From: Sulfurimonas sp. | Lineage (GTDB): Bacteria; Campylobacterota; Campylobacteria; Campylobacterales; Sulfurimonadaceae | NCBI GenBank assembly: GCA_027064045.1 | Contig: JAMOQK010000045.1 | Location: 1 to 39,931, forward strand | Length of the DNA stretch: 39,931 bases | Direction of reading: 5' to 3' | Shown here: positions 1-39,931 of the stretch, one piece after another | Layout: every line of letters begins with the position of its first letter | Numbering within the stretch: the first letter of the stretch is position 1 | Position numbers and translations under genes: made by a program | The notes under the pieces: model-generated | What the model was told of the DNA's origin: nothing | The model's database searches: none | Seen by the model: the letters and a program-made list of their open reading frames with translations, nothing else

Positions 1-139
1 ATGCCTCATCAGGTGTCAAATAATCCAGTGCTGAATGCAATCTCTCTTTATTGTAAGTATTGATATATTCATCAATACCTTTTCTAGCCTCCTTAATATT
101 TATGTAAGATGATGGATAGACATCATCGCAAGTGGCTCT
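1..139 (-). pseudogene. IS3-family transposase (orfB) remnant, C-terminal part
   Basis: Read on the minus strand, this stretch is open and ends in a pattern typical of the end of the IS3-family DDE integrase core: a DDVYPSSY-like segment, NIKEARKGIDEYINTYN, then ERLHSALDYLTPDEA. An in-frame TAA lies immediately upstream (140-142), and the codons beyond it do not resemble the family, so the N-terminal and catalytic parts are missing here. The C-terminal end runs off the window at position 1. I read it as a truncated transposase, the debris of an insertion downstream of maf. It could instead be the tail of a frameshifted element, which needs the sequence to the left. Confidence 0.75.
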
Positions 140-220
140 TTAGAATAAGAATTTCAAAATTGTTGTTTCTTTTTCTTGGAGTAGTATATTAAATTGAAAA
201 AAGATAAGATAAAATAATCC

Positions 221-2125
221 CTATGCTTTTTTTAATGAATCTTCAAAAATTTCAATAATAATTTTCAAACTTCCTGCTAATCTGTATAACCATTCATAGT
301 TTACTTTTATATAGTTGATTTTTTTTAATTTAATAGCTTCTGGTGTATTTTCTCTCATAGTAGTAATAGCAGCTAAATCAAAATCCAAATGACTTAAATA
401 AGATATAAAATATGAGCTATAAGTTTCAATAAAAATTGGTCTATTATATTTATCTCTAACTTCATTAATTTTATCTAGCAAATCATTTATTTCTTTATTT
501 TTAATATTATTTTCTACTTTAGTATCTTCTATCTTTTTAATTTTACCTATAAAATCTTCTACTAAATAAAATGTTTTTTCTGCTTTTTTTCTTAAACTTT
601 TAGCAACTCTAAGTAATTCAGTACACTTAGTTACATAATTAGTTGTATTTCTCTTAATGTTATCATCCAATGGATACTCTAAATTAAGTTTTGATTTAAT
701 TTCTGATTTATTTAAAATATTCTCACAATATTTCTTAAATGCTATTTCTACGGTTCCATCTATCCTAGCACCACCTTCTGTAGCATTATAAATATTTATA
801 TTCATATCTTTTTTTACTTCAGATATTTGCAAAATAAAAGCATTTCTAAAAGCGTTCCACCACCTCATAGTAGTTACTTTACCTTTCCCTCCATAAGCTT
901 CTATATAACCCTCAGATTTATCATCTTTAATTTCATCTTCTCCATAAACATGACCTTTTGAATGTGAACTTCCATCTCTAGCATAAGATAAATCTTGACC
1001 AATAAATACAATATTTTCAAACTTTGCTTTGATCGCAAAATCTAGTAAATAATTAGCAGAACTAAGACCTCCACCAAGGTATCCCCATTCTTTTAACTCA
1101 TCTATCATATTGTGTCTATCAGCTCTTAAATAAGGACATAAAATACCAGATTTAGTATCAATAGCATTAAAAGTATCTTCGTGGCATATTGTTGCAATTG
1201 CAAATACTACATCTTTATGAAATTCTCTAGGTGTGTCTTTATAAAATTTTGAGGTTTCACTAACCCTTTCCATAGAAAGAACTATATCTGGTTTGATTCC
1301 AGCTTTAGCCAATATAGGAAAACTAGCATCTACACTAAGTATAGTAAAGTAATCTTGATACTTTTTCAATAATGGAAGTTGCTTTTGTAAAGAAGGACCG
1401 GTGGATACAATTACTGCATCTTTTCTGTCATTTACGCTGTCAAAAACTTTTTTAAGTGAAGGATATCTAAACATTTGTAACATATTTTTACTAGAATGCC
1501 TAAATCCTATAAGAAAATCTTCAAAAGAATTTCCTTTAGCTTGCAATCCATGTTTAAATAACAGTATGATGATACTATTTAATTTTTTGATTTCTTCAGG
1601 ATATTTATCATAATAACTTGAATAAATATCTAGGTTATACTTTTTTAGGTAAAGAATTGATTCTTTTGTAATTATACTTTTAACATGAGATAAATTTACA
1701 TCAGATGATTGTGTAATGACTAATCTTTTTTGAAGAATATCTGCAGAAAAATCTATAAGATTTAAAACTATATATATAAGTTCTATTTCTGGTTCAAAGA
1801 TGTATATATGTTTATGATTTAAATTTTTTAATAATTCTTTATAAAAAACACCAGAACCAATACCAAAAAAATATAAAGCATAATAATTATCAAACTCCTC
1901 AAACTCTTTAAGTTTGTTGTTTATATCATCCATAGAATTATCTATAGCAGTAGCGTCTCTGTTATCAACTATTCTTAAATCACTTAAATGTTCCATATCG
2001 GTTACAAAAACTTCGTATTTTTCATTTGTTGTTATACTTTTTAGCTTATCTGCCAAAGCTTTATCAACAGACGAAAAGGCAATTAGATTGTTTTCATAGA
2101 TGCTCAATGGAAAACCTTTTTTCAT
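221..2125 (-). CDS. maf: Motility accessory factor (Maf, DUF115 / MptE-like) flagellin glycosyltransferase
   Basis: A 634-residue protein with the Maf/6-hydroxymethylpterin pyrophosphokinase-like domain. The central block runs from KDAVIVSTGPSLQKQLPLL (about residue 235) through VLSMERVSETSKFY to FIGQDLSYARDGSSHSKGH (about residue 375). In Campylobacter and Helicobacter, Maf proteins act in the cytoplasm and are implicated in transferring nonulosonic acids (pseudaminic or legionaminic acid) onto flagellin before export. The gene lies directly downstream of flagellin on the same strand, with a strong hairpin between them, which supports a role in flagellin modification. The exact sugar and acceptor sites cannot be read from sequence. 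Transposase debris follows its 3' end. Confidence 0.88.
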   Translation of the reverse strand: MKKGFPLSIYENNLIAFSSVDKALADKLKSITTNEKYEVFVTDMEHLSDLRIVDNRDATAIDNSMDDINNKLKEFEEFDNYYALYFFGIGSGVFYKELLKNLNHKHIYIFEPEIELIYIVLNLIDFSADILQKRLVITQSSDVNLSHVKSIITKESILYLKKYNLDIYSSYYDKYPEEIKKLNSIIILLFKHGLQAKGNSFEDFLIGFRHSSKNMLQMFRYPSLKKVFDSVNDRKDAVIVSTGPSLQKQLPLLKKYQDYFTILSVDASFPILAKAGIKPDIVLSMERVSETSKFYKDTPREFHKDVVFAIATICHEDTFNAIDTKSGILCPYLRADRHNMIDELKEWGYLGGGLSSANYLLDFAIKAKFENIVFIGQDLSYARDGSSHSKGHVYGEDEIKDDKSEGYIEAYGGKGKVTTMRWWNAFRNAFILQISEVKKDMNINIYNATEGGARIDGTVEIAFKKYCENILNKSEIKSKLNLEYPLDDNIKRNTTNYVTKCTELLRVAKSLRKKAEKTFYLVEDFIGKIKKIEDTKVENNIKNKEINDLLDKINEVRDKYNRPIFIETYSSYFISYLSHLDFDLAAITTMRENTPEAIKLKKINYIKVNYEWLYRLAGSLKIIIEIFEDSLKKA

Positions 2126-2194
2126 TTATGTAGCAACATTCATGCCAACAAAACACAATTATTTTTTATAAGACAAGTAAATTAAAGAGGGGAA

Positions 2195-2219
2195 AGCTAA
2201 AGACAAGATGTCTTTAGCT
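2195..2219 (-). terminator. Stem-loop after flagellin
   Basis: A perfect 11-bp inverted repeat, AGCTAAAGACA / TGTCTTTAGCT, with a 3-nt loop lies about 20 bp beyond the flagellin stop and before maf. It probably ends, attenuates or stabilises the abundant flagellin mRNA. There is no long U run directly after the stem on the minus strand, so an mRNA-stabilising hairpin is also possible. Confidence 0.6.
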
Positions 2220-2239
2220 AAAAAGTTTAAAGAAGATTA

Positions 2240-3685
2240 CTATTGTAATAATCTCATAACATTTTGTTGAACAGCATTAGCTTGACTCATAGCATAAGTA
2301 CCAGATTGAGCTAAGATGTTATGTTTTGAGAAGTTTGCACTCTCTTCAGCGAAGTCAACATCACGGATTTGAGATTCAGCAGCTGAAACATTTACTTGAG
2401 TTACAGAGATATTTCTAACAGTTGATTCAAGTTGATTTTGAGTAGAACCAATGTTTGAACGGATAACATCAAGTTGTTTTAGTGCATGATCAGCTTGTTT
2501 AATAGCTTTTTGAGCACCGTCATAAGTTGAAACATTAACTGAAGATACAGCATTTGCAAGACTTACTGTATCACCAGTAATATTAGCAAATCCCATAGAT
2601 GCTTCACCACTATTAGCATAAGTTAATTGAATAGAACTATCAGACTCTAACACTACAGCACCTTGAGATACTTCTGCTAAAGCAGCTGATGCTTGATCAT
2701 TAAGTTTTACATTTGTAATACCCATTTTATCTGTATCAGCACTAGCTGCTACAGTACCACCAGCAGCAGTAGTAGATAATTTAATATCCCCACCATCTTT
2801 ATCTGTTAGTTTTAATGCACCATTTTCAATCGAAGCTTTTACACCTGTTTGATCTTGAATATCATTAAATGCTTGAACAAGTGTTCCTGTACCATCATTA
2901 CTACTAAATGTCACATCACCAAGGTCTATACCATTTACAAAAACACTCCCTGCAGCTATAGTTCCACCAGCGACAACAGCATTACCTAAAAGTTTAGTAT
3001 CTGCATCAGCTGTTACACCTGTAGATGAAGTTACATTGTTAACTGCTGCTGCTTTTTGTGCAGCAGTCGCATTAGAAGCAATAGCCCCAATAGATGTACC
3101 ATTTACTTTTACATCATCATTAGCTATTGAGGCTGTACCAATAGTGTCTTTTTGAGTCTCAGAGTTAGCATATTGACCGAGACTTGTTGTCTGTGCATTT
3201 TGAATTGAAACACCAACTGTTTCGTTTGAATAAGCACCAATTTGGAAATTTTTATCTGAAAATGTACCATCAAGAAGCTGTTGACCATTAAACTGCGTAG
3301 TAGTCGCAATATTTTGAGCCTCTTCAAGCAGTTTTGAAATATCTCTCTGAATTGATGCACGAGAATCATCATTTTGACCATCAGAAGCAGCTTGAATAGC
3401 TTTAGTTCTTACGGTATTAATAATATTTTCGTACTCATCCAAAGCACCATCAGCTGTTTGCATAACACCAATCCCATCATTTGCATTTGAGATAGCTTGA
3501 CCAAGACCACTTGATTGAGCTTTTAGTTGATTTGCAATACTCAAACCTGAAGCATCATCTGCAGCAGTATTGATACGAAGACCTGAACTCAATCTTTGTA
3601 AACTTTTATCCAAGCCACTGTTAGTGTTTACAGCATTCCTATGTGCATTCATCGCACCTATATTTGTGTTAATTCTAAAACCCAT
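2240..3685 (-). CDS. fliC: Flagellin
   Basis: A 481-residue flagellin, the main subunit of the extracellular filament. The D0/D1 N-terminal signature is intact (MGFRINTNIGAMNAH, then LQRLSSGLRINTAADDASG), and the C-terminal D1/D0 helices end in SQANAVQQNVMRLLQ. The middle (about residues 165-370) is the variable, Ala/Gly/Thr/Asp-rich surface domain. The ATG at 3685 is chosen because AAGGA sits 6 nt upstream and because the longer open frame reaching 3778 overlaps the sigma-28 promoter. Expression should be late-class, by FliA. The downstream maf probably glycosylates this protein. Confidence 0.95.
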   Translation of the reverse strand: MGFRINTNIGAMNAHRNAVNTNSGLDKSLQRLSSGLRINTAADDASGLSIANQLKAQSSGLGQAISNANDGIGVMQTADGALDEYENIINTVRTKAIQAASDGQNDDSRASIQRDISKLLEEAQNIATTTQFNGQQLLDGTFSDKNFQIGAYSNETVGVSIQNAQTTSLGQYANSETQKDTIGTASIANDDVKVNGTSIGAIASNATAAQKAAAVNNVTSSTGVTADADTKLLGNAVVAGGTIAAGSVFVNGIDLGDVTFSSNDGTGTLVQAFNDIQDQTGVKASIENGALKLTDKDGGDIKLSTTAAGGTVAASADTDKMGITNVKLNDQASAALAEVSQGAVVLESDSSIQLTYANSGEASMGFANITGDTVSLANAVSSVNVSTYDGAQKAIKQADHALKQLDVIRSNIGSTQNQLESTVRNISVTQVNVSAAESQIRDVDFAEESANFSKHNILAQSGTYAMSQANAVQQNVMRLLQ

Positions 3686-3768
3686 AATAAATCCTTTTCT
3701 ATGGAAGAGCCTTTCGCTCTTGTGTTTTTTTATTTTATCTTTAGGCTTCCTTGCCTTAGATGTTAAGT

Positions 3769-3795
3769 AAATCGACACTGCAAAAAAAAACTTTA
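3769..3795 (-). promoter_or_regulatory. Sigma-28 (FliA) promoter of flagellin, containing a T9 tract
   Basis: On the minus strand a TAAAGTTT -35 element is followed by exactly 11 nt and then GTCGATTT, matching the sigma-28 arrangement TAAA-N15-CGAT. The predicted start near 3761 gives a leader of about 75 nt holding a small AGAGC/GCTCT hairpin (3706-3720) upstream of the flagellin AAGGA site. Nine consecutive Ts span the end of the -35 box and half of the spacer. Confidence 0.85.
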
Positions 3796-3910
3796 GCTTT
3801 TTTGCAAATTTTTTTATATTTGACTTTAGATAGTTAAAATTTTATTATTTAAACTTTTTGTGCTAAACTTCCAAACTTAAAAATCACTATACTATATATA
3901 GGAAAACTAT

Positions 3911-6139
3911 TTGAACTTAATTATCGTAGAATCACCTGCTAAGGCTAGAACCATAAAAAATTTTTTAGGTAAAGGGTATGAGGTTATTGCTTCTAAAGGT
4001 CACATCCGTGATTTGCCTAAAAGTCGCTTTGGGATAACCGTAGATGAGCAAACTCATCATCTTATACCAACTTACTCTGTTGCAAAAGAGAATGCCCCAA
4101 CCGTAAAAGAGATAAAAGCTTTGGCAAAAAAAGCTGATACTATATATATCGCGACCGATGAGGATCGCGAGGGGGAAGCGATCGGTTGGCATATCGCACA
4201 TGCCATAAAAAAAGACCCAGAAGAGTTACCTCGAATTGTATTTCACGAGATTACAAAAACTGCTATCAAACATGCTCTTGATTCTGCTCGTAAAATAGAT
4301 ATGAATATGGTAAACGCTCAACAAGCTCGTCGTCTTTTAGATAGAGTAGTCGGATACAAGCTTTCTCCACTTCTAGCTTCTAAAATCCAAAAAGGATTAT
4401 CTGGTGGTCGTGTTCAGTCTTCAACTCTAAAACTTGTAGTTGACAGAGAAAGAGAGATAAAAGCTTTTATCCCTGTTGAGTATTGGTCTATAGATACTGT
4501 ATTTAAAACAAACATAGATGCAACTTTGATTACACATCATGGGGATAAACTCACAAAACTATCTATCCACAACAAAGATGAAGCAGACGCTATAACTGCT
4601 AGTGTAAAAGCTGATAATTTTGTTATATCTAAGATAGAAACAAAACAAAGAAAAACTTCTACACCACCACCATTTATGACTTCAACACTTCAACAAACTG
4701 CTTCAAGTCGCTTAGGCTTTAGCCCTAAAAAAACTATGATGATAGCTCAAACACTTTATGAGGGTGTAAAAACACCAGATGGAACAAGTGGTGTGATTAC
4801 ATATATGAGAACAGATTCACTAAATATGGCAAATGAAGCTGTAGGTGCTATCCGTGGTATCATTGAAAATAGATTTGGAAAAAAATACCTACCAAAAAAT
4901 CCAAAAGTTTATGGCAAAAAATCAAAAGGCGCACAAGAGGCTCACGAGGCTATCCGTCCAACAATGCTACAATTTACTCCAGAAGTAGCTCAAAGTTTTT
5001 TAAAAGCAGATGAGATTAAACTCTACCGTTTGATTTATGAAAGATTTATGGCATGTCAGATGGAAGATGCGATTTTCGAGCAACAAAGCATCATCTTTAA
5101 AGGTAAAGAAAATGAATACCGTGCAAGTGGTAGAAAACTGATTTTTGATGGTTTTTATGCAGTAACAGGAGCAGAAGACAAAGACAAACTTTTACCAACT
5201 CTAAAAGAGGGTGACAAAGCAGATATTCAAAGCATAAAACCTGAACAACATTTTACTGAGCCACCTGCTCGATATTCAGAAGCAAGTCTTATCAAAAAAC
5301 TAGAATCTGAAGGAGTTGGTCGTCCATCTACTTATGCTCCAACGATTGCCACACTTAGTGGTCGTACTTATGTTAGCATAGAGAAAAAGCAAATAATCCC
5401 AACTGAAATAGCTTTTACTGTTACTGAGATACTAGAAAAACATTTTGCAAATATAGTAGATATTAATTTTACAGCAACTATGGAAGAAAAACTTGATGAA
5501 GTTTCAGATGGTAAAGTTGATTGGCAAAAACTTCTGTACGACTTTTACTTCCCTTTTATGAAGCAGATAGAGGAGGGAAAAGAGAAGATAGTTTCTCTTA
5601 AACTCGCAAAACCACTTGGTAGAAACTGTCCTAAATGTGGTTCGGAACTACTTTTAAGAAGTGGAAGGTATGGAAACTTCATAGCTTGTAGTGGTTTTCC
5701 AAAGTGTAAATACACAGAACAAGTTGATGAAGACGGAAACAAGGTGGAGAAAAAAGAACAGCTAAGTGATGAAGTTTGTGAAAAATGTGGCAAAGAGATG
5801 GTTGTTAAAAGTGGAAGAAATGGTCAATTTTTAGCATGTTCTGGTTATCCTGAATGTAAAAACACAAAAAGCATAGCAGTTGAGGAGAAAATATCTCAGA
5901 CACCTTGTCCTGATTGTGGTGGGAAACTAAGTTTGAAAAACTCAAGAAGAGGACCTTTTTGGGGATGTGAGAACTATCCTGATTGTAAATTTATAAGTAA
6001 GTTTGAACCTACAACTATAAAATGTAAAGAGAAGGGTTGTAAAGGTGTTTTAGCACCAAGAACTTACAGAAACAAAGAGGTTTATGAGTGTGTTAAATGT
6101 AAAGCTAGGACACCAAGAGAAGAGTGTGATGCAAAATGA
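3911..6139 (+). CDS. topA: DNA topoisomerase I
   Basis: A 742-residue type IA topoisomerase that relaxes negative supercoils. The Toprim domain begins at residue 1 (IIVESPAKARTIKNFLG), with the DEDREGEAIGWH acidic motif near residue 82. The catalytic tyrosine is in GVITYMRTDS (about residue 300). The C-terminus carries three four-Cys zinc ribbons (CPKCG, CEKCG and CPDCG types) and a fourth partial one, the usual epsilonproteobacterial form. The start is TTG, with AGGA 7 nt upstream and a TATACTATATA-like -10 before it. It heads a plus-strand operon: its stop overlaps the next start by 4 bp. One near-copy of the repeated 10-mer is at 4196-4205. Confidence 0.97.
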   Translation: MNLIIVESPAKARTIKNFLGKGYEVIASKGHIRDLPKSRFGITVDEQTHHLIPTYSVAKENAPTVKEIKALAKKADTIYIATDEDREGEAIGWHIAHAIKKDPEELPRIVFHEITKTAIKHALDSARKIDMNMVNAQQARRLLDRVVGYKLSPLLASKIQKGLSGGRVQSSTLKLVVDREREIKAFIPVEYWSIDTVFKTNIDATLITHHGDKLTKLSIHNKDEADAITASVKADNFVISKIETKQRKTSTPPPFMTSTLQQTASSRLGFSPKKTMMIAQTLYEGVKTPDGTSGVITYMRTDSLNMANEAVGAIRGIIENRFGKKYLPKNPKVYGKKSKGAQEAHEAIRPTMLQFTPEVAQSFLKADEIKLYRLIYERFMACQMEDAIFEQQSIIFKGKENEYRASGRKLIFDGFYAVTGAEDKDKLLPTLKEGDKADIQSIKPEQHFTEPPARYSEASLIKKLESEGVGRPSTYAPTIATLSGRTYVSIEKKQIIPTEIAFTVTEILEKHFANIVDINFTATMEEKLDEVSDGKVDWQKLLYDFYFPFMKQIEEGKEKIVSLKLAKPLGRNCPKCGSELLLRSGRYGNFIACSGFPKCKYTEQVDEDGNKVEKKEQLSDEVCEKCGKEMVVKSGRNGQFLACSGYPECKNTKSIAVEEKISQTPCPDCGGKLSLKNSRRGPFWGCENYPDCKFISKFEPTTIKCKEKGCKGVLAPRTYRNKEVYECVKCKARTPREECDAK

Positions 6140-6657
6140 AAATAGGGATCATCTCAGACACTCACTCTAAAGTTAAAAAAGCAAAACAAGCTTTAGATTT
6201 ACTTTTAGGTGATGGAGCTGAGTTTATAATCCATGCTGGAGATATAGTTGAACTTGAGACATTGGAGATGTTAAAAAACTGTACTAAAAGATATGTCGCA
6301 GTTTATGGTAATAACGATGCCCATCTACTACAACATCATAACGATTACAACTTAGTAAAAGAGCCGTACTACTTTAAATTAGCAAATACAAAATTTAAAC
6401 TGATGCACATGCCATACTATATGAAGAATGATGCTGAAGTCATTATATTTGGTCATACACACCATTTTTTATCTGAGATGAAAGGTGGCAGTTTATTTTT
6501 AAACTCTGGCGAAGTTTGCGCAAGAAAAAAACCCATCTCAGAATGTGCTATGCTTGAAGTTACAGATGAAGAATTTTTTGTAACTCACTACACAAAAGAA
6601 AATAAAACAGACAAATTTAGTATAGAAAGCTTTTCATATAAAAGGACAAAACAGTGA
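6136..6657 (+). CDS. YfcE/MJ0936-type metallophosphoesterase
   Basis: A 173-residue calcineurin-like phosphoesterase with the metal-binding motifs in order: IISDTHS (residue 4), HAGDIVE, VYGNND and FGHTHH. This small family hydrolyses phosphodiesters in the cytoplasm; the natural substrate is usually unknown. The start codon overlaps the topA stop (ATGA), and its own stop overlaps the bioB start (GTGA), so the three are translationally coupled. A near-copy of the repeated 10-mer lies at 6405-6414. Confidence 0.9.
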   Translation: MKIGIISDTHSKVKKAKQALDLLLGDGAEFIIHAGDIVELETLEMLKNCTKRYVAVYGNNDAHLLQHHNDYNLVKEPYYFKLANTKFKLMHMPYYMKNDAEVIIFGHTHHFLSEMKGGSLFLNSGEVCARKKPISECAMLEVTDEEFFVTHYTKENKTDKFSIESFSYKRTKQ

Positions 6658-7496
6658 AAGAGATTTTTTTATGTTCCATCTGCAATATCAATAGTGGTAC
6701 ATGTAACGAAGATTGTAAGTTTTGCTCACAAAGTGTAAGATATAAAGCAGATATACAAAGATATAAACAAAAACCTATGGATGAGATCATAAAAGAAGCA
6801 AAAACAGCAAGAGATAATGGTGCTTTAGGATTTTGTCTTGTAACGGCAGATAAAGGCATAACAGACAAAACTCTTGAATTTGTTTGCTCTATTGCTAAAA
6901 TTTTAACAAAAGATGTACCACAACTAAGACTTATAGCATGTAATGGCACAGCAACACTTGAACAACTAATGACACTAAAAGAAGCAGGTATAAAAGCATA
7001 TAACCACAACTTAGAAACATCTGAGAGTTTTTATCCACAAATATGCACAACACATCCATGGAGTGAACGATACTCCACATGCCAAAATGTAAACAAAGCA
7101 GGTCTAGTTCTCATAAGTGGTGGGATTTTTGGTTTGGGGGAAACTCAAGAGGATAGGATATCGATGTTAACATCTCTAGCTTCATTAAACCCTGTTTCTG
7201 TACCGATAAACTTCTATCATCATAATGAAGCACTAGAGTTAGAACCAAATCCATTAAGTGTTGATGAAGCACTCAACCTTATAAAACTAACAAAAGAGAG
7301 TATCCCACATGCTAAGAGAATTATGGTTGCAGGTGGAAGAGAGTTAATGTTTGGCGAGAGACAAAGCGAGATTTTTGCCTATGGTGCAAACTCAATTGTG
7401 ATAGGAAACTATCTTACAACTACTGGGAGAGTTATGAGTAAAGATTTAGATATGTTACAATCTCTAAATCTAAAAGTGGCAAAAACAGTAAAATAA
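6654..7496 (+). CDS. bioB: Biotin synthase
   Basis: A 280-residue radical-SAM enzyme that inserts sulfur into dethiobiotin, the last step of biotin synthesis. The radical-SAM cluster is CNEDCKFC (Cys17, Cys21, Cys24), and HNLETSESFYPQICTTHPW and the NFYHHNEALELEPNPLS block match BioB. It is shorter than E. coli BioB (about 346 residues), as in Campylobacterota. The start is GTG, overlapping the phosphodiesterase stop. No other bio genes are adjacent. It holds one exact repeated 10-mer (7075-7084, read as STCQ) and one near copy (7305-7314). Confidence 0.93.
   Translation: MKEIFLCSICNINSGTCNEDCKFCSQSVRYKADIQRYKQKPMDEIIKEAKTARDNGALGFCLVTADKGITDKTLEFVCSIAKILTKDVPQLRLIACNGTATLEQLMTLKEAGIKAYNHNLETSESFYPQICTTHPWSERYSTCQNVNKAGLVLISGGIFGLGETQEDRISMLTSLASLNPVSVPINFYHHNEALELEPNPLSVDEALNLIKLTKESIPHAKRIMVAGGRELMFGERQSEIFAYGANSIVIGNYLTTTGRVMSKDLDMLQSLNLKVAKTVK
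7075..7084. repeat. Iterated 10-mer TGGCATGTGG/CCACATGCCA (leftmost exact copy; full list here)
   Basis: Exact copies start at: 7075, 10749, 10976, 11386, 11458, 12447, 12816, 14033, 22525, 23117, 28944, 32152, 32302, 32680, 32784, 32833, 32930, 32982, 33096, 33295, 35549, 38648. One-mismatch copies start at: 4196, 6405, 7305, 10085, 10245, 11301, 13226, 22614, 29091, 31138, 33165. Exact copies split 11 to 11 between the two orientations, and the base 3' of TGGCATGTGG is usually a purine. All exact copies are inside genes except one that straddles a start codon. Confidence 0.95.
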
Positions 7497-7516
7497 CAAA
7501 TCCAAGGAACTAATAT

Positions 7517-8674
7517 ATGAATGATAATGTTATACTAATCGTTACCATATCTCTTATCATCATATTTTCCCCATTTTTTGCAAAATTACTAAAACTTCCA
7601 ACTACCCCAATCGAAATTATACTTGGTTCTATTTTTGGTTATATTGGTTTTATACACGAAGAACACCTCTTTAGCATAGTTGCTGAGTTTGGTTTTTTGT
7701 ACCTCATGTTTATTGCTGGAACAGAGATAAACCTAAAAAAAGTTCTGAAAACACCAAAAGAGTTGATAAAAAAGATACTCTTTTATCTCACTTTTTTATA
7801 TATGTTTTCCATCAGTTTCTCTTTATACTTTGATTTAGGTAAGATTTTTATGGTGCTTTTACCACTTATCTCAGTTGGTCTTGTTGCAGCTCTTTCAAAA
7901 GAGTATGGAAAAACACCTTGGCTTGAACTTTCTATGACTGTTGGTGGGATTGGGGAGGTTGTAAGTATCGGGATATTGACACTAACCTCGGCTGCACTTA
8001 AATCTGGTTTTGGGTTGGGTTTTTTAGAAACTGTTTTTGCACTTGTGCTATTTTTACTTTTCATGCTTTTACTTTTTCGTGCAATGCAACTCTTTTTTTG
8101 GTGGTTTCCAAAAGTATCTATCGCTCTGATGCCTCATGAAGACAACAAAGAACAAGATATTAGACTCTCTATTGGAATATTCTTTTTACTTGTTGGGGCG
8201 ATGCTTTATCTACATCTTGAACTTGCTTTTGGAGCATTTTTAGCAGGTATCTTCATACCAACTTTTTTTGAACACAAATATGAACTACCAGAAAAATTAG
8301 CATCTTTTGGTTTTGGTTTTTTGATACCTATATTTTTTATACATATTGGCTACTCATTTAACCTTGATGCCTTTGAGATGGATGGACTTATCTATAAAGC
8401 CCTTCTAATCACACTTGTTATGATTGGGATGAGAGTTATCGCTTCTTTAGCATTTATCAAAGAGTTAGGTGTTACAAACTCTATACTTATGGGTCTTAGT
8501 CATTCTATGCCCCTTACACTTCTCATAGCCATGGCAACACTTGCTTTTGATGTAAACTCCATAGACACACTTCACTACTATGCTTTTATTTTAGCTTCAT
8601 TATTTCAGGTTATAAGTGTTATGATTGTTATCAAACTTATAAACAACTATAAACTAAAAAGGGGTATCGAATGA
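7517..8674 (+). CDS. Cation:proton antiporter (CPA2/KefB-type, Na+/H+ exchanger domain)
   Basis: A 385-residue inner-membrane protein that is almost wholly hydrophobic, with about 11-12 predicted membrane segments. It has the CPA2 features LPTTPIEIILGSIFGYIGF near the N-terminus, a FLYLMFIAGTEINLKK segment and FGAFLAGIFIP. It lacks the C-terminal TrkA-N domain of KefB/KefC, so K+ gating by glutathione adducts is unlikely; Na+/H+ or K+/H+ exchange is inferred from the family. AAGGA lies 8 nt before the ATG, 20 bp after bioB. Its stop overlaps the next gene by 4 bp. Confidence 0.85.
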   Translation: MNDNVILIVTISLIIIFSPFFAKLLKLPTTPIEIILGSIFGYIGFIHEEHLFSIVAEFGFLYLMFIAGTEINLKKVLKTPKELIKKILFYLTFLYMFSISFSLYFDLGKIFMVLLPLISVGLVAALSKEYGKTPWLELSMTVGGIGEVVSIGILTLTSAALKSGFGLGFLETVFALVLFLLFMLLLFRAMQLFFWWFPKVSIALMPHEDNKEQDIRLSIGIFFLLVGAMLYLHLELAFGAFLAGIFIPTFFEHKYELPEKLASFGFGFLIPIFFIHIGYSFNLDAFEMDGLIYKALLITLVMIGMRVIASLAFIKELGVTNSILMGLSHSMPLTLLIAMATLAFDVNSIDTLHYYAFILASLFQVISVMIVIKLINNYKLKRGIE

Positions 8675-9027
8675 GTCGCTCAGTTTTATTGCAACTTACA
8701 CGAGATTCTATCGCTGAAGTTTTTGAAGCTCAAAGAACCATAGATAAAACAACCCTTTTAAAAGAACACCCTCTACTAGAACAAAAAATGTCAACAACAG
8801 TAAATATCTATCTTGATGATGAGTTAAGATGTTCATCTTCATCAAAAGACAATTCTAAAACTTTACTAGAGAGTATCATTTTTAATGCCAAAAAATCTGC
8901 CTTTGAAGATACAAACTCTACACCACTCACAACTTCTGAGTATCTTAGTTGTGAAATAGAGTTAATAATCAACACATTAGATGGTAATATAAGCGAAAAA
9001 GACCCTCCAATTTTAAAAAATCAATAA
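8671..9027 (+). CDS. Small AMMECR1-like domain protein
   Basis: A 118-residue soluble protein. The order LLQLTRDSIAEVF ... TTVNIYLDDELR ... LLESIIFNAKKSAFEDTNSTPLTTSEYLSCEIELIINTLDG resembles the AMMECR1 fold (initial helix, first beta strand with a short loop, the NA..AAF.D..f.Pl segment, then the I-E-I strand). It is short and lacks the LRGCIG motif, so it is a divergent member at best. The start overlaps the antiporter stop (ATGA), suggesting co-translation. Its function is unknown. Confidence 0.6.
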   Translation: MSRSVLLQLTRDSIAEVFEAQRTIDKTTLLKEHPLLEQKMSTTVNIYLDDELRCSSSSKDNSKTLLESIIFNAKKSAFEDTNSTPLTTSEYLSCEIELIINTLDGNISEKDPPILKNQ

Positions 9028-9034
9028 TTTGTTA

Positions 9035-9040
9035 TATACT
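9035..9040 (+). promoter_or_regulatory. -10 element placed for leaderless transcription of the 9047 gene
   Basis: TATACT ends 6 nt before the ATG at 9047, so the expected transcription start coincides with the A of the start codon. There is no Shine-Dalgarno sequence before that ATG. Confidence 0.45.
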
Positions 9041-9046
9041 TACGGT

Positions 9047-9415
9047 ATGTATTATGTAATTAAAAGACAAAAAAACAACCCTACAAAATGTTTTATAGGT
9101 TTTCAAGTACCTAAATATATAGCATCTAAAAATAGTGACAATGTTATATTTGAATTTCAAAAAGATGGTAAACCTCAACGAAAATGGGTTGCAAAAAAAG
9201 ACATACTTTTTCTGACAGAAGATAAAGATTTCTTTATAAAAACGATGAATGAGCTTAAAAGTGCAGAAGCTGTACAACAAAAACTTGTTGATGAAGCTCA
9301 ACAAAAACTTAACGAAAGTGTTGAAAATTTTACACAAAATATGAACAATAAGTTAGATGAGTTTGATGACCTTAAAGACAATAAGGATGTCCCATGTATT
9401 TTAAAAACTTTATAA
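9047..9415 (+). CDS. Hypothetical protein with C-terminal coiled coil
   Basis: About 122 residues, starting MYYVIKRQKNN. The N-terminal half looks like a small beta domain (FIGFQVPKYIASKNSDNVIFEFQKDGKPQRKWVAKKDILFLTED). The second half is a charged, Gln/Glu/Asn-rich helix (VQQKLVDEAQQKLNESVENFTQNMNNKLDEF) likely to form a coiled coil. The frame could begin at a TTG at 9029, but the ATG at 9047 sits exactly where a leaderless start is expected. It overlaps the OmpA-family gene by 22 bp. No family recognised. Confidence 0.7.
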   Translation: MYYVIKRQKNNPTKCFIGFQVPKYIASKNSDNVIFEFQKDGKPQRKWVAKKDILFLTEDKDFFIKTMNELKSAEAVQQKLVDEAQQKLNESVENFTQNMNNKLDEFDDLKDNKDVPCILKTL

Positions 9416-10047
9416 ACAAAAGCTTGATGAGCTATTTACTACTTTTAGTTCCATTTTTACTAAGTGCTGAAGAGTTTAAGTTTATCCAGCCAGTATCTGT
9501 TGAAGAAGCTCCATTTAAAAAGGTTGTTAAAAAACAAAAACAAAAACAAAAACTAACACAAAAACAGGAAGAAAAAAAAGCTCAAACCCAAAAAAGCGAA
9601 ACAAAACAGACAACTAAAGAGCCTGATAGTGATGGGGATGGAGTAGTTGACACAAAAGACAAATGTCCAAATACGAGTAAAGATTTTATAGTAGATTATC
9701 AAGGTTGTCCAAAAACAGCAACACTAAAAATCAATTTTGAGTCCTCAAAATATAATATTTCCGATAACCTAATTCAAGATTTAAAAACTTTTGCAGATTT
9801 TTTACAAGAAAATAAAAGTTATCAAGTGGTTATCTATGGATATACAGACAACTCAGGGGACGAAAGGAAAAACAAAATACTTTCGCAAAAACGAGCAGAT
9901 ACTGTAAAAAAAGCACTTGAGAGTTATGGGATAAACTCTACTAGATTAACTGCTGTGGGGATGGGTGACAAAGATCCAATAGCCGATAACACAGACCCAG
10001 AAGGTCGTGCTAAAAATCGCCGTATAGAAGTTGAATTAATCTACTAA
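9394..10047 (+). CDS. OmpA-family cell-wall anchoring protein with TSP3 repeat
   Basis: 217 residues. A hydrophobic signal segment (SYLLLLVPFLLSAEE, about residues 12-28) is followed by a Lys/Gln-rich linker, a calcium-binding thrombospondin type-3 repeat (DSDGDGVVDTKDKCPNT, about residues 78-94) and a C-terminal OmpA domain (INFESSKYNI, YTDNSGDERKNKILSQKRADTVKKAL, GMGDKDPI and AKNRRIEVELIY). The OmpA domain binds peptidoglycan in the periplasm. There is no beta-barrel, and no clear lipobox Cys at the signal end. AAGGA sits 6 nt before the ATG. The 3' end overlaps convergent panE by 12 bp. Confidence 0.88.
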   Translation: MYFKNFINKSLMSYLLLLVPFLLSAEEFKFIQPVSVEEAPFKKVVKKQKQKQKLTQKQEEKKAQTQKSETKQTTKEPDSDGDGVVDTKDKCPNTSKDFIVDYQGCPKTATLKINFESSKYNISDNLIQDLKTFADFLQENKSYQVVIYGYTDNSGDERKNKILSQKRADTVKKALESYGINSTRLTAVGMGDKDPIADNTDPEGRAKNRRIEVELIY

Positions 10048-10911
10048 TTTTTTATACATTTTACTCATAAGTGGAGTTGCTACTCCACATGCTACACCCT
10101 CTTTTATAACAAAACCACTTAGAGTTTCTAACTCAGTTTGTTTTTTATGTTTAAAATCAAGCCACATAGATGTTGAAGATTCATAAGGTAATTTTGAAGC
10201 AACAAGCAACGATTTTTCCACCTCATCCTCTATCTCTATCCCTTTGGCATGTGCAACAGAAGCTATCTCTTTTAAGATACCCTCAACTTCATCTTTATGA
10301 TGTTGGTAGATATAACCTATGCTTTTGTTATAATAACTTGTAATAGTAGCAAAAGAGGAGATAAATATATATTTTTTCCAAATAGCTGTTTTTATATCAT
10401 CTGGTGTTTTTATGCGAAGATTTGCTTTTTCAAATATATCTTTTAATGTTTGTGTCGCTTTTTCATCTCCACCAAAAACAGCTGTAAAAACTTTACCTTT
10501 TTTTCGTATAACTCCAGCTTTTTGAATATGAGATAAAATATAAATACATCCATCAAGAACTTTTGCATCACTCAACTTTCTAAGCTCATCACCATTTGAA
10601 ACACCATTACTAAAACTTATAAGGATTGTATCTGAACCTAGATGGGAAGATATGGCTTCATAAGAGCTTTTCAAATCATAACTTTTTACACAAAAAATCA
10701 CCACATCAAAACTACCCTCAACCTCATCAAGATTTTTTACATCCATATCCACATGCCACGAGTTTTCATCTTCAATGATTTCAAGTCCGTTTTGTTGAAT
10801 CTGTTGCAGGTGTTTACCTCTAGCAAAACCAACAACATCAGCACCACTCTTTTTAAGTCTAGCACTAACATAACCACCAACACCACCTAAACCAACCACA
10901 GCAATTTTCAT
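10036..10911 (-). CDS. panE: 2-dehydropantoate 2-reductase (ketopantoate reductase)
   Basis: 291 residues. It reduces ketopantoate to pantoate with NADPH for pantothenate/CoA synthesis. The N-terminal Rossmann motif is MKIAVVGLGGVGGYVSARL, followed by CVKSYDL, SFSNGVSNGDEL and the ApbA C-terminal helical domain (KYIFISSFATITSYYN). I start it at 10911, where AAGGG lies 6 nt upstream; the open frame continues to 11013 but those codons do not look like the family. It is divergent from the next gene across 68 bp. It carries one exact 10-mer (10749, read as WHV) and two near copies (10085, 10245). Confidence 0.88.
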   Translation of the reverse strand: MKIAVVGLGGVGGYVSARLKKSGADVVGFARGKHLQQIQQNGLEIIEDENSWHVDMDVKNLDEVEGSFDVVIFCVKSYDLKSSYEAISSHLGSDTILISFSNGVSNGDELRKLSDAKVLDGCIYILSHIQKAGVIRKKGKVFTAVFGGDEKATQTLKDIFEKANLRIKTPDDIKTAIWKKYIFISSFATITSYYNKSIGYIYQHHKDEVEGILKEIASVAHAKGIEIEDEVEKSLLVASKLPYESSTSMWLDFKHKKQTELETLSGFVIKEGVACGVATPLMSKMYKKLVD

Positions 10912-10979
10912 AAAATACCCTTCATATAACATATGCACGAAAAAAGTATTATATAATAAGATTTTAAAAAGGATGCCAC

Positions 10980-11561
10980 ATGCCAAAGATAAATCATGAA
11001 AACTTTTACACATCAGCCATAAAACTATATGGCATAACTGCTAAAGGTGTAAACTGGGCTAGTGAAAAAAATCAAAAAATACGCTTTGATATGATTTTAA
11101 AGATGTTGCCAAAAGATTTAAGTGATTTTAGTATTGTAGATGCTGGTTGTGGATTTGGAGACTTTTACAACTACATGCTAAAAAAGAAAAAAATACCAAA
11201 AAAATATATCGGCATAGACTCCTTGATAGATATGTACTCTATCGCTTCTGAGCAAACAGGATGTGAGATAATCATAGCAGATATCTCTAAAGACCAACTC
11301 CCACATGCCGACTACTATGTGTGCAGTGGAGCGATGAATACCTTAACAACCTTTGAAACCCATCAGTTTATACGAAACTGTTTTATGGCATGTGGAAATG
11401 GGTTTGTTTTTAACATTCTTCACGGAGATAAACAGAGTGAAACATACAACTACCTATCCACATGCCAACTTCAAGATATTGCAAAAGATTTGGATGTAAA
11501 AGAGGTTGTATTTAGAGATGGATATCTTGAAAATGATATTACAGTGGGGTTTTTTAAATAA
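10980..11561 (+). CDS. Class I SAM-dependent methyltransferase
   Basis: 193 residues with a Rossmann-type methyltransferase core: motif I IVDAGCGFGDFYNYML (about residue 54), motif II YIGIDSLIDMYSIA, then a motif II/III strand CEIIIADISKDQLPHADYYVCSGAMNTL. The substrate is unknown. AAGGA is 6 nt before the ATG, and that spacer plus start codon is itself a copy of the iterated 10-mer. Two more exact copies (11386 read as MACG, 11458 read as STCQ) and a near copy (11301) lie inside, giving this short gene one of the highest densities in the window. Confidence 0.85.
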   Translation: MPKINHENFYTSAIKLYGITAKGVNWASEKNQKIRFDMILKMLPKDLSDFSIVDAGCGFGDFYNYMLKKKKIPKKYIGIDSLIDMYSIASEQTGCEIIIADISKDQLPHADYYVCSGAMNTLTTFETHQFIRNCFMACGNGFVFNILHGDKQSETYNYLSTCQLQDIAKDLDVKEVVFRDGYLENDITVGFFK

Positions 11562-11578
11562 TAGGATATAATTTTAGC

Positions 11579-11872
11579 ATGAATACACAAGCAGAAGTAA
11601 TGAATTTTTTAACAACTCATAAACAATTTTTAAAAGAAAAATATAATATTTCCAAGATAGCTTTGTTCGGTTCATTTGCAAGAAATGAAATCACGAAAAA
11701 TAGCGATGTTGATATATTGATAGAGATGGATAAAAATACTAAAAATATTTATGATTTAAAAACTGCTCTAAAAAACTATCTCTCAAATGCTTTTAAAAGA
11801 GATGTTGATTTGGCTAGTATAAAATATCTAAAACCATATGCAAAAAATGATATTTTAAATCTTCTAAAATAG
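11579..11872 (+). CDS. MNT-domain nucleotidyltransferase (MntA/HepT-antitoxin type), without adjacent HEPN partner
   Basis: 97 residues with the minimal nucleotidyltransferase signature GS-X10-DXD: Gly31-Ser32 in ALFGSFARN, and Asp43/Asp45 in NSDVDILIE, with a later Asp in KRDVDLAS. Such proteins usually neutralise a neighbouring HEPN RNase by AMPylating it. No HEPN gene is next to it: upstream is a methyltransferase, and downstream asnB begins immediately after its TAG. It may act on a distant partner, be an orphan, or do something else. A second, paired MNT lies at 30712-31002. Confidence 0.85.
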   Translation: MNTQAEVMNFLTTHKQFLKEKYNISKIALFGSFARNEITKNSDVDILIEMDKNTKNIYDLKTALKNYLSNAFKRDVDLASIKYLKPYAKNDILNLLK

Positions 11873-13681
11873 ATGTGTGCAATCTTTGGTATAGTCGGCT
11901 CTTACGATGAAAAAAAGGCTAAACTTGCTTTGGCAAAACTCTCTCACAGGGGTCCTGATTTTTGTGGTATTGAGCAGGGGAAAAATCTCTTTTTTGCCCA
12001 CCAAAGACTTAGTATTCAAGATATTAACACTCGTTCACACCAACCACTAAAACATCAAAACATTTTACTCTCATTTAATGGTGAGATTTATAATTTCAAA
12101 GAGTTAAAACAAAGTTTGGCAGGTGGGTTTGAGTTTAAAACTATGAGTGATAGCGAGGTTATAATCGCAGCTTATATCAGATGGGGTGTTGAGTTTGTAA
12201 AACATCTCAGAGGGATGTTTGCTATCGCTTTATGGGATGATGGTGAGCTTTATCTTTTTCGTGACAGACTTGGTAAAAAACCACTTTTTTATACCATGCA
12301 GGAAAACTCATTTATATTTGCTTCAGAGATAAAAGCACTCACTCCATTTTTAAAACAACATAAACTAAATGATGATGCACTTCTTAGTTATCTATCTTTT
12401 TTAGCACCAACACCACCTCATACTTTTTTTAAAGGGATAAACAAGTTGGCATGTGGAGAGTATCTAAGTTTAAGATGTGGGCAGATGGAAATAAAACAAT
12501 ATTTTGATTTACTAAACACCACACCAAACATCATAACTTCAAGAGATGAGGCTGTTTATACACTTGAAAAATCGCTTGAAGAAGCTATAAAAATAAGACT
12601 TTCTTCTGATGTAGAGATGGCTTCACTTTTATCTGGTGGGATTGACAGTGCAACGCTTAACTATTTTGCTAAAAACAATGGTGTTAAACTCCAAACTTAT
12701 ACTTTGGGATATGATGGTTTTAGCAAATATGATGAGCGAGAAAATGCAAAAAAGAGTGCTAAGTTTTTAGGTCTTGATTTTAAACACATACAAATAAACC
12801 AAAATGATTTTATGATGGCATGTGGGGATGTTTTAAATACACTTGATGAGCCATTAAATGACCCTGCAGCCATACCTCTTTACCTACTTTTTAAAGAGAT
12901 AAAAAAAGATGGTTACAAAGTGGTTTTTAGTGGAGAAGGAAGTGATGAGCTGTTTTTGGGTTACAGACAATATTTTGAATACTTAGATATAGAAAATGCC
13001 TCAAATCTAGCCCATAAAAATTGGCTAAAAAAATATTTTCGCTCAAACTTCTCGATGAACCGTGAATGGGAATGGTACAAAAGAATTTTTGATGATACTC
13101 TTCTTTTTCGCACCTCTGGGGAGAAGTTTAGTGACCTGCAAAAAAACAACCTTATGAGAAGAAATATAAAAGATAATGAAAGTTTAAAATACCTAAAACC
13201 ATACCGTGAAAGATTTGAGAGTTCACGGCATGTGGACAACTCTATCTGGTACAGCTACATAGACCTAAATCTTTTTCAAGCAGAACATTTTTTAACTAAA
13301 CTTGACAGAGTAAGCATGGCTCACTCGATAGAGTCAAGAACACCCTTTTTAGACCATAAACTCGCTCAAACCATCTTTAGTATATCTCCAAAACTAAGGT
13401 ATGAAGATGGGGTTACAAAAGCATTGCTAAAAGAGGTTATGAGAGGTAAACTTGATGAAAGTATATTAAAAAGAAAGAAAAAAGGATTTTCAAACCCATA
13501 TATGGAGTATCTTATAAATTCTAATGAGATAAACATCATAAAAGAGGTAAATACCCAAACTGGGATGTTTAAAACCAAAGAGTTAGATGAGTATATCCGA
13601 CGAGCTAAAAGTGGGAATTTTAAACAACATGTTTGGGGACTTTATGTGCTTAGTGTATGGTTTAAGAGATGGCTACTTTAA
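11873..13681 (+). CDS. asnB: Asparagine synthetase (glutamine-hydrolysing)
   Basis: A 602-residue class II amidotransferase. The nucleophile Cys2 is in MCAIFGIVGS, with LSHRGPDF and FNGEIYNF in the glutaminase domain. The synthetase domain has the PP-loop SLLSGGIDSATL (about residue 255) and SGEGSDELFLGYRQY (about residue 350). It makes Asn from Asp, Gln and ATP. It starts directly after the MNT stop codon with no spacer. Its 3' end overlaps the convergent methyltransferase by 20 bp. AsnB paralogues also occur in surface-polysaccharide clusters, but nothing else here indicates that. It has two exact and one near 10-mer. Confidence 0.95.
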   Translation: MCAIFGIVGSYDEKKAKLALAKLSHRGPDFCGIEQGKNLFFAHQRLSIQDINTRSHQPLKHQNILLSFNGEIYNFKELKQSLAGGFEFKTMSDSEVIIAAYIRWGVEFVKHLRGMFAIALWDDGELYLFRDRLGKKPLFYTMQENSFIFASEIKALTPFLKQHKLNDDALLSYLSFLAPTPPHTFFKGINKLACGEYLSLRCGQMEIKQYFDLLNTTPNIITSRDEAVYTLEKSLEEAIKIRLSSDVEMASLLSGGIDSATLNYFAKNNGVKLQTYTLGYDGFSKYDERENAKKSAKFLGLDFKHIQINQNDFMMACGDVLNTLDEPLNDPAAIPLYLLFKEIKKDGYKVVFSGEGSDELFLGYRQYFEYLDIENASNLAHKNWLKKYFRSNFSMNREWEWYKRIFDDTLLFRTSGEKFSDLQKNNLMRRNIKDNESLKYLKPYRERFESSRHVDNSIWYSYIDLNLFQAEHFLTKLDRVSMAHSIESRTPFLDHKLAQTIFSISPKLRYEDGVTKALLKEVMRGKLDESILKRKKKGFSNPYMEYLINSNEINIIKEVNTQTGMFKTKELDEYIRRAKSGNFKQHVWGLYVLSVWFKRWLL

Positions 13682-14534
13682 TTTTCCTGGCACTCAAAAA
13701 AAGATAATCTTTACCAGTCACAACAACCCTGTAACCTTTTTGCTGAAGATATTTTTTACAAAAGTGTATATCTTTTAAAACCAAACTCATCTCAGGAAAT
13801 AGATAGTTAGGTGCTTTTGCACCATATATCATCTCCCCATCAAACCATCTACAATTTGGAAATCCAAGTATAATCGCACCATTTTTTTGAAGATAATTTT
13901 GATATATATCCATAAAAGTTGCATTAAAACTTAAACTTGAACTTTGAAGTGTACCTATACAGATAAGCAAATCAAATCTACCCAAATCAAGCTCATTTAG
14001 GTTATTAATATCATGCGAAATAAACTGAGTATTGGCATGTGGAAAATTTTTTTTAGCATACTCTATGACGGAAGTTGAGTAGTCAATCCCAATCAACTCT
14101 TTTGCTTCAAATTCATCCACACTCAGAAAATTTTTTAAAACTTCAAACTCATCACCTTTATTTACTCCAAGATTTAAAACTCTTTTTTTATCTTTTAGAT
14201 TTACAAATTTTAATGCTTGTTGATAATGGTAAAGAAAACTAAATTGTGCTGTTTTATCAATGTTGAAAAAATCACTATCAACACCGTACTTCTCATCAGA
14301 ATCTTCACATTTATGAAAAGATGAATTTGTATCTAGTTTATAAAATCGCAATATGATTTTTTCACCATCCACTTTTGGTGTCAGCATCTTCATATAAAAA
14401 AGTTGTGCCAAATCTATAAAAGCTTTATAACCTATCTTATCAAGCACAACATTTGAGAGTTTTAGCTCTATAACTTCACCAGCACTAGGTGATAAACTCT
14501 CAAAATATCTAAGTATATCTTTTGAAGTTTTTAT
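13662..14534 (-). CDS. SAM-dependent methyltransferase, apparent AUA start
   Basis: A class I methyltransferase: VLNLGVNKGDEFEVL (motif I), ELIGIDYSTSVIEYAKKNFPHANTQFISHDINNL, then FDLLICIGTLQ. The first standard start is GTG at 14447, giving 261 residues. The frame stays open upstream for 29 protein-like codons (KTSKDILRYFESLSPSAGEVI...) back to an ATA at 14534, which overlaps the TAA of the upstream GAF gene as ATAA. No ATG, GTG or TTG lies in between. Either AUA is the start, giving 290 residues, or one A has been gained in the A5 run 14534-14538, since losing one A would join a GTG at 14541 in frame. Substrate unknown. One exact 10-mer (14033, read as PHA). Confidence 0.75.
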   Translation of the reverse strand: MKTSKDILRYFESLSPSAGEVIELKLSNVVLDKIGYKAFIDLAQLFYMKMLTPKVDGEKIILRFYKLDTNSSFHKCEDSDEKYGVDSDFFNIDKTAQFSFLYHYQQALKFVNLKDKKRVLNLGVNKGDEFEVLKNFLSVDEFEAKELIGIDYSTSVIEYAKKNFPHANTQFISHDINNLNELDLGRFDLLICIGTLQSSSLSFNATFMDIYQNYLQKNGAIILGFPNCRWFDGEMIYGAKAPNYLFPEMSLVLKDIHFCKKYLQQKGYRVVVTGKDYLFLSARKIKVAIS

Positions 14535-15016
14535 TTTTCACTCATCAAAATAAGTTCTAAACTACCACTTACATAGTTTGCCAAAAAAGCTAAATCTTGC
14601 AAATCTTTTTTATCAAAATCCCCACGAGACTTGTTTAAAAGTTGGATAATTCCTATGATTTCCCTTTTTGAATTATATATAGGTGTTGTGATAATATTTC
14701 TAGTAATATAGCCACTTTTTTTATCTATATTTGATAAAAATCTATCATCTTCATAGGGATTATTTACAAGTTGTGGTTCATTTTTCATATAAGTATCACC
14801 AACTATCCCAGAATCCAATGCTATAACTATGCGACCTACCCCATCACTCAGCTTTGTCCAAAGTATCTCATCCTCTGTATCAACTATAAATATAGAACAT
14901 CTATCTGCATTTAAAAGCTGTTTTGCCTCGTTTGATATGAGTTCAAGAACATTATCCACTCCACCAAGAGACATCAGTTTTTGTCCAAATTCTGCTATTT
15001 GTTTAAATTTTTTCAT
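14531..15016 (-). CDS. Stand-alone GAF-domain protein (second of tandem pair)
   Basis: 161 residues, essentially one GAF domain: LLNADRCSIFIVDTEDEILWTKLSDGVGRIVIALDSGIVGDTYM, then ITTPIYNSKREIIGIIQLLNK. GAF domains bind small ligands such as cyclic nucleotides or sense redox state; no output domain is attached. It is a close paralogue of the upstream GAF protein, from which it is separated by no spacer. Co-transcription with the Cache-GGDEF-EAL gene suggests a role in second-messenger signalling, but this is inference. Confidence 0.85.
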   Translation of the reverse strand: MKKFKQIAEFGQKLMSLGGVDNVLELISNEAKQLLNADRCSIFIVDTEDEILWTKLSDGVGRIVIALDSGIVGDTYMKNEPQLVNNPYEDDRFLSNIDKKSGYITRNIITTPIYNSKREIIGIIQLLNKSRGDFDKKDLQDLAFLANYVSGSLELILMSEK

Positions 15017-15517
15017 CTACTTATCCTGAGCATCATACAGACATGTTAATTCTAAAAAACCACTAATATAATGAGAAAAAAATACCATAAATTTAACATC
15101 TGCATCATCAAATCCATCCTCTTTGTTTAGAAGTTCCAAAACACCTATAATCTCCCTTTGAGAGTTAAAAATTGGTGCAGTGACAATATTTTTTGTTTTA
15201 TACCCTGTCTCTGCATCTATCTCAGATAAAAAATGTGAATCAGCATATACATCATTTGCCACAACTGGTTTTTTAACAACAAGTGTATTACCGACTACCC
15301 CCTTATCCGATGGTACAACAATTTTTTCAACACCATCAGCCAAAGTTGTCCACAACTCTTTTTTTGCAATATCATTAATAAATATAGAACACCTATCAGC
15401 TTGTATAACATCTTTTACATATTTAGATATATGAGGCAAACCTTCAGATAAAGACTTTTTATTTAACAATTCCCGCCCAAACTTAGATAGCTTCGAGTAT
15501 GTATCTGCATATTTCAT
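15017..15517 (-). CDS. Stand-alone GAF-domain protein (first of tandem pair)
   Basis: 166 residues, one GAF domain: IQADRCSIFINDIAKKELWTTLADGVEKIVVPSDKGVVGNTLV, then IVTAPIFNSQREIIGVLELLNKEDG. The ATG at 15517 has AAAGGA 7 nt upstream and is preferred over the TTG at 15523. Its pattern of conserved residues matches the downstream gene almost position by position, so the two arose by tandem duplication. It lies 15 bp after the dCMP deaminase gene in the same minus-strand operon. Confidence 0.85.
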   Translation of the reverse strand: MKYADTYSKLSKFGRELLNKKSLSEGLPHISKYVKDVIQADRCSIFINDIAKKELWTTLADGVEKIVVPSDKGVVGNTLVVKKPVVANDVYADSHFLSEIDAETGYKTKNIVTAPIFNSQREIIGVLELLNKEDGFDDADVKFMVFFSHYISGFLELTCLYDAQDK

Positions 15518-15532
15518 GTTCAATTCCTTTAA

Positions 15533-15964
15533 TTATAATTTTTCAATACTTACGCCATTATCTTTGAGAAATTTAGAGATAATATCTGAATGAGTATGCT
15601 CGTACTCTGTTGCATATACTATCCTTTGTATCCCACTAGCGATAAGATTTTTACTACATTCACTACATGGCTCCAAAGTCACATAGATGGTTGCACCCTC
15701 TATACTTATCCCCTTTCTCGCTGCCCAGATGATAGCATTCATCTCAGCATGTATCTCATAAGTTTTACTCCACTCATGATGTTCTGATGTGTACTTACCA
15801 TCCCAATGATCACAGCAGTTTTCATAACCAGCAGGTGTGCCATTATAACCTGTACTTAAAATCCTACCATCTTTTACTATAACAGCACCAACCTGTTTTG
15901 AAACACATTTTGATGCAGTTGCTATCTCAAAAGCTATATTTATAAAATTTTTATCATTTAACAT
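15533..15964 (-). CDS. dCMP deaminase (ComEB-type)
   Basis: A 143-residue zinc-dependent deaminase. The catalytic motifs HAEMNAIIWAARKG (His/Glu, about residue 72) and TLEPCSECSKNLI (Cys-X2-Cys, about residue 99) are intact, with an extra Cys/His-rich segment (CCDHWDGKYTSEHHEW) typical of dCMP deaminases. It converts dCMP to dUMP for dTTP synthesis. The ATG lies inside the end of the GGDEF-EAL gene, 8 nt after a G9 tract that forms part of the ribosome-binding region, so initiation may depend on both upstream translation and tract length. Confidence 0.9.
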   Translation of the reverse strand: MLNDKNFINIAFEIATASKCVSKQVGAVIVKDGRILSTGYNGTPAGYENCCDHWDGKYTSEHHEWSKTYEIHAEMNAIIWAARKGISIEGATIYVTLEPCSECSKNLIASGIQRIVYATEYEHTHSDIISKFLKDNGVSIEKL

Positions 15965-18900
15965 TTAAGCTTCCCCCCCCCGAGTTTTTTTCATCAAAAT
16001 ACGATAGTAAATCTTTCTCGCATAGAGGTTTACAATAGTAATACCCCTGTATCATATCGCATTCAAGTTCTTTTAAAAGATTAACTGTTTCAATATCTTC
16101 TACACCTTCTGCAATAACATTGTATTCAAGTCTATGTCCCATAGCTATAATCGCTGAAACTATTGCCAAATCATCTTTGTTTTCCAAAATATCTTTTATA
16201 AATTCTATATCAATTTTAAGTGTGGAAACTGGTAGGGATTTTAAATATGAAAGAGATGAGTATCCAGTTCCAAAATCATCTATAGATAGATTAATACCCA
16301 TATCTTTAATGGTATTGATATTTATAAATGTACTTTCCAAATTATAAAGTACCACATTTTCAGTTATCTCCAACTCTAGCCATTGTGGTTTAAAATCTAA
16401 AGAGATAAGCATATTTTTTATACTATTTATACAATCTTGACATTGAATCTGTTTTGCTGACATATTTACAGCTATATATTCAAGTCCATACCCCTGCTCT
16501 TTCCATCTTTGAAAATTTTCACAAGCTCGTCTTGTTACCCAGTTGCCAAGATCTATAATCAAGTCGCTTTCCTCTGCAATAGGAATAAAGTTGTCTGGTG
16601 TTATGAAACCTTTTTCTGGGTGATTCCATCTTACCAATGCCTCAACACCCAAAATTTTATCAGTTTTAATATTTATTTGTGGTTGATAATAAAGAACTAG
16701 CTCATCATTTTCTATCGCTTTTTTTAGTTCCCTCTCAACATTAAAAATTTTAAGTGATTCTTCGGTCATATCTTTGTTGTAATATGTATAACCATTTCTA
16801 CCACGCTCTTTTGTTTTAAACATAGCTGTATCAGCGAACTGTAAAAGTTCAGATGGATTATCACTATCATTTGGAAAAATTGCTATACCTATACTTAGAT
16901 TAACTTTATAATTTCTTTTTTCATCTTCTATAGGTTGAGAAATATTATCAATAATTTTTTTACACAGTGTATCTAAATTTACTATTTTTCTAAAATCATT
17001 AACTATTAAAACAAACTCATCCCCACCAATTCGTGCCAACAAGTCATCCTCTCTTAAAACTCTTTTAAGTCTAATCGCAACCTCTTTTAGCACCCTGTCC
17101 CCAGCTTTATGTCCATAACTGTCGTTTATAAATTTAAACCTATCTAAGTCAATAAAAAGCACAGCACCCTTATTTTTTGTCCTTTTTAAATTTGCCAATC
17201 TATAAGTTAAAAACTCTAAAGCAAATTTCCTGTTTGGAAGTTGAGTAAGGCTATCATGAGTTGCATTATAAAAAAGTTTTTTATCATATTTCTTTTTCTC
17301 ATTTGTTATAATCATCATCACAGAAAGTGCAACAAAAGACGATATGAAAACAAAAAGCAATATATCAGATTTTAATCCACTCAACCCTAAGGCAATCTCA
17401 TCCTCATCTATCTCTGTTATAACAGCCCATTTAAAATGTTTAGATTTAAATATGCAAGAACTTGAAATTACTTTTACATCTCTATAATCTTTTACAATCC
17501 CAAAACCATTGCCATTCATAAAAGCATCTCTCACGCCTTTGGTATTGATGAGTAAGTCATCTTTAAATGATTTTAAAAGATTAAATTTATCTTTATCCAA
17601 GGTTGTATCTGTTCTAAGTCTTCTATCTTCACCGACAAGGTATGTTTCGATAGTTTTATATATCTTGTTACCATTTAAAAGTTTTTTACTTAAAACATCT
17701 GGATTTAACTCTAAAACAATGATTGTCTTAATTCCACCATCTTTATCAAACATAGGTATGAGAGCAAACTGTGCCAACTTATTTGGTACTATTGGATAAA
17801 AATCTATGTCCGTAATATATAACTCTTTAGTTTTAAAAACCTCTTTTAGTGCTTTTGCTAATTGTGTAGAAGAATATTTTCCAGTTAAGAGATTTGTCTC
17901 AAAATCATCACCCTTGTTCACTTCATAAAAAATATCTCCTTTTGAACCAACAAGTAAAATATTATTATAATTGTAATCTGTGATAAATTGTTTAAAGTAA
18001 TCAACATCTTTAATAATTGGAGAAATAACCTCTATATAAGCAACTGTTGTTTGCATACTAAGCGTAAGATTTTTTATCTTAATGGGCATATATCCTACAA
18101 GTTCTATAGTACCTGTACTTCCATGTTTTACAGCAATACCCTCTTTATAAAAACCTTGTCTTATATAGACATTATCTTTCGCACCACCAATATTACCAGT
18201 TTCTATAACCCTGTCTGATGCTAAAAATGTTTTATCTTTATACTTATAAGCTAGGTATGTTTCTGCTGTTCCACCTAGAGATTCAATATGCTCAATAATC
18301 CTCTGTATCGGTTTTTGGTCTATCTCAATCGCCACAAAACCATCAACATCTTTAAATGGACTAATCACAAACTGTTTAAAACTTTTTGATATTTCATCAT
18401 AACCAAAATTTACAAAACGAATAGACTCTCTACCATCATATTTTATCGATTTTATCTTCTTAAAAGTATCTCTAAAAGATTTTGTCAAAGTATCTACATT
18501 TGTATTTTCCAACTTTTTTTCATCACTTGAGTAAAAAATATTACCATCTCTATCTAAGAGTAAAACATTTTTTATATCAAAATCTTTTTTAAAAGCGTAC
18601 ATATCAGACAGGTAAGTTTTATCTACGCTTTTTCCCCTTTTTTTAAGATTATACACATATTGGAATATATCTTTTTTAGCCAAAGAGAGAACATTGTCTT
18701 GAACAAGATTATAGTAGTCTATGAGATGTTTTTTTTGTAACCTTTGTATGTTTAGTACAGTTAAGGAACCCTGTTTCTCAAAAAAAGAAACCGTTTTTGA
18801 AAGAGTTATAATGTCAAACTTCACATTAGCAAAATAATTTTTTACAATCTCCTGCTTGTGTTTATTTACCTTTTGAATCTGCTTAAAACTATTTGCCAAA

Positions 18901-19013
18901 TCCTCTTTTTTTGAATGATTATATGTTAAAAAGCCAAAAATAATGATAGGTAATACAGAAGCTAAAATAATTATGCTTTGATAATTAAACAACTTTTTAT
19001 CATAAGTTAACAA
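15954..19013 (-). CDS. Cache-GGDEF-EAL membrane protein (c-di-GMP turnover)
   Basis: 1019 residues. An N-terminal membrane helix (SIIILASVLPIIIFGFLTY), then a long periplasmic region (about residues 30-545) with Cache-like segments (YKDKTFLASDRVIETGNIGG), a second membrane helix (ILLFVFISSFVALSVMMII), a GGDEF domain with intact ARIGGDEFVLIV, and an EAL domain with GVEALVRWNHP, ELEITENV, DDFGTGYSSLSYLK and AEGVED. Both active sites look complete, so diguanylate cyclase, phosphodiesterase or both are possible. The final codons include a G9 tract (15973-15981), and the stop overlaps the dCMP deaminase start. It lies 31 bp downstream of the SurA-like gene. Confidence 0.93.
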   Translation of the reverse strand: MLTYDKKLFNYQSIIILASVLPIIIFGFLTYNHSKKEDLANSFKQIQKVNKHKQEIVKNYFANVKFDIITLSKTVSFFEKQGSLTVLNIQRLQKKHLIDYYNLVQDNVLSLAKKDIFQYVYNLKKRGKSVDKTYLSDMYAFKKDFDIKNVLLLDRDGNIFYSSDEKKLENTNVDTLTKSFRDTFKKIKSIKYDGRESIRFVNFGYDEISKSFKQFVISPFKDVDGFVAIEIDQKPIQRIIEHIESLGGTAETYLAYKYKDKTFLASDRVIETGNIGGAKDNVYIRQGFYKEGIAVKHGSTGTIELVGYMPIKIKNLTLSMQTTVAYIEVISPIIKDVDYFKQFITDYNYNNILLVGSKGDIFYEVNKGDDFETNLLTGKYSSTQLAKALKEVFKTKELYITDIDFYPIVPNKLAQFALIPMFDKDGGIKTIIVLELNPDVLSKKLLNGNKIYKTIETYLVGEDRRLRTDTTLDKDKFNLLKSFKDDLLINTKGVRDAFMNGNGFGIVKDYRDVKVISSSCIFKSKHFKWAVITEIDEDEIALGLSGLKSDILLFVFISSFVALSVMMIITNEKKKYDKKLFYNATHDSLTQLPNRKFALEFLTYRLANLKRTKNKGAVLFIDLDRFKFINDSYGHKAGDRVLKEVAIRLKRVLREDDLLARIGGDEFVLIVNDFRKIVNLDTLCKKIIDNISQPIEDEKRNYKVNLSIGIAIFPNDSDNPSELLQFADTAMFKTKERGRNGYTYYNKDMTEESLKIFNVERELKKAIENDELVLYYQPQINIKTDKILGVEALVRWNHPEKGFITPDNFIPIAEESDLIIDLGNWVTRRACENFQRWKEQGYGLEYIAVNMSAKQIQCQDCINSIKNMLISLDFKPQWLELEITENVVLYNLESTFININTIKDMGINLSIDDFGTGYSSLSYLKSLPVSTLKIDIEFIKDILENKDDLAIVSAIIAMGHRLEYNVIAEGVEDIETVNLLKELECDMIQGYYYCKPLCEKDLLSYFDEKNSGGGSLNVK
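15973..15981 (-). repeat. G9 homopolymer tract at gene end (candidate contingency tract)
   Basis: Nine Gs (Cs on the plus strand) encode GGG near the C-terminus of the GGDEF-EAL protein, 8 nt before the dCMP deaminase ATG. With nine Gs the tail reads SGGGSLNVK; with eight it stops after SGGEA; with ten after SGGGKLKC. It is the only G/C run of this length I noticed in an AT-rich window. Confidence 0.9.
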
Positions 19014-19044
19014 TCTATCTTCCTTATCTTTATAACTATGTTTA

Positions 19045-19884
19045 TCAGAGTTTTCTTATTATTTTAATATCTGCATTTTGTCTAAGTCTTGCAAAGTAAT
19101 CACCCAAAACTTGTTCCCTTTTAGATGCCATAATGAGATTTACAATCTGATTTTTAACACTTTGTATCCCAACTTCTTTAGCAGAATCAACTTCTTTTAA
19201 ATAAAAACTCATAAAGCCACCTTTAGAATTTGGGATAATCGGTGTAAAGCTATTTACTGGAGTTTTGCTCAAAAGCATGGCAAACTTAGGGGAAATCCTG
19301 TTATATGGTAAAGTCCGTTCCTCTGTTTGAATATCTGGTGAATAAAACATTGGATTATCTATCTTTGTTTGTAATCTTGAACTATCTTTTGAAACATAAA
19401 TTACAACTTTAAATGCACTCGGATGAATAAAGTCTTTTTTATGAAGTTCGTAATACTCTTTAATCTCATCCTCACTTGGAAGGGAAACAGATGAATAAGC
19501 GATAGCAGCATATAACTTTTGTGCAAGTAATTTCTCTTTTACTTTCGCTTTTAACTCACTAGAACTCAATCCATCTGAACCTCTAACAGCATCATAAAAT
19601 TCACTCACACTCATATTGTTTTGAGCTGCTGTCTTTTTCAAATCTTCATAAACTTCTTCGCTACTAACTTGAATCTTTCTCTTTTTCATCTCAAGTTCTT
19701 CTAGCTTTTTCCTTATAAGAACATTTCGCGCTCTTTGCTCACCAAGTTTAGAGATTTTCATCTCTTTTTTAACATCAAGAAGTGTAATTGCACTCCCCTC
19801 AACCACAACAGCAACACCATCAATCAATGTAGCATTTAGACTTACAACAAATAAAAAAATAAAAAGTATCTTATACATTAACAT
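19045..19884 (-). CDS. SurA-like periplasmic chaperone (SurA_N domain, PPIase-related)
   Basis: 279 residues. A signal peptide (YKILFIFLFVVSLNATL, about residues 4-20) precedes a SurA N-terminal domain: IDGVAVVVEGSAITLLDVKKEM, then RNVLIRKKLEELEMKKRKIQVSSEEVYEDL. The C-terminal half has a parvulin-like outline (FIHPSAFKVVIYVSKD, VNSFTPIIPNSKGGFMSFYLKEV) but is divergent. It probably helps fold outer-membrane proteins. The frame begins at 19884; a second Met at 19878 is equally possible. It is divergent from fliD. Confidence 0.8.
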   Translation of the reverse strand: MLMYKILFIFLFVVSLNATLIDGVAVVVEGSAITLLDVKKEMKISKLGEQRARNVLIRKKLEELEMKKRKIQVSSEEVYEDLKKTAAQNNMSVSEFYDAVRGSDGLSSSELKAKVKEKLLAQKLYAAIAYSSVSLPSEDEIKEYYELHKKDFIHPSAFKVVIYVSKDSSRLQTKIDNPMFYSPDIQTEERTLPYNRISPKFAMLLSKTPVNSFTPIIPNSKGGFMSFYLKEVDSAKEVGIQSVKNQIVNLIMASKREQVLGDYFARLRQNADIKIIRKL

Positions 19885-19948
19885 CCATTTTAAAAAGTTA
19901 TCCCTATTCTACCGTTATTTAACCAAAAAACAATTAAAAGTTCTAAAT

Positions 19949-19975
19949 TAAAAATATTTTATTAATTGCCGATTT
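19949..19975 (+). promoter_or_regulatory. Sigma-28 promoter of fliD
   Basis: A TAAAAATA -35, an 11-nt spacer and a GCCGATTT -10. It lies about 55 nt upstream of the fliD ATG and has the same geometry as the flagellin promoter. Confidence 0.75.
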
Positions 19976-20030
19976 AGACTCCATAGAATATTAAAAAATA
20001 ATGAAAGTTTATTGAACAAAAGGATTTGTT

Positions 20031-21425
20031 ATGGGTATATCATCACTAGGAGTGGGTTCAAGTGTTCTTACACAGGATGTACTAGATCAGTTACGAGCAG
20101 CCGATGAAGCACAGTTTGTAAAACCTACCGATAAAAGAATTAGTACAGAAAAATCAAAAAGTGGTGAGCTTGATGTTGTGGATGCTTTAATGGACAATGT
20201 CTATGGAAGTTTAAAAGGGCTTACCGAATATGGTGTCTTTGAATCAAGAGTGGCTACAAGTTCAACTGAAAGCGTGGCAACTGTTAGTGCGGCAGACAGT
20301 AGTGATATTCAAGACTTTTCTTTAGAAGTTTCCAATTTGGCTACAAAAGAGATAGAACAAAGTGATAGTTTTGACAAAAAAGACTCCAATATAGCCACAG
20401 GAAGTGGAAACTTTGAACTAAATATTGGTGATCAAAAATACACAATGAGCTATGACAGCACAATGACACTGCAAGATTTAAAAGACCTAATTAACAAAAA
20501 AGCAGGGGATAGTGTAGATGCTACCATTGTTCAAGTGGCAGATGATGATTTTCGTCTTATGCTAAGTGCTGATGACACAGGAACTGAGCATGATATTTCT
20601 ATCACTGATCTTGGAAATGATGATGGTGACAAAACACTAGATACAGCACTCACCGATGACATGAGTAATGTTCAAACAGCAGTTGATGCAAAATTTAAAT
20701 TTAATGGACTTGATATAGTTCGTAAAAACAATACTGTTGATGATTTACTTTCAGGAGTAACAATAACACTTAAAGATGCTGGAAACACTAATGTAAGTGT
20801 AAAACAAGATAGAGAAAATATAGAATCAAAAATCAATAACTTTGTAGATAAATATAACTCCGCACTTTTCCAACTAGATAAAGATACAAAATCTTCTCAA
20901 AATGCAGACGAAAGAGGTATCTTTTCAAGCGATAGTACCATAAAAGGGATGAAAAGAGATATTCAAAATGTCCTAAATACTATTGGTGGTGGTGTTGGTA
21001 TGATGCAAGATTATGGCTTAGAAGTTGGAGATGATGGAAGACTTTCTCTTGATAGTTCTAAACTAAACGAAAAACTTGATGAAAATCCAGATAATGTTCA
21101 AGCTTTTTTATCAGGTGGTACATTTGTTAAAGAGGACGGTTCAAGCACTGAAGTTGATGGTATTTTTTCCGAACTAGAAGTTACTTCTGCAAAATATAGT
21201 AAATATGGTGCTATTTTGGATAACTATAAAACATCAACACAAGACAGGATAGATTCATTAAACGACCAAAGAACAAAAGCAATGGATAGACTTAATAAAA
21301 AGTATGCAACTTTGGCTAAACAATGGCAAGCATATGATAGTATGATTAATCAACTTAACTCCGCTTCAGATATGTTTAAACAAATGACTACTGCAGCTAT
21401 GAATGCACAAAATAATCAAAATTAG
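20031..21425 (+). CDS. fliD: Flagellar filament cap protein
   Basis: A 464-residue filament cap/hook-associated protein 2. The N-terminus MGISSLGVGSSVLTQDVLDQLRAAD and the FliD_N region (ESVATVSAADSSDIQDFSLEVSNLATKE) are clear, as is the C-terminal coiled coil (YKTSTQDRIDSLNDQRTKAMDRLNKKYATLAKQWQAYDSMI). It caps the filament and assembles exported flagellin. It is shorter than Campylobacter FliD (about 640 residues). AAGGA sits 6 nt before the ATG, under the upstream sigma-28 promoter, and fliS follows. Confidence 0.93.
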   Translation: MGISSLGVGSSVLTQDVLDQLRAADEAQFVKPTDKRISTEKSKSGELDVVDALMDNVYGSLKGLTEYGVFESRVATSSTESVATVSAADSSDIQDFSLEVSNLATKEIEQSDSFDKKDSNIATGSGNFELNIGDQKYTMSYDSTMTLQDLKDLINKKAGDSVDATIVQVADDDFRLMLSADDTGTEHDISITDLGNDDGDKTLDTALTDDMSNVQTAVDAKFKFNGLDIVRKNNTVDDLLSGVTITLKDAGNTNVSVKQDRENIESKINNFVDKYNSALFQLDKDTKSSQNADERGIFSSDSTIKGMKRDIQNVLNTIGGGVGMMQDYGLEVGDDGRLSLDSSKLNEKLDENPDNVQAFLSGGTFVKEDGSSTEVDGIFSELEVTSAKYSKYGAILDNYKTSTQDRIDSLNDQRTKAMDRLNKKYATLAKQWQAYDSMINQLNSASDMFKQMTTAAMNAQNNQN

Positions 21426-21427
21426 AC

Positions 21428-21454
21428 TAAACAAATTGGCTTAATTGCCGATCT
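21428..21454 (+). promoter_or_regulatory. Sigma-28 promoter of fliS
   Basis: A TAAACAAA -35, an 11-nt spacer and a GCCGATCT -10, lying in the 69-bp gap between fliD and the proposed fliS start. The predicted start near 21461 leaves a leader of about 34 nt with an AAAGGA site before the ATG at 21495. Confidence 0.8.
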
Positions 21455-21494
21455 GTTATTTATGAACAAAAAACCAGAAGATAAAGGATTTGAG

Positions 21495-21869
21495 ATGTCA
21501 CCAGGGATGGTAGCGCATAATATATATGCACAAAACAATATGGGTATAGAGTCGCCAGAAAAATTGATAGAGATGCTTTATGAGGGTGTGCTTCGTTTCA
21601 ATGCACAAGCAAAAAAAGCCATTAAAGATGGTGATATTGAGAAAAAGTTTTATTGGGCAAATCGTTCAATTAGCATTATAGTTGAATTGATAGAAGTTTT
21701 AGATATGCAAGCAGGTAATATATCTGTTTATCTTTCAGGGCTTTACAACTATCAAATTCAGTTAATTTCCACAGCACTTGTTGAAAATGACACAACTAAA
21801 TTGGATGAAGTAAACAATGTTTTTAAAGGTTTGCTTGAAGCATGGAGAGAAACTACGAATGTGGCTTAA
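21495..21869 (+). CDS. fliS: Flagellin export chaperone
   Basis: A 124-residue FliS: MSPGMVAHNIYAQNNMGIESPEKLIEMLYEGVLRFN, then AIKDGDIEKKFYWANRSISIIVELIEVLD. It binds flagellin in the cytoplasm and prevents early polymerisation. I start at 21495 because AAAGGA lies 6 nt upstream and the sigma-28 transcript begins near 21461, which would remove or make leaderless the ATG at 21462 that adds 11 residues. It overlaps the next gene by 11 bp. Confidence 0.9.
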   Translation: MSPGMVAHNIYAQNNMGIESPEKLIEMLYEGVLRFNAQAKKAIKDGDIEKKFYWANRSISIIVELIEVLDMQAGNISVYLSGLYNYQIQLISTALVENDTTKLDEVNNVFKGLLEAWRETTNVA

Positions 21870-22113
21870 CCAGCTCAAGATTGCCATAGTTCAAAAAGAT
21901 ATGCAACTGCTTGATTCTCTTTTATCAGATATACCAACTTTTGTTGATACTAAAGAGATTGAAAGTGCTTCATATCTTTTAAAAGAGGCATCTGCAATGG
22001 TTAGTTCATTGAAAGATGAAACAGCTAGTTCCATGATACAAATCAAAAAAAATGTAGATTTTTTACGCTCTACACAATCAAAAAACAAAAATACACTAGA
22101 TATTAGTTCTTAG
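21859..22113 (+). CDS. Small helical flagellar protein, FliT-like
   Basis: About 84 residues starting MWLNQLKIAIVQKDMQLLDSL. It is wholly helical and charged, with a heptad-like pattern (EIESASYLLKEASAMVSSLKDETASSMIQIKKNVDFLRS). Position after fliD and fliS suggests a FliT-type chaperone, but sequence alone does not prove this. The start overlaps the fliS stop (ATG at 21859 inside fliS); an upstream ATG at 21817 is possible but would overlap fliS by 53 bp. It is convergent with the SDR gene, overlapping by 11 bp. Confidence 0.7.
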   Translation: MWLNQLKIAIVQKDMQLLDSLLSDIPTFVDTKEIESASYLLKEASAMVSSLKDETASSMIQIKKNVDFLRSTQSKNKNTLDISS

Positions 22114-22801
22114 CTTTTTTCTTTATCCCAAAGTTTAAACTTCTAATCGTATATTCACTGACAACAGCACCTTTTCTCATCTTTAATATATGCTCAACAC
22201 TGTCTGCTATGTCTGTAACCAATAAGCTTTCATCCTCTTTATCGCTTGTTTGAAACCTCAATTCATCATAAAAGCCACTTTGTGTCATATCTGGATTTAT
22301 ATTTGTGATACTTAGATTGCTTTTTCTTGTTTCTTCAAAAAGAGAGTCTCCAAAAGCTTTTAATCCCGCTTTTGTTGCAGAGTAAACACCAGCAAACTTA
22401 GATGCCCTTAGTGCTTCTATGGAGTTTATATTTATGAGGTATCCACCTTTTTGCTTGAGCGTACGAAGCAAAGCATTTGTTAAAAGCATCGGTGCAGTCA
22501 GATTTAAAAAAGTCATAGTTGTTATGGCATGTGGGCTTAACTCTTCATGTGGTTCAAACCTACCAAAACCAGCACAGTTTATCAACATAAAAACATCTTT
22601 TTGTTTTAAATTCTCACATGCCAAAAGAGTTTCTTTTTCATCTGATAAATCAGCTTGAATAGGTATAAAATTTTTATCATTAATATCACTTTGTTTTATA
22701 CTTCTGCTAACTCCTATAACTTTATAATCTAAATCTAAAAGTTTTTGGGTTATAGCTTTTCCTATCCCACTACTAGCACCTGTTACAACTGCTGTTTTCA
22801 T
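22103..22801 (-). CDS. Short-chain dehydrogenase/reductase
   Basis: A 232-residue classical SDR: cofactor motif TGASSGIGKAI (residues 7-17), NCAGFGR, the catalytic Ser in ININSIEALRAS and the YSATKAG Tyr-X3-Lys (about residue 150). Substrate unknown; likely NADPH-dependent because a basic RS follows the second strand (VIGVSRSI). It is translated with the upstream nucleosidase-like gene (4-bp overlap). It has one exact 10-mer (22525, read as PHA) and one near copy (22614). Confidence 0.9.
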   Translation of the reverse strand: MKTAVVTGASSGIGKAITQKLLDLDYKVIGVSRSIKQSDINDKNFIPIQADLSDEKETLLACENLKQKDVFMLINCAGFGRFEPHEELSPHAITTMTFLNLTAPMLLTNALLRTLKQKGGYLININSIEALRASKFAGVYSATKAGLKAFGDSLFEETRKSNLSITNINPDMTQSGFYDELRFQTSDKEDESLLVTDIADSVEHILKMRKGAVVSEYTIRSLNFGIKKKAKN

Positions 22802-23256
22802 CCATCAACCCTTTTTATAATCTCATCTATCTTATCAAAAATAAATTTTTTTGCTTTGTCTTTTGTGACACTTTTTGGCTCAAAATGATCACTTACAATT
22901 TTAAATATGTATCTATTTTGTATATTTTGAGTAGCTTCTAAAAAACCAGCTGATTCCATATCAACTATATCAAATTTATCTTCACTTATCTGAGTATCTA
23001 CACAAGTAATTTTTTTCTCCATCCCATCTATAAGCTCGCCAAGTTCATAGTTTTTAGATGCCCCACAAATACCAACATTTATAATTTTATCTTTATCTGT
23101 AAAATTTTTTAAAACTTGGCATGTGGAAATTTGCATATTTTCTTTACCAATCCCACTAATAAAAACTGAAATATTTTCATTTTTATAGTTTTTTAGTTTG
23201 TATTTATCGACAAATGCTTGAGCTTCTGCTTTTAGAGCAACCATAATATAAATCAT
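22798..23256 (-). CDS. Nucleoside phosphorylase-like protein (MTA/SAH nucleosidase family)
   Basis: A 152-residue, shortened member of the PNP/UDP family. It has MVALKAEAQAF at the N-terminus, ISGIGKENM, INVGICGASKNYELGEL and VDMESAGFLEAT, whose DMES/A motif binds ribose in MTA/SAH nucleosidases. Full-length Pfs proteins are about 230 residues, so part of the core is missing and activity is uncertain. It carries one exact 10-mer (23117, read as STCQ). A TATAAT element lies beyond its start but belongs to the divergent 4.5S RNA. Confidence 0.75.
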   Translation of the reverse strand: MIYIMVALKAEAQAFVDKYKLKNYKNENISVFISGIGKENMQISTCQVLKNFTDKDKIINVGICGASKNYELGELIDGMEKKITCVDTQISEDKFDIVDMESAGFLEATQNIQNRYIFKIVSDHFEPKSVTKDKAKKFIFDKIDEIIKRVDG

Positions 23257-23295
23257 TTTAAGATTATATCAAAAAAACTTGGTTATAATTTCGTT

Positions 23296-23400
23296 GCTTC
23301 TTTAGACCTGTGCAATGGTATTTTGAGATACTGTGTCAGGGTAGGAATACAGCAGCACACCTTAAAGTGCTATGTGCCGCAGGTATCTGGAGAGGCACTC
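23296..23400 (+). ncRNA. ffs: 4.5S signal recognition particle RNA (bacterial small SRP)
   Basis: A TATAAT at 23284-23289 precedes an RNA of about 105 nt with the SRP apical motif (GTCAGGGTAGGAAT then ACAGCAGCAC near 23334-23358) and flanking complementary arms (GACCTG near the 5' side with GCAGGT near the 3' side). It binds Ffh and targets membrane proteins. Ends are approximate. Confidence 0.85.
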
Positions 23401-23411
23401 TTCATATAAAC

Positions 23412-23642
23412 CTAGTTATCATCCCTATATTTTGAAATTCCACATGGTTGATTTGGTGATGGTGGATTCTCTTTTAAGTATGTTAAATCTTCTAGCGTTT
23501 GTGTTAAAACTTTCTTTTGTTGAAGTATTGGTAACATTAAATTATCTTTTTCATTTAGCGGGATACCCCAATCAAGTAGTATCTTTTGCACCTGTTCATC
23601 TAGGTCTGCGAGAGCATCTTTTATATATTTTATTGAATTCAT
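23412..23642 (-). CDS. Small hypothetical protein, probably leaderless
   Basis: 76 residues (MNSIKYIKDALADLDEQVQKILLDWGIPLNEKDN ... KKVLTQTLEDLTYLKENPPSPNQ), mostly helical with a Pro-rich tail. No family recognised. On the minus strand a TATACT element (23649-23654) ends exactly 6 nt before the ATG and there is no ribosome-binding site, so the mRNA would start at the start codon. It converges on the end of the 4.5S RNA gene and diverges from rpmI. Confidence 0.6.
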   Translation of the reverse strand: MNSIKYIKDALADLDEQVQKILLDWGIPLNEKDNLMLPILQQKKVLTQTLEDLTYLKENPPSPNQPCGISKYRDDN

Positions 23643-23677
23643 AGTAAAAGTATAGCAAAAATTTAAAATAATTTGGG

Positions 23678-23683
23678 TATAAT
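23678..23683 (+). promoter_or_regulatory. -10 element for rpmI-rplT
   Basis: TATAAT in the context GGGTATAATTTC, the same extended form seen before the 4.5S RNA and the tRNA cluster, 32 nt upstream of the rpmI ATG. Confidence 0.65.
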
Positions 23684-23715
23684 TTCATCTCCAAATTTTA
23701 CGAAAAGGAATATCG

Positions 23716-23907
23716 ATGCCAAAAATGAAATCGGTAAAAGGCGCTGTTAAGCGTTTTAAGGTTAAGAAAAATGGTTCACTTAAGCGTGGAACAGCGTTTA
23801 GAAGCCACATTTTGACTAAACAAGATGCTGGAACTCGTCGTGGGCAAAACTCTCCAAAAGTGATTGCTAAAGCAGATGAGAAAAACATCAAGGCTATGAT
23901 TAACTAA
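23716..23907 (+). CDS. rpmI: Ribosomal protein bL35
   Basis: A 63-residue, highly basic protein: MPKMKSVKGAVKRFKVKKNGSLKRGTAFRSHILTKQ, a full match to the bL35 pattern. AAAAGGA is upstream of the ATG. It is paired with rplT, the usual arrangement; infC is not adjacent here, unlike the common infC-rpmI-rplT order. Confidence 0.97.
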   Translation: MPKMKSVKGAVKRFKVKKNGSLKRGTAFRSHILTKQDAGTRRGQNSPKVIAKADEKNIKAMIN

Positions 23908-23927
23908 CAGTTAATTCATAAATATCT

Positions 23928-23972
23928 CCAACATTATAAGTTGGGCAAGTCCACCAAAGAAGTGGCACCTTG
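23928..23972 (+). promoter_or_regulatory. Structured rpmI-rplT spacer, candidate L20 leader
   Basis: The 106-nt gap holds a CCAAC/GTTGG hairpin (23928-23944) followed by a compound stem of CAAG/CTTG enclosing CCAC/GTGG (23946-23972). L20 autogenously controls its operon in several phyla by binding a leader that mimics its 23S rRNA site, so this may be an operator. That role is inferred. Confidence 0.4.
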
Positions 23973-24013
23973 ACTACCAAATAAGAGTAGCTAGGTAAAG
24001 AAAAAGGAAAAAT

Positions 24014-24373
24014 ATGCCAAGAGTAAAAACAGGTGTTGTTCGTAGAAGAAGACACAAAAAGATACTAAAACTAGCAAAAGGTTTTTATAGCGGTCGCCGT
24101 AAACACTTTAGAAAAGCTAAAGAGCAATTAGAACGCTCAATGATGTACGCATTTCGTGACAGAAAGCAGAAAAAACGCGAATTCCGTAAACTATGGATTA
24201 TCCGTATCAATGCTGCTGCTCGTTTAAATGGAATGAACTATTCAACTTTTATGAATGGACTACATAAATCTGGTATCGAACTTGATCGTAAAATTTTAGC
24301 TGATATGGCGATGAATGATACTGCAGCATTTAGTGCAGTTGCCAAAGCATCAAAAGCAGCACTTAGCAAATAG
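24014..24373 (+). CDS. rplT: Ribosomal protein bL20
   Basis: 119 residues, complete and typical: [42 protein letters not shown], then [36 protein letters not shown]. An rRNA-binding assembly protein of the 50S subunit. AAAGGA precedes the ATG. A 9-bp hairpin lies about 10 bp after its stop. Confidence 0.98.
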
Positions 24374-24383
24374 TAAAACTTTT

Positions 24384-24406
24384 AATCCTCAGTTTTTCTG
24401 AGGATT
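24384..24406. terminator. Stem-loop between rplT and the convergent signalling operon
   Basis: A perfect AATCCTCAG / CTGAGGATT stem (9 bp) with a TTTTT loop sits between convergent genes and overlaps the stop of the minus-strand gene. It could end both transcripts, although neither side has a long U run directly after the stem. Confidence 0.6.
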
Positions 24407-26093
24407 AAGCTTCATGTAAATATAAAACTTCATTCCCTTTAACATTATAGTAAATTCCCGAAGAATTTTTTCTTGACACAAAAACTCCACGACCATTATA
24501 TGCTTTACGGTTTCTAAAAATATAACTCAGTGTTTGAGTGTCAAAACCAGTACCTTCATCTATGATTTGAGTTACTATGTAAGTTGTAGATTCATATAGT
24601 AGTTTACTTACTTTAACTTCTATCTTTTTATCACATAGAACTTCTAATTTTTGCAACTCATCAAAGTATGTATCATCTTCAATAAGTTGTTGTTTTTTGG
24701 AGCTACTTAAACCTAAGCTACCATGCTCGTATGCATTCATAAAAAGCTCTGTAAAAACTACACTGGCATTATAAACTACCTTAGCATCATCTGTTAAAGA
24801 ATTTAGTGTCTCACTATACCATTCACCCGCTAAATCTACATCTTTTATAGATGATGAAAAACTTCTTTTACTGACTAAAGCATCTAGTAAGTTTAGTCTA
24901 TTCATAAAAATAAAAGTTATATCATCCTCTGCTTCATCAATTCTATTGAAAAATTTTGTTTTCAAATCTTGGCGTGTAAAACTTGATTTAAAATCTTCTT
25001 CTATAAATTCTGCATATGTTCTATCTTCATTTTTAACCATATTCTCAACAAGACCATCACTATAAAAAAGAAACTTATCTATATCTTTTATGTTATATTG
25101 TGAAACTTTATAATCACTTGAATATTTACTAATAGGAGGATTGTTTGATTTTATCTTGATAATATTTTTATCTTTATCTTGAATTAAGATAGCAGGCATA
25201 GCAAATTTTGCATATTGTAACTTGTTGCAAGAATGATCAAAAAGGATATAGTCTATTGCAAGTGCTTCCTCTTCAAGAAGGATAGGTTTTATATATTCAA
25301 CAGATTCTTTAACTAAAACTTCTAAACTAAAACTATCAAATTCAACCATTTTATCTACGATATGATTTACAAAAGTTGTCATAACCATAGCTGTCAATGA
25401 AGCAGAAAGACCTTTACCCATCCCATCTACAAGTAGATAAAAAGCTATGTTTGCATCTATTCTTCTTGCTGTATAAGCATCACCACTCATAATATCTAGT
25501 GGTTGATATAAAAAGTCAATCAAAGAAAAATGATGTGTTCCAACCATTTGATAATAAAAATCGTTTCTTAAAATATTTAACTCTTTTGCAAAAGCTAAAT
25601 CCTCTTGATAAGAGTTGTATTCATCTTTTTTTTCCAGCTCTATCAGTTTTTTATTTTCTTGCTCTTTTAAGTATTTATTTGCCATTAAAACTTTAGCACT
25701 ATTCTCCACCGCTTCAAGTATCATTTCATATTGAATCGGTTTTTTGATAAAATTATGCACTTGAAGTTTTAAAGCTTTTATAATGACATCTTTTTCATCC
25801 ATCGCACTAATAAGGATGATGGGAATATCTTTATCTTTATCCCTTATCTTCTTAACCATCTCTAAACCATTTACAAATGGCATATAGTAGTCTGTGATAA
25901 TAATATCTATATTTTCTTGTAAAAACTTTTTATATCCATCATCACCATCTACGGCAAAGATTATTTTTCCAAACAAAGCTTCAAAAATATCTTTGTAAGC
26001 AAGACGAATATCTTCATCATCTTCAACGCACAAAAGGGTTAGCCCTTTTATAAACTCAAAACTTTCTTCGCTAATTACTGTATGATTATTCAT
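24405..26093 (-). CDS. Response regulator with PP2C/SpoIIE phosphatase and RsbW-like kinase domains
   Basis: 562 residues. A receiver domain ([15 protein letters not shown], phosphoacceptor Asp in [15 protein letters not shown] near residue 62, Lys in FIKKPI), a SpoIIE/PP2C-like phosphatase core ([38 protein letters not shown], then [10 protein letters not shown]), and a C-terminal HATPase ([17 protein letters not shown]). The order REC-phosphatase-kinase matches HsbR-type partner-switch regulators, whose target is a STAS antagonist. A STAS gene and a chemoreceptor lie just upstream in the same operon; the start overlaps the chemoreceptor by 8 bp. Confidence 0.88.
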
Positions 26094-28071
26094 TTATTTT
26101 AAATCTATTTAAAGTTTCTTGAAGTTTAGATGCATCTTTAGAAAATACAACTGCCGCTTCTTCAACAAGCGTTCTTAAAGATATGTTTTTAGATGAAATT
26201 TTTATCATTTCATCCATATTTTCAATCAACTCTTTTGTTTTTGTAGCTATATATATACTTTGGTACATAACATTAGTTGATTTGTCCTGTGTGATATTTA
26301 AATTTTCTTTTGTTTCTTGTGAAGATGTGATAAGGCTTTGTGCTGAACTAGCAATAACATCCATATTTTGTGAAGTCTGCTCTGTATCTTGTGCAATTTC
26401 TACAACATTTTGTGTTATAAGATTTACATTTGCACCAATCTCACTAAGACTTTTCTGTGTTCTCTCAGCAAGTTTTCTTACCTCATCTGCTACCACAGCA
26501 AAACCTCTACCATGTTCACCAGCACGAGCTGCTTCTATGGCAGCATTTAGTGCCAAAAGGTTTGTTTGGTCTGCGATGTCAGAGATGATTCCTAAAACAT
26601 CTTTTATATTCTTAGCCTGTTCCGTTAAAGACGATACCTTGTTTGCCAAATCTTGTTGATGTTCATTTTCTGTTTCAATAGAAGATACAACACCATCTAA
26701 CTCTGAAACAAAACTGTCTAACACATTAAGAGTCTTATCTAAATCTTCTGTTACAACAATAGAAGCTTCTTCAACATTATCAAGTCTATCTCCAACTTCA
26801 GAAACAAGAGTGTTTATAGTTGTTATTTTTATATCTGCACTATCACTGTTTGTAGATAATTCATTTACCACCATATTAAGCTTTTTAGTTTCTTCTGCTG
26901 TTGTAAGAGAAACATTAATAGCATGAGCAATACCAACTTTAAAAGCTTCAATCATTGTGTTTATGGCAGTTGAGATATTTGCTATCTCATCTTTATTGTT
27001 TTTTGAATGGATTGGTTTTGATAAATCCTGATTTTGTGAGATATATGTCAATTGTTTCAAATTTTCACTAACACTCTCATTTACACCTTTACCAATAGTA
27101 AAAATAACAACAAACATAAGCAAGGCAAAAAGTGCATAACTTACTATTGTGATGATTGCATTCATCTTAGAATCTGATTCAATATTCTCCAATAAAACTG
27201 TATTTTGTCGTGAAATTTCATCATCCACTTTTTTGAGAAGATTTATCTTTTTTGTTATGGTTTTAAACCATTTAACACTATCTACACCAAATCCACCATC
27301 ACTTGCTTTTTCTTTTGCAATCTTTCTCATCTTGTTTACTTCATTTATAACAGGCGAATTCATAGTCTTTTTATAAAAAGATTTTACACCATCACTTGCC
27401 ATAGCCAAAGAAGAATCAAGATATGCATTTTGCTCAGCTACAAGTGTAATCCACTTAGCAAACATCCCATCACCAAATTTATCAGCCGCAAAAGTACCAC
27501 TTAGCACAGCTCTTTCAATTCCTGCTCTCTCTTTGGATTTTAAAAAGTTTGTATATGCATCAAGTGCTTTTATAAGCTCAGGTGTATAAGCTAGTTTAGC
27601 AGTAAGTGCAACAATATTTAAAATTTTTGCATTCATTTTTGTATAGTAACTTACTTCATCTTTAATACTTATGCCAAGTGCATCTATGCGTGAGCGAATC
27701 TGATTTAGCTTATTCATATCATTTGTAAATGAAACAACCTCTGCTTTTAATTCATCAGAGAAAGAGTTTAAATCTAAAGTTGCTATATATGCTTTTAATT
27801 CATCATCTCTTTTGTTTGTTAAAAGTCTTTGCTTTGGCAAAATATCTACAAATTTTTTACCTTTTGAACCAATAAATCCAGCACTAGCCCCTCTCTCCTT
27901 CTGTGTTTCGTGGATTAAAAGACTTAATTTTTGTGAGAGTGTTTCTAACTCTTTAGCTTGAGTTATAGATGCTTTTTCATCTAATGCTTTTTCTACGGTA
28001 ATGCCAATGATAACAAGTGCAAAAAACACTACCATCAACATTATGAGTTTTAATTTGCTTCTAATACTCAT
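26086..28071 (-). CDS. Methyl-accepting chemotaxis protein with NIT sensor domain
   Basis: 661 residues. An N-terminal membrane helix, then a periplasmic nitrate/nitrite-sensing-type (NIT) domain ([20 protein letters not shown] near residue 52, [22 protein letters not shown] near residue 173), a second membrane helix ([22 protein letters not shown]), a HAMP segment, and a signalling tip [44 protein letters not shown]. The ligand is not certain despite the family name. It sits between a STAS protein and a REC-PP2C-HATPase protein, so it may feed partner switching rather than only CheA. It abuts the STAS stop. Confidence 0.92.
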
Positions 28072-28359
28072 CTACATTTTACTTGCATTAAAGGTAGAAG
28101 ATAATTGTAAATCATCTAAAAGATTCATTAATTGAGAATTTCCTATTTTTAATGACAGGTTAACAGCATCCTTAAGTACAAGTTTACTAAAATATCCAAT
28201 CACAGAAGATGTAATAGACAAAGAATCAATTATGCTTATAACTATGTTGTTATGTTTAGTTTTTAGGTCATCTAAACAATTTTTTATATTTTGAAAATCA
28301 CTGATAGTTTTTATATTGCCTTTGATTGTAACATGATTTGAAGCTGAAGAAAGTTCCAT
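28072..28359 (-). CDS. STAS-domain (anti-sigma-factor antagonist-like) protein
   Basis: About 95 residues, one STAS domain. The segment VISIIDSLSITSSVIGYFSKLV retains Ser residues where SpoIIAA/RsbV proteins are phosphorylated (IDSSGLG-like). The ATG at 28359 has AAAGGA 8 nt upstream; the longer frame to 28401 is less likely. It is probably the substrate of the kinase and phosphatase domains of the 24405-26093 protein. Confidence 0.78.
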   Translation of the reverse strand: MELSSASNHVTIKGNIKTISDFQNIKNCLDDLKTKHNNIVISIIDSLSITSSVIGYFSKLVLKDAVNLSLKIGNSQLMNLLDDLQLSSTFNASKM

Positions 28360-28404
28360 TGTGAGTATCCTTTTGTATTTGAGTTTCCATAATACTACCA
28401 AAAG

Positions 28405-29571
28405 TTAACTAAAAGCACCAATATTTTCCAGCCATTCTTTCATTTTTCTCTCAAAACCGATACTTTTTAACTCAATAAATTTTAGAGGTTCTAAAAGATA
28501 GTTTTGTTTAACGAAACCTCCGAAATCATGAGGGTATAGATAACCTTTATTTTGTTGTGAAATATTGTTTGGAATATCAAGTAAAGTACCATTTTTAATG
28601 GCTTTTATAGCTTTATTAATTGCCAAGTATGATGAATTTGATTTTGGGGAAGCACACAGATAAACTACTGCTTGAGCTAAGATAATTCTAGCTTCAGGGT
28701 AGCCGATTTTACTTACACTTGTCATAGCTGAAGTACAAAGAGTAAGAGCTTGTGGATTTGCATTGCCCACATCTTCACTAGCTAATATCACAAGTCGTCT
28801 TGCTATAAACTCAGCACTCTCGCCACCCTCTATAAGTCTAGCTAAGTAATAAATACTTGCATCTATGTCTGAGCCTCTTATAGATTTTATCATCGCACTT
28901 GTTAAATCATAGTGAATACCAGCTTCACTACTTCCACCACTTATGGCATGTGGACGGAGCGATTTAAGAGTTTTTAATTTTATGTGAGTATCTATATTGG
29001 AACTAAATTCAAGTAGTTTCAACATAGCTCTTGCATCACCACCACTACTTTTTATAAGATATTCTTTTGCATCTTCATCACAAATCACTTTGGCATGTGA
29101 GATAGCTTTATCTAAAAGTTTTGACAGTGCTTCATTTGAGATACTTTTTACTTCAAACAGCATAGAACGGGAACGGATAGCTGAAGTTAATGAAAAAAAA
29201 GGATTTTCAGTTGAAGCACCTATGATTAAAACTGTATTGTTTTCCATTACGGGGAGCAAAACCTCTTGTTGGTTTTTTGCTAACCTATGCACCTCATCTA
29301 TAAAGATTAAAGGCTTTTGAAGAGTATTTTTATATTGATCAAAAATTTTTCTGAGTTGCTCCACTTTTAGTGAAGTGGCATTAAACTCATAAAATGGCAG
29401 TTGCATAGTTTTAGCAATTATCCTAGCTAAAGAAGTTTTACCACAACCAGCCCCACCCCAGATAAAACTATGTCCTAAAACACCTTTTTCACATAGCACT
29501 CTAAGTGGTGCTGTTTTGGAAGTTAAATGTTCTTGCCCAACAATATCATCAAAAGTTTTTGGTACTATTAT
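28405..29571 (-). CDS. rarA: Replication-associated recombination protein A (RarA/MgsA AAA+ ATPase), apparent AUA start
   Basis: An AAA+ clamp-loader-like ATPase acting at stalled forks. Walker A is WGGAGCGKTSLAR, Walker B LIFIDEVHRL, sensor 1 GASTENPFFSLTSAIRSRS, and the C-terminal MgsA region includes GGESAEFIARRLVILASEDVGNANP. The first standard start (GTG, 29499) would cut off the conserved start. In-frame codons upstream read VPKTFDDIVGQEHLTSKTAPLR, the expected RarA N-terminus, back to ATA codons at 29571 and 29568, with no ATG, GTG or TTG. The ATA at 29571 overlaps the upstream TAA as ATAA. Length from there is 388 residues. One exact and one near 10-mer. Confidence 0.85.
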   Translation of the reverse strand: MIVPKTFDDIVGQEHLTSKTAPLRVLCEKGVLGHSFIWGGAGCGKTSLARIIAKTMQLPFYEFNATSLKVEQLRKIFDQYKNTLQKPLIFIDEVHRLAKNQQEVLLPVMENNTVLIIGASTENPFFSLTSAIRSRSMLFEVKSISNEALSKLLDKAISHAKVICDEDAKEYLIKSSGGDARAMLKLLEFSSNIDTHIKLKTLKSLRPHAISGGSSEAGIHYDLTSAMIKSIRGSDIDASIYYLARLIEGGESAEFIARRLVILASEDVGNANPQALTLCTSAMTSVSKIGYPEARIILAQAVVYLCASPKSNSSYLAINKAIKAIKNGTLLDIPNNISQQNKGYLYPHDFGGFVKQNYLLEPLKFIELKSIGFERKMKEWLENIGAFS

Positions 29572-30353
29572 TTTTTACCCCTCTCTTTATCTTTCTTATC
29601 TTCTGTTTTTAAAAATTTATGTAAAGCCGAGTACTCACTTCTTGTTAAAAATCTACTTTTTCCAGTTGGAAGGTTGTTTAACTCAACCTCTGCAAAACTA
29701 ATCCTTTTTAAGTCTGCCACCTCACAGCCAAAATGAGCGAAAAATCTTCTAATCTCACGATTTTTCCCTTCAGAAATAGCAATTTTCAAGATGGAATAAT
29801 TTGGAGTATTTTTCTGGATTTTATATCCTAAAAAAGGTGCAAATGTCATACTGGTAATCTTTGAATATTCATGTCCACCAGCAGTTGCATCACTAAGCTC
29901 AAGCCCATTTAACATCGCGTCTTGCATCTCTTGTGTAATTTCACCTTTGATTTTTACTTTATAAATCCTCTCCAACCCTGAGTTCATCAAAGCACTGGCA
30001 ACTTTGGAAGCATCTGTTAAAAGCAACACTCCCTCAGTAGCATAATCAAGTCTTCCAACTGGGATATAGTGTTTATACTTTTTCTCCAACCCATCATAAA
30101 TAGTTTTTCTACCTCTTGGGTCATTTTTAGTAACAAGCTCCCCTTTTGGTTTATTGTAAACTATAACTGTATATTTATCTCTAGGAGCTACTTGTTTACC
30201 ACTAACATAAACTATGTCAATGCCCTCTTCAACCTGAGTTGCAGGATTATCCTCTATCTCACCATTTACTCTAACATAACCATCTTGAATAACCTTATCA
30301 GCCTCCCTGCGTGAGTAACTTGAATGGTGTGCTATATATTTGTTTAGTCTCAT
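29568..30353 (-). CDS. 23S/16S rRNA pseudouridine synthase (RluB/RsuA family)
   Basis: 261 residues. An N-terminal S4 RNA-binding domain (MRLNKYIAHHSSYSRREADKVIQDGYVRVNG) and the RsuA-type catalytic core with Asp in VGRLDYATEGVLLLT (about residue 100), then NREIRRFFAHFGCEVADLKRISF. It isomerises uridine to pseudouridine in rRNA. The C-terminus is Lys/Arg-rich. Start overlaps the HEPN stop (ATGA); stop overlaps the inferred rarA start (ATAA). Confidence 0.9.
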   Translation of the reverse strand: MRLNKYIAHHSSYSRREADKVIQDGYVRVNGEIEDNPATQVEEGIDIVYVSGKQVAPRDKYTVIVYNKPKGELVTKNDPRGRKTIYDGLEKKYKHYIPVGRLDYATEGVLLLTDASKVASALMNSGLERIYKVKIKGEITQEMQDAMLNGLELSDATAGGHEYSKITSMTFAPFLGYKIQKNTPNYSILKIAISEGKNREIRRFFAHFGCEVADLKRISFAEVELNNLPTGKSRFLTRSEYSALHKFLKTEDKKDKERGKK

Positions 30354-30715
30354 AATAACTCTTTTAGTTTTTTCATTTTTTCTTCTAATTCATCAAGCTC
30401 TTCACTACAAATCTCAAAGACTATATCAGCTTGAATATCTGTATAATGGTATGATAACAGATCCCCAAATCTTATAATCTCATCCCAATATTGTTTTAGA
30501 GCAACTTTACTTAATAAAATTTCATCTCTTTTTTGAAGATTTTTTATTGCCTCTCCACTAGCTTGAAGTCTCATTAAGATAGCTTCCATCTTTGTGATGT
30601 TGTCATCATTTAATAAAAAATCATCACTTATTTTTATATTTAAAAACCTCTTTCTGTTTAGTTCTATACTATCTAACACAAAATCAATAAGTTCTAATGC
30701 TGTTAATTTATTCAT
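30350..30715 (-). CDS. HepT-like HEPN protein (DUF86) with altered catalytic motif
   Basis: 121 residues, helical. Residues 77-101 (WDEIIRFGDLLSYHYTDIQADIVFEI) align by eye with the HepT segment that normally carries R-X4-H-X-Y. Here the Arg position is Gly84 and the His position is Tyr89, while Arg82 and His90 sit two before and one after, and Tyr91 (the usual AMPylated Tyr) remains. It could be an inactive toxin, an active variant, or a partner protein with another role. It is coupled to the MNT gene by an ATGA overlap, in the usual toxin-antitoxin order MNT-HEPN. Confidence 0.8.
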   Translation of the reverse strand: MNKLTALELIDFVLDSIELNRKRFLNIKISDDFLLNDDNITKMEAILMRLQASGEAIKNLQKRDEILLSKVALKQYWDEIIRFGDLLSYHYTDIQADIVFEICSEELDELEEKMKKLKELL

Positions 30716-31002
30716 ATAAAAATAGTCTCCCCTTTGATATGTTCGTATATAGCACCTTTACTTCTTTTATGTTCACGAAAAAGGTCAATTTTTGTGTGGT
30801 AAACATCTTCGAGATAATTCCATAAACCTGCTATCTTTCTAAACTTTACCTCTTGAAATTTTACAAATATATCTATATCACTATTTTGAGTTTGTTTGCC
30901 AGTCGCATAAGAACCAAATAAACCAATTTTTTCTACACCAAATTCATTTTGAATATAGTTTTTATTCTCTCTCAATTTATCTAAAATATACTCTTTTGTC
31001 AC
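30712..31002 (-). CDS. MNT-domain nucleotidyltransferase, antitoxin partner of the HEPN gene
   Basis: 96 residues with GS-X10-DXD intact (Gly30-Ser31 in GLFGSYATG; Asp42, Asp44 in SDIDIFVKF). MntA-type antitoxins neutralise HepT by adding AMP to its Tyr. The start is GTG, overlapping the kpsF stop (GTGA); its own stop overlaps the HEPN start. It is embedded in a housekeeping operon rather than on an island. It shares layout with the solo MNT at 11579 but is not a close copy. Confidence 0.88.
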   Translation of the reverse strand: MTKEYILDKLRENKNYIQNEFGVEKIGLFGSYATGKQTQNSDIDIFVKFQEVKFRKIAGLWNYLEDVYHTKIDLFREHKRSKGAIYEHIKGETIFI

Positions 31003-31961
31003 GATATACCCTTCTCTATAAGTGTATGTATATGTAGTACACCTTTTATCTTTTTATCTTCATCCGTTATAACAAGGAGTTGAATTTTTTTCTCCTCTAT
31101 CATCACAAGAGCTTCACTTGCTAACATCTCTTCATCTTGGCATGTAGATGGATTTTTTGTGGCATATTTTAAGATATTATCATCTAGTGAAAAATCACTT
31201 TGAAGTAAAGCTCGGCGAATATCACCATCACTTACAAGTGCCATCAATCTTTCATCATCATCAACAACTAAAACTGTACCTAAACGACCTTCACTTATAG
31301 CGATGATAGCATCTTTTACTTTTGCGTCTTTGTTGATGATAGGTAGATTTTCACTCTGCATAAGGTTGCTTACCTTCACAAAAAGCTGTTTTCCTAAAGC
31401 ACCACCAGGGTGAAAAGAAGCAAAGTCACTCTTTTTAAAATCTCTTGCTTTCATTAGACAAACTGCTAAAGCATCACCCAAAGCCAAAGTTAAAGTGGTT
31501 GAACTTGTTGGTGCGATGTCAAGTGGACAAGCCTCTTTTTGTACAACCACATCCACAATCAAATCACTATACCGCCCAAGCGTTGAGTTTCTATCTCTTG
31601 TCATCCCAATCAGTGGCACTTTAAAGCGTTTTATATGTGGTAAAATAGAGCTTAATTCCTCACTCTCTCCAGAGTAACTAATAGCGATAACCACATCATT
31701 TTTACTTATCATCCCCAAATCACCATGTAAAGCTTCAGTTGGATGAAGAAAAAAACTTGGCGTTCCGGTAGAAGCGAATGTTGCTGCCATTTTCGCCCCT
31801 ATGAGTCCAGATTTCCCAACACCTGTAATGATAAGTTTGCCCTGACATTTTAAAACTAACTCAACAACATCTTTAAAACTATCATCTAAGCTTTGAGATG
31901 CTCTAAGTAGTGTTTGTGCTTCAATATCTAAAGTTTCTTGTGCTATTTTTTTGTAATTCAT
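30999..31961 (-). CDS. kdsD: Arabinose-5-phosphate isomerase (KdsD/KpsF)
   Basis: 320 residues. A SIS sugar-isomerase domain (ITGVGKSGLIGAKMAATFASTGTPSFFLHPTEALHGDLGMI) followed by two CBS domains (about residues 205-320, LGTVLVVDDDERLMALVSDGDIRRALL). It converts ribulose-5-phosphate to arabinose-5-phosphate for KDO and lipopolysaccharide synthesis. It heads the long minus-strand operon running to 24405 and is divergent from nnr across 42 bp containing a TATACTATAAT-like element. One near 10-mer (31138). Confidence 0.92.
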   Translation of the reverse strand: MNYKKIAQETLDIEAQTLLRASQSLDDSFKDVVELVLKCQGKLIITGVGKSGLIGAKMAATFASTGTPSFFLHPTEALHGDLGMISKNDVVIAISYSGESEELSSILPHIKRFKVPLIGMTRDRNSTLGRYSDLIVDVVVQKEACPLDIAPTSSTTLTLALGDALAVCLMKARDFKKSDFASFHPGGALGKQLFVKVSNLMQSENLPIINKDAKVKDAIIAISEGRLGTVLVVDDDERLMALVSDGDIRRALLQSDFSLDDNILKYATKNPSTCQDEEMLASEALVMIEEKKIQLLVITDEDKKIKGVLHIHTLIEKGIS

Positions 31962-32003
31962 AGTGTAATTATACTATAATAACCAAAATAGGAGTTAAGA
32001 GTC

Positions 32004-33368
32004 ATGCAAAAACTGTTTGAAGAAGTTGGAAGTTTAGATAAAAGATGTTACGATAAATTTAGTTTAAATGAAGATATTTTAATGGAACATGCTGCTGATG
32101 GAATGGCAGATTTTATCAGAACAAAATTTACAAAACACTCAAAAATCACTGTGGCATGTGGAGGTGGAAACAACGGAGCTGATGGGATTGCACTTGCCAG
32201 GCTTTTGCACAAAGATTTTGAAGTTAGTATTTTTTATGCAAAAGAGGTAAAATCTCCGATGGCTCTCTTGCAACAAAAAAGGGTAAAATCTTTAAATATT
32301 CCCACATGCCAAGAGATTAAAGAGTGTGATATTTTAGTAGATGCTATCGTGGGAACTGGTTTTAATGGGGAGTTTGATGAGAGGTTGAGCCAAATTATCC
32401 AAGATATGAACTTATCAAAAGCCTATAAAATTGCTTGTGATGTTCCAAGTGGCTATAAATTTTATGCCGATACAACTCTAACTATGGGTGCTTTAAAAAA
32501 AGATATGTTTTTAGACAAACATAAAGATTTTGTTGGGGACATAAAAGTTTTAGATTTGGGAATATCAAGAGAGATTTACGAGGGTGAAACCTCTTGGTAT
32601 CTACTTGATTTTGAAGATATGAAACTACCTTTTAGAGATAAAAAAGACAGCCACAAAGGAAGTTTTGGTCACCTTGCTTTGGCATGTGGGGATAAGAGTG
32701 GAGCGAGTATCATGTCTGCTTTATCAGCTACAAAATTTGGTGCTGGACTTGTAACACTTGTTGGGTTTAAAAACATAACAATCCCACATGCCATAATGTA
32801 TTCACACGAACTACCAAAAAACACAACTGCTTTGGCATGTGGGATGGGTTTAGGAGATGGATTTAGCGATAAAGAGTTAATGAAATTTTTAGATAATGAT
32901 TTTACCCTTGTCTGCGATGCTGATATTTTCCACATGCCAATACTCTTAGAAATTTTAAAAAGAAGAGATGTTGTTTTAACCCCACATGCCAAAGAGTTTG
33001 TTTCACTTTTAAAACAAACTGCTCTGGCAGATATAAGCATAGATGAGTTACAAAACAAACGCTTCTTTTATGTTGAATTATTTTGTAAAAAATTTCCACA
33101 TGCCACACTTATTTTAAAAGGTGCAAATGTGATAGTAGCATCCAAAGGTAAATTTTTCATAAACCCACATGGCACTCAGGCTTTAGCTAAAGGTGGAAGT
33201 GGCGATGTTTTAAGTGGCTTGGTTGGGGCATTATTAGCTCAAGGTTATACACCACTTGAAGCCGCAAAAACTGCTTCACTTGCCCACACAAAATTGGCAT
33301 GTGGGTATGAAGGAGCTGATTTTTCACTTACAGCAGATGATTTGATAGAGGGTATTTGTAAATTGTAA
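32004..33368 (+). CDS. nnr: Bifunctional NAD(P)H-hydrate epimerase / ADP-dependent dehydratase
   Basis: 454 residues. The N-terminal YjeF_N epimerase half (ACGGGNNGADGIALARLL near residue 52, VDAIVGTGFNG, CDVPSGYKF) is joined to a C-terminal dehydratase half (HKGSFGHLALACGDKSGASIMSALSA, LTPHAKEF, ILKGANVIVAS, GTQALAKGGSGDVLSGLVGALLAQG). It repairs hydrated NAD(P)H. AGGAG lies 9 nt before the ATG. Nine exact and one near copy of the iterated 10-mer lie inside, read as ACG, PHA, TCQ or HMP depending on frame, without disturbing the recognisable motifs. Confidence 0.95.
   Translation: MQKLFEEVGSLDKRCYDKFSLNEDILMEHAADGMADFIRTKFTKHSKITVACGGGNNGADGIALARLLHKDFEVSIFYAKEVKSPMALLQQKRVKSLNIPTCQEIKECDILVDAIVGTGFNGEFDERLSQIIQDMNLSKAYKIACDVPSGYKFYADTTLTMGALKKDMFLDKHKDFVGDIKVLDLGISREIYEGETSWYLLDFEDMKLPFRDKKDSHKGSFGHLALACGDKSGASIMSALSATKFGAGLVTLVGFKNITIPHAIMYSHELPKNTTALACGMGLGDGFSDKELMKFLDNDFTLVCDADIFHMPILLEILKRRDVVLTPHAKEFVSLLKQTALADISIDELQNKRFFYVELFCKKFPHATLILKGANVIVASKGKFFINPHGTQALAKGGSGDVLSGLVGALLAQGYTPLEAAKTASLAHTKLACGYEGADFSLTADDLIEGICKL
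32152..33304. repeat. Densest cluster of the iterated 10-mer, inside nnr
   Basis: Exact copies start at 32152(+), 32302(-), 32680(+), 32784(-), 32833(+), 32930(-), 32982(-), 33096(-) and 33295(+), where (+) is TGGCATGTGG on the plus strand; a one-mismatch copy is at 33165. That is nine exact copies in about 1.15 kb. Opposite orientations are interleaved, so neighbouring copies could pair in single-stranded DNA or RNA. Confidence 0.95.
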
Positions 33369-33416
33369 GTTTTGTTATGATATAAATCGTTATAATAATT
33401 TAAATAGGAAAAAAGT

Positions 33417-34193
33417 ATGCACAAATTAAAAATCGGAAAATATGAACTTGGTTCCCGTCTTATTGTTGGAAGTGGAAAATATACAGATTTTCAAACAACA
33501 AAAGAGGCAACACTAGCTAGTGGTAGTGAACTTATCACTGTGGCAGTTCGTCGTCTAAATATCACAAATCCAGATGAGGAAAATCTAAGAGATACTTTTG
33601 CTGGAACAAATGTTAAGTTTTTACCAAATTCAGCAGGGTGTGTAACAGCAGAGGAAGCTATCACAACTTTTAGACTTACTCGCGAGGCAACTGGGATAGA
33701 CTTAATCAAGCTAGAGGTTATTGGCGATACTCAAAAAACACTTTACCCTGATGTTCTTGAAACCATAAAGGCATGTGAGATACTTAAAAAAGATGGTTTT
33801 ACCATCATGGCTTACACTTCAGATGATCCAATCATGGCAAAAAGACTTGAAGATGCTGGTGCAGATGCTATCATGCCTTTAGCTGCTCCTATTGGAAGTG
33901 GTTTAGGGATTCAAAATCCTTACAATGTTGTATTTGTAAAAGAAGCTGTTGGTGTACCTGTAATCGTTGATGCAGGGATAGGGTGTGCTAGTGATGCTTC
34001 TTATGCTATGGAGCTTGGTGCTGATGGTGTACTTACAAACACTGCCATAGCTCAGTCAAAAGACCCAATGATTATGGCAGAAGCTATGAAACATGCTGTA
34101 ATTGCTGGTAGAATGAGCTATTTAGCTGGAAGAATAGCTAAAAAACCTTATGCAACTGCGTCAAGCCCAGTTGATGGACTGATACAGTTTTAA
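33417..34193 (+). CDS. thiG: Thiazole synthase
   Basis: A 258-residue TIM-barrel enzyme making the thiazole phosphate of thiamine from DXP, dehydroglycine and ThiS thiocarboxylate. The Schiff-base Lys is in [10 protein letters not shown] (about residue 98), with SGKYTDF near the N-terminus, GLGIQNPYN and [29 protein letters not shown]. No thiS, thiF or thiH is adjacent. It lies 48 bp after nnr with AGGAAAA before the ATG. It contains no exact copy of the iterated 10-mer, in contrast to nnr. Confidence 0.96.
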
Positions 34194-34465
34194 ACTTTCA
34201 CTTTATCTGAAAGATGGGTTAGCAAAAGTAGCTGACCCATATCTTCAAAAAATTTATCTACACCCATCCCTTTTGCCTCTAAAGAAAGTTTTAAAGCATC
34301 TAAAAAAACTTGATTTAATTGTGGTGAAGACTTCATATAAGCTTCAATAATCCATCCGATATTAAGTGTTTTAACCTCACCATTTATCTCATAATCTATC
34401 GAAGAACTAAGGTTTATCCCCTCAGCTTTTAAAATATCTTTACATTTTTTTTCTATATCATTCAT
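34190..34465 (-). CDS. Small hypothetical protein
   Basis: 91 residues: [65 protein letters not shown], then [26 protein letters not shown]. Mixed alpha/beta with a helical C-terminus and no signal peptide. No family recognised. It directly follows the transporter stop with no spacer, so the two are probably one transcript, and it overlaps the thiG stop by 4 bp. Confidence 0.75.
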
Positions 34466-35803
34466 CTATATAATCCCCATCAAATTTAACATAACTACAA
34501 ACATTGAGACAGGCACGATATATCTAAGTGAAAAATACCAAATATCAAAAGCAAATTTAAGTTGAGGCCTCATAATCGATTCTACTTTTTTCTTATCAAT
34601 AACAAAACCAACAAAAATTGCCATAATAAGACCACCAAATGGGAGCATAATGGCAGCTGTGGTAAAATCGATCCAATCAAATAAGTTTTTCCCACCCCAA
34701 GTAAGAAACTCTTTATAACCATCTATATTTGATAAAATCACAATTATACCAATGAGATAAAAAAACAACCCCATAGAAACAGATGCTTTAAGTCTGCTCC
34801 ATCCAGATCTGTCTATAAAATATTGCACCATCGGCTCAACAAGGGAGACAGATGATGTTAAACCTGCAAATGCAAGAGCTATAAAAAATAAAACAGCAAA
34901 AATATTACCCAAAACTCCCATCTCATAAAAAGCAGCTGGTAAAGAGATAAAAACCAAACCTGGACCTTTGGCTGGACCTGCTCCGTATTGGTAAAGGAAT
35001 GTAAACAACATTAAACCTGCGACTATTGCAATAGTTGTATCTAAAAAAACTACCCATAAAGTATTTTTAACAATATTTGCATCTTTTGGAAGTGAAGCTG
35101 AATATGTCATGATAGCACCCATCCCCAAAGAAAGAGTAAAAAAAGCATGTCCAACAGCTGTTACAAACGCTTCTGAGTTTATTTTAGACCAATCAGGTAA
35201 AAACATAAAATCAACAGCTTTAGAAAAAGTATCAAGCGTAGTAGCATATACAAACATTGCCGAGAGAATGATAACTAAACTAGGCATTAGTATCATATTC
35301 ATCTTTTCTATACCACCTTTAATCCCTTTGTTTACAACATAAGTTATCCACACAAATGCCACAGTATGATAAAATAGTTGAGTGGTAAATCCAGTATGCA
35401 ACATTGTTGTAAAAACATTTTCTGCTTCTTTTGCACTTGATGGTAGATAAAATATAGAGGTTGCGATGTAATGAAATATCCACCCAATAACTACAGAATA
35501 AAAAGTCATAATAAAAAGACCTGCCAAACCTTGAAAACCACCAAATTTCCACATGCCAGAATGCTTTGGAGCTAACTCTTCAAAAGAGGTAACACCATCT
35601 TTTCTACCCATATAACCAATGAGCATCTCAGCAATCATAACAGAAAAACCTATAAGCAATACGGTAAATAGATAGATTAGAACAAAAGCCCCTCCACCAT
35701 AAATACCAGTTATATAAGGAAACTTCCAAATATTTCCAAGCCCAACAGCACTTCCAGCTGCTGCTAAAATAAAACCAAGCCTACTAAATCTAGCTATTTT
35801 CAT
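34466..35803 (-). CDS. Neurotransmitter:sodium symporter (NSS/SNF) family transporter
   Basis: A 445-residue inner-membrane protein with about 11-12 membrane segments. The family signature is at the N-terminus (GFILAAAGSAVGLGNIWKFPYITG), where the unwound TM1 binds sodium and substrate, and FTLSLGMGAIMTYSAS marks TM6. Bacterial relatives (TnaT, MhsT, LeuT) import amino acids with sodium. The specific substrate is not visible. One exact 10-mer (35549, read as GMW). Confidence 0.93.
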   Translation of the reverse strand: MKIARFSRLGFILAAAGSAVGLGNIWKFPYITGIYGGGAFVLIYLFTVLLIGFSVMIAEMLIGYMGRKDGVTSFEELAPKHSGMWKFGGFQGLAGLFIMTFYSVVIGWIFHYIATSIFYLPSSAKEAENVFTTMLHTGFTTQLFYHTVAFVWITYVVNKGIKGGIEKMNMILMPSLVIILSAMFVYATTLDTFSKAVDFMFLPDWSKINSEAFVTAVGHAFFTLSLGMGAIMTYSASLPKDANIVKNTLWVVFLDTTIAIVAGLMLFTFLYQYGAGPAKGPGLVFISLPAAFYEMGVLGNIFAVLFFIALAFAGLTSSVSLVEPMVQYFIDRSGWSRLKASVSMGLFFYLIGIIVILSNIDGYKEFLTWGGKNLFDWIDFTTAAIMLPFGGLIMAIFVGFVIDKKKVESIMRPQLKFAFDIWYFSLRYIVPVSMFVVMLNLMGII

Positions 35804-35896
35804 CTAATATCCCCTATAATTGAGGTAATTATACTAAAATTTCAAAATATATAAAAGAATTTACCAAAAACCATTGACATTTTATAAGTTATTGAC

Positions 35897-35902
35897 TATA
35901 AT
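35897..35902 (+). promoter_or_regulatory. -10 element of the tRNA cluster
   Basis: TATAAT in GACTATAATTTCG, with TTGACA and AT-rich DNA upstream, about 45 nt before the first tRNA. No promoter-like element is evident in the short gaps between the tRNAs, so all five are probably one transcript. Confidence 0.75.
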
Positions 35903-35946
35903 TTCGCCTCATTAATCAGCTTAAACGCTTTTTTTAATGTGTAGGT

Positions 35947-36024
35947 CGGGGTGTAGCTCAGTATGGTTAGAGTACCTGGTTTGGGACCAGGGGGCCGAAG
36001 GTTCGAGTCCTTTCACCCCGACCA
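35947..36024 (+). tRNA. tRNA-Pro(UGG)
   Basis: Acceptor CGGGGTG pairs with CACCCCG, CCA is encoded, the anticodon stem is CCTGG/CCAGG with loop TTTGGGA (anticodon TGG), and the T arm has GGTTCGAGTCC. First of five tRNAs. Confidence 0.95.
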
Positions 36025-36052
36025 TTTTTTTTAAATACTTAAATCTTAATAT

Positions 36053-36130
36053 GGTGGGATTAGCTCAGCTGGTTAGAGCACTGGTTTGTGGTGCCGGGGG
36101 TCGCGGGTTCGAATCCCGTATCCCACCCCA
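36053..36130 (+). tRNA. tRNA-His(GUG)
   Basis: Acceptor GTGGGAT pairs with ATCCCAC. The extra G at -1 opposite C73 that marks tRNA-His is present, CCA is encoded, and the anticodon loop TTGTGGT gives GTG. Confidence 0.95.
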
Positions 36131-36162
36131 TGATTTAAACTGATAATATAGCAAATATAGTA

Positions 36163-36239
36163 GCGTCCGTGGCTCAACTGGATAGAGTTTCGGATTTCGG
36201 CTCCGAGGGTTATAGGTTCGAATCCTATCGGGCGTACCA
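36163..36239 (+). tRNA. tRNA-Arg(UCG)
   Basis: Acceptor GCGTCCG pairs with CGGGCGT using two G-U pairs. Anticodon stem TCGGA/TCCGA with loop TTTCGGC (anticodon TCG). CCA encoded. Confidence 0.93.
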
Positions 36240-36251
36240 TATTTATCTGAT

Positions 36252-36328
<77 letters not shown>

Positions 36329-36378
36329 CTGCATTTTTTATGTTATCAGGTCAGAAGTGACATTAAACACTTATCCAC

Positions 36379-36463
36379 GCGGACGTGGTGAAATTGGTAG
36401 ACACGCCAGACTTAGGATCTGGTGCCGCAAGGTGTGAAGGTTCAAGTCCTTTCGTCCGCACCA
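36379..36463 (+). tRNA. tRNA-Leu(UAG)
   Basis: A class II tRNA of 85 nt with a long variable arm (TGCCGCAAGGTGT). Acceptor GCGGACG pairs with CGTCCGC, anticodon stem CCAGA/TCTGG with loop CTTAGGA (anticodon TAG), CCA encoded. The 105 bp from here to the recD2 stop hold no recognisable feature. Confidence 0.95.
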
Positions 36464-36568
36464 TCAATCAAAAACAAATTATTCCAAACCTCTATTTAAC
36501 TCCTTATTCAAGATTACTTCGACAGTTCCAATAATTCCAAATCATTCAAACAATTCAATCTATTTTTT

Positions 36569-38806
36569 TTAAAGTTCAAGCAATACAGTATCTCGCCGTG
36601 TTGCTTCAAACTTTCTGCATCCTGCTTCAAAAGCACCGTTTTCGCCTATGATTACACATTTATGTTTTGCCCTTGTTATGGCTGTATAGATAAGTTTTGT
36701 ATTGTGCATAATAAAGTGTGAAAAGCTCATAGGAATTACCACTATATCGTACTCCATCCCCTGCACCTTATGGATAGTCAAAGCATAAGACAACATCAGA
36801 TAATTTTTAACCTCTTCATAGTCATAGACAACAACTACATCCTCATTTGGGTAAAAAACAAAAACCTGCTCTTCATCCTCATCTATTTTAAAAAGTAAAC
36901 CACTCATACCATTGTATATTCGTCGTTGGTTTGAGTCTTCCCCCTCTTTAAAACCATCCCCACTCCAAGATGTCATATTTTCATTTTTGGTATGAACAAC
37001 TTTATCCATAAGCCTAAACTCTTTATTACCCTTTTTTATACACTTTTTAGGGTTTGGATTAAAATATTCCTGTAAAACTTTATTTAGATTTTGTGTCCCA
37101 AGAGTTCCCCCTTTCATAGGCGTTATAACCTGAAAATAGTTTAGATACTCTTTTATAAGTTTATTATTTAGTCTATATCTTGCTTTTTCTATGCTACTAA
37201 CAACAAGATGTAATATTTCAACAATGATATTGGTAGAGTTTTGCTCCCTTACATCTCTTAGCTCATCATTTGAGAGGGAGTTTTTCATTGCATAATAGTT
37301 TTGTATATTAACCTCTATAAACTCAAAATCATCATATTTTTGTCTATATTCAGGTATTCGTCCCACCCTAATATCATTTGCTATAAGTTTTATGGCTTGG
37401 TCTTCGTGCTGTCTGTAAATCTTAGTAAGTTTTACTATGGGTACAAGTTCAAGTGATAAAATATCGCTAAGTATATTTCCAGCCCCAATTGGTGGCAATT
37501 GTGCATCATCTCCAACTATAATGAGTATAGTATTTTTTGATATTTTAGATACTACTTTTGCAAAAAGAGTAGAGTTTATCATAGATGCCTCATCTATCAA
37601 AACCACACCATAAGGAAAAGTATCGTTTTTTTCATGTTTGACCAATAGTGATTGAATAGTAGCACTTTCATACCCTGTGGTATCTGCTATGCGTTGAGAA
37701 GCTATACCACTAAGCGCACATGTCATGATCTCTTTTTTATCATATCTGGTATTTAGTAAATCAAGTATAGTTTTACTTGTGGTACTTTTACCTGTTCCTG
37801 CATAACCAACTAAAAACAAGATACTAGCTCCATCATTTATCTTCAAAACTGCTTCTTTTTGTTGCTCACCAAGCGTTAGCTCATTCTCTTTTAAAAACAA
37901 CTCTATATCTTTTACAAAACCACCATTATCTTTTTTTGCTCTTACTTTAAAATCATCATAAATAAATTTTTCTGCATCATATAGCTTTGATGGTGATACT
38001 CTATTGTTTTTCATCTGAACTATCTCACCTGAGCCAACTCTCTCAACCAAAATAGCTTCATAAAAACTCTCTTTATTTTCAAAAGCCAAAAGTTCATCCA
38101 ACTCTCTAAAAAGTATATTTTTATCTACACAACTGTTTCCCTGTTGCTCACAATAATTTAGCAAAACATAGTCCATCGCACTCGCTATTCGGTGTTCATC
38201 AGTTTTTTCAATACCCATCTTGAGTGCTAACTCATCAGCTCTTTTAAAACCTATAGAGTTGATGGAAGTAAGTATGTAAGGATTATCTTTTATGCGAGAA
38301 CAAGGTTCATCAACATCTCTCATAGCTGTTGCAATGGTTGTTAAAAGTGTAGATGAAACATCAAAAGGACTTAAAAATTCCCCAAGTCTTCTCATAGAGC
38401 GAAACTTTTTCCAACTTGTTTGAATCTTTTTAAGTCTTTTTTCTTTTATCCCCTTAAATTCAAGCAGTTTTTCTATATCATTATCTAAAATCTCCACTAA
38501 CTCCTCAGCACCAAAATGCTCAATAAGTTCAGCTGAGAGTTTTTTAGTAAAACCTTTTATGATTTTATTTAAGAAGAAAAAGAGTTCATTTTGATTTACT
38601 TTAATAGAGGTAAATTTAAAACTTCTACCATACTTTTTATGTTCTTCCCACATGCCATGAAGTGTAACAGCAGAACCTTTTATATGTGAGACATCACTCT
38701 CATAATAATTCCCACTTATTTTTTCACCACTCTTTAAAACAGCTATAAAAAAACTATCCTCTTCAAAAAGGATTTTGTCTATCTGACCTATAAGAGTTTG
38801 TGTCAT
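36569..38806 (-). CDS. recD2: RecD2-like SF1B DNA helicase
   Basis: 745 residues. An N-terminal OB-like and helix-hairpin-helix region (IDNDIEKLLEFKGIKEKRLKKIQTSW), Walker A VGYAGTGKSTTSKTIL (about residue 335), Walker B VVLIDEASM, motif III VGDDAQLPPIGAGNIL, and the C-terminal motifs LMLSYALTIHKVQGMEYDIVVIP and LIYTAITRAKHKCVIIG. It is a 5'-3' helicase in replication or repair, not part of RecBCD. Its start overlaps the upstream hypothetical by 4 bp. One exact 10-mer (38648, read as GMW). Confidence 0.9.
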   Translation of the reverse strand: MTQTLIGQIDKILFEEDSFFIAVLKSGEKISGNYYESDVSHIKGSAVTLHGMWEEHKKYGRSFKFTSIKVNQNELFFFLNKIIKGFTKKLSAELIEHFGAEELVEILDNDIEKLLEFKGIKEKRLKKIQTSWKKFRSMRRLGEFLSPFDVSSTLLTTIATAMRDVDEPCSRIKDNPYILTSINSIGFKRADELALKMGIEKTDEHRIASAMDYVLLNYCEQQGNSCVDKNILFRELDELLAFENKESFYEAILVERVGSGEIVQMKNNRVSPSKLYDAEKFIYDDFKVRAKKDNGGFVKDIELFLKENELTLGEQQKEAVLKINDGASILFLVGYAGTGKSTTSKTILDLLNTRYDKKEIMTCALSGIASQRIADTTGYESATIQSLLVKHEKNDTFPYGVVLIDEASMINSTLFAKVVSKISKNTILIIVGDDAQLPPIGAGNILSDILSLELVPIVKLTKIYRQHEDQAIKLIANDIRVGRIPEYRQKYDDFEFIEVNIQNYYAMKNSLSNDELRDVREQNSTNIIVEILHLVVSSIEKARYRLNNKLIKEYLNYFQVITPMKGGTLGTQNLNKVLQEYFNPNPKKCIKKGNKEFRLMDKVVHTKNENMTSWSGDGFKEGEDSNQRRIYNGMSGLLFKIDEDEEQVFVFYPNEDVVVVYDYEEVKNYLMLSYALTIHKVQGMEYDIVVIPMSFSHFIMHNTKLIYTAITRAKHKCVIIGENGAFEAGCRKFEATRRDTVLLEL

Positions 38807-39135
38807 TTTTCAGAGTCTATAAAATTTTCATAACTATCTAAAGCCGTAAAATTTATCTCATATCTTAAACTATCAATTTTATCAATTCGTACAGAATCTA
38901 CACCTATCTCTCTTAATTTATCATAAGTTAAAAGCTCCCCATAATTTAACTTTAACACATCTCTTAATATCCATTGTCCTAAATCTCTATTTGAATAAGA
39001 CATTAAAGCTTTTGAGTTTTCTTGACAAACTTTTGCTTTTAAAATCTTTTTATTAGGTAAAATCAAATCAAAAGTGTCTTTTTTTTTCATATCATCACTA
39101 TAAATTAAACAGTTGTTGTTCATAATTTTATTCAT
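38803..39135 (-). CDS. Hypothetical protein upstream of recD2
   Basis: 110 residues: a beta-rich start (CLIYSDDMKKKDTFDLILPNKKILKAKVC) and LGQWILRDVLKLNYGELLTYDKLREIGVDSVRIDKIDSLRYEINF. The second half resembles the tail of some phospholipase-D-type restriction-like proteins, but I do not trust that enough to name it. GGGAG sits 6 nt before the ATG at 39135. It is translationally coupled to recD2, so a DNA-related role is plausible. The candidate toxin gene lies just upstream on the same strand. Confidence 0.65.
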   Translation of the reverse strand: MNKIMNNNCLIYSDDMKKKDTFDLILPNKKILKAKVCQENSKALMSYSNRDLGQWILRDVLKLNYGELLTYDKLREIGVDSVRIDKIDSLRYEINFTALDSYENFIDSEK

Positions 39136-39164
39136 CTAAAACTCCCACATTTTAAAAGATATGC

Positions 39165-39170
39165 TATAAT
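39165..39170 (+). promoter_or_regulatory. Extended -10 promoter of the structured antisense RNA
   Basis: TGCTATAAT, an extended -10 element (TG at 39162-39163), sits downstream of AT-rich DNA. Transcription is expected to start near 39178, at the base of a long stem, and no plus-strand protein gene follows. Confidence 0.75.
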
Positions 39171-39177
39171 TTCAATC

Positions 39178-39313
39178 AGTTGGGACAGATAGGGAGTGGG
39201 GACTCCCTACATGCTTTTAATATAACCGAAGTTCTAAAAGAACTAAGACTATAACAATTACGAGGGTAAGTCGCATTGTTACTCCTTTGGTTAAAAGGCT
39301 GACCCTGTCCCAC
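39178..39313 (+). ncRNA. Candidate Sib-like antisense antitoxin RNA
   Basis: About 136 nt from a strong promoter. A closing stem TGGGACAG (39181-39188) with CTGTCCCA (39305-39312) encloses several hairpins: TAGGGAGT/ACTCCCTA with a GGGG loop (39190-39209), AGTTCT/AGAACT (39230-39244) and AACAAT/ATTGTT (39253-39280). It is fully complementary to the 39217-39276 toxin ORF, its ribosome-binding site and its flanks. The 3' end is uncertain: there is no U run at 39313, and read-through to the hairpin near 39420 is possible. It does not look like tmRNA, RNase P or 6S RNA. Confidence 0.65.
39217..39276 (-). CDS. Candidate Ibs-like type I toxin, 19-residue hydrophobic peptide
   Basis: ATG at 39276 preceded by AAAGGAG and 5 nt. 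The ORF encodes MRLTLVIVIVLVLLELRLY: a short charged N-terminus, a Val/Ile/Leu core able to insert in the membrane, and a C-terminal Tyr. Length and pattern match the E. coli Ibs toxins as I remember them (19 residues, hydrophobic core, final Tyr). The message has the regulatory features of type I toxins: the 5' leader can pair its TGGGACAG with CTGTCCCA downstream of the ORF, and a CCTTT/AAAGG hairpin sequesters the Shine-Dalgarno. A TATATAAG element near 39362-39369 could drive it. Toxicity is inferred. Confidence 0.65.
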   Translation of the reverse strand: MRLTLVIVIVLVLLELRLY

Positions 39314-39395
39314 CTTCCACCTCGCAACACAACCAAATCACCCATAATCGCCCAACTGAGACTTATATACTAGTGAAACTTTTAGTATTTTTTAT

Positions 39396-39420
39396 AAAAT
39401 ATGACAAATTGCCATATTTT
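39396..39420 (+). terminator. AT-rich stem-loop beside the glyQ stop
   Basis: An AAAATATG / CATATTTT stem (8 bp) with a 9-nt loop. On the plus strand the stem runs into a U-rich end and may terminate the antisense RNA. On the minus strand it lies directly after the glyQ stop and may mark the end of that message. Confidence 0.45.
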
Positions 39421-39422
39421 TA

Positions 39423-39931
39423 CTAAGATTTAACTCTTTTGAGTCTCTCTTGTTCTTGCTCTTTATAAAGCTCTGCACACCCTTTTGATAGTTCACGGAT
39501 TTTTAGTATGTAGTTTTGTCTCTCTGTCTGACTTATCGCTTTTCTTGCATCTAGTACATTAAAAGTATTTGATGCCATCATGCACAGATCATATGCAGGA
39601 AGTGGAAGTCCAGCATCTAATGCTTTTTTACACTCATCACTTTTGGCATTGAACTCCCCAAAAAGCATGTCTGTATCTGCTACTTCAAAGTTGTATTTAG
39701 AAAACTCTATCTCACTCTCTTTATGAACATCACTGTAGAGTGTTTTGTTGCCATCTTTATCTATATTCCATACAATATCAAATACATTATCAACACCCTG
39801 AAGATACATTGCCAATCTCTCTGTTCCATAGGTTATCTCAACTGCCACAGGATTACACTCTATCCCACCAACTTGTTGAAAGTATGTAAATTGAGTCACT
39901 TCCATACCATTTAGCCAAACTTCCCAGCCCA
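39423..39931 (-). CDS. glyQ: Glycyl-tRNA synthetase alpha subunit, C-terminal part (5' end outside window)
   Basis: About 168 residues from the right edge: [54 protein letters not shown], then [58 protein letters not shown]. This is the alpha chain of the bacterial alpha2-beta2 GlyRS, which carries the class II catalytic core and charges tRNA-Gly. The start lies beyond 39931. The C-terminus is Lys/Arg/Glu-rich, as usual. Confidence 0.97.

Follow-up and report, generated by a model that had tools for sequence, protein, structure and literature searches.

The rarA gene of a metagenome-assembled Sulfurimonas genome appears to be translated from an AUA codon. With a probability that we put at about 0.65, initiation takes place at a low level at AUA 29571 (or 29568), directly at the end of the preceding rluB-type gene, and is probably coupled to the translation of that gene.

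The rarA reading frame and its boundaries

The window, i.e., the whole stretch of 39,931 nucleotides analyzed here, is one contig of a Sulfurimonas MAG of 1.53 Mb, which is 75% complete with 4.4% contamination. The sequence of the rarA frame on the minus strand is TAA (29577-29575) AAA ATA (29571-29569) ATA (29568-29566) GTA CCA AAA ACT TTT GAT GAT, and the first ATG, GTG or TTG after the in-frame TAA is the GTG at 29499, confirming what the first-pass annotation had reported. The frame is free of internal stops and intact to the C-terminus. Its product carries the Pfam domains AAA (66.9 bits), AAA_assoc_2 (51.3 bits) and MgsA_C (177 bits) in that order and above the cut-off, as is required of a RarA/MgsA AAA+ ATPase. 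The rluB-type gene ends on the same strand with GGT AAA AAA TAA and rarA lies in the -1 frame relative to it, so that the stop and the putative start share either four nucleotides (ATAA, 29571-29568) or one (TAATA, 29570-29566). The relevant features are as follows.

28405..29571, minus strand: rarA (MgsA) coding sequence if begun at ATA 29571; three domains in order, conserved from codon 4, stop-free
29569..29571, minus strand: proposed start ATA, sharing ATAA with the rluB stop; first codon choice, as ATG, GTG and TTG are absent from the in-frame TAA up to GTG 29499; 6 nt from the Shine–Dalgarno-like sequence; aligned with the ATG of locus L140
29566..29568, minus strand: alternative start ATA in the same frame, sharing one nucleotide with the rluB stop (TAATA); aligned with the GTG of L121 and L028; 9 nt after the Shine–Dalgarno-like sequence
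29578..29585, minus strand: Shine–Dalgarno-like GAGAGGGG inside the rluB tail; -8.6 kcal/mol with the generic anti-Shine–Dalgarno sequence
29575..29577, minus strand: in-frame TAA, the upstream bound of the rarA frame as read from the sequence
29568..30353, minus strand: rluB/rsuA-type pseudouridine synthase gene with S4 and PseudoU_synth_2 domains, stop TAA 29570-29568; adjoins rarA
29499..29501, minus strand: GTG 29499-29497 (after codon AGA 29502-29500), first canonical start, rejected as the conserved block before Walker A would be deleted
13662..14534, minus strand: methyltransferase gene with rarA-like anatomy; ATA 14534-14532 shares ATAA (14534-14531) with the stop TAA of the GAF-domain gene before it

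The ATAA had been described as a one-base variant of ATGA overlaps used by the neighboring genes. Such overlaps are indeed present at 30353-30350 and 30715-30712, and the third one at 31002-30999 is a GTGA. Among 414 gene ends of the window genome, however, 104 (25%) read A|TAA, and the overlap found at rarA is therefore weak evidence on its own.

The frame relation could also mean that RarA is made only as a fusion with RluB, either because ribosomes slip into the -1 frame on AAA AAA UAA or because the assembled A-run is one A too short. Six A's precede the rluB stop and one added A joins the two frames. However, rluB and rarA are fused in no relative, P-site slippage at AAA-UAA should be weak, and both the Shine–Dalgarno sequence and the short-form relatives described below indicate separate initiation, which makes the fusion very improbable. 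We also considered whether an indel could rescue a canonical start, but one A fewer opens no frame with such a start and one A more does nothing except fuse the two genes.

Conservation of the RarA N-terminus

For comparison we used 140 de-duplicated rarA loci including the window, and 133 relatives could be aligned gap-free for the codon analysis. The start codons are TTG (77), ATG (37) and GTG (25), and only the window has none of these. None of the 139 other loci is without a canonical start and no other rarA has ATA at the start codon of the window, which is a point against the AUA reading. In the relatives TTG is the commonest rarA start (55% of the 139 loci), and among the genes of the window genome ATG dominates. 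This suggests that in this lineage rarA is as a rule initiated weakly.

The region upstream of GTG 29499 had been claimed to encode the conserved RarA N-terminus. This is borne out by codons 4-24 (29562-29500), which have a median pN/pS of 0.31 between the window and the 133 relatives and of 0.33 among the relatives themselves, and which by this measure are coding and under normal purifying selection. Residues F7, Q13, L23 and R24 are invariant, P4, D8, G12, H15 and L16 vary very little, and all nine are retained in the window. The N-terminal block RP..FD..VGQ.HL before Walker A is thus present, except that the Arg preceding the Pro is replaced by Val. Codons 1-3 encode IIV in the window as opposed to LLR in nearly all relatives, the Val taking the place of an Arg shared by 131 of the 133 relatives. 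Initiation at GTG 29499 has in its favor that this is the first canonical codon in the frame. It would, however, give an N-terminally shortened RarA without the P..FDD.VGQ.HL block that is under normal purifying selection, and we regard it as the least probable of the alternatives. Hence no canonical start is able to give the conserved N-terminus.

The N-terminus of the window's RarA is nevertheless not the usual one. In the relatives translation commonly starts at a codon 15-18 nt before the position of ATA 29571, and the additional codons encode M-(A)-D-F-T-H ahead of LLRP (MADFTHLLRP), so that the normal N-terminus is 5-6 residues longer. The window has lost this stretch, as have five relatives. 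Relative to ATA 29571 these short forms start at -3 (L024, GTG), +3 (L028, GTG), +3 (L121, GTG in a GTGA overlap), 0 (L140, ATG) and -6 (L041, ATG). In L024, L028, L121 and L140 the start codon and the end of rluB overlap, and this start is located at, or at most one codon from, the ATA codons of the window. All five short N-termini lie beside or overlap rluB and start within two codons of a common position. Since the short-form relatives sit in several places of the tree, the shortening occurred more than once. The adjacency of rluB and rarA itself is found at 92 of the 140 loci, the window included.

Two irregular genes were seen among the relatives. At G084:C32:73545-74694 rarA is split into two overlapping frames, by a frameshift or an assembly error. 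A TAA flagged as internal in the rarA of G052 is probably C-terminal and was disregarded, as the alignment reaches residue 387 and most relatives end at about 384.

The frameshifted rarA of G084 bears on the possibility that the start codon was lost naturally and recently and that rarA is barely expressed or null and heading to decay. The changed residues 1-3 with the near-invariant Arg and the long rluB-rarA branch of the window would also fit, and as rarA is not known to be essential such an allele could persist. On the other hand, the pN/pS of the remaining gene is not above that of the relatives and the frame is intact to its end. We consider start loss improbable.

Initiation signals

Upstream of the two ATA codons the sequence GAGAGGGG (29585-29578) is predicted to form a duplex of -8.6 kcal/mol with a generic anti-Shine–Dalgarno sequence, chosen because the MAG contains no 16S rRNA. 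It ends 6 nt before ATA 29571 and 9 nt before ATA 29568 and qualifies, by the generic sequence, as a strong Shine–Dalgarno sequence. One as strong is found at rarA in only 10 of the 139 relatives and at 1 of 40 other genes of the window. RNA folding of the start region gave no notable structure (z -0.10).

The first-pass annotation had named ATA 29571 and 29568 as the only plausible starts, and this is still the best-supported reading. They are served by the sole ribosome binding site upstream of the FDD.VGQ block, and their position matches the starts of the short-form relatives. Judged from the sequence, AUA 29571 in the AUAA overlap is most likely the start rather than AUA 29568 in UAAUA. 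A strong Shine–Dalgarno sequence would, however, be expected with an ATG start too.

An autoregulatory AUA in infC was considered as well and ruled out, because infC of the window genome begins with TTG.

Sequencing error or genuine start

It could be argued that the true codon is an ATG at 29571 (ATGA) or 29568 (TAATG) and that the MAG consensus contains a wrong base. The assembly is a MAG of limited completeness, a single substitution would yield a common overlap, and the strong Shine–Dalgarno sequence suits an ordinary start equally well. In addition, an ATG at this codon in relatives had been set out in advance as a finding that would speak for an error, and one distant relative (G086, locus L140) does have ATG aligned with 29571; its rarA is only ~78% identical, and its ATG gives no proof of a sequencing error in the window.

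We therefore compared 564 kb of the window genome (window included) with 800 kb of the complete relative G134. In 165 homologous genes with 54,473 aligned codons there was no genuine nonsense lesion, the flagged internal stops being gene ends, stops before the start or spurious antisense frames. Taking ~5% of substitutions as nonsense, the absence of such lesions leads to an estimated substitution error rate of at most ~3e-4 per base and to fewer than ~0.15 expected error-derived start losses. Nevertheless, 2 of 154 starts checked belong to real genes without a canonical start; both are ATA and both are in the window, namely rarA and the methyltransferase gene 13662-14534, and this one window had already been singled out beforehand. 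In the reverse comparison none of 155 starts of G134 was without a canonical start. As there is no nonsense codon in 54,473 codons and yet two genes without a start, a consensus error is disfavored. Moreover, AUH starts exist in complete genomes of the genus (L325, L332). A consensus error thus seems unlikely, though of the alternatives it deserves the most weight. A search of viral contigs by exact match gave no DNA of the same species.

Putative non-canonical starts in the methyltransferase gene and in queH

In the methyltransferase gene the first canonical start is GTG 14447. In most close relatives the gene begins with an ATG that lies upstream by about six codons. The codon of G058 that aligns with the ATA is ATC, though this gene could instead start at a TTG 24 nt downstream. 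The N-terminal conservation is weaker than at rarA and the Shine–Dalgarno sequence is weak, and this gene is therefore only a moderate case of an ATA start.

The queH gene of Sulfurimonadaceae is a strong case of an AUH start and as a by-product more valuable than the single unconserved AUA of rarA. In the window genome queH (L220 4281-5363, G000:C48) starts ATC TTA GTC CAT ATC TGT TGC, and no canonical codon occurs in the frame from the upstream stop to the conserved CC motif. Within the genus 30 queH loci, the own one included, have ATT or ATC (17) or ATG (13) at the same codon throughout, and a remote upstream canonical codon occurs in 3 of the 17 ATT/ATC loci. The complete single-contig genomes G032 (ATC) and G055 (ATT) offer no alternative start. 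AUH starts were noted at L325 and L332, which are from complete genomes, and at L365-L380, of which L370 (G101) has ATT. No AUA was found among the queH loci without a canonical alternative. In a class-wide pattern search AUH queH genes without a canonical alternative were confined to genera of the family to which the window belongs, and outside this family a canonical start was present upstream. Three other genera of the family have AUH starts, and on the QueH tree the ATG and AUH states need at least five changes.

Simple counts linked a strong Shine–Dalgarno sequence in queH to an AUH start (Mann–Whitney p 0.006, Fisher p 0.013). We do not claim such a link, as it is lost once relatedness is allowed for (2 independent pairs).

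Genome G023 contains a second queH fragment (L352 1-181, G023:C154) with an ATT start, which is 93% identical to the QueH of the window genome, and its own queH copy is 72% identical. The contig carrying L352 may be a contaminant derived from an organism more closely related to the window's species.

Our literature search found no paper tying QueH to an unusual start codon. The gene offers a recurrent, conserved and directly testable non-canonical AUU/AUC start in Campylobacterota, and gene finders limited to ATG, GTG and TTG would miss or truncate it in many Sulfurimonadaceae.

A model for rarA initiation

The absence of nonsense lesions and the recurrence of AUH starts in the methyltransferase gene and queH lead us to favor a genuine AUA start of rarA over an error. 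By loss of the start codon and about five residues (MADFTH) rarA would have come to abut the end of rluB. The purine-rich Shine–Dalgarno sequence in the rluB tail would recruit the 30S subunit and initiator tRNA (fMet-tRNA) to the AUA, and ribosomes which have just terminated on rluB would probably also supply AUA 29571/29568; translational coupling of rarA to rluB is plausible from this arrangement. Discrimination by IF3 would presumably hold the output low. A low level of initiation fits the genus, because 55% of the rarA genes use TTG. More generally, but tentatively, the Sulfurimonadaceae may tolerate AUU, AUC and AUA starts, conserved in queH and lineage-specific in rarA and the methyltransferase gene, with AUAA being used by terminating ribosomes.

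If this model is true, termination-reinitiation overlaps extend beyond NTG codons, and if AUA works in a stop/start overlap coupled genes could be tuned through the last base of their start codon. Gene finders restricted to the three canonical codons would trim 24 residues from the RarA of the window.

Comparison with known systems

AUA starts as such are already known and rarA would add a single unconserved example. In S. aureus infC, ccpN and citZ have AUA starts with extended Shine–Dalgarno sequences; these starts were mapped by Ribo-RET, gave ~10-30% of AUG in reporters, and in infC and ccpN the AUA is conserved between species (PMC13009471). They share with rarA the AUA and a strong nearby Shine–Dalgarno sequence, and a reduced yield is expected in both. 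In contrast to these mapped and reporter-measured starts, the putative AUA start of rarA is unconserved and is placed at a stop/start overlap.

The GUC start of Streptomyces sigR, which is repressed by IF3 (PMC5472188), resembles rarA in being non-canonical, in its extensive ribosome binding site and in being misannotated by gene finders. Unlike rarA, sigR is the first gene of a coupled pair, and its control by IF3 was tested. The infC gene of E. coli, as cited in the same paper (PMC5472188), has an AUU start and is under autocontrol by IF3. According to this citation it has like rarA an AUH start limited by IF3, which for rarA is our assumption, but rarA is outside the translation machinery and no autocontrol is implied.

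In the overlaps of -4 and -1 nt that have been catalogued, the start codon is NTG (PMC10666635). As in ATGA and TAATG, 4 nt or 1 nt are shared at rarA, and these are the registers favored for coupling, with ATA instead of NTG. Excess IF3 reduces re-initiation in the absence of a Shine–Dalgarno sequence (PMC2268962). A further comparison comes from the same lineage and genome: queH of the Sulfurimonadaceae has an AUH start (AUU/AUC), as proposed for rarA, and mostly an AAGGA-type Shine–Dalgarno sequence, and unlike in rarA its non-canonical start is conserved across many species.
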